Positions 1-37,722 of a DNA stretch of 37,722 nucleotides are shown here, piece by piece. The DNA is from Adlercreutzia sp. ZJ473. Lineage in GTDB: Bacteria; Actinomycetota; Coriobacteriia; Coriobacteriales; Eggerthellaceae. The translations under genes were made by a program, and so were the position numbers. The notes below the pieces were generated by a model that did no database searches, was not told where the DNA came from, and worked only from the letters and a program-made list of their open reading frames with translations. Numbering within the stretch: the first letter of the stretch is position 1; each line of letters starts with the position of its first letter. The stretch is from assembly GCF_013185065.1 (NCBI RefSeq), contig NZ_JAAVTO010000024.1:1-37722 (forward strand), given 5' to 3'.

Positions 1-83
1 ACGAGGCAAGCGCGGGACGGGGGCGGCGCGGGCGCGGGCGCTGCCCGCCGGCGCCCCGCGCGACGCGCCCGCGTCCCGCTCCC

Positions 84-1814
84 CTACTTCCCGGCGCGCA
101 CCAGCTCCTCGGCCATCTCGCGCAGCTTGAACTTCTGCACCTTCATCGAGGGCGTCATGGGGAAGTCGTCCACGACGAACACGCGCTTGGGCACCTTGTA
201 GCGCGCGATGCGCGGGATGGCCCACTGACGCACGTCGTCCTCGGTGAGGTCCTCGTGCCCCAGGCGCGTGCGCACGAAGGCGCCCACGATCTCGCCGTAC
301 TTCGCGTCGGGGATGCCCACCACCTGCGCGTCGAGGATGCCGGGGTGCCCCAGCAGGAAGTTCTCGATCTCGAGCGGGTAGATGTTCTCGCCGCCGCGGA
401 TGATCATGTCCTTGATGCGCCCCGTCACGCGGTAGTAGCCGTCCTCGTCGACCATGCCGAGGTCGCCCGAGTGCAGGTATCCGTCCGCGTCGATGGCCTC
501 GGCCGTGGCCTCGGGCATCTTGTAATAGCCCTTCATGACGTTGTAGCCCTTGCAGCACAGCTCGCCCGGCTCGCCCACGCCGCAGACGTGCCCGTCGGAC
601 GGGTCGATCACGCGCACGTCGACCGGCGGGTGCGCGCGCCCGACCGTCTCGCACTTGTGCTCGATGTCGTCGTCGGCCGAGGTCTGCGTGAACACGGGGC
701 TCGTCTCGGTGAGGCCGTAGCAGATGGTGATCTCCCGCATGTACATCTTGTCCATGACCTCGCGCATCGTCTCGGGCGGGCAGGGGCTGCCCGCCATGAT
801 GCCCGTGCGCAGGCTCGTGAGGTCGAACGTGTCGAAGTCGGGGTGGTTGAGCTCGGCGATGAACATGGTGGGCACGCCGTAGACCGCCGTGGCGCGCTCC
901 TTGTGGATGGCCTGCAGCACGAGGCCCGCGTCGAAGTCCTCGACGATGACCATGGTGGAGCAGTGCGTGAGGTTCGCCATCACGCCGAGCACGCAGCCGA
1001 AGCAGTGGAAGAACGGCACGGGCAGGCACACGCGGTCGGCAGGTCCGAGCTTCTGACCCTCGCCGATGTAGAAGCCGTTGTTCAGGATGTTGCGGTGCGT
1101 GAGCATGACGCCCTTCGGGAAGCCCGTGGTGCCGGAGGTGTACTGCATCATGACGACGTCGTTGTTGTCGAACTGGTGCGCCGCCCACTCGAGCGAGCTG
1201 TCCGGGTAGTGCTGCCCCAGGAGCATGAGCTCGGGCACGCTGTAGAAGCCGCGGTGCTTCTCAGGCCCCATGTAGATGAGGTTCTCGAGGCAGGGGTACG
1301 TCTCGCTGCGCAGGAAGCCGCGCTGCTGCTCGAGCGACTCGGGCACCAGGCCGCGAATGATCTCGAGGTAGTCCACGTCGCGATAGGCGTCGATCACGCA
1401 CAGCGCCTTCATGTCGGACTGCTTGAGCACGTAGTCGAGCTCGTGGCTCTTGTACACGGGGTTCACCGTGACCATGACGATGCCCGCCTTCGCGGTGGCG
1501 TACATGAAGGTGAGCCAGTCGGGGATGTTGCGCGCCCACACGCCGAGGTGGTCGCCCGGCTTCATGCCGATGGCGATCAGGCCCTTGGCCAGGTTGTCGG
1601 TGCGCTCGTCGAAGTCCCGGTACGTCCAGCGCAGGTCGCGGTCGGGGTAGACCACGAACTCGTGGTCGGGGTCTATCGCCACCTGGTCGCGGAAGTAGTC
1701 GCCGATCGTCTTCTCGGAGTGGAGCGGGTAGTCCGGCGAGCCGGGAACGGGCGCGGGAGCGGGCGTGGGAACGGGAACGGGCACGGGAGCAGAAGCGGAG
1801 GCGGGAGTGGTCAT
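84..1814 (-). CDS. AMP-forming fatty-acyl-CoA ligase
   Basis: Activates a carboxylic acid, probably a fatty acid, to its CoA thioester through an acyl-adenylate; cytosolic. The 576-residue protein is full length for the ANL superfamily. The P-loop-like motif [11 protein letters not shown] lies near residue 225, the aromatic motif YGLTETSP follows, the hinge region [16 protein letters not shown] is near 460-475, and the catalytic lysine sits in KVQKFKL near 559. The first 25 residues are an odd Pro/Ala/Val run encoded by degenerate hexamers, ahead of the domain that begins at SEKTIGDYF. The ATG follows an AGGGGG ribosome site that shares bases with the TAG stop of the upstream regulator gene, so the two are probably co-transcribed and coupled. 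The substrate cannot be told from sequence. Confidence 0.92.
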
Positions 1815-1823
1815 GCGCGCCCC

Positions 1824-2405
1824 CTACAACGGAGTGTACACGACGGCCAGGAACTTCGCCTTCTGCCCCTCGTGGGCGCGGACCTGGTGCGGCACGATGG
1901 AGTCGTAGTAGATGCTCTCGCCGGGATGCAGCACGTAGACCTCGCGGCCGTACTCGATCTCGATGCAGCCCTCCATGCCGAACAGCCACTCCTCGCCCTC
2001 GTGCCCCACGAGCTCGTGGTCCATCTCGCCGCACGGGTCGACCGTGATGATGAAGGGGTCCATGTGGCGCGAGGGGCGGCCCGCCGCCAGGCTGAAGTAG
2101 CTCAAGTCCCCCGCGTCGCTCGCGGTCTGGAGGCTCCGGGTGAGCTCCACCTCGCGCATCTGCTCGGTCGAGATATAGGCCGGGCCGAACGCCTCGTCGT
2201 CGTCCATGAGCGTGCCGAGGCGCACGCCGAGCGCGCGCGTGATCTTGATGAGCGGCGCGAGCGACGCCGGCGCCGTGCCCGACTCCAGATCCTCGATCAC
2301 CGAGACGTCACAGCCGCAGCGGTCGGCCAGGTCCTGCGCGCTCAAGTGGTGCGCCGTGCGCAGCGTGACGATCTTGCGGCCGAGCTTGTTCTCCTCTTCA
2401 ACCAT
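1824..2405 (-). CDS. XRE-family regulator with C-terminal cupin domain
   Basis: Likely DNA-binding regulator that senses a small ligand. Residues about 8-60 form an XRE/Cro-type helix-turn-helix (ALRTAHHLSAQDLADRCG-like register followed by VIEDLESG), and residues about 120-190 form a cupin barrel (GEEWLFGMEG, PGESIYYDS, PHQV). Length is 193 residues from the ATG at 2405. I chose this start over the longer frame reaching 2516 because homologues begin just before the HTH, a GAGAGAGGG ribosome site lies upstream, and the added N-terminus is Arg-rich and unlike a protein start. The stop is 9 bp from the acyl-CoA ligase start, so it probably controls that gene and itself. Domain assignment is firm; ligand and target are inferred. 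Confidence 0.88.
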   Translation of the reverse strand: MVEEENKLGRKIVTLRTAHHLSAQDLADRCGCDVSVIEDLESGTAPASLAPLIKITRALGVRLGTLMDDDEAFGPAYISTEQMREVELTRSLQTASDAGDLSYFSLAAGRPSRHMDPFIITVDPCGEMDHELVGHEGEEWLFGMEGCIEIEYGREVYVLHPGESIYYDSIVPHQVRAHEGQKAKFLAVVYTPL

Positions 2406-2551
2406 GGGTGCCCTCTCTCTCCCTCGTGGTGCAGCTGTCATGCAGCAGGGCCGCCGCATCACGCCCGGCGTGGTGAGGCGGCCCTGCGTCCGCTTTCGTG
2501 TAGAGCGTATTATCACCCGAAACGAAGGCGATGGGGACGAGAATGCGGCAC

Positions 2552-2574
2552 AAAATGAGCGCCGAGGGCGCCCT
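2552..2574 (-). terminator. Possible intrinsic terminator after the symporter gene
   Basis: Reading the minus strand, a GC-rich stem (GGGCGCC pairing with GGCGCTC, loop CTC) is followed by ATTTTG, starting about 9 bp past the symporter stop. The uridine run is short, so efficiency is uncertain. Confidence 0.45.
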
Positions 2575-2582
2575 TCGCGCCC

Positions 2583-3914
2583 TTAGGCGGCGAGCTTCTG
2601 CTCCTTGCGCGCGTAGGAGCGCTTCTGGATCGCGTCGACGCTCTGGACCACCGCCGCGTCGCCCGTGATGTTCACCACGGTGCGCATCATGTCGAGGATG
2701 CGGTCGACGCCGGCCACGAGCGCGACGCCCTCCACCGGCAGGCCCACCGACTGGAGCACCATGGCGAGCATGATCATGCCGCTGCCGGGGACGCCCGCCG
2801 TGCCGATGGAGGCGAGCACCGCGGTGAGCACGATGGTGAACTGCTGGCCGATCGTGAGGTCGATGCCGAACACCTGCGCGATGAAGATGGCGCAGACGCC
2901 CTGGTAGATGGCCGTGCCGTCCATGTTGATGGTGGCGCCGAGCGGCAGCACGAACGAGGCCACCTCGTCAGACGCGCCCATCTTCTTGGCACACTCGAGG
3001 TTGAGCGGCAGCACGCCGACCGAGGAGGCCGACGCGAAGGCGAAGCCCATGGCGGGCGCCTGGTTCTTGAGGAACTTCAAGGGGCTCATGCGCGCGAACA
3101 GCTTCACGATGCCCGAGTACACGAGCGCGATCTGGCAGATCATGGCCACGTAGGCCACCACCACGAGCCACAGGAGCGGCGCCAGGACCTCCGGCCCGTT
3201 GTTCGCGATGACGGGCGTGATGAGGCCGAACACGCCGAACGGGGCGATCATGATGATGCCGTGCATCACCTTGATGCACACGTCCGACATCGCGTTGGTG
3301 AACTCCACCACGATGGCGGCCTTCTTGCCCGCCGCGATGATGCCGAAGCCGAACACGAGCGCGATCACGATGACCTGCAGCATCGTGGCGTCGGCCATGG
3401 GCTGCACGAAGTTCGACGGGAAGATGTTCACGATGGTGTCGATGAACGACGGGGCCTCCTTGGCCTCGTAGACGAGGTCCTCGGCCGGCAGGATGTAGCC
3501 CGCGCCGACGTTCATCACGTTGGCGAAGATCAGGCCGAGCGTCACGGCGAACGCCGTGGTCGTGAGGTAGAACACGATGGTCTTGCCGCCGATGGCGCCG
3601 ACCTTCTTCACGTCCTCGAGCGACACCACGCCCGCGATGATCGAGAAGAGCACGAGCGGCACGACGATCATCTTGATGAGGTTGAGGAATATGGTGCCGA
3701 GCGGCTTGATGTAGGTGTCCGCGATCTCCGGCGTCCCCTGCAGCGCCAGGCCCGCCGCGACGCCGAGCGCGAGCGCAATGAAGATCCACGTGGTGAGCGA
3801 GAGCCGCTTGAACCACGGCTTCTTCGGCTCGTCTGCGACGGCGGCGCCGTCGGCGGGCGACGCCGACGGCGCGCTTTGCGCTTTCCCGGCGCGCGCCTCC
3901 TTGTCGTCAGTCAT
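2583..3914 (-). CDS. Dicarboxylate/amino acid:cation symporter (DAACS family)
   Basis: Membrane transporter of the glutamate/aspartate/dicarboxylate:Na+ (or H+) symporter family. The 443-residue length fits the GltP/DctA/GltPh group. Diagnostic motifs are visible: a serine-rich hairpin-1 region (FASASSVGVLPL), NMDGT near residue 330, hairpin 2 AGVPGSG near 373, and the last substrate helix DRILDMMRTVVNITGD near 405-420, which supplies the Asp/Arg/Asn ligands for acidic substrates. The N-terminal ~35 residues are polar and Ala-rich (cytoplasmic). It has its own short upstream region with a hairpin plus T-run and an embedded TATAAT. Family is certain; aspartate, glutamate, fumarate or succinate cannot be separated by eye. 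Confidence 0.92.
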   Translation of the reverse strand: MTDDKEARAGKAQSAPSASPADGAAVADEPKKPWFKRLSLTTWIFIALALGVAAGLALQGTPEIADTYIKPLGTIFLNLIKMIVVPLVLFSIIAGVVSLEDVKKVGAIGGKTIVFYLTTTAFAVTLGLIFANVMNVGAGYILPAEDLVYEAKEAPSFIDTIVNIFPSNFVQPMADATMLQVIVIALVFGFGIIAAGKKAAIVVEFTNAMSDVCIKVMHGIIMIAPFGVFGLITPVIANNGPEVLAPLLWLVVVAYVAMICQIALVYSGIVKLFARMSPLKFLKNQAPAMGFAFASASSVGVLPLNLECAKKMGASDEVASFVLPLGATINMDGTAIYQGVCAIFIAQVFGIDLTIGQQFTIVLTAVLASIGTAGVPGSGMIMLAMVLQSVGLPVEGVALVAGVDRILDMMRTVVNITGDAAVVQSVDAIQKRSYARKEQKLAA

Positions 3915-3940
3915 GAGGCTTACCCTTCCCTTCTATACAT

Positions 3941-3980
3941 AAAAAATGGCGAAGCTCCACAAAAGAGCTTCGCCATTATA
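3941..3980 (-). terminator. Intrinsic terminator overlapping a putative symporter promoter
   Basis: On the minus strand a perfect 13-bp stem (arms 3965-3977 and 3945-3957, 7-nt loop) is followed by six T residues, which would stop transcripts arriving from leuA. The outer end of the 5' arm contains TATAAT (3980-3975), a good -10 box for a promoter starting near 3968, inside the hairpin. Transcripts from that promoter would lack the 5' arm and escape termination. No good -35 is visible, so the promoter half is inference. Confidence 0.7.
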
Positions 3981-4055
3981 GGGTATTTCCCCCATCCGCA
4001 CCCCAAAACCAGACGACGAATGCGGCTAACGGACAACGTCCCCGTGGGAGGTAAA

Positions 4056-4209
4056 AAGTCAGCGAGGGTTCTTGCGGTGCCTGAGATAGCCCCGCCGCAG
4101 GGCCAAGTGGGCTCCGCCCACGCCGAGCCCTGCACAAGGGGCTAGGTCAGGCACCGCAAGAAGCCGCAGCGTCGAGCAGTTCCGTTCGTCCCGTCAGGGC
4201 GAACGGAAC
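4056..4209 (-). ncRNA. Structured repeat element, copy A (two hairpins, conserved linkers)
   Basis: Lies 4 bp after the leuA stop. In minus-strand order it has: a hairpin with arms 4200-4209/4179-4188 plus an inner CCC/GGG helix closing a TGAC tetraloop; a 4-nt spacer; CGACGCTGCGG (4174-4164); a long rod with 16-bp outer arms (4162-4147 and 4084-4069) and three further nested helices; and CCCTCGCTGACTT (4068-4056), followed by a short T-run. Copy B at 26149-26295 repeats the unpaired segments exactly but has different, still complementary arms. RNA versus DNA function is not known. It could simply be a terminator for leuA, but conservation of the linkers argues for more. Confidence 0.6.
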
Positions 4210-4212
4210 AGA

Positions 4213-5733
4213 TTAGCGCTTCTCGGAGAGCAGGCGGTTCAGGGCGTTGAGGTACGCCTTCGTGGACGACACGATGATGTCGCCGTCGGCGCCGCGCCCG
4301 GTGTACACCTCGCCGTTGCCGGCCTTCACGCGCACGGTCACCTCGCCGAGGGCGTCGATGCCGCGCGTGACGGACTGCACGGAGAACTCGGTGAGGTCGT
4401 TGTCTACCTTGATGATCTGGTTCACGGCCTTGTACACCGCGTCGACCGGGCCGGTGCCGTAGGCGCACACGGTGATCGGCTCGCCCTCGGGGTTCGCGAG
4501 CGTGAGCGTGGCCGTGGGCGTGAGCGGGAAGCCGCAGCTGATCTGGACGCTCTCGAGCGTGTAGAGCGCGCTCTCCTCGCGGTCGCGCTCGTTCACGAGG
4601 CTCTCGAGGTCCTCGTCGTAGACCTCCTTCTTCTTGTCGGCCAGGTTGAGGAACGCCTCGTACACCTGGTCGAGCTGCTCGCCCTCGAACTCGTAGCCGA
4701 GCTCCTCGAGGCGGTGCTTCAGGGCCGCGTGCCCGCTGCGCGCCGTGAGCACGATCTGGCTCGAGCCTGCGCCGACGTCGGCCGGGTCGATGATCTCGTA
4801 GGTGTCGCGCTTCTTCAGCACGCCGTCCTGGTGGATGCCCGAGGAGTGCGCGAAGGCGTTCGCGCCGACGATGGCCTTGTTGGCCTGCACGTTCATGCCG
4901 GTGATGGAGCTCACGAGGCGGCTCGCCTTGATGAACTCGCGGGTGTTGATGTCGGTGTGCGCGTCAAGCTCGGCCTCGTGCATGCGGATGGCCATGACCA
5001 CTTCCTCCATGGCCGTGTTGCCCGCGCGCTCGCCGAGGCCGTTGACGGTGCACTCGACCTGCGTGGCGCCGTTCTTCACGCCGGCCATGGCGAGCGCCGT
5101 GGCCATGCCGAGGTCGTTGTGGCAGTGGACCGACACGGTGACGTTCTCGATGCCGCGCACGTTGTCCATGAGGTACTTGATGCGCTGGCCGAACTCCTCG
5201 GGCAGCGAGTAGCCCGTGGTGTCGGGGATGTTCACAACCGTGGCGCCCGCGTCGACGACCGCCTGGATGACCTTGACGAGGAAGTCGTAGTCGGACCTTC
5301 CCGCGTCCTCGGCGTAGAACTGCACGTCGCTCACGTACTTCTTCGCGTAGGACACCGCGTGCACGGCGCGCTCGATGCACTGGTCCTCGGTGATGCGCAG
5401 CTTGTCGCGCATGTGCGAGGGCGACACGCCGATGCCGGTGTGGATGCGGGGGCGCTTGGCGTACTTGAGGGCGTCGGCCGCCACGTCGATGTCCTTCTCG
5501 ATGGCGCGCGTGAGGCCGGCCACCGTGGCGTCCTCGCCCGCGAGCTCGGCGATGCGGCGCACGCTCTCGAAGTCACCTGGGCTCGATATGGGGAAACCCG
5601 CCTCGATGACATCCACGTTCAACCGCAGCAGCTGGCGGGCGATGACGAGCTTCTCCTCCGTGTTCATGGAAGCGCCCGGCGACTGCTCGCCGTCGCGCAA
5701 GGTGGTGTCAAAGATGTTGATCTTGCGGGTCAT
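4213..5733 (-). CDS. leuA: 2-isopropylmalate synthase
   Basis: First committed step of leucine synthesis: condenses acetyl-CoA with 2-oxoisovalerate to 2-isopropylmalate; cytosolic. The 506-residue length matches the short bacterial LeuA type. It opens with [16 protein letters not shown] (HMGL-like TIM barrel with the metal and substrate Asp/Arg), carries the metal ligands HCHND near residue 203 and NGLGERAGN shortly after, and ends in the regulatory domain (residues about 360-500) that binds leucine in the family. The start at 5733 has GAAGGAACC just upstream. It receives its keto-acid substrate from the ilvDBNC operon 12 kb away. A serA terminator and a TATCAT/palindrome region lie upstream, so it is probably its own transcription unit. 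Confidence 0.96.
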
Positions 5734-5759
5734 GGTTCCTTCTTTCCTGTCTTACCTCG

Positions 5760-5786
5760 TGCGGTTAACCGCATTTGCACATGATA
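5760..5786 (-). promoter_or_regulatory. Putative leuA promoter with palindromic operator
   Basis: On the minus strand TATCAT (5786-5781) can serve as a -10 box. It is followed by the perfect 14-bp palindrome TGCGGTTAACCGCA (5773-5760), which would sit over the start site. Such a placement suits a repressor site or a 5' RNA hairpin. The -35 (TGGAAA) is weak and falls within the serA terminator. No regulator is identified. Confidence 0.4.
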
Positions 5787-5788
5787 GC

Positions 5789-5814
5789 AAAAGGGGGCCG
5801 TCTTTCCAGCCCCC
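5789..5814 (-). terminator. Intrinsic terminator after serA
   Basis: Minus-strand stem GGGGGC/GCCCCC (5814-5809 with 5798-5793), 10-nt loop, followed by TTTT. It begins about 40 bp past the serA stop and separates serA from leuA. Confidence 0.75.
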
Positions 5815-5856
5815 TCTCGCTTCGTCACATGGTATCCAGCTGCCGAGAACCGCGAC

Positions 5857-7434
5857 CTACAGCGTGAGCGCCCAGAGGTTCTTCAGGTCGATGGCCGCGC
5901 GCAGCTCGTCGAGCACCTCCGCGCTCACCTCGCCCTCCACGTTCATGTACACGAGCGCGCACTGCTCGGCGGGCTTGGTGCCGATCTGCATGGTGGTGAT
6001 GTTGACGCCCGCCGCGCCGAGGATGGTGCCGATGGTGCCGATGCGGCCCGGCGCGTCGACGTACTCGAAGATGAGCGAGTGCTTCGCGGGCGCCATGTCG
6101 ATCTTGTACTCCATGATGGAGGCGATGCGCGCAGCCTGGTCGATGCCGAAGAGCGTCGACGAGATCTCCACGCCGTCAGCGACGACGCGCACCGCGGAGG
6201 CGTACTCCTGCGCGTCGGACACGCCCGCGGTCTGCACGGAGATGCCGTGGCGTGCGGCCACCGAGTCGACGTTCGAGGAGGTGACCGTGCTCAGGCGGCG
6301 GTACGTGAGGATGCCGTCGAGCACGCCCGCCACGAGCATCTCGGGGTCGGCGTCGGCGATGGTGCCCGCGAGCTCGACGCGCAGCGACTTCGGGATGTTG
6401 CCGAGCACCTGCGCGATGACGCGGCCCATCATCTTGCACGCCGGCACGTAGGGGCCGAGGGCGTCGAGCACCTCGGGCGGCAGCGGCGACACGTTGATGG
6501 CCGTGGGGACGATGGAGCCCTCCAGGCCCGCCCACACGTAGTTGGCGATCTGGACGCCCGCGCGCACCTGCGCCTCGCGCGTGACGGCGGCGATGTGCGG
6601 GGTGAGCAGCGCGTTGTCGAACTCGTGCAGCGGGCCCTCCGTGCAGGGCTCCTCCTCGTACACGTCGATGCCCACGGCCGCGATCTTGCCTGCGGCCACG
6701 AAGTCGGCCAGCGAGTCGGGCTGGTAGATGCCGCCGCGCGCCGCGTTCACCAGGATGACGCCGTCCTTCATGGCGGCGTACTCCTCGGGGCCGAACATGC
6801 CGATGGTGTCGGCGGTCTTGGGCAGGTGCACCGTGATGAAGTCGGCCTGGGTCACCACCTCGCTCACCGAGTCGTACAGCGTCACGCCGAGCTGCTCGGC
6901 GCGCTCGGGGCTGCAGTACGGGTCGTGGCCGATGAGGCGCATGCCGAAGGCGCAGGCGCGCTCGGCCACGAGGCCGCCGATGCGGCCGAGGCCGAAGATG
7001 GCGAGCGTCTTGCCGTAGAGCTCGGTGCCCACGAACTCCGTGCGCACCCACTGGCCTGCGTGCATGGAGGCGTTGGCCTGCGGGATCTTGCGCGCGGCGG
7101 CGAGCATGAGCGCCATGGTGTGCTCGGCGGCGCTCACGATGTTGGAGGTGGGCGCGTTGCACACGATGATGCCGGCCTCGGTGGCCGCCTCGATGTCGAT
7201 GTTGTCGACCGTCACGCCGGCGCGCCCGATCACCTTGAGGTTCTCGGCGGCCTTTATCAGCGACGGCGTCACGAAGGTCTGAGAGCGCACGATGAGCGCC
7301 TCGTACGGCGGTATCACCTCGATGAGCTGCTCGGGCGTGAGGTCGAGCTTCACGTCAACCTGGTAGCCGCGCTTCTGCAGCGCCTCGATGCCCTCTTCGG
7401 CGATCTTCTCCGTAACCAGAATCTTCTTCGTCAT
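5857..7434 (-). CDS. serA: D-3-phosphoglycerate dehydrogenase with ASB and ACT domains
   Basis: Oxidises 3-phosphoglycerate to 3-phosphohydroxypyruvate with NAD+, the first step of serine synthesis; cytosolic. The 525-residue protein is the long actinobacterial type: substrate/NAD domain (residues about 1-315) with the Rossmann motif GLGRIGG near 148, VNAARGG near 230 and the catalytic His in TPHIAAVT near 280, then the ASB domain, then a C-terminal ACT domain (about 455-525) that in the family binds serine for feedback control. I take the ATG at 7434 (MTKKILVTEK), preceded by GATGGGGAC, rather than the longer frame at 7449. The partner serC is 3.4 kb away beyond the Fic/toxin block. Confidence 0.96.
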   Translation of the reverse strand: MTKKILVTEKIAEEGIEALQKRGYQVDVKLDLTPEQLIEVIPPYEALIVRSQTFVTPSLIKAAENLKVIGRAGVTVDNIDIEAATEAGIIVCNAPTSNIVSAAEHTMALMLAAARKIPQANASMHAGQWVRTEFVGTELYGKTLAIFGLGRIGGLVAERACAFGMRLIGHDPYCSPERAEQLGVTLYDSVSEVVTQADFITVHLPKTADTIGMFGPEEYAAMKDGVILVNAARGGIYQPDSLADFVAAGKIAAVGIDVYEEEPCTEGPLHEFDNALLTPHIAAVTREAQVRAGVQIANYVWAGLEGSIVPTAINVSPLPPEVLDALGPYVPACKMMGRVIAQVLGNIPKSLRVELAGTIADADPEMLVAGVLDGILTYRRLSTVTSSNVDSVAARHGISVQTAGVSDAQEYASAVRVVADGVEISSTLFGIDQAARIASIMEYKIDMAPAKHSLIFEYVDAPGRIGTIGTILGAAGVNITTMQIGTKPAEQCALVYMNVEGEVSAEVLDELRAAIDLKNLWALTL

Positions 7435-7506
7435 GTGAGTCCCCATCATGTATGGCCGGCGAATCCGCGTGCGCCGCCAGGCGCGCGCCGCGCACGCAAC
7501 GTACGC

Positions 7507-7543
7507 GTGCGCTCACGCAGCAGTGTAGGCGAGGTGCGCTCAC
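7507..7543 (-). promoter_or_regulatory. Paired direct repeats around a possible serA -10 box
   Basis: GTGCGCTCAC occurs twice (7507-7516 and 7534-7543), 27 bp apart, on either side of TACACT (minus strand 7527-7522), a possible serA -10 about 90 bp before the start codon. The second copy is also part of AGGTG-CGCT-CACCT. The rest of 7435-7690 is GC-rich with no gene that I can support. Function as an operator is inferred. Confidence 0.3.
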
Positions 7544-7694
7544 CTGCGGCTAAGCAAGCGCCCAGGAATCGGCGGGCGAGCCGGAAAACGCGCGCGAGGA
7601 GCAGCAGGCGCACGCCAGGCAAGAAGAAAGCCGCTCAGCCCGAGCCTTGGCTCGCACCTCGATCCGCAAGCCCGATCGCACAGCCCGAGCGACT

Positions 7695-7774
7695 TTATAC
7701 CGCCAATGGCGGTATAATCGTGGCGGTAATCAAAGATGCGAGAGCGCCGCGCTGGCGCTGTATTGCCGATAGCG
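7695..7774 (+). promoter_or_regulatory. Promoter and palindromic operators upstream of the first Fic gene
   Basis: A 23-bp palindrome (7695-7717: 10-bp arms around AAT, TTATACCGCC/GGCGGTATAA) runs into a perfect -10 box, TATAAT (7713-7718). A further GGCGGTAAT follows. At 7761-7774 stands TATTGCCGATAGCG, identical over 14 nt to the left part of the palindrome before the second Fic gene. The -35 is poor, which fits an activator-dependent or tightly operator-controlled promoter, but that is inference. Confidence 0.5.
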
Positions 7775-7790
7775 ACGTAAAGGAGGGGCT

Positions 7791-8747
7791 GTGCCTTACG
7801 AGCCGCCGTTCAACCGCAACGACCGCATCGCCCACCTCTGCATGGAGGTCGCAGAGCTCGTCGGCATGGTCTCCCCTCAGGCCGACCTCGCAGCAAGTCC
7901 CATGCTCCACCGCGAGCTGAGAATCAAGACCATCCACTCCTCGCTGCTCATCGAGGGAAACAGCCTCACCGAGGAAGCCGTGACGGCCATTCTCGACGGA
8001 AGGCGCGTGCTCGGCAGCGCCCGCGACATCCGGGAAGTCGAGAATGCCAAGCGGGCGTACGACCTCATCCCCGAGCTTGACCCCTATTCGCTTGAGGACC
8101 TGCTCAAGGCCCACCGCGTCATGATGGAGGGCCTCGTCGCCGAGGCGGGGCGCTTCCGCTCCGGCAACGTCGGCGTCTTCGACGGCGACAGGCTCATCCA
8201 CGCCGGCACGCCAGCCGCCTACGTGCCCGAGGTCATGGCCGACATCTTCAGCTGGCTGGAGGCAACCGACATGCACCCGCTGCTCGCCTCATGCGTGTTC
8301 CACTTCGAGTTTGAGTTCGCTCACCCCTTCGCGGACGGCAACGGACGCGTCGGCCGGCTCTGGCACACGCTCCTCCTCTCGCGGTGGCGTCCCGTGCTGG
8401 CTTGGCTGCCCGTGGAGAGCACGATCAGACAGCGGCAAGCGGGATACTATGCCGCCCTCGCGAAATCCGACGCAGCGGGGTCGAGCGAAGCGTTCGTCGA
8501 GTTCATGCTGGAAGCAATACGCGACTCGCTCCGCCCCTTCGCCGCCCCGCAAAGCTCGCGCGAGCTCAACCTCGAGAGCGCGCTCGCCTACTTCCGCGCG
8601 TATCCCGCAGGCAGCGTCTCCGCCCTCGCCGAAAAGCTCGGCTGCTCCAAGCGCAGCGCCGAGCGCCTGGTGGCGGAGCTGAAGAGGGACGGCCGCCTCA
8701 TCAGGGAAGGCAGCACCCGGTCAGGCACCTGGAGAGTTCGCCCGTAA
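7791..8747 (+). CDS. Fic-domain protein with C-terminal winged helix
   Basis: Probable AMP-transferase (or related nucleotidyl-transferase) of the Fic family; cytosolic. The catalytic loop HPFADGNGRVGR is intact near residue 177. An inhibitory-helix motif of the (S/T)xxxE(G/N) type is visible in SSLLIEGN near residue 50, marking a class II self-inhibited enzyme. Residues about 268-315 resemble a winged helix-turn-helix (VSALAEKLGCSKRSAERLVAEL), so it may bind DNA and control its own promoter. GTG start at 7791 with AGGAGG four bases upstream; 318 residues. It opens the Fic/antitoxin/toxin/Fic block. Its target is unknown. Length and HTH fit the Fic/DOC regulators often annotated as filamentation proteins. 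Confidence 0.9.
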   Translation: MPYEPPFNRNDRIAHLCMEVAELVGMVSPQADLAASPMLHRELRIKTIHSSLLIEGNSLTEEAVTAILDGRRVLGSARDIREVENAKRAYDLIPELDPYSLEDLLKAHRVMMEGLVAEAGRFRSGNVGVFDGDRLIHAGTPAAYVPEVMADIFSWLEATDMHPLLASCVFHFEFEFAHPFADGNGRVGRLWHTLLLSRWRPVLAWLPVESTIRQRQAGYYAALAKSDAAGSSEAFVEFMLEAIRDSLRPFAAPQSSRELNLESALAYFRAYPAGSVSALAEKLGCSKRSAERLVAELKRDGRLIREGSTRSGTWRVRP

Positions 8748-8847
8748 GCGCCGACTCCGCCCTTGGCTGGCCCTTCTCACCCCAGAAGAGAAGACGTAAG
8801 CCGACAAGACCCACACCGCTGCCAACCACTCGAAGTAACGCCCCTGC

Positions 8848-8874
8848 GATTCGCCGTAAATCGTGCGGCGAATC
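8848..8874 (+). terminator. Hairpin between the first Fic gene and the toxin-antitoxin pair
   Basis: Stem GATTCGCCG/CGGCGAATC (9 bp) with a 9-nt loop, about 100 bp past the Fic stop. There is no U-run, so it may be only a weak terminator or an RNA-stabilising hairpin. Confidence 0.35.
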
Positions 8875-8938
8875 TAAGGCCAATCGTCGCATCCATTATG
8901 AGCGTGCTTTTCACAATGCGAACAGATGACAGGAGCAA

Positions 8939-8990
8939 TTGCCGAAAACCAAATCAGGGCATAAAATGGGCCTAGTTTCGTCCTAGGAGG
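8939..8990 (+). promoter_or_regulatory. Promoter of the RelB-like/PemK operon
   Basis: TTGCCG (8939-8944), 17-bp spacer and TAAAAT (8962-8967) form a good sigma-70-type promoter. Downstream CCTAG and CTAGG (8971-8975 and 8983-8987, 7-nt gap) form a small inverted repeat that includes part of the AGGAGG ribosome site. Antitoxin or RNA folding there could lower translation. Confidence 0.65.
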
Positions 8991-8999
8991 ATGATCGCC

Positions 9000-9284
9000 A
9001 TGGCAGCACGTACCGCAGAGATAAAAGCCTACGTTGTCCCTGATGTGAAAGCGGAGGCGGCCGAGGTCTATGCCCGCTGGGGGATGAGCCTCAGCGACGC
9101 CATCAACGTCTTCCTGGTGAAATCCATTGATGCGGGCGGGCTTCCCTTCGACATGCGAGCTTCGTCGAAGCCGTGCTATGACCCGGCTTCGGTCCTGCCC
9201 GTTGATCCGCGCTGGGGAGCCAGCGTGTTGCCCGTCGACATGGATGACGAAGAGGACGACGTTTATGCCCAGCTCGTCCGTTAG
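9000..9284 (+). CDS. RelB/DinJ-family antitoxin
   Basis: Antitoxin of a type II pair. The 94-residue protein begins with a ribbon-helix-helix of the RelB/DinJ type (AEIKAYVVPDVKAEAAEVYARWGMSLSDAINVFL, read in parts), with the SLSDAINVFL core that is diagnostic. The C-terminus is acidic (DMDDEEDDVYAQLV), as expected of a toxin-wrapping tail. I use the ATG at 9000 because the in-frame ATG at 8991 abuts the AGGAGG with no spacing. Its end overlaps the toxin start by 20 bp, so the two are translationally coupled. It probably also represses the promoter at 8939-8967. The partner is of the PemK/MazF type, not RelE/YafQ. Confidence 0.88.
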   Translation: MAARTAEIKAYVVPDVKAEAAEVYARWGMSLSDAINVFLVKSIDAGGLPFDMRASSKPCYDPASVLPVDPRWGASVLPVDMDDEEDDVYAQLVR

Positions 9285-9615
9285 CTTAGCCCCTTGGCAG
9301 GTCTGGCTTGCCTATGTGCGGTTCGCCGACCATCCGGATGTTGGCAAAGTACGCCCGGTCGTCATCATCAACCGCAATACCGTAGCGGTTATCGCGGCGA
9401 AGGTGACCTCGGCAAGCTCGAAGCCCCAGTACCAATACTATGAGCTTCTCGACTGGCAGGAAGAAGGTCTGCTCAAGCCATCGCGCATACAGCTTGCGCC
9501 GCTCGTTTCATTGAATCCCGAAGACCTTCTCCGTGGCGAGCCGTTAGGCTACCTGAGCGAGCGAGATAGGAGCGCTTTCGCAATCCTGCTTGAAAGCAGG
9601 GGTTATTGCCGATAG
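9265..9615 (+). CDS. PemK/MazF-like toxin
   Basis: Probable mRNA endonuclease toxin. The 116-residue protein shows the MazF/PemK opening VWLAYVRFADHPDVGKVRPVVIIN, a beta-strand core (VAVIAAKVTS) and a late SRIQLAPLVSLNPEDLL segment that corresponds to the family's QLRTID-like strand. The ATG at 9265 lies within the last codons of the antitoxin. The stop codon and the two residues before it form the left part of the palindrome upstream of the next Fic gene. Similarity is good in the first strands but the protein is divergent, so cleavage specificity is not predictable. Confidence 0.78.
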   Translation: MPSSSVSLAPWQVWLAYVRFADHPDVGKVRPVVIINRNTVAVIAAKVTSASSKPQYQYYELLDWQEEGLLKPSRIQLAPLVSLNPEDLLRGEPLGYLSERDRSAFAILLESRGYCR

Positions 9616-9645
9616 CGGCAATAAACATGCCGGATTTGGTATAGT
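9603..9645 (+). promoter_or_regulatory. Palindromic operator and promoter of the second Fic gene
   Basis: A 22-bp palindrome (9603-9624: arms TTATTGCCG/CGGCAATAA around ATAG) covers the toxin stop codon. TATAGT (9640-9645) is a possible -10 box. The first 14 nt, TATTGCCGATAGCG, recur upstream of the first Fic gene at 7761-7774, pointing to a shared regulator. Confidence 0.5.
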
Positions 9646-9681
9646 GGGCCTATGCGTTCTTGCCGATGGAAAGCAGGTGTC

Positions 9682-10578
9682 GTGGAGTTCCTCCCAGCAG
9701 CAGCGATCGCCCGCTTATGGGGCGTCTCCGAAAGGAGCGTCCGGAACTACTGCGCGCAGGGCCGCGTCCCCGGGGCCTTCCGCACGGGAAGGATGTGGAG
9801 CATTCCCGCCGACGCTGAGAAGCCCGTGCGCCCCAACGCCCGCAACGCATCTTCGGGCAATCCTCTCCTCGCGCGGCTTCTTGAGGAAAAGGAGAGCGGC
9901 ATCCGCGGCAGCATCTACCACAAACTGCAAGTCGAGTTCACCTACAACTCGAATCACATCGAAGGCTCCCGCCTCTCCCTCGACCAAACTCGCCTGATAT
10001 TCGAGACCTCATCGATCAGCGACGAGGGAAGGATGCTCGCAGTCAACGACATCATCGAGACGGTGAACCACTTCAGATGCATCGACCTATGCCTCAAGAA
10101 CGCCCGAAAGCCCCTGTCGGAGCATCTGATCAAAGAGCTGCACCGAACCTTGAAGGCAGGAACCTCGGACAGTTCCCGCCCCTGGTTCTCAGTGGGAGAA
10201 TACAAGCAGGTCCCAAACGAGGTAGGCGGTCGGCCGACGTCGGCCCCCGAGGAAGTCCCCGCTCACATGACGGCGTTGATAAGGGAATACGATCCGCATG
10301 TCCCCCACTCGCTCGATCAGATCATCGACTTTCACGTAAGGCTTGAGCGCATCCACCCCTTCCAGGACGGCAACGGCCGCGTCGGCAGGCTGATCATGCT
10401 GAAGGAGTGCCTCAGCAACGGCGTTGTCCCGTTTGTCATAACCGAGGACATGAAGCTGTTCTACTACCGCGGCCTGGCGGAATGGGATGACGAGCGCGGC
10501 TTTCTCACCGACACCTGCCTCGCCGCGCAAGATCGCTTTGGGCGATGGATGGACTATTTCCGCATCCCCTCAGCGTGA
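9682..10578 (+). CDS. Fic-domain protein with N-terminal helix-turn-helix
   Basis: Second probable Fic nucleotidyl-transferase of the block. The N-terminus (EFLPAAAIARLWGVSERSVRNYC) is a MerR/excisionase-like HTH. The inhibitory motif SNHIEG is near residue 90, and the catalytic loop HPFQDGNGRVGR is intact near 225. I prefer the GTG at 9682 (298 residues): it has AGCAGG five bases upstream and homologues begin at this point of the HTH. The ATG at 9652 would lie almost on the transcription start implied by TATAGT at 9640-9645. It shares a 14-nt upstream motif with the first Fic gene. Domain order (HTH first here, last in the other) shows the two are not recent duplicates. Confidence 0.9.
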   Translation: MEFLPAAAIARLWGVSERSVRNYCAQGRVPGAFRTGRMWSIPADAEKPVRPNARNASSGNPLLARLLEEKESGIRGSIYHKLQVEFTYNSNHIEGSRLSLDQTRLIFETSSISDEGRMLAVNDIIETVNHFRCIDLCLKNARKPLSEHLIKELHRTLKAGTSDSSRPWFSVGEYKQVPNEVGGRPTSAPEEVPAHMTALIREYDPHVPHSLDQIIDFHVRLERIHPFQDGNGRVGRLIMLKECLSNGVVPFVITEDMKLFYYRGLAEWDDERGFLTDTCLAAQDRFGRWMDYFRIPSA

Positions 10579-10650
10579 TGCCTTGCAACCCTATGCCGCC
10601 ATCGGCTAGCTGCGCTAGAGCGCTGAGCGCTGCCAGGAAGGCCCGAAAGG

Positions 10651-10678
10651 AATGACCCCGGTCAGAGCCGGGGTCATT
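10651..10678. terminator. Bidirectional hairpin between the second Fic gene and serC
   Basis: Perfect 11-bp stem AATGACCCCGG/CCGGGGTCATT with a 6-nt loop, in the convergent gap of two genes. It can serve both strands; U-runs are short on both sides. Confidence 0.6.
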
Positions 10679-10708
10679 TGATGAGAGTCGCTTGAGGACT
10701 ATATGCGT

Positions 10709-10795
10709 GCTACGTGCGGCCCGCGCTCTCATGCAGCCGCCACACGTGCGGTCCGCGCCCTCATGCGGCGGTCGCATGCGCGGCCCGCGTCGTCG
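10709..10795. repeat. Imperfect GC-rich tandem repeats
   Basis: Three degenerate units of about 30 bp, each with a core close to GTGCGGCCCGCG followed by CTCATGC or similar, fill the space before the serC stop. No gene or clear signal is seen in them. Confidence 0.45.
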
Positions 10796-10810
10796 CGCGA
10801 TTGGGCTCCC

Positions 10811-11893
10811 CTACGCGTTCTCGCGCTCGAACTTGTCCATGAACTGGACGAGCGCCTCGACGCCGGCCTTCGGCATCGCGTTGTAGATGCTCGCGCGCAT
10901 GCCGCCGACGGAGCGGTGGCCCTTGATGGACTCGATGCCAGCGCCCTTCGCCTCGGCCACGAACTTCGCGTCGAGATCGGTGTCGCCCGTGATGAACGGC
11001 ACGTTCATGAGCGAGCGGTCCTCCTTGCGCGCCGTCGCCGTGAAGAGCTTGCTCTGGTCGAGGAAGTCGTACAGGATGCCCGCCTTCTCGACGTTGCGCG
11101 CCTTCATCGCCTCAAGGCCGCCCATCTCCTTCAGCCACTTGAACACGAGGCCGCAGATGTAGATGCCGTACGCCGGGGGCGTGTTCGACAGGCTCTTCGC
11201 GTCAGCCTGCGTCTTGTAGCGCATGATGGTCGGCGTGAACGGCAGCACGTCCTCGCGCACCAGGTCGTCGCGCACGATCACGATGACCACGCCCGCGGGG
11301 CCGACGTTCTTCTGCACGCCGCCGTAGATCAGGCCGTAGTCAGCCACGTTCACCGGCTCGGAGAGGAACATCGAGGACACGTCGGACACCAGCGGGATGT
11401 TGCCCGTGTTCGGCAGCTTCGGGTAGCGCGTGCCGTAGATGGTCTCGTTCTGGCAGATGTAGACGTAGTCGGCGTCGGGCGTGAACTCAAGGCCGTCGAC
11501 GTCGGGCACGTAGGAGAAGTTGCCGTCCTCGGAGCTCGCCACGCAGCGCGCCTCGCCGTAGAGCTTCGCCTCCTTGAACGCCTTCTTCGACCACGAGCCG
11601 CTCACGATGTAGTCGGCCTTCTTGTTCTGCATGAGGTTCATCGGGATCGCCGCGAACTGCTGCGTGGCGCCGCCCTGGAGGAAGAGCACGTGGTAGTTCT
11701 CGGGGACGCCCATGAGCTCACGCAGGTCTGCCTCGGCCGTCTCGATGATCCGGGCGAACGGCTTGGAGCGGTGGCTCATCTCCATGACCGACATTCCGCA
11801 GCCGTCGTAGTCGAGCATCTCCGCCGCCGCCTGCTTCAGCACCTCTTCAGGCAGAACCGCCGGTCCCGCCGAGAAATTGTAAACCCTGCCCAT
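10811..11893 (-). CDS. serC: Phosphoserine aminotransferase
   Basis: PLP enzyme that transaminates 3-phosphohydroxypyruvate with glutamate to give phosphoserine (second step of serine synthesis; also used in pyridoxal phosphate synthesis in many bacteria). The 360-residue protein starts GRVYNFSAGPAVLP, the hallmark of SerC. It carries the PLP-lysine region GGVQKNVGPAG and ends in the substrate region GHRSVGGMRASIYN. The ATG at 11893 has AAAGGAGCG upstream; the frame extending to 12088 is not supported. serB is not in the window. An AT-rich upstream region with TACAAT and a TTTAGC-AC-GCTAAA inverted repeat suggests its own promoter. Confidence 0.96.
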   Translation of the reverse strand: MGRVYNFSAGPAVLPEEVLKQAAAEMLDYDGCGMSVMEMSHRSKPFARIIETAEADLRELMGVPENYHVLFLQGGATQQFAAIPMNLMQNKKADYIVSGSWSKKAFKEAKLYGEARCVASSEDGNFSYVPDVDGLEFTPDADYVYICQNETIYGTRYPKLPNTGNIPLVSDVSSMFLSEPVNVADYGLIYGGVQKNVGPAGVVIVIVRDDLVREDVLPFTPTIMRYKTQADAKSLSNTPPAYGIYICGLVFKWLKEMGGLEAMKARNVEKAGILYDFLDQSKLFTATARKEDRSLMNVPFITGDTDLDAKFVAEAKGAGIESIKGHRSVGGMRASIYNAMPKAGVEALVQFMDKFERENA

Positions 11894-11980
11894 TGTTAGC
11901 GCGCTCCTTTTGTCTTTCTTGCTGGAGTAACCCGGGCGGCGCGTTGCCGCCCCTTCTGCCTGACGCGGCAGAATTACTGT

Positions 11981-12007
11981 ATTGTAGCGCCAATTTAGCA
12001 CGCTAAA
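11981..12007 (-). promoter_or_regulatory. Putative serC promoter with inverted repeat
   Basis: TACAAT (minus strand 11986-11981) is a likely -10 box about 90 bp before serC. The inverted repeat TTTAGC-GT-GCTAAA (12007-11994) covers the -35 position, so a bound protein would block or aid polymerase. The -35 is weak. Confidence 0.4.
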
Positions 12008-12167
12008 GCGAGATATCGCCAGAAGGCGGGAATCCCCTACCCCGAGCCCCGTTGACGTGCCCCAAGGGCAACAACAGGCTGGCGCCAAACTCTTAGCTCC
12101 CAGCTAATGTTTTCGACAATCACTTTGTCTATGCTGATTACGTCTCAGACGAGTGAAAGGAACTCAC

Positions 12168-12662
12168 ATGACCAAGCGAATTGCACTGATCAGCATAACA
12201 TGCGCCCTGGCGGCAGGCGTGGCGCTTGCAGGCTGTTCTTCAACGGAAAGCTCAAGCACGAGCAGCGCAGATCAGTCGGGCGAGCCTCGGCAGGCGGCTC
12301 AGGAAGAGAAGGCAGCTGAGTCGAAGTACGCCGTGACCATTGACGACTGCGCCGTCACAACTGACTACGAGGGCAATCCGGCGGCTGTCGTCACCTACAC
12401 GTTCACCAACAACTCCGACGAGGCCACGAGCTTCATGGTGGCAATACACGACCAATGCTTCCAGAACGGCGTGCAGCTTGAGCTAGCTCTCGTAAGCGAC
12501 CTGGACTCTTCTCGCACGATGAGCGAGATTAAGCCCGGCGCCTCCATCACCGTCCAACAAGCATACGCACTCGACGACCAATCGGACCTGACCGTGGAAT
12601 GCACCGAGCTCATCAGCCTCGACGACACCGTCTTGGCCGAAGCAACCTTCTCCGTCGCCTAA
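12168..12662 (+). CDS. Lipoprotein, DUF5067-like
   Basis: Predicted surface lipoprotein of 164 residues. A signal peptide (KRIALISITCALAAGVAL) ends in the lipobox LAGC, followed by a Ser/Thr-rich linker. The remaining ~110 residues form a beta-rich, Ig-like domain (DCAVTTDYEGNPAAVVTYTFTN... SFMVAIHDQCFQNG... IKPGASITVQQAY) resembling DUF5067, whose function is not known to me. The ATG at 12168 has AAAGGA six bases upstream; an in-frame GTG at 12153 lies within that ribosome site. It is a single-gene unit closed by the terminator at 12677-12701. Confidence 0.8.
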   Translation: MTKRIALISITCALAAGVALAGCSSTESSSTSSADQSGEPRQAAQEEKAAESKYAVTIDDCAVTTDYEGNPAAVVTYTFTNNSDEATSFMVAIHDQCFQNGVQLELALVSDLDSSRTMSEIKPGASITVQQAYALDDQSDLTVECTELISLDDTVLAEATFSVA

Positions 12663-12676
12663 AGACCCAGAGTCTG

Positions 12677-12701
12677 CGCGAGCGCGTTCTCGCGTTTTCT
12701 T
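12677..12701 (+). terminator. Intrinsic terminator after the lipoprotein gene
   Basis: Stem CGCGAG/CTCGCG with a 6-nt loop followed by TTTTCTT. It ends only 4 bp before the next coding frame, which bears on that gene's start. Confidence 0.75.
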
Positions 12702-12704
12702 GAT

Positions 12705-13166
12705 ATGATGGTCAAAAAGCCGGCCAAGAAGAGGAAGAAGAAGCGCGTGAAGGAGCCTTTGACCGATGAGCTGCTCGACGAGCTGCTGAGCGCTCCCGAC
12801 CCGCGCGCGTTCACGAGCAAACACCGCCTGACGAGCCGCGATCTCCCGACCTACCTCAACCAGCTGCTCGACGAACGCGGCCTCACGCGCGCAGGCGTGA
12901 TACGAGCCGCCAGCCTCAACGAGACGTTCGGCTACCAGATATTCGTCGGGCAGCGCGGCGCCTCGCGCGACAAGATCCTCCAGCTCGCCTTCGCCATGCA
13001 GCTCACCCTGAAGGAGGCCAACCGCCTCCTTCAGGCAGCTGGCGCGAACGAGCTGTACTGCAAGCGCCGCCGCGACGCCATCATCATCTTCTGCCTCACA
13101 CACGGCTACAGCCTGCAGAAGGCCGACGAGGAGCTCTACCGCTTCGGCGAGGAGACCATCTGCTAG
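12705..13166 (+). CDS. Helix-turn-helix protein paired with the kinase
   Basis: 153 residues. After a Lys/Arg-rich leader, residues about 45-120 look like a diverged XRE-type fold (DLPTYLNQLLDERGLTRAGVIRAASL... VGQRGASRDKILQLAFAMQLTLKEANRLL). Its job is probably DNA binding or signalling together with the Ser/Thr kinase 94 bp downstream. Start uncertain: ATG at 12705 falls directly after a terminator and within TATGAT, a possible -10. The in-frame GTG at 12747, preceded by AAGAGGAAG, would give 139 residues and remove the basic leader. Such HTH-kinase pairs recur in gut actinobacteria and firmicutes, to my knowledge without a defined function. Confidence 0.72.
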   Translation: MMVKKPAKKRKKKRVKEPLTDELLDELLSAPDPRAFTSKHRLTSRDLPTYLNQLLDERGLTRAGVIRAASLNETFGYQIFVGQRGASRDKILQLAFAMQLTLKEANRLLQAAGANELYCKRRRDAIIIFCLTHGYSLQKADEELYRFGEETIC

Positions 13167-13260
13167 CCCGCGCGCTCTATGAGTTCGCGCGCCGCACGCT
13201 CTGCGAGCCTATGCGTTCCGCGAACCCGCAAACAAGCAAACTCTGATAGCATGTCAAAGC

Positions 13261-14652
13261 ATGACCGACGAACTCGCCGAACATCTCAACGCCCTCGCAC
13301 GCGACGACAACTACCGCGTGGACTCCGTCCTGAAGGAAAGCGCGCTCGAATGCACGCAGCGCGTGTTCTTCACCGGGGCGAACGGCGCGGAGATGGGGCC
13401 TTTCATCCGCAAGCGCTTCGACTGCGACGCGGGATTGGGCCTAGCCTATGAGCGGCTCTTGGCGGCGCAGCAAACCGGGCGGCGCTTCCTTCACCTCCCG
13501 CGCATTCTCGACTGCTACTGCGCGGGAGAGCAGCGCGTCGTCGTCATGGAGTACGTCCCCGGCGAGACGCTCGCCGATCTCGTGTACCGCCTCGATCCCT
13601 CGCCCGAGCTCGCAGCGCGCGTGTTTCCGCAGCTCTGCCGCGCCGTGCGCGAGCTGCACGAGAGCTTCGACCCGCCGATCATCCACCGCGACCTCAAGCC
13701 CTCTAACGTCATCATCGCCGACGAGAGCCTTACGGTCATCGACCTCAGCATCGCGCGCACCTATGACGACGAAGCCGAGGATGACACGAAGCACTTCGGG
13801 ACGCGCGCCTACGCCCCGCCTGAGCAGTTCGGCTACAGCCAGACCGACACGCGCAGCGACGTGTACGCGCTCGGTCTTCTGCTGTACTTCTGCCTCACCG
13901 AGAAGACGCCCGACGCGCAAGCGCGCAGGCACGACTTCGCCTCGCCGCTCATCCCCGAGCCGCTTCGCCGCGTGATCGCGCATGCGGCGGCCTTCGACCC
14001 CGATCAGCGATTCTCGAGCGTCGACGAGCTGCAAGGTGCCTTCGAGCAGGCGATTGGGCTGGTCAAGGCCGAGGCGGGAACAGCGGGGGCGTCCGAAGCG
14101 CACGCTTTCCGCGAAAGGGGGCTTGTCTCATGCGAACCTGCGGCGATTGCGCTGCCAAACGACACGCTTGCGGCGCAGGACCCGCGCGCGTATATGAGCG
14201 AGAGCGCGAAGGCAGACGCATCCGCGGCAAACGCACCCGCAGGAGCAGGGACTGACGTATCCGCGCAGACGTTTGCGCGCGACAATTCGCCTGCGCACGT
14301 CGCGCCTGTGCGAAAGCGCCCTTCCCGCGCCTTCGCAACCGCGCGGAACGTCGTGGTCCTGCTCGTATTCGGCATCTTCTTCGCCGTGGTAACGGAGATG
14401 ATCTTCCTCCCCCGACCAGGGCAGATTGACGAGTTCGCGCCGCTTTGGCTTCGCCTGGCCTCCAACTACACGCTGCTCTTCCTGTTCCTCGGCCCCGCGT
14501 TCTACCTCGCGCTCGACCGCCGCCGCCTCAAGGAGCGGTTCCCGCGCCTCGGCGCCTGCTCGCGCAAGCGCGAGCTGCTCCTCTGCCTCGTAGTCGCAAC
14601 CGTCGGCTTCGTCGCCGTCGGCATCATGTCGCAGTTCTACCCAAGCAGCTAG
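13261..14652 (+). CDS. Membrane Ser/Thr protein kinase (Hanks type)
   Basis: 463 residues. The kinase domain spans about residues 15-275: catalytic loop HRDLKPSN near 141, metal motif DLS instead of DFG (VIDLSIAR), and an activation segment ending in APPEQ with SDVYALGLLLY. The N-lobe has no clear glycine-rich loop; FIRKRF may supply the nucleotide lysine. After a low-complexity linker come three hydrophobic segments (about 360-382, 393-418, 437-458), so the kinase faces the cytoplasm on a C-terminal membrane anchor. There is no PASTA domain. The pairing with the HTH gene suggests a common pathway. Its last bases overlap the convergent PIN gene by 4 bp. Kinase fold is clear; activity is not proven. 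Confidence 0.85.
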   Translation: MTDELAEHLNALARDDNYRVDSVLKESALECTQRVFFTGANGAEMGPFIRKRFDCDAGLGLAYERLLAAQQTGRRFLHLPRILDCYCAGEQRVVVMEYVPGETLADLVYRLDPSPELAARVFPQLCRAVRELHESFDPPIIHRDLKPSNVIIADESLTVIDLSIARTYDDEAEDDTKHFGTRAYAPPEQFGYSQTDTRSDVYALGLLLYFCLTEKTPDAQARRHDFASPLIPEPLRRVIAHAAAFDPDQRFSSVDELQGAFEQAIGLVKAEAGTAGASEAHAFRERGLVSCEPAAIALPNDTLAAQDPRAYMSESAKADASAANAPAGAGTDVSAQTFARDNSPAHVAPVRKRPSRAFATARNVVVLLVFGIFFAVVTEMIFLPRPGQIDEFAPLWLRLASNYTLLFLFLGPAFYLALDRRRLKERFPRLGACSRKRELLLCLVVATVGFVAVGIMSQFYPSS

Positions 14653-15068
14653 CCTTTGCCTCCAACAGCCCCGTTGACATATCCCGCGGGCGAGAACATG
14701 CGGTTCTCTTTCGGGAAGTGCTTAAGATTTCCCGTGACGAGAAGCGCGTCAGCAGAATGAATGACGTCGTAGAATTCCTGGTCATCGGGATCTGGGCAAG
14801 TGGGAAAGCCCGTCATCCCCGCCAGCTTCTCCTGTCGAACGCCCAGATGACGTATCTCGCCCAGAACGAGCTCGACGTCACGTTCGCGAAACTTGAATTT
14901 AGGACGCCTGAGCACCTCAGCATACTCAGCCATGATCGCCGAGGAATAGACGGGCACGAATTCTCGTGCGATCATCTTTCGCAGAAGGAGCGCCGGATAT
15001 CCGTGATCAAGATGCGAGATCATAGCCGACACAACCACGTTGGTGTCGAGCACGACGTACCGTATCAT
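14649..15068 (-). CDS. PIN-domain toxin
   Basis: Probable ribonuclease toxin of the PIN family often labelled 'putative toxin component, COG1569-like'. The 139 residues contain the first acidic cluster VLDTNVVVSAM (Asp8), a middle Glu in MAEYAEVL, and the second cluster CPDPDDQEFYDV near residue 92, then LLVTGNLKHFP, all typical of the family. It begins 4 bp inside the antitoxin gene (ATGA overlap), giving translational coupling, and its stop overlaps the kinase stop on the other strand. Confidence 0.88.
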   Translation of the reverse strand: MIRYVVLDTNVVVSAMISHLDHGYPALLLRKMIAREFVPVYSSAIMAEYAEVLRRPKFKFRERDVELVLGEIRHLGVRQEKLAGMTGFPTCPDPDDQEFYDVIHSADALLVTGNLKHFPKENRMFSPAGYVNGAVGGKG

Positions 15069-15355
15069 GCGCGCGTCCCGCGACGCTCAGAGCGCACCAC
15101 AGCGATCTCGGCGTCGATGTCCTCAAGCGTCACGCCACTTGCCACATTGCGCTTCCACATGAGCTCAAGCTCACGCTGGGCAACCCACTGATCGTAAGAG
15201 CGAATCGCCTCGTTCATGGTATCGAACATCGAGAGGTCAACCATCATGCAATCGACTTTGCCGTCGTTTGCCACAAAAGCGCATCCGTCCCTGCGAACCG
15301 CCTCGTAAACCGCCTTGGTCCGAGACGCAAGCTCCGCTGAAGTGAATACGTTCAT
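15065..15355 (-). CDS. Phd/YefM-like antitoxin for the PIN toxin
   Basis: 96 residues. The N-terminus (VFTSAELASRTKAVYEAVRRDGCAFVANDGKVDCMMVDLSMFD) matches the Phd/YefM fold: short strand, helix, then the beta hairpin that binds DNA. The C-terminal part is a long charged helix suited to toxin binding. ATG at 15355 with AGGGGGGCG upstream. It overlaps the toxin gene by 4 bp. Upstream, TATTAT and a GGCATA/TATGCC inverted repeat (about 15398-15424) are a plausible autoregulated promoter. Confidence 0.82.
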   Translation of the reverse strand: MNVFTSAELASRTKAVYEAVRRDGCAFVANDGKVDCMMVDLSMFDTMNEAIRSYDQWVAQRELELMWKRNVASGVTLEDIDAEIAVVRSERRGTRA

Positions 15356-15510
15356 GTCGCCCCCCTACGCATATGCACCGACCGTGGTCCTGGGGAATCA
15401 TGGGCATAATATTGCACACTATGCCGTGCAGGGCAATAGGAGAAAAGATGGAGCGCTTAGGCTCATTGACGTAGCGCTGGGGTGCGCTTGTTCGCACACG
15501 CGCTTGGTTC

Positions 15511-15891
15511 CTACCTCGCGAGCCACATGCCGAGAGCGCAGGCGGCGAGGCACGCGATGACGCTTGCGCCCGCGTAGAGCGCCGCCATCACCCAGTTCCC
15601 CTGCTCAAGGAGTTGAAGCGTCTCGAGGCTGAACGTGGAGAACGTGGTGAACCCGCCGCAGACGCCCACCTTCAGAAACAGCAGCAGCTGCGGGTTCATG
15701 CTGACGTTCTTCGCGAACGTCGCCGCGATGAGGCCGATGGCGAGCGCGCCGAGCACGTTCACCACGAACGTGACGAGCGGAAACCCCGACGCCGAGGCGC
15801 CCCCGACGGGCAGAAGCCCCATCAGGTAGCGGCACACCGCGCCCACAAACCCGCCCATGCCCACGACCAGGCAGTTAACGAGCAATCCCAT
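15511..15891 (-). CDS. crcB: Fluoride channel CrcB/Fluc
   Basis: Exports fluoride through a dual-topology dimer in the inner membrane. 126 residues with four hydrophobic helices. Signatures are GGFVGAVCRYLMG at residues 13-25, VNVLGALAIG with the pore Asn, and GGFTTFSTFSLE near 80-91, which holds the Phe box and the central Na+ site. A single copy is present here; some relatives carry two genes that form a heterodimer. I could not find the fluoride-riboswitch consensus upstream. A small frame ends 3 bp before the ATG. Confidence 0.93.
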   Translation of the reverse strand: MGLLVNCLVVGMGGFVGAVCRYLMGLLPVGGASASGFPLVTFVVNVLGALAIGLIAATFAKNVSMNPQLLLFLKVGVCGGFTTFSTFSLETLQLLEQGNWVMAALYAGASVIACLAACALGMWLAR

Positions 15892-15894
15892 GCG

Positions 15895-16062
15895 CTATAC
15901 CAGCTTCTTGAAGGCAAGGCGCCCGAAAACGCCCCCAACGAGATCATTCACGTTAACCTCAGAGGTCACACCAGCCGCATCAGCCGTACCAGCCGCGCCA
16001 TCCACGTCATTCATGCCATTCGCCGCGTCAACGCTATATGCGCGCGCCACCCTCAACTCCAC
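15895..16062 (-). CDS. Possible small ORF before crcB
   Basis: Frame of 55 codons from the GTG at 16062 (GAGGAAGGG upstream) to a TAG 3 bp before crcB. A longer frame from the ATG at 16119 is Arg-rich and less likely. The product ends VNDLVGGVFGRLAFKKLV. I do not recognise it. TACAAT (minus 16116-16111) could drive it together with crcB. It may be a leader peptide or a chance frame. Confidence 0.25.
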   Translation of the reverse strand: MELRVARAYSVDAANGMNDVDGAAGTADAAGVTSEVNVNDLVGGVFGRLAFKKLV

Positions 16063-16141
16063 GAACGCCCTTCCTCGCTCTCTGCGTCTCCGTCTCAATC
16101 GCGAGAGAGATTGTAGCATGCATACCCCGCCGCATTCGCCC

Positions 16142-16177
16142 GAAAGAGCTACGGCGCATGCACGCCGTAGCTCTTTC
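16142..16177. terminator. Strong bidirectional hairpin
   Basis: Perfect 15-bp stem (arms 16142-16156 and 16163-16177, loop CATGCA) between the YhcG-like gene and the crcB unit. The arm ends in CTCTTTC, giving only a partial U-run. The remaining sequence 16178-16278 holds another imperfect GCGAAGA/TCTTCGC stem-loop near the nuclease stop and no gene that I can support. Confidence 0.5.
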
Positions 16178-16278
16178 AGAAGGGAGCGCGCTTCCGAAAC
16201 GCGCTCGTCCTGATGACTTTCTCACTTCAATCACCATGCCGCGAGGCGGCGAAGAGACGCGCTTCGCGCTTTTCTTCG

Positions 16279-17346
16279 CTAGTCGAGATCAGCCATCCTC
16301 GCTTCCTCGAGGGCGCGAAACTCGGCGTTAAGCTCTTGGGCGAGCTCCTCTTCAGTGGGCAGGTACGGCAAGCACTTAGAGGCGAAGATCTGCCGATTGT
16401 CCTCCGGCAGCGTGTAGCGCACAACCGAATCGCTCTTGTCGGCGCACAGCAGTATGCCGATGGGATGGTTGTCTCCCTCGTTCATGAGCTCGCGTGTGTA
16501 ATAGTTCACGTACATCTGCATCTGCCCGATGTCCTGATGCGTCAAGTCGGCGGTCTTGAGGTCAACGAGCACGAAGCAGCGCGCCAGGTAGTTGTAGAAA
16601 ACCAGGTCGATGTAGAAGTGACGCCCGTCAAGACTGATGCGCTTCTGACGAGCGACGAACGAGAACCCACGCCCAAGCTCGAGCATGAACTCTTGCAGGT
16701 GATCGATGAGCGCCTGCTCCATGCTGCTTTCATACAGGTGGGCAGACTGCGGGAGATCGAGAAACTCCAGCACGTAGGGATCGCGGATGATGTCGCGTGG
16801 CGTCGGCGGCTGTTCCGTACGCTGGATCTCCGCAGCAACCGACTCCTTGTCGCGGCTAGCCAGCAGCCGCTCGTGAAACCTCGTGTCGATCTGCCGTTTC
16901 AGCTGCCGCGTGCTCCAACCGCTGTCAGCGCATTCGTTCATGTACCACATGCGCTCATCGGCGTTTGGGATCCTCGCAAGCTCCCGGTAGTGGCTCCAGG
17001 ACAATTCATCACGCAGCGTGTGATGAATTGGGAACGATAGGTAGACCAGGCGCATGTACCTCAAATTGGTAGGCGTGAAGCCTTTGCCAAAGTCCTCGGT
17101 CAAACGATCAGAAAGCTCCGCTATGAATCGAGAGCCGTATCGAGCCCTTTTCTCATCTCCCAGCTGCTCAACGATGCTCTTCCCCACTCTCCAATACGCA
17201 TGTACCATTTCCCTGTTCACAGCTGCGTACGTCTTCTGCCGAGCGGTTTCCAGAATCGAGCGAATCTGAGCATAGTACGCGTCGCTCACGAGAACCGCCT
17301 CAACGCCTACCTCAGCCTCTTCGACCTCAAGCTTGCTCTCCTCCAT
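16279..17346 (-). CDS. YhcG-like PDDEXK nuclease-domain protein (DUF1016)
   Basis: 355 residues in two parts: a DUF1016 N-terminal helical domain (residues about 15-170; AYYAQIRSILETARQKTYAAVN, YWRVGKSIVEQ, TPTNLRYMRLVYLSFP, SWSHYRELARI) and a PDDEXK nuclease-like C-terminus (about 205-330; FYIDLVFYNYLARCFVLVDLK, DIGQMQMYVNYY). The catalytic D...DLK layout is intact. ATG at 17346 has CGGAGG upstream; the frame to 17445 is not supported. The family is widespread in accessory regions, often near restriction systems; none is present here. A role in DNA processing or defence is inferred. Confidence 0.9.
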   Translation of the reverse strand: MEESKLEVEEAEVGVEAVLVSDAYYAQIRSILETARQKTYAAVNREMVHAYWRVGKSIVEQLGDEKRARYGSRFIAELSDRLTEDFGKGFTPTNLRYMRLVYLSFPIHHTLRDELSWSHYRELARIPNADERMWYMNECADSGWSTRQLKRQIDTRFHERLLASRDKESVAAEIQRTEQPPTPRDIIRDPYVLEFLDLPQSAHLYESSMEQALIDHLQEFMLELGRGFSFVARQKRISLDGRHFYIDLVFYNYLARCFVLVDLKTADLTHQDIGQMQMYVNYYTRELMNEGDNHPIGILLCADKSDSVVRYTLPEDNRQIFASKCLPYLPTEEELAQELNAEFRALEEARMADLD

Positions 17347-17489
17347 GCTCCACCTCCGAGTCCGCGACGCGCCGCGTCGCAAATAGCCCAAACAACCTGT
17401 CAGAAACCCTGAACTCATTGCCCACGCAAAACTCGCAGAACACATGCTCCTTGTAGCGGCAGAGACATTTTACCGCTTCGCGCGCCTCC

Positions 17490-17530
17490 AAAAGTGGAGG
17501 AAGCGAGCCTCTTGCAGGCTCGCTTCCTCC
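17490..17530 (-). terminator. Intrinsic terminator of the ilv operon
   Basis: Perfect 14-bp stem (arms 17517-17530 and 17496-17509, 7-nt loop), then ACTTTTGG on the minus strand, about 48 bp past the ilvC stop. Confidence 0.75.
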
Positions 17531-17577
17531 TCGAAGAGCGCAGGCGCCCCTTGTCTCAGCTGCTTCCCAGCTTTCAG

Positions 17578-18573
17578 CTACTTCTTGATCCAGCTGAACA
17601 TCGAGCGGATGTTCTCGCCGGTCTGCTCGATCAGGTGGTCGTTGATGGCCTCGCGCTGCTCGATGAGCCACTTGTGGTCGTTGTTGCAGTCAGCCACGAA
17701 CTCGCGCGCGAACTCGCCGTTCTGGATGCGCGCCAGGATGAGCTTCATGGCCTCGCGGCTCTGCTCGTTGATGACCTTCGGGCCCGCGTAGTACTCGCCA
17801 TACTCGGCGGTGTTGGAGATCGAGTAGTTCATGAAGTGGATGCCGCTCTCGTACATGAGGTCGACGATCATCTTCATCTCGTGGTAGCACTCGAAGTACG
17901 CGAGCTCCGGCGGATACCCCGCGTCCACGAGCGTCTCGAAGCCGGCCTTCACGAGCTCCACCAGGCCGCCGCACAAAACGGCCTGCTCGCCGAAGAGGTC
18001 CTCCTCGGTCTCCTGCGCGAAGGTGGCCTTGATGATGCCGGAGCGGGCACCGCCCACGCCCCAGCAGTACGACATCGCGATGTCCCACGCGTCGCCGGTG
18101 GCGTCCTGCGCCACGCACGCGAGGTCAGGCACGCCGGAGCCCTCGGTGTACTGGCGGCGCACGATGTGGCCCGGGCCCTTCGGCGCGCACATGATGACGT
18201 TCACCGTCTCAGGCGGGGTGATGTAGCCGTAGTGGATGTTGAAGCCGTGCGCGAAGGCGAGCGTGTCGCCGTCATGCAGATGCGGCGCGATCTGCTCGGT
18301 GTAGACCTTCGCCTGCAGCTCGTCGGGCACGAGGATCATGATGAGGTCGGCTTCCTCGGCGGCGTCCTCGATGGACATCACCTTGAGGCCCGCCTCCTCG
18401 GCCGCGGCGGCCGACTTGGAGCCCGCGCGCAGGCCGACGCGCACGTCGCAGCCCGAGTCCTTCAGGTTCAGCGCATGCGCGTGGCCCTGGGACCCGTAGC
18501 CGATGATGGCGATCTTCTTGCCCTGGATGATCTGCGGGTTGCAATCCTCTTCGTAATAGATGGTAACAGCCAT
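17578..18573 (-). CDS. ilvC: Ketol-acid reductoisomerase
   Basis: Converts 2-acetolactate (or acetohydroxybutyrate) to the dihydroxy acid with NADPH and Mg2+. 331 residues, the class I short form. N-terminal Rossmann motif [10 protein letters not shown] at 24-33 with the specificity loop LRAGSKS, whose Arg and Ser residues suit NADPH. The all-helical knotted domain follows with metal residues in ECYHEMK and GLVELV, and SNTAEYG near the active site. Last gene of the operon: 70 bp after ilvN, with AAAGGATCGAAGG before the ATG, and followed by a terminator. Confidence 0.97.
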
Positions 18574-18643
18574 GGTTTCCTTCGATCCTTTCCTGTCAGC
18601 TGTTGTGCTTCGCTATGCAAGCAGGCGCGGGCGCCTGTTGTTG

Positions 18644-19126
18644 CTATTCCTTCGCGTTGCGCGACATGGCGATCTTGCCCGTGCGCACGATCTCCTTGAT
18701 GCCGTAGGCGCGGAAGAGGTCCTCCAGGCCCTTGAGCTTCTCCTCGTCGCCGGTGGCCTCGATGGTGAGCGAGTTGCGCCCCACGTCGACGATCTTCGCG
18801 CGGAAGATGTTGGCGATCTCGATGATCTCGTTGCGGCGCTCGGGCGCGGCGTTCACCTTGAACAGCACCAGCTCGCGCTCGATCGCGCCCTCGTCGGTGA
18901 GGTCGGTGATCTTGTGCACGCTGATGAGCTTGTGCAGCTGCTTGGTGATCTGCTCGTAGGCCACGTCGTCAGCCTTGACGATGGCCGTCACGCGCGACAT
19001 GGTGGCGTCCTCGGTGGGTCCCACCGACAGCGACTCGATGTTGAAGCCGCGGCGCGAGATGAGGCCGGTGACGCGCGAGAGCACGCCGGGCTTGTTCTCG
19101 ACCAGGACGGAAAGCACGTGCTTCAT
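18644..19126 (-). CDS. ilvN: Acetolactate synthase small (regulatory) subunit
   Basis: Regulatory subunit that activates IlvB and confers valine feedback inhibition in the family. 160 residues: ACT domain at 1-75 (KHVLSVLVENKPGVLSRVTGLISRRGFNIESLSVG) and a second ALS_ss_C domain from about 80 (KVNAAPERRNEIIEIANIFRAKIVDVG). Its ATG shares an A with the TAA stop of ilvB (TAATG), a tight coupling expected for subunits made in fixed ratio. Confidence 0.96.
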   Translation of the reverse strand: MKHVLSVLVENKPGVLSRVTGLISRRGFNIESLSVGPTEDATMSRVTAIVKADDVAYEQITKQLHKLISVHKITDLTDEGAIERELVLFKVNAAPERRNEIIEIANIFRAKIVDVGRNSLTIEATGDEEKLKGLEDLFRAYGIKEIVRTGKIAMSRNAKE

Positions 19127-21246
19127 TAGTTCCCTCCTTCCGCGGCGGACGCGGGGGCGGTGGCGGATGCCACGGCGGACGCGGGGGCAAGCGCTGCAGC
19201 GGGTGCGGGGGCCGCCTCAGCGCCGGGTGCGGAGCCGCCCGCGGACGTGCCGCCAGCCCCGCCCGCAAGCGCAGCCGCCTCGCCCAGGCGCGCGCCCTTG
19301 TCGTCGGGGTCGCTCTCCCAGCGGCCGCCGAACTGCGCGTCGATCTGCGCGCAGGGCGACGGCGCCGTGTGGACCTCCTGCGCGAGGTCGTCGAGCGCGC
19401 CCGCCGGCACGTCGGTGCGCACCGCGCCGACCGCCACGTCGATGGCGCCCATGATGTTGTCGAGCGCCGCGCCCGGGGCCACCATCGGGTACACGTTCTG
19501 CTCGCGCGAGATGGCCACGTCGAGCAGGTAGGGGCCCTGCGCCGCGAGCATCCGCGCGATGGCCGCGCTCACCTCGGCGGGGTCCTCCACGCGCTCGCCC
19601 TGCCAGCCGTAGGCGTCGGCGAGCTTCACGAAGTCGGGGTTGGCCTCGAGCAGCGTCTGCGAGTAGCGCTTCGCGTAGAAGAGCTTCTGCCACTGGTGCA
19701 CCATCCCCAGGCAGCGGTTGTCCATGATGAGCACCTTCACGGGCACGCCGTTGATGGCGGCGGTGGCCATCTCCTGCGAGTTCATCTGGAACGACCCGTC
19801 GCCGGCGATGCACACCACCTTGCAGTCGGGCCGCGCGATGGCGGCGCCGACGGCCGCCGGGAAGCCGAAGCCCATGGTGCCCAAGCCGCCGCTCGAGAGG
19901 AAGGTGCGCGGCAGCTCGCGGTCGATGAACTGGTGCGCCCACATCTGGTGCTGGCCCACCTCGGTCACCACGATGGAGCGCGCGGGGTCGAGCTGCGTCG
20001 AGAGGCTCTCGAGCACGAGCTCGGGGATGATCTCGTCGGCGCCGTCGCCCACGCCCGGATGGTAGAACGGGAAGCGCTCGCGCCAGGCGTTGATGCGAGA
20101 AAGCCACGCCTCGGTGTGCGCCTCGGCGCCGTCCTTGTGCAGCTGGTCGACGAGCCCCGCGAGCACGCCCTTGAGGTCGCCCACGATGGGAACCTGGCAT
20201 GCGCGGATCTTGCCGATCTCGGCCGGGTCGATGTCGATGTGGATCACCTTCGCATGCGGGGCGAACTCGGAGAGGCGCCCCGTGACGCGGTCGGAGAAGC
20301 GCGCGCCCGCCGCGATGATGAGGTCGCTCTCGGTCATGGCGAGGTTGGAGTACTTCGCACCGTGCATGCCCACCGGCCCCAAGTTGAGCGGGTGCGACGC
20401 CGGGAAGGCGCCCTTGCCCATGAGCGTGGTGACCACGGGGATCTGCATGAGGTCTGCGAGGCTTGCGAGCTCCGCGGACGCCTCGGAGATGGTCACGCCG
20501 CCGCCCACGTAGAGGATGGGCTGGTCAGACTCCTCGATGAGCTCGGCTGCCGCGCGGATCTGCTTGGCGTTGCCGCGGTAGGTGGGCTTGTAGGAGGGCA
20601 GGTTCACCTCGTCGGGGTATTCGAACGTCATGGACGCGCCCGCCAGGTCAGACGGGATGTCGATGAGCACCGGCCCCGGGCGCCCCGTCACCGCGATGTG
20701 GAACGCCTCGCGGAAGGTGCGCGTGAGCTCGTCGGTCGACTGGAGCAGAAACGAGTGCTTCACCACCGGCATGGTGATGCCCACGATGTCGGACTCCTGG
20801 AAGGAGTCGGTGCCGATGACGGCGCGCGGCACCTGGCCCGTGATGACCACGAGCGGAACCGAGTCCATGTAGGCCGTGGCGATGCCCGTGACCGTGTTGG
20901 TGGCGCCCGGGCCGCTCGTCACGATGACCACGCCGGGCTTGCCGGTTGCGCGCGCGTAGCCGTCGGCCATGTGCACCGCGCCCTGCTCGTGGCGCGCGAG
21001 CACGTGGTTGATCTGCGTGAAGTCGTACAGCGCGTCGTAGATCTTGATGGCCTGCCCGCCCGGGTAGCCGAAGACGGTGTCGACGCCCTCCGCCTCGAGC
21101 GACGCGATGACGGCCTCGGCGCCGAGCATCTCGCGGCCCTGCTTGGCCGTGCGCGAGCCCAGCCCGCGCGGCGCGCCCACGCTGGCGGCCGTGCGGCGCG
21201 CCTCAGCCGTGCGGCGCGCCTCGGTCTTCTCGTTCGTTGCACTCAT
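19126..21246 (-). CDS. ilvB: Acetolactate synthase large (catalytic) subunit with C-terminal extension
   Basis: ThDP/FAD enzyme joining two pyruvates to 2-acetolactate, or pyruvate with 2-ketobutyrate. It has the ThDP glutamate in [24 protein letters not shown], the FAD region and the ThDP/Mg motif [11 protein letters not shown] with VKVLIMDN. At 706 residues it is well above the usual 550-600. There is an N-terminal tail of ~38 residues with repeated [10 protein letters not shown], and a C-terminal tail of ~90 residues, the last 50 nearly all Ala/Gly/Pro/Ser. The start at 21246 overlaps the ilvD stop (ATGA); the frame reaching 21666 is antisense-like Arg/Gly-rich sequence and not part of it. 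Confidence 0.95.
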
Positions 21247-22916
21247 GAGACATACGCCCCCTTGTCTGCGGAAGAGACGAGCTTGGCGTACTTCGCGAGC
21301 ACGCCGTGGTCGTGCTTGGGCGCCGGCGCCACCCACGCCGCGCGCCGCGCCGCCAGCTCCTCGTCGGGCAGGTTGAGCCGAAGGACGCCGCCCTCGATGT
21401 CGACGGTGACCGAGTCGCCCTCCTCGATGAGGGCGATGGGGCCGCCCGCCGCGGCCTCGGGGCTCACGTGCCCCACGGCCGGGCCCTTCGTGGCGCCGGA
21501 GAAGCGCCCGTCGGTGATGAGCGCGACGCTCGTGGAGAGCCCCATGCCGCAGATGGCGCTCGTGGGCGTGAGCATCTCGCGCATGCCCGGGCCGCCCTTG
21601 GGGCCCTCGTAGCGGATGACCACCACGTCGCCGGCGTTGATGGCGCCGGCGTTGATGGCCGCGCACGCCTCCTCCTCTGAGTTGAAGCAGCGCGCGGGGC
21701 CGGTGTGCCTCATCATGGACGGGTCGACCGCGCTCTTCTTCACGATGGCGCCGTCAGGCGCCAGGTTGCCGTGCAGCACGCGCAGGGCGCCCACCGCCGA
21801 GAAGGGGTTGTCGTGAGTGCGGCACACCTCGCCGTCGGCCGGCGGGCAGCAGGCGCCCAGGTAGTCGGGCAGCGGGCCCATGCAGGTGAGCGCGCGCTCG
21901 TCGAGCAGCCCCAGCTCGGCCAGCTCGTGCATGACCACGGACACGCCGCCGACCTCGTAGAGGTCGGAGAGCGGGCGCGGGCCGGAGGGCTGCAGCTTCA
22001 CGAGGTGCGGGGTGCGGGCGCTCGCGGCGTCCCAGTCATCCATGGTGATGGGGTGCCCCGCCGCCTGCGCGATCGCCGTGAGATGCAGCACCGTGTTGGT
22101 GGAGCCGCCGAAGGCCATGTCGCACTCCATGGCGTTGCGGATGGCGGCCTCGCTCACGATGTCGCCGATCTTCACGTCCTTCTCGACGAGCTCCATGATC
22201 TTCATGCCCGCATGCTTCGCGAGGCGGATGCGCTCGGAGTACACCGCCGGGATGGTGCCGTTGCCGGGAAGCGCGATGCCGAGCGCCTCGCACAGGCAGT
22301 TCATCGAGTTCGCCGTGAACAAGCCCGAGCAGCTGCCGCACGTGGGGCAGGCGGTGTTCTCGAAGTAGCTGAGCTCCTCCTCGGTCATGGTGCCGTTCGT
22401 CACGGCCGCCGCGCCGTCGAACAGCGTGTTGAGGTCGGTGGTGGGGCCGCATCCCCCCTTCTGCTTGCCGGCGAGCATGGGCCCGCCCGACACGAACACC
22501 GTGGGGATGTTCACGCGCAGGGCGCCGAGGATCATGCCGGGGACGATCTTGTCGCAGTTCGGGATGCACACGATGCCGTCGAACGCGTGGCCCTGCACCG
22601 CGCACTCGAGCGAGTCGGCGATGGCCTCGCGCGACACGAGCGAGTAGTGCATGCCGTCGTGGTTCATGGCGATGCCGTCGCACACGCCGATGGTGGAGAT
22701 CTCGAACGGCACGCCGCCGGCCAGGTAGATGCCGGCCTTCACGGCCTCGGCGATCTTGTCGAGGTTGGTGTGCCCGGGGATGATGTCGTTGCGCGAGTTG
22801 AACACGGCGATGAAGGGGCGCTTCATCTCCTCGTCGGTGATGCCGTCTGCCTTGAGCAGGCTGCGGTGAGGCGCGCGTGCCACGCCGCACCGCACCTGGT
22901 CGCTTCTAAGCTGCAT
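21243..22916 (-). CDS. ilvD: Dihydroxy-acid dehydratase
   Basis: Iron-sulfur enzyme that dehydrates dihydroxy-isovalerate or dihydroxy-methylvalerate to the keto acids for Val, Leu and Ile. 557 residues. Cluster cysteines are in [12 protein letters not shown] and CPTCGSCSG; further motifs are STNTVLHL and the C-terminal [23 protein letters not shown] at 22916 follows GGAAGGAG; the frame to 22967 would start within the leader terminator. First gene of ilvDBNC, with attenuator/T-box-like leader upstream. The gene order with 4-bp and 1-bp overlaps indicates one transcript. Confidence 0.97.
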
Positions 22917-22942
22917 GCTCTTTCGCTCCTTCCGCTCACAAT

Positions 22943-23228
22943 AAAAAATCCCAGCGCAGAGCTGCACCAGGACCCAGACGAACGGAATGCGCCGACTGCG
23001 CTTGCGAGCAGCGCGCGGGCATCGCAGACGGTAACGGTGTCACCGGTTCAGCTCTACTAGCTCCCCCGGCCCGGCGGTAAGCCCGACAACCGGAGAGGCG
23101 TTCACGCCAAACTGCTCGGAGGTGGCATTCGGATCGCCCACCGCCGGCTCGCAGCACCGCCGGCTCTCTGTCAGATGGGTTCGCCCCTACTATCCTCGTC
23201 AACGCATTTGGGATATGAACTTGTATTG
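22943..23228 (-). promoter_or_regulatory. T-box-like attenuation leader of ilvDBNC
   Basis: Minus strand. Stem I features follow the T-box pattern: GAGGATAGTAG, then GACAGAGAG, a distal loop helix CCGGC-GGTGCTGCGA-GCCGG, and GAATGCCACCTCCGAG as the 3' side of the specifier loop. Stem II-like GGCGTGAACGCC and stem III-like GAACCGGTGACACCGTTA come next. The leader ends in an intrinsic terminator (stem 22971-22950, CCTGGTGCAG/CTGCGCTGGG, then ATTTTTT) 27 bp before ilvD. The standard 14-nt T-box sequence is not clear, and the codon at the expected place reads GCC (Ala), not Ile, Leu or Val. Attenuation is well supported; tRNA identity is not. Confidence 0.65.
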
Positions 23229-23234
23229 CGGGCT

Positions 23235-23262
23235 AGTATACTCCGCCCGAAGCCGAGCGCAA
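23235..23262 (-). promoter_or_regulatory. Promoter of the ilv operon
   Basis: TTGCGC (23262-23257), 16-bp spacer, TATACT (23240-23235) on the minus strand. Start predicted near 23228, giving a ~312-nt leader. Confidence 0.65.
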
Positions 23263-23394
23263 CCCCTCCCCGCGAAAAAGCCACGCGGCGCGGTCGGGCG
23301 GGAGGGCGCGCACGCGCACGCAGGACGTGGGGCGCGATCGGGCGAGAGAGGGCGCGGGGAGCGGGTGACGGGGAGGTTTCCCTTTGCTTGTTGC

Positions 23395-23436
23395 GGGGTT
23401 ACGGGGCGGCGGGCGCGGGGCGCGGGGCGGGTGGGG
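23395..23436 (+). other. G-quadruplex-prone run upstream of the C39-like gene
   Basis: Seven runs of three or four G residues separated by 1-4 nt on the plus strand, ending 5 bp before TACACT (23442-23447), a possible -10 box for the gene starting at 23478. The rest of 23263-23394 is GC-rich with no feature that I can support. Confidence 0.55.
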
Positions 23437-23477
23437 CTTCTTACACTGGCGGAAACGCTGACGTGGAAGGAGTCCTC

Positions 23478-24350
23478 ATGGCGAAGGGAAGCGCGCGGCG
23501 CGACGTCCAGCATCCGCTCGCAGGATCGAGCCTCATCACCTACCCGCCGCTCAAGCGGCATGCGCGGCGCATGCGCCCCTCCGTCGCCTGCCCCTCGTGC
23601 GACGCGCCCGTGTCGCTCACGGCGCTCAGGCACGCGGCGCGTGAGTCGCATCCGCTCGCCTCGGCCCGGGAGCACCGCGGCGCCTACCTGCGCGCCGCAG
23701 GCGTGTTCGCGCTCACCGCGGTTTTGTGCGTGGCGGCCGTGCTGCTCTTCCGCGAGGCGCTTCCCCAAGCCCCGGCCGCGCCGAGCTCGCCGTACTTCGC
23801 CGCCAACGTGAAGGCCGCCGAGAGCACGCCGGCAGACGAGTGGGAGAAGGGGACCCTCCCCCACCTGTTCCAAGGAGACGCGCAGTGGGCCGAGGTTCCC
23901 TACGGGTTCGGCACGCTCGAGACGGCCGGGTCGGCGCCCACGAGCCTCGCCATGGCCTACGTGCAGCAGACGGGCGACGCCTCCCTCACGCCTGCGGACT
24001 TCGCCGCCTTCGCCTCAGAGGGAGAGCTCACCGCGCTCGACACGAGCACGCTCACCGCGCTCGTGGTCGCCGGCGCCGCGGCGCACGGCCTCGACGCCCT
24101 GCCGATAGAGGCGAGCGAGCCCGCCATACGCCAGGCGCTCGGGCACAGGCGGCCCGTCGTGGTGGTGACCAAGCCCGCCACCTTCGCCGCCGCGCCCGCG
24201 TGCATCGTGCTCGAGGGCGTGAACGCGCGCAGCGAGCTTGACATCGCCGACCCGTCGAACGCCGTGCGCACCCAGCAGAGCTGGACGTTCGACGACGTCA
24301 TCCGCGCAAGCGCGGCGCTGTTCGCCATCAGCGCGCAGGGCGCGTCCTAG
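23478..24350 (+). CDS. Membrane-anchored C39-like protein, probably catalytically inactive
   Basis: 290 residues. Cytoplasmic N-terminus of ~68 residues with a CPSCDAPV knuckle, one transmembrane helix (about 70-92), then an extracellular domain resembling the C39_2 papain-like fold (FQGDAQWAEVPYGFGTLETAG, PTSLAMAYVQQTG, LTPADFAAFA). In active members the glycine-cysteine-glycine before PTS holds the nucleophile; here it reads GSAPTS, with no Cys. The later GHFIVL-type His is replaced in APACIVLEGV. Thus a binding or pseudo-enzyme role is more likely than proteolysis. ATG at 23478 with GGAAGGAG upstream. Monocistronic and divergent from ilvD. Confidence 0.75.
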   Translation: MAKGSARRDVQHPLAGSSLITYPPLKRHARRMRPSVACPSCDAPVSLTALRHAARESHPLASAREHRGAYLRAAGVFALTAVLCVAAVLLFREALPQAPAAPSSPYFAANVKAAESTPADEWEKGTLPHLFQGDAQWAEVPYGFGTLETAGSAPTSLAMAYVQQTGDASLTPADFAAFASEGELTALDTSTLTALVVAGAAAHGLDALPIEASEPAIRQALGHRRPVVVVTKPATFAAAPACIVLEGVNARSELDIADPSNAVRTQQSWTFDDVIRASAALFAISAQGAS

Positions 24351-24491
24351 AGGAGGGGTCGCGGCGCAAGGCGCGCGGCGCGCGGCGTTCCGCGAGCTGC
24401 ATCCCGCACGCTCTACGCCGTCTCGCGAGCCGCCCCGCGCACCCGGCGTGCCCCTCGCACGCCCCGCGCTTCCCGCACGCCGCCCCTCGCG

Positions 24492-25016
24492 CTACCGCGC
24501 GCTGTTCAGGCCCGCCCGCGCGAGGTCGCGCCCGACCTGCACGTAGTCGCGCGCGGAAGCCGCCAGGCCCTCGACCTCCTCGGGCGTGAGCTTGCGCACG
24601 GCGCGCGCGGGCGAGCCGATCACCAGCATCTCGTCGGGAATGTCAGCCGAGCCCGTGACGAGCGCGCCCGCGCCGATGAGGCAGCGCTCGCCAACGCGCG
24701 CACCGTCGATGACGATCGCGCCCATGCCCACGAGCGTGCCGTCGCCGATGGTGCAGCCGTGGACGATCGCGCCGTGGCCTACCGTCACGTCGGAGCCGAT
24801 GAGGGTGTCGGCGCCGTGCGACACGTGCACGCAGGCGAGCTCCTGGATGTTGGTGCGGTCGCCCACCACGATGCGACTGTCGCAGTCGCCGCGCAGCGTG
24901 GCGTTGAACAGCACCGTTGCGTCAGCGCCGATGGTCACGTCGCCGACGATGACGGCGCTTTGCGCCACGAAGGCGCTCGGGTCAATGACGGGAGCGGGGT
25001 AGAGCGAGTCGGACAT
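24492..25016 (-). CDS. Gamma-class carbonic anhydrase-like protein
   Basis: 174 residues of left-handed beta-helix built on hexapeptide repeats (IVGDVTIGADATVLFNATLRGD, VTVGHGAIVHGC, GARVGERCLIGAGALVTG, read in parts). The zinc histidines appear as CVHVSHG and VGHGAIVHG, as in the gamma-carbonic anhydrase/YrdA/PaaY group, with the Arg/Asp/Gln set (LRGD, NIQE) around the site. Carbonic anhydrase activity is not certain, since many family members act in other roles or remain unassigned. ATG at 25016 with AAGGAGGC upstream. An inverted-repeat element starts 30 bp before the start. Confidence 0.9.
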   Translation of the reverse strand: MSDSLYPAPVIDPSAFVAQSAVIVGDVTIGADATVLFNATLRGDCDSRIVVGDRTNIQELACVHVSHGADTLIGSDVTVGHGAIVHGCTIGDGTLVGMGAIVIDGARVGERCLIGAGALVTGSADIPDEMLVIGSPARAVRKLTPEEVEGLAASARDYVQVGRDLARAGLNSAR

Positions 25017-25046
25017 GAAGCCTCCTTGCAGATTTCGGGGGTCATT

Positions 25047-25211
25047 TTGGCAGAAATCTTCAGATGTTTGTCATTTCGTGGTGCCCTGACGCGCTTTCGC
25101 GACTTTGTCGAAAAAGCTGACCTGCGGTTTTACCCCGATGCGCTCCTGCGTTCGCCCGCAAATGACCCATGGGGGCTCATGGGGAGACAAATATCTGAAG
25201 ATTTCTGCCAA
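25047..25211. repeat. 165-bp element bounded by 26-bp inverted repeats
   Basis: Left arm 25047-25072 and right arm 25186-25211 are inverted copies with a single mismatch, beginning TTGGCAGAAATC. The 113 bp between them carries no ORF of note. The arms are AT-richer than the surroundings. A short ATT flanks both ends if the arm is taken from TGGCAG. It could be a miniature inverted-repeat transposable element or a two-site operator for the carbonic anhydrase gene. Confidence 0.6.
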
Positions 25212-25263
25212 TTCTAGCGTTTATTTTTGCAAGGGGCCCGAATCGCCGGCACGTTCACGAAAG

Positions 25264-25345
25264 GCGCACTGCGGGCACGACCCCTACCGCACGCTCACGA
25301 GCAGGCGCACCGCGGGCATAGCCTCTACCGCACGCTCACGAGCAG
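25264..25345. repeat. Two 41-bp tandem repeats across the hydrolase stop codon
   Basis: Units 25264-25304 and 25305-25345 differ at only a few positions and end in the identical CTCACGAGCAG. The second unit contains the last codons (LLVSVR) and stop of the MBL gene; the first is a downstream duplicate of them. Confidence 0.75.
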
Positions 25346-26128
25346 GTGCTGAGCCGCGCAGGCCACGCGCGCCGAGTGCTCGGCCTGCGCGAGCGCACCG
25401 GTCAGCGCGCGGGCGGCCAGAGACGGCAGGTTGTTGTTCTCGGACAGGTGCATGCCCACCACCTGCTCGAGTCGCGGGGAGAGCAGGCTTAGGAGCGCGT
25501 CGGCCGCCTGCGCGTTGGAGAGGTGCCCCCGGTCGGAGGCCACGCGCTGCTTGAGCGCCCACGGGTAGGGCCCCTCGCGCAGCATGCGCTCGTCGTGGTT
25601 GCTCTCGAGCGCCAGCATGCGCACCTCGCGCAGGGCGTCGCGCACCTCGTCGGTGAGGACCCCCGTGTCGGTCACGTACCCGAGCGCGTCGCCGTCTGCG
25701 TCCTCGAAGCGGAAGCCGCACGAGGCGGCCGCGTCATGCGAGGTGTGGAAGGGGTGCACGCCGACGGGCCCGATGCCGAAGGACGCGCCGCAGCGCATGT
25801 CGCGCACGTCGCAGGCGCCCTCGACCTTGGCTATCTCGGCGCTCGCCGCGCGCACGGGGCCGAGCGCGTACACGGGCGGCACGGCGGCGGCGCGCGCCTT
25901 CGCCAAGCCCCGCGTCGCCACGCCGAGGCCCTTCACGTGGTCGGCGTGGTCGTGGGTAATGAGGATGGCGTCGAGGCGCGCTAGGTCGAACCCCGCCGCC
26001 GCGGCGCGCGCGAACAGGTCGCGCTTGCAGATGCCGCAGTCGACGAGCACGCCGCGCCCCGTGGAGGCATCCTCCACGATGGCCGCGTTGCCCTTCGACC
26101 CGCTCGCCAGAACATGCAGCAGCAACAA
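25325..26128 (-). CDS. WalJ/YycJ-type metallo-beta-lactamase-fold hydrolase
   Basis: 267 residues. Signature order: LASGSKGNA near the start, DCGI, the metal motif THDHADH near residue 60, HTSHD, TDTG, ESNHD and the C-terminal HLSENNN, which is typical of the YycJ/WalJ (VicX) subgroup, thought to act as a nuclease linked to DNA repair or cell-wall regulation. I prefer the TTG at 26128: AGGTGAT, a close match to the 16S 3' end, sits just upstream. The GTG at 26137 lies inside that ribosome site. No WalK/WalR genes are nearby. Confidence 0.88.
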   Translation of the reverse strand: MLLLHVLASGSKGNAAIVEDASTGRGVLVDCGICKRDLFARAAAAGFDLARLDAILITHDHADHVKGLGVATRGLAKARAAAVPPVYALGPVRAASAEIAKVEGACDVRDMRCGASFGIGPVGVHPFHTSHDAAASCGFRFEDADGDALGYVTDTGVLTDEVRDALREVRMLALESNHDERMLREGPYPWALKQRVASDRGHLSNAQAADALLSLLSPRLEQVVGMHLSENNNLPSLAARALTGALAQAEHSARVACAAQHLLVSVR

Positions 26129-26148
26129 GGAAATCACCTTTCGAATAC

Positions 26149-26295
26149 AAGTCAGCGAGGGAGGGCCTGGTCGCCCATATGCCGCGAAAGCCTGAGGAAG
26201 CGTACTGGGTACGTGACGAAGGCTTGGAGCGAGCAGATGGGCGACCAGGCCCTCCCGCAGCGTCGGCTCATGCGCTGTTGCGTCAGCAACAGCGC
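26149..26295 (-). ncRNA. Structured repeat element, copy B (two hairpins, conserved linkers)
   Basis: Lies 2 bp after the nucleoside phosphorylase stop. Minus-strand order: hairpin with 10-bp arms (26295-26286 and 26281-26272) closing a TGAC tetraloop; 6-nt spacer; CGACGCTGCGG (26265-26255); rod hairpin with 20-bp outer arms (26256-26237 and 26178-26159), an inner AAGCCT/AGGCTT helix and a CGTAC/GTACG tip; tail CCCTCGCTGACTT (26161-26149). Linker, tail and tetraloop equal those of copy A while every stem differs. The tail ends about 20 nt before the MBL gene start, so it also forms part of that gene's leader. Confidence 0.6.
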
Positions 26296-26297
26296 AC

Positions 26298-27128
26298 CTA
26301 GAGGCGCTCCACGATAGCCGTGACCAGGCGGCAGAAGTCGGCCTCGCGGCTCTTCGCCACCTCGAACACCTCTTGGTCGGAGGGGCTCGCGCCCTCCACG
26401 CCGCACGCCATGTTTGACACGAGCGACATGCCGAGAACGCGCATCCCCACGTGCCGCGCCGCGATGACCTCCTCGCACACGCTCATGGCCACCGTGTCGG
26501 CGCCCCAGGTGCGAAACGCGCGGATCTCGGCGGGCGTCTCGAAGCTCGGGCCCAGAAGCCCCAGGTAGACGCCTTCCTGCACGCGCACGCCGAGCTCGTC
26601 GGCCGCCTCGTGCGCCAGCGCGCGCAGGGCGGGGTCGTAGGCGTCCTTCATGGAGAAGAAGCGGAAGGCCACCTCGTCAGGCTCGGTTCCCGCCACGGGG
26701 TTGCGCCCCGTGAAGTTGATGTGGTCGCCCATGATGCAGAAGTCGCCCACCTCGTAGCCCGCGTTGATGGCGCCAGCGGCGTTCGTGGTGATGAGGGTGT
26801 CCACGCCGAGCTCGTGCATGAGCCACACCGGGTAGGCCACCTCCTGCGCCGTGTTGCCCTCGTAGCCGTGCAGGCGCCCCTGCATGCAGATGACCTCGCG
26901 CCCGCCGAGCGTGCCCACCACGAAGCGGCCCACGTGGCCCGTGGCCGTCGAGCGCTTCATGTGCGGCACCTCGCCGAACGGGATGAAGAGCGCGTCGGCG
27001 ATCTGCTCGGCCAGAAGGCCGAGCCCCGACCCCAAGATGACGCCCACCTTCGGCGCGCGCTCCCCCATGCGCTCGCGCATCTGCGCGCTCGACTCCGCCA
27101 AGCGCTCCCTCAACGTGCCCTCAGCCAT
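26298..27128 (-). CDS. Purine nucleoside phosphorylase (trimeric PNP type)
   Basis: Cleaves purine nucleosides with phosphate to free base and ribose-1-phosphate; cytosolic salvage enzyme. 276 residues with GVILGSGLG (phosphate loop), GRLHGYEGN (His at the active site), TNAAGAIN, and the base-binding stretch FETPAEIR...GADTVAMS followed by SLVSNMACG, whose Asn marks the 6-oxopurine (inosine/guanosine) type. ATG at 27128 with AAAGGAG upstream. It lies 121 bp after the acyl-CoA ligase. Immediately after its stop comes structured element B. Confidence 0.94.
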   Translation of the reverse strand: MAEGTLRERLAESSAQMRERMGERAPKVGVILGSGLGLLAEQIADALFIPFGEVPHMKRSTATGHVGRFVVGTLGGREVICMQGRLHGYEGNTAQEVAYPVWLMHELGVDTLITTNAAGAINAGYEVGDFCIMGDHINFTGRNPVAGTEPDEVAFRFFSMKDAYDPALRALAHEAADELGVRVQEGVYLGLLGPSFETPAEIRAFRTWGADTVAMSVCEEVIAARHVGMRVLGMSLVSNMACGVEGASPSDQEVFEVAKSREADFCRLVTAIVERL

Positions 27129-27249
27129 GAGGCGCAGCTCCTTTCCCTAAGTTCTCGCGGCCTGGCGCGGCCCCTGCAGCAGGCCAGCGCGGCTTCCCGC
27201 GACCTCGCCAGCCGCGCGGCCGCGGCGCGCCCTTGCCCCTGGCGCGCCC

Positions 27250-28896
27250 CTAGCGCGCCGACTCCTTGCCCACCAGGCGGTCGGCGCCGTAGCGCTCGCG
27301 CAGGAGGGGCTTCTCGATCTTCCCGGTGGGGTTGCGCGGCACGTCCTCGAAGATGATCTTGCGCGGGCGCTTGTAGCGCGGCAGGCCGAGGCAGAACTCG
27401 TTGATGTCGTCCTCGGTGGCCACGTGGTCGGGCTTGAGCTCGATGATGGCCGTGGCGATCTCGCCGAGGCGCTCGTCGGGCAGGCCGATGACGGCCACGT
27501 CCTTGACGGCGTCGTGCGCGCGCAGGAAGTCCTCGATCTGCACGGGGTAGAGGTTCTCGCCGCCCGAGATGATGACGTCCTTCTTGCGGTCGACCAGGTA
27601 GATGAAGCCGTCGGCGTCGACCTCGGCCATGTCGCCCGTGTAGAGCCAGCCGTCCTTGAGCACGGCCTCGGTGGCCGCCGGATCCTTGTAGTAGCAGGTC
27701 ATGAGGCCGCGCCCGCGCACCACGAGCTCGCCGACCTCGCCCGACCCGGGTTCCACGGCCGCGTCGGCCGCGTTGCGCACCTCGGCCTCCCAGCGGTAGC
27801 CCGGCACGCCGATGGCGCCGACGTGCTCGATGTTCTCCACGCCCAGGTGGACGCAGCCGGGGCCGGTCGACTCGGACAGGCCGTAGTTCGTGTCGTAGAG
27901 GTGGTTCGGGAAGTACGCCTTCCAGCGCTTGATGAGCGAGGGCGGCACCGGCTGGGCGCCGATGTGCATGAGGCGCCACTGAGCGAGGCGGTGCTCGTCC
28001 ATGTTGATGTCGCCGCGGTCAAGCGCGTCGAGGATGTCCTGGGCCCACGGCACGAGCAGCCACACCACGGTGCAGCCCTCCTCCGACACCGTGCGCATGA
28101 TCCAGTCGGGGCGCACGCCGCGCAGAAGCACCGCGCGCGAGCAGGACAGGAGGCTGCCGAACCAGTGCATCTTCGCACCCGTGTGGTACAGCGGCGGGAT
28201 GCACAGGAACACGTCGTCGCGCGTCTGGCCATGGTGATGCTGCTCGGTCTCGGCGGCGCACACGAGGCTCTCGTGGTTGTGCAGGATGGCCTTCGGGAAG
28301 CCCGTGGTCCCCGAGGAGAAGTAGATGGCGGCCTCGTCGTCGTCGGCAAGCTCGATGCACGGGTCCTCGGCGGCGAAGTGCACGAGGTGGCCGCCGAGGT
28401 GCCGCGCGAAGGCGGGGCACTCCTCCACCTCGCCGAGGAAGTACTGATCGCGCACGCGCGGGATGGCGTCGGCGATCTCGGCCATGCGGCTTGTGAACTC
28501 GGGGCCGAACACGAGCACGTCGGCGTCGGAGAGCTCGAGGCAGTACTTGATCTCGTCGGCTGTGTAGCGGTAGTTGAGCGGCACCACCACGGCGCCCGTC
28601 TTGAGCACGCCGAAGTACAGCGGCAGCCACTCGAGGCAGTTCATCAGCAGAAGCGCCACCTTGTTGCCGCGCCCGATGCCGGAGTCGAGCAGGAGGTGCG
28701 CGAAGCGGTTTGACTGCTCGTTGAACTCGCGCCACGTGATCTCGCGGCGGTAGCGCTTGGCGGGGTTGGGCTCGACGAGGTCGAACTCGCTCCACGTCAC
28801 GCCATGCTCTTCGCGGACGGCTGGGTTGATCTCGGTGAGGGCGACTTCGCTTCCGTGGAGAAACGCGTTGCGGATGAGCGCTTCGGTGATGGGCAT
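27250..28896 (-). CDS. AMP-forming acyl-CoA ligase (second)
   Basis: 548 residues of the ANL superfamily: [13 protein letters not shown] near 195, YGLSEST near 330, YTGDMAEVDADGF, DRKKDVIISGGENLYP near 450 and the catalytic lysine in NPTGKIEKP near the end. It differs clearly from the ligase at 84-1814 (no Pro-rich N-terminus, different substrate pocket), so they are not recent duplicates. ATG at 28896 after GGAAGAAGC; the frame to 29205 is not supported. The prmC gene stops 125 bp upstream, and an AT-rich stretch (about 29005-29035) may hold the promoter. Substrate not assignable: fatty, aromatic and carnitine-type acids are all possible. Confidence 0.92.
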   Translation of the reverse strand: MPITEALIRNAFLHGSEVALTEINPAVREEHGVTWSEFDLVEPNPAKRYRREITWREFNEQSNRFAHLLLDSGIGRGNKVALLLMNCLEWLPLYFGVLKTGAVVVPLNYRYTADEIKYCLELSDADVLVFGPEFTSRMAEIADAIPRVRDQYFLGEVEECPAFARHLGGHLVHFAAEDPCIELADDDEAAIYFSSGTTGFPKAILHNHESLVCAAETEQHHHGQTRDDVFLCIPPLYHTGAKMHWFGSLLSCSRAVLLRGVRPDWIMRTVSEEGCTVVWLLVPWAQDILDALDRGDINMDEHRLAQWRLMHIGAQPVPPSLIKRWKAYFPNHLYDTNYGLSESTGPGCVHLGVENIEHVGAIGVPGYRWEAEVRNAADAAVEPGSGEVGELVVRGRGLMTCYYKDPAATEAVLKDGWLYTGDMAEVDADGFIYLVDRKKDVIISGGENLYPVQIEDFLRAHDAVKDVAVIGLPDERLGEIATAIIELKPDHVATEDDINEFCLGLPRYKRPRKIIFEDVPRNPTGKIEKPLLRERYGADRLVGKESAR

Positions 28897-29021
28897 GGTG
28901 CTTCTTCCTTCGCGTGACCGCACGACGCGACGCCCGCACCCGCGCAGCTTGAAGCGCGCGGGCGCGAGCGCGCCGCCGAGGACGCTCCCCGCGCGCGGTC
29001 GTTTACCTGAAATAAAACCCT

Positions 29022-30140
29022 TTAATGATACACCAACGCCGAGCGCTTGGCCGCCACAAGAACGCGCGGGCGCTGCGCGAGGTCGGAGACGATGCGCACG
29101 TCCGCGAACCCCGCCGCGCGCGCCACCTCGGCCGCCTGATCGAGGTGCCCTTCGTGCAGCTCGACGGCGAGCACGCCGCCCGGCTTCAGGGCCGCGTGCG
29201 CCCACGCGGAAAGCGGGCGGAAGAGGTCGAGCCCGTCGGCTCCCCCGTCGAGCGCGAGCGCGGGCTCGAAGGCGGCCACCTCGCGCGGGATCTGCGCGAG
29301 CACGCCGGTGGGAACGTAGGGCGGGTTGGAGACGACGGCGTCGAAGGCGCCCGCAAGGCGCGGGTCGATCGCGTCGCCGAGGTTGCCCTGGAGCACCTCC
29401 ACGCGGTCGGAGAGCCCGAGGGCCTCGGCGTTCTCGCGCGCGAGGGCGACGGCCTCGGGCGCGATGTCGGTGGCCACCACGCGCACGCCCGCGTGCTCGT
29501 AGGCGAGCGAGCAGGCGATGCAGCCCGAGCCCGTGCAGATGTCGGCCACGAGAAGCTCGCCCGCGCCGACGGCCTGCGGCTTCTGCGACATGGAGGCGAA
29601 GGGGCCGGGACCCGCAGGCTCCCCCGCACCAGCCTTGTCAGCGCGCCCCGCGTCGGGGGCGCCCTCGACGGCCCCGCGCTCCCCTTCGGCGGCAAGGGCA
29701 CGCACGGCCTGCGCGGCGGCGAGCTCCTCGCCCTCGGCGGCGGATATGGTGGAGTCGAACGCGCGCGGGCGCGCGGGCGCGGGCAGCGCGGCGAGCACCT
29801 CGCTCACCAGCACCTCGGTCTCGGGGCGCGGGATGAGCACGCCGGGGCGCACGCGCACCGTGATGTGGCGGAACCCCACCTCGCCGGTGATGTACTGCAG
29901 CGGCTCGCCCCGCCCGCGGCGCGTCACGTAGCCGCGCAGCACGGCGCGCTCGTCCAGGGAGAGCGGGCGCGCCGCGTTCATGTACAGCTCGATGCGCGAC
30001 AGGCCGCACGCCTCGGACAGGAGCCACTGGGCCGAGAGGCGCGGGTTCTCGTCGCCCTTGCGCTCAAGGTACCCGCACGTCCAGTCCAAGGCCGCCTTGA
30101 CGGTCCAGATCTCGTCGTCGTCGTTGTCAGGATTAGTCAT
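29022..30140 (-). CDS. prmC: Release factor glutamine methyltransferase with internal insertion
   Basis: Methylates the Gln of the GGQ motif in release factors using S-adenosylmethionine. N-terminal helical domain (residues about 8-75), linker with the conserved EPLQYITGEVGF and VLIPRPETE, then the methyltransferase domain with DICTGSGCIA and the active-site NPPYVP. At 372 residues it is ~90 longer than usual. The excess is an Ala/Gly/Glu-rich insertion of about 65 residues between PRPETE and the SAM-binding strand, plus a short acidic N-terminus. Start at 30140 lacks a clear ribosome site and lies 46 bp after prfA, its substrate gene, so translation may depend on coupling. Confidence 0.93.
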   Translation of the reverse strand: MTNPDNDDDEIWTVKAALDWTCGYLERKGDENPRLSAQWLLSEACGLSRIELYMNAARPLSLDERAVLRGYVTRRGRGEPLQYITGEVGFRHITVRVRPGVLIPRPETEVLVSEVLAALPAPARPRAFDSTISAAEGEELAAAQAVRALAAEGERGAVEGAPDAGRADKAGAGEPAGPGPFASMSQKPQAVGAGELLVADICTGSGCIACSLAYEHAGVRVVATDIAPEAVALARENAEALGLSDRVEVLQGNLGDAIDPRLAGAFDAVVSNPPYVPTGVLAQIPREVAAFEPALALDGGADGLDLFRPLSAWAHAALKPGGVLAVELHEGHLDQAAEVARAAGFADVRIVSDLAQRPRVLVAAKRSALVYH

Positions 30141-30186
30141 ATTGATTGTGAAACGATCTTCGTCACAGGTCGTTCGCAACGCCCAG

Positions 30187-31248
30187 CTACTCTACCGCGT
30201 TCTCCAGCTTGCGGGCGCGGTCGGCTGCCTGCAGCGCGGTGATCACGTCGCCGAGGTTGTCGCCGAGGAGCACGCCGTTGTACGTGGAGTTGAATCCGAT
30301 GCGATGGTCAGTCACGCGGTCCTGCGGGCCGTTGTACGTGCGGATCTTCTCGCTTCGGTCGCCCGAGCCGATCTGCGCGAGGCGCTCGGCGCCCTCGGCG
30401 GCCTGCTGCTCGGCGAGCATCTTCTCGTACAGGCGCGCGCGCAGCACGGCCATGGCCGCGATCTTGTTCTGCAGCTGCGACTTCTGGTCCTGCGACTGCA
30501 CCACCAAGCCCGTCGGCAGGTGCGTGATGCGCACGGCCGAGTCGGTGGTGTTGACGCACTGGCCGCCCGGGCCGCCCGCGCGGTACACGTCGATGCGCAG
30601 GTCGCCCTCGTTGATCTCCACCTCGACCTCGTCGGCCTCGGGCAGCACGGCCACGGTGGCCGTGGAGGTGTGGATGCGGCCCTGGCTCTCCGTCTTGGGA
30701 ACGCGCTGCACGCGGTGCACGCCGCTCTCGAACTTCATGACAGAGTAGACCTTGTCGCCCTTCACCTTGAACTGGATCTCCTTGTAGCCGCCGGCCTCGG
30801 AGGGCGACACGTCGAGCGTCTCCACCTTCCAGCGATGCGACTCGCAGAATCGCATGTACATCTTGTGCAGGTCGCCTGCGAAGATGGCCGCCTCGTCGCC
30901 GCCCGCGGCCGCGCGGATCTCCACGATGATGTCCTTCTCGTCAGCCGGGTCGGACGGGATCAGCATGAACTTGATGTCCTCTTCGAGCGCGGGCAGCTTC
31001 GCCTCGGCCTCGGCGATGGTCTCCTGCGCGAACTCCTTCATGTCGGGGTCGCCGAGCATCTCCTTCGCGTCGTCGATGTCCTCGCACGCCTGGAGGTACT
31101 CCCGCGCCTTCTCCACGAGCGGGCCCTGGTTCGCGTACTCCTTCGACAGGCGCGTGTACTCCTTCTGGTCGGCCAGGACGGCCGGGTCGCCCAGCCTTGC
31201 CTGGAGGTCCTCGTAGGCATCGATGATCTTGGCGAGCTTCTCTCGCAT
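30187..31248 (-). CDS. prfA: Peptide chain release factor 1
   Basis: Terminates translation at UAG and UAA. 353 residues. The codon-recognition tripeptide is PKT in [14 protein letters not shown], the RF1 (not RF2) form, and the catalytic GGQ is in [21 protein letters not shown] at 31248 has AAGGTAC upstream; in-frame ATGs at 31263 and 31296 are possible. A promoter is visible at 31348-31375. It is followed by prmC, the usual order. Confidence 0.96.
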
Positions 31249-31347
31249 GTCCGTACCTTGCATGGGCGCGTATCCTTCTTCGACTCTCGATTTCATGACT
31301 TGAAGGGGCACGCGACGTGCGCAGCCCCGTTTTTTCAGCAGCTATAC

Positions 31348-31375
31348 AGTGTATCAGATGCGCGGGACGAGGCAA
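31348..31375 (-). promoter_or_regulatory. Promoter of prfA-prmC
   Basis: TTGCCT (31375-31370), 16-bp spacer, TACACT (31353-31348) on the minus strand, giving a leader of about 95 nt. Confidence 0.6.
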
Positions 31376-31419
31376 AACCTCGCGCCTCGTGCGCCGCGCG
31401 GCGGGCGCGCCCGCCGTCC

Positions 31420-32367
31420 CTACTCGCTCAAGAACTCAGCGGCCGCCTCAGCGCAGTTCGCGCCGTCGGACACGGCCGTGACCACCTGGCGCAGCGCCTT
31501 GGTGCGCACGTCGCCCGCCGCGTACACGCCCGGCGTGGCCGTCGCGCCCAGCTCGTCGGCGCGCACGTAGCCCGTCTCGTCGAGCTGCAGCGCGCCGGCC
31601 AGAAACTCGGTGTTGGGGCGCATGCCCACGGCGACGAACAGGGCGGCGCAGTCGATGTCGCGCATCTCCCCCGTCACCTTGTCGCGCACGCGCACGCCTT
31701 CCACCTTGCCCTCGGGGGCCTTGATCTCGGTCACCTCGGCGTTCCACACGAACTCGACGTTCTCCAGGTCGGCCAGGCGCTGGTGGTAGATGGCCGTGGC
31801 GCGCAGGCGGTCGCGGCGGTGCACCACGTACACCTTGCCGCAGATGCGCGAGAGGTAGATGGCGTCAGCCGCCGCGGTGTTGCCGCCGCCGACCACCACC
31901 ACGTCGCGTCCGCGGAAGAAGTTGCCGTCGCAGGTGGCGCAGTACGACACGCCGCGCCCCGCGAGCTCGTCCTCGCGCGCGAGCCCGAGCTTGGCTGGGC
32001 GCGCGCCCGTCGCCACGATGACCGCGCGGGCCGCGTAGGCGCCGAACGCCGTGTCGATGAGCTTGGGGGCGCCGGCGAAGTCCACCGAGACGACCTCCTC
32101 GCTGACGAAGCGCGCGCCAAACGAGGCGGCCTGCTCGTGCATCTGCATGGCCAGGTCGAACCCGCTCGTCGACTGCGTGTAGCCGGGGTAGTTCTCCAGG
32201 TGCTCGGTCTGGGCGAGCTGCCCGCCCGGCGAGAGGCGCTCGAACACCGCGCAGGAAAGCCCCGCGCGGGCCGCGTAGAGCGCTGCCGTCATGCCCGCCG
32301 GCCCCGCGCCGATCACGGCGAGGTCGAAGGTCTCCCGCGTGGTGCCCTTGTCTTGCATGTCAGCCAT
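31420..32367 (-). CDS. trxB: Thioredoxin reductase
   Basis: FAD/NADPH enzyme that reduces thioredoxin. 315 residues: FAD motif GAGPAGMTAALYAARAG, redox pair CATC in SYCATCDGNFF, NADPH motif GGGNTAAADA, and C-terminal GVYAAGDVR. I use the ATG at 32367: AGGAGG lies five bases upstream, whereas the ATG at 32385 would place that ribosome site inside the gene. It directly follows trxA, but an intrinsic terminator stands between them, so levels of the two may be set separately. Confidence 0.94.
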   Translation of the reverse strand: MADMQDKGTTRETFDLAVIGAGPAGMTAALYAARAGLSCAVFERLSPGGQLAQTEHLENYPGYTQSTSGFDLAMQMHEQAASFGARFVSEEVVSVDFAGAPKLIDTAFGAYAARAVIVATGARPAKLGLAREDELAGRGVSYCATCDGNFFRGRDVVVVGGGNTAAADAIYLSRICGKVYVVHRRDRLRATAIYHQRLADLENVEFVWNAEVTEIKAPEGKVEGVRVRDKVTGEMRDIDCAALFVAVGMRPNTEFLAGALQLDETGYVRADELGATATPGVYAAGDVRTKALRQVVTAVSDGANCAEAAAEFLSE

Positions 32368-32397
32368 GGCGGCCTCCTCGTTCATGTCGAAGGTAGC

Positions 32398-32428
32398 AAA
32401 AGCGCCCCCGGGGAGAACCCGAGGGCGC
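32398..32428 (-). terminator. Terminator between trxA and trxB
   Basis: Minus-strand stem (GCGCCC/GGGCGC plus an inner CGGG helix) followed by TTTTGC, 25 bp after trxA and 31 bp before the trxB start. Partial read-through would set the trxB:trxA ratio. Confidence 0.7.
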
Positions 32429-32452
32429 GCAGGCTCAGCGGATCAAGCTGGC

Positions 32453-32761
32453 TCAGGCGAGCAGCGCGAGCAGGCTCTGCTTGGGCTGGGCGCCCACCGT
32501 CTGCTTCTTCACCTGGCCGTTCTCGAACACCATGAGCGTGGGCACCGAGCTCACGCCGTAGCGCGCCGCGATGTCGGGGCTCTGGTCGATGTCGACCTTG
32601 CACACGAGCGCCTTGCCCTCCATCTCGGCGGCGATCTCGTCGAGCACCGGCGCCACCATGCGGCACGGGCCGCACCACGTCGCAAAGAAGTCCACGAGCA
32701 CGGGCTTGTCAGACTCGAGCACCTTCGTCTGGAAATTCTCAGAGGAAACAACTTCGCTCAT
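32453..32761 (-). CDS. trxA: Thioredoxin
   Basis: Small dithiol protein that reduces protein disulfides; partner of TrxB. 102 residues with the active site FFATWCGPCRM near 28-38, the cis-Pro in VSSVPTLMVF, and the usual KVDIDQSP. ATG at 32761 has AAAAGGAG upstream. TAGAAT (minus, about 32833-32828) may be the -10 box. Confidence 0.95.
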   Translation of the reverse strand: MSEVVSSENFQTKVLESDKPVLVDFFATWCGPCRMVAPVLDEIAAEMEGKALVCKVDIDQSPDIAARYGVSSVPTLMVFENGQVKKQTVGAQPKQSLLALLA

Positions 32762-33094
32762 AATCCAACTCCTTTTCGTCGTTGGCCGCGCTTTGCGGCC
32801 GCTGCGTTATGCCTTAGTTCGGTCTCATTCTATCCTGTCGGCCCCATGCGAAGCCCCTTCGTTTTCGAAACGGCATTTAAGGCAGAAATACGGCGTAAGC
32901 GGCGCAGGGGAGAAGGGGTGCGCGAGCATGCCGCGCGCGCCCTCTTGCATGCCCGCGCACCGCAAGCCGCGCGCCCCGAGAACGCGCTCGCACAACTAGC
33001 GTCCGCCCCGCGTGCGCGTCCCTTTGCGTGCTGCGCTTCACGTCAATTCAACTCCAAACTCGCCCTTGCGCAAGGCGCATCGCCCGCGCACCGC

Positions 33095-33120
33095 TATAAT
33101 GGCGTAAACCGAGAAAGGAG
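33095..33120 (+). promoter_or_regulatory. Possible -10 box and ribosome site of the patatin gene
   Basis: TATAAT (33095-33100) and AAAGGAG (33114-33120) precede the ATG at 33125. No matching -35 at 16-18 bp; the leader would be under 20 nt. The remainder of 32762-33094 holds the trxA upstream region and GC-rich sequence with no gene that I can support. Confidence 0.5.
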
Positions 33121-33124
33121 ACCC

Positions 33125-34048
33125 ATGAGCACCGATCTTGCGCACCCCGACTACGAGCCCTCTGGCGTCACCTTCCCCATCGCCTACGAGGGGCACGCCG
33201 TAACGCACGCCAACCTGGTGCTCGAGGGCGGCGCCATGCGGGGGCTGTTCACCGCCGGCGTGCTCGACGTGCTCATGGACCGCGGACTGTTCTGCGAGAA
33301 CGTCATCGGCACGTCAGCCGGCGCGCTCATGGGCTACAACTACGTGGCCGGGCAGCGCGGGCGCGGCGCCTACGTGAACCTGAAGTACTGCACCGACTGG
33401 CGCTACCTCTCGCTCAAGAGCTACGTGCGCACGGGCAACGCCTTCGGGCGCGAGATGAGCTTCGACCTCATCCCCAACGTGTACGACCCCTTCCCCTACG
33501 AGGCGTTCGACCGCTCCCCCATGACGCTCACGGCCGTGTCGAGCGACCTCGAGCTCGGCGAGGCCGACTACCACCTCATGGCCGACGCGCGCGCCGACCT
33601 CCCCTACGTGATCGCCTCAGCCTCCATGCCGCTCGTGAGCGAGATCGTGGAGATAGACGGCAAGAAGCTCCTCGACGGCGGCAGCTGCGACAGCGTCCCC
33701 ATCGTGCGCTCACAGATCATGGGCGCGTCCAAGCACATCGTGGTGTGCACGCAGGACGCCTCCTACCGCAAGAGCCCCAACAAGCTGCTGCCGCTCATCC
33801 GCCAGCGCTACGCCGAGTACCCCTGCTTCGTGGAGCGCGTGGCGCACCGCCACTTCGAGTACAACCGCACCTACCGCGCGCTCGAGCGCATGCACGCGTC
33901 AGGCGAGATCTTCCTGATACGCCCCGAGCGCCCCGTTGAGGTGTCGAGCATGGAGCAGAACCAGGCGAAGCTCCTCGACCTCTACGAGCAGGGCGCGGCC
34001 GCGGCCGCGCGCAGCTGGAGCGCATTGGAGCACTACCTTGGCTGCTGA
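33125..34048 (+). CDS. Patatin-like phospholipase
   Basis: Predicted Ser/Asp-dyad lipid hydrolase, cytosolic or membrane-associated. 307 residues of the RssA/YjjU-type patatin family: oxyanion loop EGGAMRG near 35, nucleophile elbow GTSAG near 61-65, and the catalytic Asp in LLDGGSCD near 180. No signal peptide. Its last 11 bp overlap the antiporter start, so both are made from one transcript. The substrate is unknown. Confidence 0.92.
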   Translation: MSTDLAHPDYEPSGVTFPIAYEGHAVTHANLVLEGGAMRGLFTAGVLDVLMDRGLFCENVIGTSAGALMGYNYVAGQRGRGAYVNLKYCTDWRYLSLKSYVRTGNAFGREMSFDLIPNVYDPFPYEAFDRSPMTLTAVSSDLELGEADYHLMADARADLPYVIASASMPLVSEIVEIDGKKLLDGGSCDSVPIVRSQIMGASKHIVVCTQDASYRKSPNKLLPLIRQRYAEYPCFVERVAHRHFEYNRTYRALERMHASGEIFLIRPERPVEVSSMEQNQAKLLDLYEQGAAAAARSWSALEHYLGC

Positions 34049-35357
34049 GCTCGTCACGCTGGCCTACATCGCGCTCGCGGCGTTCGCCTGCCCGCTCATC
34101 GCCCAGTTCATCCCGGGGAAGTCGATCCCGGAGACCGTGCTTCTGCTGGTCGCGGGCATGCTGCTCGGCCCCCACGTGCTGGGCGTCGTCGAGCTGAGCG
34201 ACGCCGTGTCGCTCCTCTCCGAGCTGGGGCTGGCGTTCTTGTTCCTGCTCGCCGGCTACGAGATCAACCCCGAGAGCATCACGGGCCGCCAAGGGCGGCG
34301 CGGCGCGGCCACGTGGCTCGTCACGCTCCTCATCGCGTTCGCGGCGGTGGCGCTGTGGCCCCTGTTCAGCGCGCGCGAGACCGACGGCATCGCCGTGGCC
34401 ATCGCGCTCACCACCACCGCGCTCGGCACGCTGCTCCCCATCCTGCAAGACCGCGGCCTCATGAGCACGCGCGAGGGCGGCGCGGTGCTCTCCTACGGCA
34501 CGTGGGGCGAGCTCGGGCCCATCATCGCCATGGCGCTGCTGCTCTCCACGCGCGCCCGCTGGGAGACCGTGCTCATCCTGGGGGCCTTCGCCGCCGTGGC
34601 CGTGGCGGCCGCCGTGGTGCCGCGCCGCGCGCGCCAGGCCGGCGGCTTCATCATGCGGTTCATCTCGCTCAACGCCGAGAACAACGCGCAGATGCTCGTG
34701 CGGTCGGTCGTCATGATGCTCGTCGCGCTGACGGCGCTGTCGGCCGTGTTCAACCTGGACATCGTGCTGGGGTCGTTCGCCGCCGGCTTCGTCATCCGCT
34801 ACGTGATCCCCGAGGGAAGCGAGGCGCTCGAGGGCAAGCTCTCCGCCATCGCGCACGGGTTCTTCATCCCGCTGTTCTTCATCGTCTCGGGCGCGAAGAT
34901 CGACATGACCGCCGTGTTCGCCAACCCGCTTCTGCTCGTCGAGTTCATCGTGCTCCTGCTGCTGGTCCGCACGGTGCCCGTCTTCGCGGCGATCACCACC
35001 GACCGCGAGACGCGCGACATGACGCCGCGCAGCCGCCTGTCGGTGGCGCTGTACTGCACGACGGCGCTCCCGCTCATCGTGGCGGTCACCTCGGTTGCCA
35101 CGAGCTCGGGAGCCATGAGCGCCGAGACGTCCTCGGTGCTGGTGGCGGCCGGCGGCGTCACCGTGTTCATCATGCCGTTCCTAGCGCAGCTGCTCCTGCG
35201 CACCGCCGACGCCGAGCTCGGCGGGGCCCTGCGCGAGATCGCCAGCGAGCCGCGCCGCGCCGCGCAGATCCTGCGCGACCACCGCGCGCTCGAGCGTGAG
35301 AAGCACCGCGCGCGCCGCAAGGGCCCGCACGAGCGTCGCCGCCGAGAAGGCCGGTAG
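34038..35357 (+). CDS. Cation/proton antiporter (CPA2/KefB type)
   Basis: Inner-membrane Na+(or K+)/H+ exchanger of the Na_H_exchanger family. 439 residues, about 12 hydrophobic helices, with ETVLLLVAGMLLGP, LGLAFLFLLAGYEI, LTTTALGTLLPIL and ELGPIIAMALLL in the expected order; the C-terminus is a short Arg/Lys-rich tail with no TrkA-N or USP domain. The frame is open further upstream, but hydrophobic sequence begins only at residue ~5 of the TTG start at 34038, which has GGAG eight bases upstream. Ion specificity cannot be told. Coupling to a phospholipase suggests a membrane-stress role (inference). Confidence 0.88.
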   Translation: MAAELVTLAYIALAAFACPLIAQFIPGKSIPETVLLLVAGMLLGPHVLGVVELSDAVSLLSELGLAFLFLLAGYEINPESITGRQGRRGAATWLVTLLIAFAAVALWPLFSARETDGIAVAIALTTTALGTLLPILQDRGLMSTREGGAVLSYGTWGELGPIIAMALLLSTRARWETVLILGAFAAVAVAAAVVPRRARQAGGFIMRFISLNAENNAQMLVRSVVMMLVALTALSAVFNLDIVLGSFAAGFVIRYVIPEGSEALEGKLSAIAHGFFIPLFFIVSGAKIDMTAVFANPLLLVEFIVLLLLVRTVPVFAAITTDRETRDMTPRSRLSVALYCTTALPLIVAVTSVATSSGAMSAETSSVLVAAGGVTVFIMPFLAQLLLRTADAELGGALREIASEPRRAAQILRDHRALEREKHRARRKGPHERRRREGR

Positions 35358-35389
35358 CTCAGACGGCTCACCCGCTCAGCGACATGAAA

Positions 35390-35422
35390 GAGGAGGGCGC
35401 CCACGACGCGGGCGCCCTCCTC
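35390..35422. terminator. Bidirectional terminator between the antiporter gene and thrS
   Basis: Perfect 13-bp stem (35390-35402 and 35410-35422, 7-nt loop) in the convergent gap. U-runs are absent, but the stem is very stable. Confidence 0.65.
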
Positions 35423-35447
35423 ACGTTGCAGCACAGTCGCGTGTCAG

Positions 35448-37367
35448 TTACAGCGCAGCCTCGCGGATGACCTCGAGGAACTTCGCGCGCTCCCACGCGC
35501 CCTGGTCGCCCTCGGCACGGTCGCGCACGGACACGGTGCCGTTCTCGACCTCCTTGTCGCCGAGCACCACCATGTAGGGGATCTTCTGGCTCTGGGCCTT
35601 CGCGATCTTCACCTTCATGGGCTCGTTCTGGTCGTACACCTCGACGCGCCCGCCCGCGGCCTTGACGTCGGCGGCGAAGGCGGCGGCGGCCTCCTTGTGG
35701 CGGTCGGCGATCGGGATGACCACCACCTGCACGGGCGCCAGCCACAGCGGCAGCGCGCCCGCGTAGTGCTCGATCAGGATGCCCAGGAAGCGCTCGATGG
35801 AGCCGAAGATGGCGCGGTGTAGCATCCAGGGCGTCTCCTCGGTGTTGTCCTCGGTGCGGTAGGTGAGGCCGAAGCGCATGGGGAGGTTGAAGTCGACCTG
35901 CACCGTGGAGCACTGCCAGGTGCGCCCGATGGCGTCCTTCACCTTGATGTCGATCTTCGGGCCGTAGAACGCGCCGTCGCCCTCGTTGATCTCGTAGGCC
36001 AGGTCATGGCGCTTGCACGCCTCCTTGAGCGCGTTGGTGGCGTGCTCCCACATGTCGTCGGTGCCGATGGACTTCTCCGGGCGCGTGGAGATCTCGGCCT
36101 CGTACGCGAAGCCGAACGTGGACATGATGTGGTCAACCAGGTCGAGGATGGCCACCACCTCGTCGACCACCTGGTCGCGCGTGCAGAACACGTGCGCGTC
36201 GTCCTGCGTGAAGCCGCGGGCGCGCAGAAGCCCGTGCACCACGCCCGACATCTCGTGGCGGTACACCGTGCCGAACTCGAAGTAGCGCAGCGGCAGGTCG
36301 CGGTAGGAGTGCAGCTCGTTTCTGTACAGCATCACGTGGCCCGGGCAGTTCATGGGCTTCACGCCGTACTCGGACAGGCGCGGCTCCTCGTCGGTGCCCT
36401 CGTTGATGTTGAAGAAGTACATGTTCTCCTTGTAGAAGCCGTAGTGGCCCGAGGTCTTCCACACGTCTGCGTTGTAGACGTGCGGGGTGATGACCTCCTC
36501 GTAGCCGCGGTCGTACAAGTCGCGGCGCAGCCACTCCTGCAGGGTGCGGATGATGCGCGCGCCCTTGGGGAGGTAGAGCGGCAGGCCCACGCCGGCCATG
36601 GGGTCCATCATGTAGATGCCGAGCTCGCGGCCGAGCTTGCGGTGGTCGCGCTTCTCGGCCTCCTCGAGGTTGCGCAGATGCTCCTCGAGCTCCGACTTCT
36701 TGAAGAACGCGGTGCCGTAGATGCGCGTGAGCATCTCGCGGTCGGCGTCGCCGCGCCAGTAGGCGCCGGCCACCTTGGTGAGCTTGAACGCGCCCACCTT
36801 GCCCGTGGCGGGCAGGTGCGGGCCGCGGCACAGGTCGGTGAACGAGCCGATCGCGTACGTGGTGATGACGGCGTCCTCGGGCAGCTCGTTTATGAGCTCC
36901 ACCTTGAACGGCTGGTCGGCGAACTTCTCAAGCGCCTCGGCGCGGGTGACCTCGGCGCGCTCGAACGCCTCTTTCTCCTTCACGATCTCGGCCATGCGCG
37001 CCTCGATGCGCTCGAAGTCGTCCGGGGAGACGGCCGCGCCCTCGGGCAGCTGCACGTCGTAGTAGAAGCCGTTCTCGATGGCCGGCCCCACGCCGAACTT
37101 CACGTCACCGTACAGGTCGACGAGCGCGGCGGCCATGACGTGCGCCGTGGAGTGGCGCAGAAGCTCGATGCCCTCGGGGCTCTTCGCGGTGACGACGGCC
37201 ACGGAGTCGCCCTCGTGCACGGGGGCTCCAAGGTCGACCGGCACGTCGTTCACGATGCCGGCGAGCGCGGCCTTCGCCAAGCCCGCGCCGATGGAGGCGG
37301 CCACGTCGGCGACGGTGGCTCCCTCTGCCAGCTCCTTGACCGAGCCGTCAGGCAAAACGATGTTCAT
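35448..37367 (-). CDS. thrS: Threonyl-tRNA synthetase
   Basis: Charges tRNA-Thr; cytosolic. 639 residues with the full domain set: TGS (about 1-62), editing domain with HSTAH near 73 and CRGPH, class II catalytic core with zinc ligands in MNCPGH, YRHEMSG and TPWMLHRA, and the anticodon-binding domain (about 540-639; VVVIPIADRHKE, GGRVEVYD). ATG at 37367 with AAAGGAC upstream. In many relatives thrS is followed by infC-rpmI-rplT, but here a convergent antiporter follows. Confidence 0.97.
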   Translation of the reverse strand: MNIVLPDGSVKELAEGATVADVAASIGAGLAKAALAGIVNDVPVDLGAPVHEGDSVAVVTAKSPEGIELLRHSTAHVMAAALVDLYGDVKFGVGPAIENGFYYDVQLPEGAAVSPDDFERIEARMAEIVKEKEAFERAEVTRAEALEKFADQPFKVELINELPEDAVITTYAIGSFTDLCRGPHLPATGKVGAFKLTKVAGAYWRGDADREMLTRIYGTAFFKKSELEEHLRNLEEAEKRDHRKLGRELGIYMMDPMAGVGLPLYLPKGARIIRTLQEWLRRDLYDRGYEEVITPHVYNADVWKTSGHYGFYKENMYFFNINEGTDEEPRLSEYGVKPMNCPGHVMLYRNELHSYRDLPLRYFEFGTVYRHEMSGVVHGLLRARGFTQDDAHVFCTRDQVVDEVVAILDLVDHIMSTFGFAYEAEISTRPEKSIGTDDMWEHATNALKEACKRHDLAYEINEGDGAFYGPKIDIKVKDAIGRTWQCSTVQVDFNLPMRFGLTYRTEDNTEETPWMLHRAIFGSIERFLGILIEHYAGALPLWLAPVQVVVIPIADRHKEAAAAFAADVKAAGGRVEVYDQNEPMKVKIAKAQSQKIPYMVVLGDKEVENGTVSVRDRAEGDQGAWERAKFLEVIREAAL

Positions 37368-37389
37368 GATGATGTCCTTTCCTTCGCCG

Positions 37390-37443
37390 GGTGCATACAG
37401 AGCACCTGCAAGTCCAAACGCCGCGGCTTTGAGTACCGCGGCG
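37390..37443 (-). promoter_or_regulatory. Two hairpins in the thrS leader
   Basis: CGCCGCGG/CCGCGGCG (37443-37436 with 37426-37419, 9-nt loop, then TTTGG) and GGTGC/GCACC (about 37406-37390) precede thrS. The first may be a weak attenuator. I could not find T-box landmarks here. Confidence 0.35.
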
Positions 37444-37499
37444 CGATCCCATTAGAAACTGAGCCGGAAGGCCCGGCCCAGTCCTTAATCAACGTATGC

Positions 37500-37690
37500 G
37501 TGCGCCTGCGCGCCGCGCGCTGCGAACCCGGGCGCCGCAAGCCAGCGCGAGCCACTTGCCGCGCGCTGTGCGCTGCGAGCTTCGTGCGAGCCTCACGCAG
37601 GCCGCTTGCCGCGCGTCGTGCGCTGCAAGCCGCAACCGCGAGCCGCACGTTCGCGCGGATGCCGCCCGCTGGCCGCTAGCCGCGCGGCTG
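37500..37690. repeat. Degenerate GC-rich repeats upstream of thrS
   Basis: Imperfect units built on CTTGCCGCGCG...GCGCTGC(G/A)AGC recur at about 60-bp spacing, for example near 37556 and 37609. No gene or promoter that I can support lies in them. Confidence 0.4.
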
Positions 37691-37722
37691 CCCCTCGGGA
37701 CGCGCCTCGCGGGGAGCCCGCT

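Follow-up and report, generated by a model that had tools for sequence, protein, structure and literature searches.

A putative family of short interspersed DNA hairpin repeats placed behind stop codons in Eggerthellaceae

The question raised by this locus is what kind of element keeps its linker sequences identical from copy to copy while the stems between them are replaced. Two such copies are present, both on the minus strand, in the window, that is, the whole 37,722-nucleotide stretch of Adlercreutzia sp. ZJ473 (contig NZ_JAAVTO010000024.1) analysed here. Copy A follows leuA (4213-5733), the TAA stop codon of which (4213..4215) lies 3 nt ahead of it, and is composed of hairpin 1 (4179..4209; loop TGAC, stem with one bulged base), the left conserved linker CGACGCTGCGG (4164..4174), a big hairpin of 95 nt (4069..4163) and the right conserved tail CCCTCGCTGACTT (4056..4068). 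Copy B follows a purine-nucleoside phosphorylase gene (26298-27128), the TAG stop codon of which (26298..26300) stands directly ahead of it; the same parts are found in the same order, namely hairpin 1 (26271..26296; loop TGAC), the linker CGACGCTGCGG (26255..26265), a big hairpin of 93 nt (26162..26254) and the tail CCCTCGCTGACTT (26149..26161), with the next co-directional gene beginning about 11 nt further on.

An earlier note on this DNA had described the two copies as a structured element with identical linkers and covarying stems, and had proposed a 3'-UTR ncRNA, a specialised terminator or a mobile hairpin. Its description of the copies stands: the TGAC loop is common to both, the linker and the tail match exactly, spanning 119 and 117 bp as it had counted, and hairpin 1 begins 3 nt (copy A) and 1 nt (copy B) after the stop codon, within the 4 bp that it gave. 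The stems, which it held to share no identity, align in their interiors like shuffled sequence (36.5, against a mean of 38.4), and the self-complementarity that it reported is reflected in the folding of both copies, which is far better than that of shuffled sequence (z -10.2 for copy A and -9.3 for copy B). A remnant of a third copy, consisting of the right-end sequence GTTGCGAACGACCTG alone with a stop codon 6 nt before it, is found at 30166..30180 on the minus strand; the same right end also occurs 3' of the tail in other copies of this genome. An ordinary inverted repeat with a T-run, resembling an intrinsic terminator, occupies positions 3945-3977, 3' of copy A and before the next gene.

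In the window alone, the 11-nt linker is not significant (four one-mismatch matches, with 5.7 expected); the decisive evidence that the linker pair exceeds chance is genome-wide, since CCCTCGCTGACTT occurs seven times in the genome of the window, with CGACGCTGCGG upstream of all seven, and the backward control of CCCTCGCTGACTT occurs there zero times. The search for the pair elsewhere that had been suggested was thus positive. The exact tail is present in 26 of 59 sampled Eggerthellaceae genomes and in none of about 40 sampled genomes of the order outside this family. When 84,980 species were scanned, the matches lay chiefly in Gordonibacter, Adlercreutzia, Enteroscipio, Paraeggerthella, Eggerthella sinensis, Slackia and further Eggerthellaceae, a few others being apparently due to chance. 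A covariance model built from 44 copies finds at least 26 copies in the genome of the window, at least 48 in a same-genus genome, and at least 34 and at least 76 matches in two closed or nearly closed relatives, the last figure including reverse-strand matches to the same palindromes. In IMG/VR, zero exact linker/tail pairs were found, and one with a relaxed pattern. The earlier note had recognised no described family and, consistently, Rfam gives zero matches in the window at gathering score; the matches obtained at relaxed E-values were discarded, as they are sub-threshold and comprise generic microRNA-precursor hairpins only. A literature search on repeats of Eggerthella or Gordonibacter returned nothing relevant. 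Three genomes of another family of the same order (G068, G076, and G083) yield 15-26 covariance-model matches each, with E down to 4e-20, and lack the exact tail; judging from these matches, they probably carry a related element family.

The answer that we favour, with a probability of roughly 0.6, is that copies A and B belong to a new family of short interspersed DNA hairpin repeats in Eggerthellaceae, of the REP/BOX/MITE-like type. The anatomy, parsed from 154 distinct copies, follows a fixed order: stop codon, 0-5 nt, hairpin 1, linker CGACGCTGCGG, a big hairpin of 95-96 nt and tail CCCTCGCTGACTT, with ACCTG usually about ten bases 3' of the tail. The spacing from GACGCTGCGG to the tail is likewise 95-96 nt; the loop of hairpin 1 measures 3-4 nt and ends 17 nt ahead of the linker in 40 of 57 copies. 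The full unit is about 166 bp long, and a deleted form of about 74 nt, devoid of the big hairpin, is seen in L022, L059, and L063. The stop codon is most often 31-38 nt from the linker; in a further group, at 16-17 nt, it sits in the loop of hairpin 1. A co-directional gene start comes next after about 107 of 149 copies, and many copies thus lie inside operons. A protein-coding role of the tail (ALADF...) was considered and dismissed, by eye, as the reading frames differ among copies. In L007, L012, L044, L047, L362, L365, and L408, a second hairpin element is nested in the big hairpin, with a conserved CTCGGGCGCATAnATGG flanked by hairpins of variable stem.

The position of the copies, which without exception follow a stop codon and mostly (about 107 of 149) precede a co-directional gene start, is also the one to be expected of a structured 3'-UTR or intercistronic RNA on the sense transcript, such as an mRNA stabiliser or an operon processing site; moreover, copies A and B both fold strongly as sense RNA, and several genera have retained the element at greA and pheS. 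Covariation by itself is substantial: 46 of the 54 pairs are changed on both sides, double-change cells number 501 versus 162 in the shuffled control (a large effect, the control ignoring phylogeny), and the signal collapses on sliding the register by 1-3 columns. The two-hairpin element with covarying stems and conserved linkers, as proposed in the earlier note, is therefore real; two points of that proposal have to be corrected: it is the strand opposite the gene that folds, and variability extends to hairpin 1.

The strand opposite the upstream gene is the more stable in 145 of 150 copies with RNA parameters and in 147 of 150 with DNA parameters. In the genome of the window it is the better folder in 15 of 19 copies, not in all, and in copy A the two strands are nearly equal (-77.2 versus -79.9), because the 5' arm of its big hairpin has been changed to GGTGCCTGA, exactly complementary to the 3' arm, in place of the GGCACCTAA found in the related copy L003. 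In the outer and middle stem of the sense strand, G.T cells are fewer than A.C cells (12 versus 37); a sense RNA would leave the opposite bias. Sense-strand C.A/A.C mismatches at offsets 13-14, present in 95-98 of 150 copies, correspond to tandem T.G/G.T on the opposite strand, and sense-strand T.C/C.T at offsets 20-21, in 105-126 of 150, to tandem G.A/A.G. Among 144 hairpin-1 loops read on the opposite strand, 85 are GNNA and 31 GNA, only 10 being GNRA, and 96 are closed by C-G; in DNA, loops of the cGNNAg and cGNAg kinds are exceptionally stable. On the same strand, 43 copies have cTTCGg at the apex of the big hairpin, a loop that is stable in RNA as well.

These observations make a functional sense RNA unlikely: the sense strand is the worse folder in nearly every copy, its conserved mismatches are C.A and T.C rather than G.U, the hairpin-1 loops break the rules of RNA loops, and copies are freely lost between sister species. 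The 3'-UTR ncRNA option thus finds little support from strand and mismatch type, and the specialised terminator finds no better agreement, a run of five Ts following the tail in 4 of 149 copies and hairpin 1 in none. An antisense ncRNA transcribed from the strand opposite the gene would explain the G.U-compatible mismatches of that strand and its better folding, the conserved T.G tandem being a stable motif of RNA too, as is the cTTCGg apical loop; we nonetheless regard it as improbable, as no conserved promoter-like block is seen beside the tail, copies such as B leave about 11 nt before the next gene, GNRA is rare among the hairpin-1 loops, and the apical loop varies at the very position that an RNA UNCG loop keeps. 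Folding of the opposite strand, its conserved mismatches (tandem T.G and G.A), and its GNNA/GNA loops point to an element acting as DNA, not as a 3'-UTR RNA.

The orientation of the copies with respect to replication was evaluated in G042 (Gordonibacter sp. Marseille-P2775) and G057, in which the strand carrying the element flips at dnaA. Among matches with strong scores, 52 of 56 in G042 and 26 of 29 in G057 run with the fork, the terminus of G042 being placed at about 0.8-1.15 Mb from the GC skew of sampled pieces; with the terminus set exactly opposite dnaA, 46 of 56 still do so. The bias in G042 is significant (P ~5e-10), given that, in this genome, just 93 of 169 genes (55%) in 20 sampled pieces are co-oriented with the fork. 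It follows that the better-folding strand is the leading-strand template, as reported for the bottom strands of attC sites in large chromosomal integrons (PMC5371416). Such a polarity would arise if copies inserted into single-stranded DNA at the fork, or if those having their folding strand on the lagging-strand template were lost.

How stems may be replaced and yet remain complementary is suggested by copies in which the adjoining gene's end itself forms the 5' arm of hairpin 1 and recurs, as an inverted complement, in the 3' arm. This is observed for rpmD in the genome of the window (E-V-E-E-L-stop), for pheS (L-R-Q-F-stop) in L019 and L228, for glutamine synthetase III (GS-III) in L200, L210, and L244, for an ABC binding protein in L151, in L180, and for a cupin gene in three Gordonibacter. 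The cupin copies L057 and L177 differ between species by two synonymous changes (GTG/GTC and ACC/ACT), each of which has its counterpart in the 3' arm. Relatives devoid of the element conserve the C-terminal residues of rpmD and pheS, and the direction of copying is therefore from the gene to the 3' arm. In L168, the ordinary inner hairpin is kept and 12-13 outer base pairs, copied from the gene end, are added to it. Stems of at least 8 bp between gene end and downstream sequence are found in 14 copies, versus 2.2 after permutation, about half of the 14 being ordinary hairpins into which the gene reads. The big hairpin offers a parallel case: where L003 has GGCACCTAA, L005 has GGTGCCTGA, which is exactly complementary to the other arm.

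Rewriting of a hairpin in one event by template switching has been published (PMC8794818), and the inverted gene-end copies in hairpin 1 would best be explained by it; the likeness extends to the perfect stems, made or mended in one event from the other arm. The hairpins described there differ from the present ones in that here a dispersed repeat family is concerned, and in that a host gene end, stop codon included, may serve in inverted form as the new arm. Since hairpins are known to arise and persist through template switching (PMC8794818), and since correction or extension of arms is seen directly (L005 versus L003, L024 versus L023, L168, L057, and L177), the copies might be no more than passive palindromes, i.e. 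template-switching hot spots kept by mutation alone, having neither function nor mobility. This possibility is a poor one in our estimate: linkers, spacing, loops, and tandem mismatches are constant while the stems change, correction alone would erase the mismatches, and a dispersed family with constant ends needs a process of dispersal. A bolder proposal, in our view doubtful, is that a dedicated system would recognise the folded DNA strand at the fork and write the inverted last codons and stop codon into hairpin 1, tailoring each copy to its gene, either at insertion or during maintenance.

Orthologous sites were examined for the leuA copy, for copy B and for 20 further sites of the genome of the window, the latter in comparison with two same-genus genomes; across G000, G002, and G001 the sites are intact, truncated, or absent, a polymorphism of the MITE type. 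Some, greA and L364 among them, are filled in all three genomes. In G002, site L359 is filled by a copy with another hairpin type, L360, L362, and L372 hold an element truncated from either side, and L357, L369, L370, L373, and L375 are clean of it; the leuA site has a deleted copy in G002 and none in G001. At the copy B site, G002 retains hairpin 1, the linker, big hairpin and tail being missing. The latter site might suggest hairpin 1 as a pre-existing target, an idea which was rejected because hairpins of the GTTCCG...CGGAAC type are common to unrelated sites; the site was thus treated as a deletion product. The mixture of filled, truncated, and empty sites indicates a fast turnover of copies, which are apparently both gained and lost, the comparison of sister species alone fitting insertion or deletion; the presence/absence pattern supports the mobile hairpin among the options of the earlier note. 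For the clean filled/absent pair at L375 (versus G002), any target-site duplication amounts at most to a 2-bp TA. The most stable site seen is the 3' end of greA, where the element is present in at least five genomes of several genera (L361, L376, L379, L010, L027, and L072); the 3' end of pheS also carries it in several genera, and these two sites also fit vertical inheritance with a host function.

The earlier note had suggested looking for a linked Y1 transposase. None is apparent: PF01797 is absent from the genome of the window and from nine other copy-bearing genomes, including most of the copy-rich ones (the ten being G000, G001, G002, G007, G009, G019, G022, G023, G028, and G032), and the reverse transcriptase PF00078 is absent from most copy-rich genomes (G001, G005, G006, G008, G019, G022, G023, G024, G027, G028, and G032). 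No autonomous version of the element was found. Non-autonomous copies of a retroelement, or of an IS200/IS605- or RAYT-like single-strand transposon, would share with the family its mismatched hairpins, fork polarity, and 5'-truncated remnants; in view of these two absences such an origin is very improbable.

The DNA hairpin repeat that we favour would function as the opposite strand, in single-stranded or extruded form, read by a putative protein through its shape, its tandem T.G and G.A mismatches, and its linkers. The complementarity of the arms, and with it the covariation, would be kept by template switching, an arm being copied from the other arm or from the adjoining gene end, and selection would keep the fold; copies would spread as non-autonomous elements mobilised in trans by a putative enzyme. 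A benefit to the host, for instance the marking of gene boundaries in operons, would be secondary.

Among described repeats, bcr1 of Bacillus cereus (about 155 bp, many copies, a stable hairpin, reported compensatory changes) resembles this family; it differs in taxon, sequence, and described insertion site, and is not known to be placed at stop codons. REP sequences, GTAG- or CGTC-tagged, are short palindromes that number tens to hundreds and lie for the most part downstream of genes and in operons, with a conserved unpaired tag beside the hairpin (PMC3733652), features that are shared here; unlike them, the present element is a much larger two-hairpin unit of fixed length with hypervariable stems. 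GTAG lies within 8 nt of the foot of hairpin 1 in just 9 of 149 copies. The CGTC-REPs occur without a known transposase (PMC3733652), and CGTC is found in the linker of the present element, on the opposite strand; it lies there about 5 nt off the hairpin foot, not adjoining it, and the stem has 10-12 bp with G-C as first pair, unlike the 8-9 bp with two initial A-T pairs of CGTC-REPs (PMC3733652). REP/RAYT and IS200/IS605 systems differ by their Y1 transposase, which the genome of the window lacks. With the BOX, RUP, and SPRITE repeats of pneumococcus (PMC3049150), the family shares short, structured, modular, probably non-autonomous, and nesting repeats near gene ends, in full and reduced forms; the terminal inverted repeats and target duplications of BOX and RUP (PMC3049150) were not found here, apart from the 2-bp TA that L375 allows at most, and the stems vary with compensation. 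As in integron attC sites (PMC5371416), structure is conserved over sequence, the bottom strand folds, and the site directly follows a stop codon; unlike in attC, the paired RYYYAAC and GTTRRRY core boxes (the R-box pair) occur in 0 of 149 copies, and dispersed single genes take the place of a cassette array.

The family thus falls outside the described REP, attC, terminator, IS200/IS605, retron, and Rfam kinds, and is previously uncatalogued. Covariation is normally taken as proof of functional RNA; here about 150 distinct natural copies present a strong covariation that points to folding of DNA, in a family that allows strand, mismatch types, loops, and the link to replication to be distinguished. 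The stems that mirror synonymous codon changes make the template-switch origin of hairpins directly testable. For a gut lineage of clinical and metabolic importance, the family also represents an unannotated class of repeats that would otherwise be misread as ncRNA or terminators.

Apart from the studied element, a third hairpin family of the same design was observed in the pheS-pheT gap of L269, L271, L275, L280, L281, and L284, in the place where other genera carry the studied element; its outer and inner stems are variable, with CAGTCGCTCAGACAGTCCT and GCTGCGGAACTCGCTTGGTGAGCA constant.

Follow-up and report, generated by a model that had tools for sequence, protein, structure and literature searches.

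The YPAL or RU-2 elements of Yersinia lie close to stop codons, and so do attC sites, which stand behind them, are conserved in structure, end in inverted core sites (RYYYAAC and GTTRRRY) and are recombined by a tyrosine integrase as a folded bottom strand. The passages on YPAL in PMC2229807 describe a small structured insertion of ~168 bp with internal inverted repeats that gives target duplications of 3-26 bp, has targets adjoining dyad symmetry, is carried on upstream transcripts and has empty and filled sites between relatives, and a table in the same paper gives TA at both termini together with target duplications for ERIC, NEMIS and RUP. For REP and BIME elements the part of PMC3733652 that treats them describes palindromic units of 20-40 bp that carry a terminal unpaired GTAG or CGTC tag and many of which form pairs of opposite orientation; the GTAG REPs are tied to RAYTs and often supply a TAG stop, and the CGTC REPs are presented there as having no known dedicated transposase. 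In E. coli, REPs within 15 nt of stop codons are reported, in the portion of PMC12306157 that concerns them, to be translational brakes at which ribosomes stall.

The element at the phosphorylase junction

The window, the whole stretch of 37,722 nucleotides of Adlercreutzia sp. ZJ473 DNA that was analysed, holds one copy of a structured element behind leuA (copy A) and one behind the gene for a purine-nucleoside phosphorylase, PNP (copy B), and copy B belongs to a dispersed family of structured, non-coding repeats in the Coriobacteriia. Its host gene, PNP, is on the minus strand at 26298..27128 with the stop codon at 26298-26300, and the next gene, in the same direction, encodes an MBL-fold hydrolase (25325..26137, minus strand). 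The core, or rod, of copy B occupies 26151..26265 and is given here on the plus strand, antisense to both genes, because the plus strand is the one whose fold is conserved in the family. At its ends stand two invariant motifs, GTCAGCGAG at 26151..26159 and GCAGCGTCG at 26257..26265 on the plus strand, which read CTCGCTGAC and CGACGCTGC respectively on the gene strand, along which the core runs from CGACGCTGC to CTCGCTGAC. Between the PNP stop codon and the core there is a separable module, hairpin 1 (26271..26296), with an 11-bp stem and a loop that reads GTCA on the plus strand; the order on the gene strand is the PNP stop codon, one base, hairpin 1, five bases, the core (26265-26151) and then AAAGGTGAT of the MBL hydrolase. 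PNP and LeuA matched NCBIfam models above their cut-offs and the hydrolase matched MBL-fold models at sub-threshold scores only.

From the core end there are 13 nt to the GTG start at 26137 that is given in the open reading frame listing, but a TTG start (near 26125-26128, and perhaps near 26128) seems likelier from the SD-like AAAGGTGAT, and it agrees with the first-pass annotation, in which the copy ended about 20 nt before the hydrolase start. The 20-bp rod stem which that annotation had noted is indeed there, as an outer stem that forms a perfect 20-bp duplex, and the fold has a z-score of -8.7 on the gene strand and -10.8 on the opposite strand, with none of 200 shuffles equally stable on either. 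Copy B is not typical of the family, in that the two sides of its outer stem match perfectly and either strand folds well. A second inverted repeat is found at 25047-25211, with arms of 26 nt that are 96% complementary and spaced 113 nt apart; the arm sequence recurs in the same layout on another contig (L012, contig C64) and in the same place in a congener (L330), so the repeat probably represents a second dispersed palindrome family.

The core of copy A, of the same family and in the same orientation to its gene, lies behind leuA at 4058..4174 on the plus strand, with a hairpin 1 of the GTTCCG...CGGAAC type at 4179..4209. The native intrinsic terminator of leuA (3941..3977, minus strand) is 3' of copy A and is common to the congener G002; at the leuA site G002 has a stop-side half-copy only and the congener G001 has no copy. 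In the genome G005 the place 3' of leuA (L365) carries a hairpin with the palindrome AAAGGGGACAGTCCCCTTT, which we take to be a widespread sequence, possibly REP-like, and G005 has a Y1_Tnp match.

Across the family a core of 115-118 nt, its ends invariant or nearly so, usually has the ~30-nt hairpin before it and often a tail of 15 nt, GTTACGAACGACCTG, behind it; GTTAC directly follows the core in 32 of 82 copies. The fold is kept by compensatory change. In an alignment of 101 copies from several genera, which was fitted to a covariance model and so leans towards that model, 95.3% of the cells at 43 pairs are standard pairs, double changes occur at 38 of the 43 and the covariation score is 0.640, compared with 0.176 when shuffled (0 of 500 shuffles as high) and at most 0.125 when slid. 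Unfitted alignments of 18 copies gave scores of 0.492 and 0.526, with their shuffles at 0.186 and 0.203.

Several copies depart from this layout. The tail is tandemly repeated 3' of L017, L031 and L403, and copies L049, L051, L052, L465, L468 and L470 have an extra structured arm of ~66 nt at the internal loop of the core, which is near-identical from site to site and some of whose carriers are in G002. The GTTCCG...CGGAAC hairpin is found at 10 places in the source genome, two of them nested in others, and all adjoin elements except one on contig C40; the idea that hairpin 1 is a host terminator serving as a target was rejected, as this sequence occurs almost solely at elements. There are exceptions to the pairing of hairpin and rod: L047 and L053 have other hairpins, the PNP hairpin of G002 stands without a rod, and six copies in the taxonomic family f4 have a rod without hairpin 1. 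At the rpL30 site (L047, G000:C30:54904-55075) hairpin 1 is made of the last L30 codons and an inverted copy of them, is absent in the congener and looks like a product of snap-back or template-switch synthesis. At the gpsA site (L050, which is the same as L022) parts of one arm recur in the opposite arm and in hairpin 1, a pattern that template switching would leave.

Spread, copying and turnover of the family

An end-to-end pattern, GTCAGCGAG-N(85-114)-GCAGCGTCG, was found at 18 exact places in the source genome (G000) and the reversed pattern, used as a control, at none, so the family is not a product of chance; the core is 115-118 nt long at all 18. Together with the sequence itself and the fold against shuffles, these counts confirm that a structured element is present, as had been noted at first, and the family is genome-wide and order-wide, beyond what was seen then. 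A covariance model built from the 18 exact-pattern copies matched 31 places in the source genome at E <= 0.1, ~25 of them strongly, as well as 67 in G001, whose assembly is 85% complete, and 25 in G002, and it had matches in 18 of the 41 genomes examined. In an even sample of the order, where at most 11 candidates per genome were scored by the model, 107 of 247 genomes had matches, namely 51 of the 65 in the source's own family (f1), 47 genomes of f10, which we would guess to be mainly Collinsella, and nine of f4; nine chosen genomes had between 16 and 42 matches apiece. When the phylum was sampled evenly, eight of 246 genomes had matches, all eight inside the order and none outside it. A search for named hits yielded at least 27 model matches (80 of 119 pattern stretches were scored), the remaining pattern hits among those 80 looking like chance. 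Hits confirmed by the model are in Adlercreutzia, Gordonibacter, Paraeggerthella, Enteroscipio, Enterorhabdus, candidate Rubneribacter and Aphodovivens and other Eggerthellaceae, and one Atopobiaceae MAG matched at 52 bits.

Rfam had no match in the whole window, and at seven loci searched with a relaxed threshold the element had matches below the gathering score only, which at copy A were to microRNA hairpins. The L31-Coriobacteria ribosomal leader (RF03128) was matched weakly twice 3' of the element at L051 (~1858-1920), once at 34.0 bits, where the gathering score is 33, and once below it, at 28.3. In viral sequences a loose end pattern matched 120 stretches, with no covariance-model match among the 80 listed, a tighter end pattern matched none, and blastn of one copy against phages and plasmids gave no match; carriage by phages or plasmids was rejected on these results. 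The open-access full-text literature on Eggerthella, Collinsella and Coriobacteria, a scope to which most subscription papers do not belong, held no description of the family and it has apparently not been described previously, with the possibility that an unnamed entry for it is among the thousands of candidate RNAs that, according to a passage of PMC8040213, are catalogued there.

The position of the element relative to genes was surveyed in 78 copies from G000, G001 and G002 (84 loci, less two that were set aside and four in which no core was recognised), the upstream coding sequence being called by codon-position GC. It is sense in 70 of the 78 copies and some of the other eight were misread: L047 (L30) and L056 (omega subunit) are both sense, and L432 and L437 are tandem copies. 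The stop codon lies 30-40 nt before the core in 57 of the 70 sense copies and 16-18 nt before it, that is in the loop of hairpin 1, in seven, the other six being outliers; in the six f4 copies it was placed by eye ~2-9 nt before the core, and two G001 copies (L426 and L453) stand behind a terminator, not a stop codon. The gene that follows runs the same way in 49 copies and is convergent in 29 (n = 78), and several copies lie within operons. Host genes in the source genome, named by eye, are housekeeping genes with no common theme.

Core identity was compared among 81 parsed cores of the 84. Cores at unrelated genes were found to be 98.3% (L032 and L034) and 97.4% (L033 and L035) identical, and in the GAPDH slot the cores of G000 and G001 are 48% alike next to genes that are 88% alike; the low identities of L052/L422 and L037/L465 are partly due to the extra arm. 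The outer stem and the apical arm reassort between copies. Their identities have a correlation of 0.10 over 5050 pairs. Outer stems are at least 90% alike in 89 pairs, and 43 of these have apical arms that are at most 60% alike; apical arms are alike in 93 pairs, and 49 of these have unlike outer stems.

At the PNP site of G002, where the protein is 93% identical, a relative of hairpin 1 is joined directly to the hydrolase leader with no rod; the junction reads ...GCGCATGA-TG-GTATTCGAAAGG there and ...GCGCATGA-(core and two bases each side)-GTATTCGAAAGG in the source genome, and so clean a junction could be insertion or precise loss. Of 21 further source-genome sites sought in G002, 20 were found, and among the aligned sites listed there are full copies at greA and PGDH, remnants at GAPDH, argB, ABC-F and desulfoferrodoxin, and empty sites at RlmH, nagB, sufB, FtsX-like, moeA and L30. 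The source frame of nagB now ends in the hairpin loop and the empty site has its own stop, and the greA slot is kept in three congeners. As RlmH is occupied in G001 too, G002 has probably lost its copy; most gains are without polarity and several of the differences are deletion losses. No consistent target-site duplication was seen by eye, with a possible 6-7-nt repeat at nagB (L042) and none at other sites. The first-pass annotation had taken an empty site with clean ends in close strains as the sign of mobility, and here the picture is mixed, with the PNP site of G002 keeping its hairpin without the rod and sites elsewhere being fully empty, decayed or filled by another copy. Its broader suggestion of a mobile or general element in place of gene-specific control is supported, as the hosts are unrelated housekeeping genes, presence differs between congeners and near-identical copies stand at unrelated loci.

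The folded strand and its possible meaning

In this family the conserved fold belongs to the complement of the host mRNA. An A.C mismatch on the gene strand is a G.U pair on the other. In the alignment fitted to the model, a model that leans towards the gene strand, that strand has 111 A.C mismatches against 61 G.U pairs; in the raw register of 58 copies the counts are 107 and 26. Two adjacent positions of the outer helix pair on the antisense strand in 100 of the 101 copies, in most of them as a tandem U.G/G.U, compared with 16 of the 101 on the gene strand. The antisense fold is the more stable in 91 of 101 copies, by a mean of 9.5 kcal/mol. When only the core is folded, the antisense strand is again the better one in 64 of 81 copies and, for copies of other genera and families, in 26 of 28; the consensus fold energies are -67.6 kcal/mol for the antisense and -51.8 kcal/mol for the gene strand. 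The sign is unchanged with DNA parameters (74 of 81 and 26 of 28), so that RNA and single-stranded DNA are not distinguished. On the antisense strand the commonest apical loops are of UUCG type and the four-base loops of hairpin 1 are GNNA in 52 of 65; hairpin 1 has no strand preference (12 vs 9) and the bias is weak for the outer helix when the source genome is taken by itself (11 vs 14).

The best explanation, to which we would give a probability of about one half, is that the repeat is not autonomous and is spread in trans in the form of a folded antisense single strand, and we infer that its hosts feel only a passive, REP-like effect. The form recognised would be the antisense strand, single-stranded and folded, as RNA or as ssDNA; some enzyme acting in trans would recognise it by the ends GTCAGCGAG and GCAGCGTCG and copy it to further places in the genome, the hairpin-1 end being set next to the stop codon. 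The copies would then recombine with one another and decay by deletion. The weaker sense fold would ride passively in the host mRNA, in a 3' UTR or between the genes of an operon, where it may affect stability or terminating ribosomes as REPs do in E. coli. No transposase, reverse transcriptase or integrase has been linked to the family, Y1_Tnp being the only enzyme family tested; Y1_Tnp (PF01797) is absent from G000, G001 (85% complete) and G002, with their 31, 67 and 25 model matches, and mobilisation by RAYT/IS200 was rejected for this genus on that absence. Copies from one genus, moreover, are not independent of each other. Rather doubtful, and put forward tentatively, is a protein-less mobile element derived from RNA: a small structured antisense RNA would be turned into DNA in trans, its 3' end (hairpin 1) set precisely behind stop codons, and every genome would then carry tens of RNA-born copies with shuffled arms. 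Copies truncated so that mostly the stop-codon side is left (L058, L060, partials near L432, L437 and L535, and leuA in G002) would fit target-primed reverse transcription, but L404, which keeps the other half, does not.

A role on the mRNA strand has to be weighed against what lies 3' of the element. At leuA and GAPDH a canonical terminator stands 3' of the element and is also there in a congener with only a remnant, and a similar terminator follows the element at the sufB site. Strict intrinsic terminators within 300 nt downstream were found for 13 of 82 copies, with five in antisense, a shuffled expectation of 2.7 and two upstream, and a looser scan gave 17 downstream, seven in antisense and three upstream. 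Where an intrinsic terminator has a U tract directly behind its GC-rich hairpin, the core runs to its CTGAC end and then mostly to GTTAC, and the next eight nt after it contain only two Ts in 45 of 82 copies and five or six in four of the 82; in copy A TTTTT stands nine bases past the stem. Termination was rejected as the main role given the native terminators at leuA and GAPDH and the 13 of 82 copies with a strict terminator downstream. The earlier proposal that copy B is the 3' end, terminator or protector of the PNP message is likewise not supported as its primary role, since the selected strand is the complementary one and native terminators lie 3' at leuA and GAPDH; RNase III cutting and mRNA protection are possible as putative side effects.

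It would seem unlikely that the element is a functional 3'-UTR element which blocks exonucleases, is cut by RNase III or stalls terminating ribosomes and is kept by selection. The strict sense orientation behind stop codons, often inside the 15-nt ribosome-stall distance that the portion of PMC12306157 on E. coli REPs gives, would suit such a role, as would the slots that are kept across species and the sense strand of copy B, which still folds at -97 kcal/mol. However, the conserved fold is on the other strand, the mRNA strand loses at least one of the two adjacent pairs in 85 of 101 copies, turnover and swapping are rapid, and sister genes without the element retain their terminator (leuA, GAPDH).

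The conserved antisense fold, the UUCG-type and GNNA loops and the tandem U.G/G.U pairs are what would be expected if the copies were genes for antisense non-coding RNAs, each an RNA of ~115-170 nt convergent to the upstream gene with a regulatory or protein-binding role. We consider this quite unlikely, as ~13-25 nt from the core to the next co-directional gene leave little promoter room at copy B, no promoter motif was recognised by eye, and 0 to 67 copies per genome together with rapid turnover would be odd for a regulator. Very improbable is a palindrome that acts at the DNA level with no functional single strand, its stems being matched by quasipalindrome (template-switch) correction and gene conversion; arm reassortment, the template-switch-like duplications in L022/L050 and the L047 (L30) hairpin, in which the second arm repeats the last part of the coding sequence, could all be read in this way, but a strand-symmetric process should not yield an excess of G.U pairs on one strand (107 vs 26, raw register) or a conserved tandem wobble, and the unpaired ends are near-invariant across families. 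Finally, an attC-like site, with its bottom strand folded and recombined by a tyrosine integrase, is barely credible in spite of the place behind stop codons, the single orientation, a structure more conserved than the sequence and the better fold of the opposite strand, as the ends CGACGCTGC and CTCGCTGAC are not inverted R boxes, nor inverted repeats of each other, and have a direct CGCTG in common, and the copies are dispersed over housekeeping loci with no cassette arrays.

If spread as a folded antisense strand is the true explanation, a large family of small folded repeats that shapes many gene ends has so far escaped description in common gut bacteria, among them Adlercreutzia, Gordonibacter, Paraeggerthella, Enteroscipio and their relatives. 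The family would then be a natural system in which to test by what means a repeat without a protein locates stop codons, holds to one orientation and keeps its fold on the strand that is not the message, and it would caution against taking a perfect hairpin behind a gene for an mRNA 3'-end signal before the folding strand has been checked.

Comparison with known repeat systems

By the tests made the family is not a REP, not an intrinsic terminator, not an attC site and, with no match at a gathering score, not an Rfam family; in behaviour it is closest to the YPAL and REP elements. With ERIC, NEMIS and RUP, in the terms in which the table and passages of PMC2229807 describe them, it has in common a non-coding length of 100-200 bp, stable long stem-loops and non-autonomous spread, but neither terminal TA nor a consistent target duplication was seen in it. 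The likeness to the REPs that brake translation, as that part of PMC12306157 presents them, is a stable hairpin a few nt past the stop codon, whereas the better and conserved fold of the family is off the mRNA strand.

REPs in general are likewise multicopy palindromes mostly 3' of genes, and hairpin 1 supplies the stop in some copies of the family. In contrast to REPs the family has a core of 115-118 nt, one orientation and no Y1_Tnp in its richest genomes, that is, no associated RAYT; GCAGCGTCG does contain CGTC, yet this lies inside a 9-nt invariant motif without the published stem-tail format.

The likeness to YPAL, taken from its description in the passages of PMC2229807, is that of a structured insertion with inverted repeats, targets at dyad symmetry and carriage on upstream transcripts, and filled and empty sites between close relatives are found in this family also. 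It differs from YPAL in lineage and perhaps in target duplication, of which no consistent case was seen by eye, and furthermore it is near-fixed in position and orientation to the stop codon, its arms reassort and its conserved fold is on the antisense strand.
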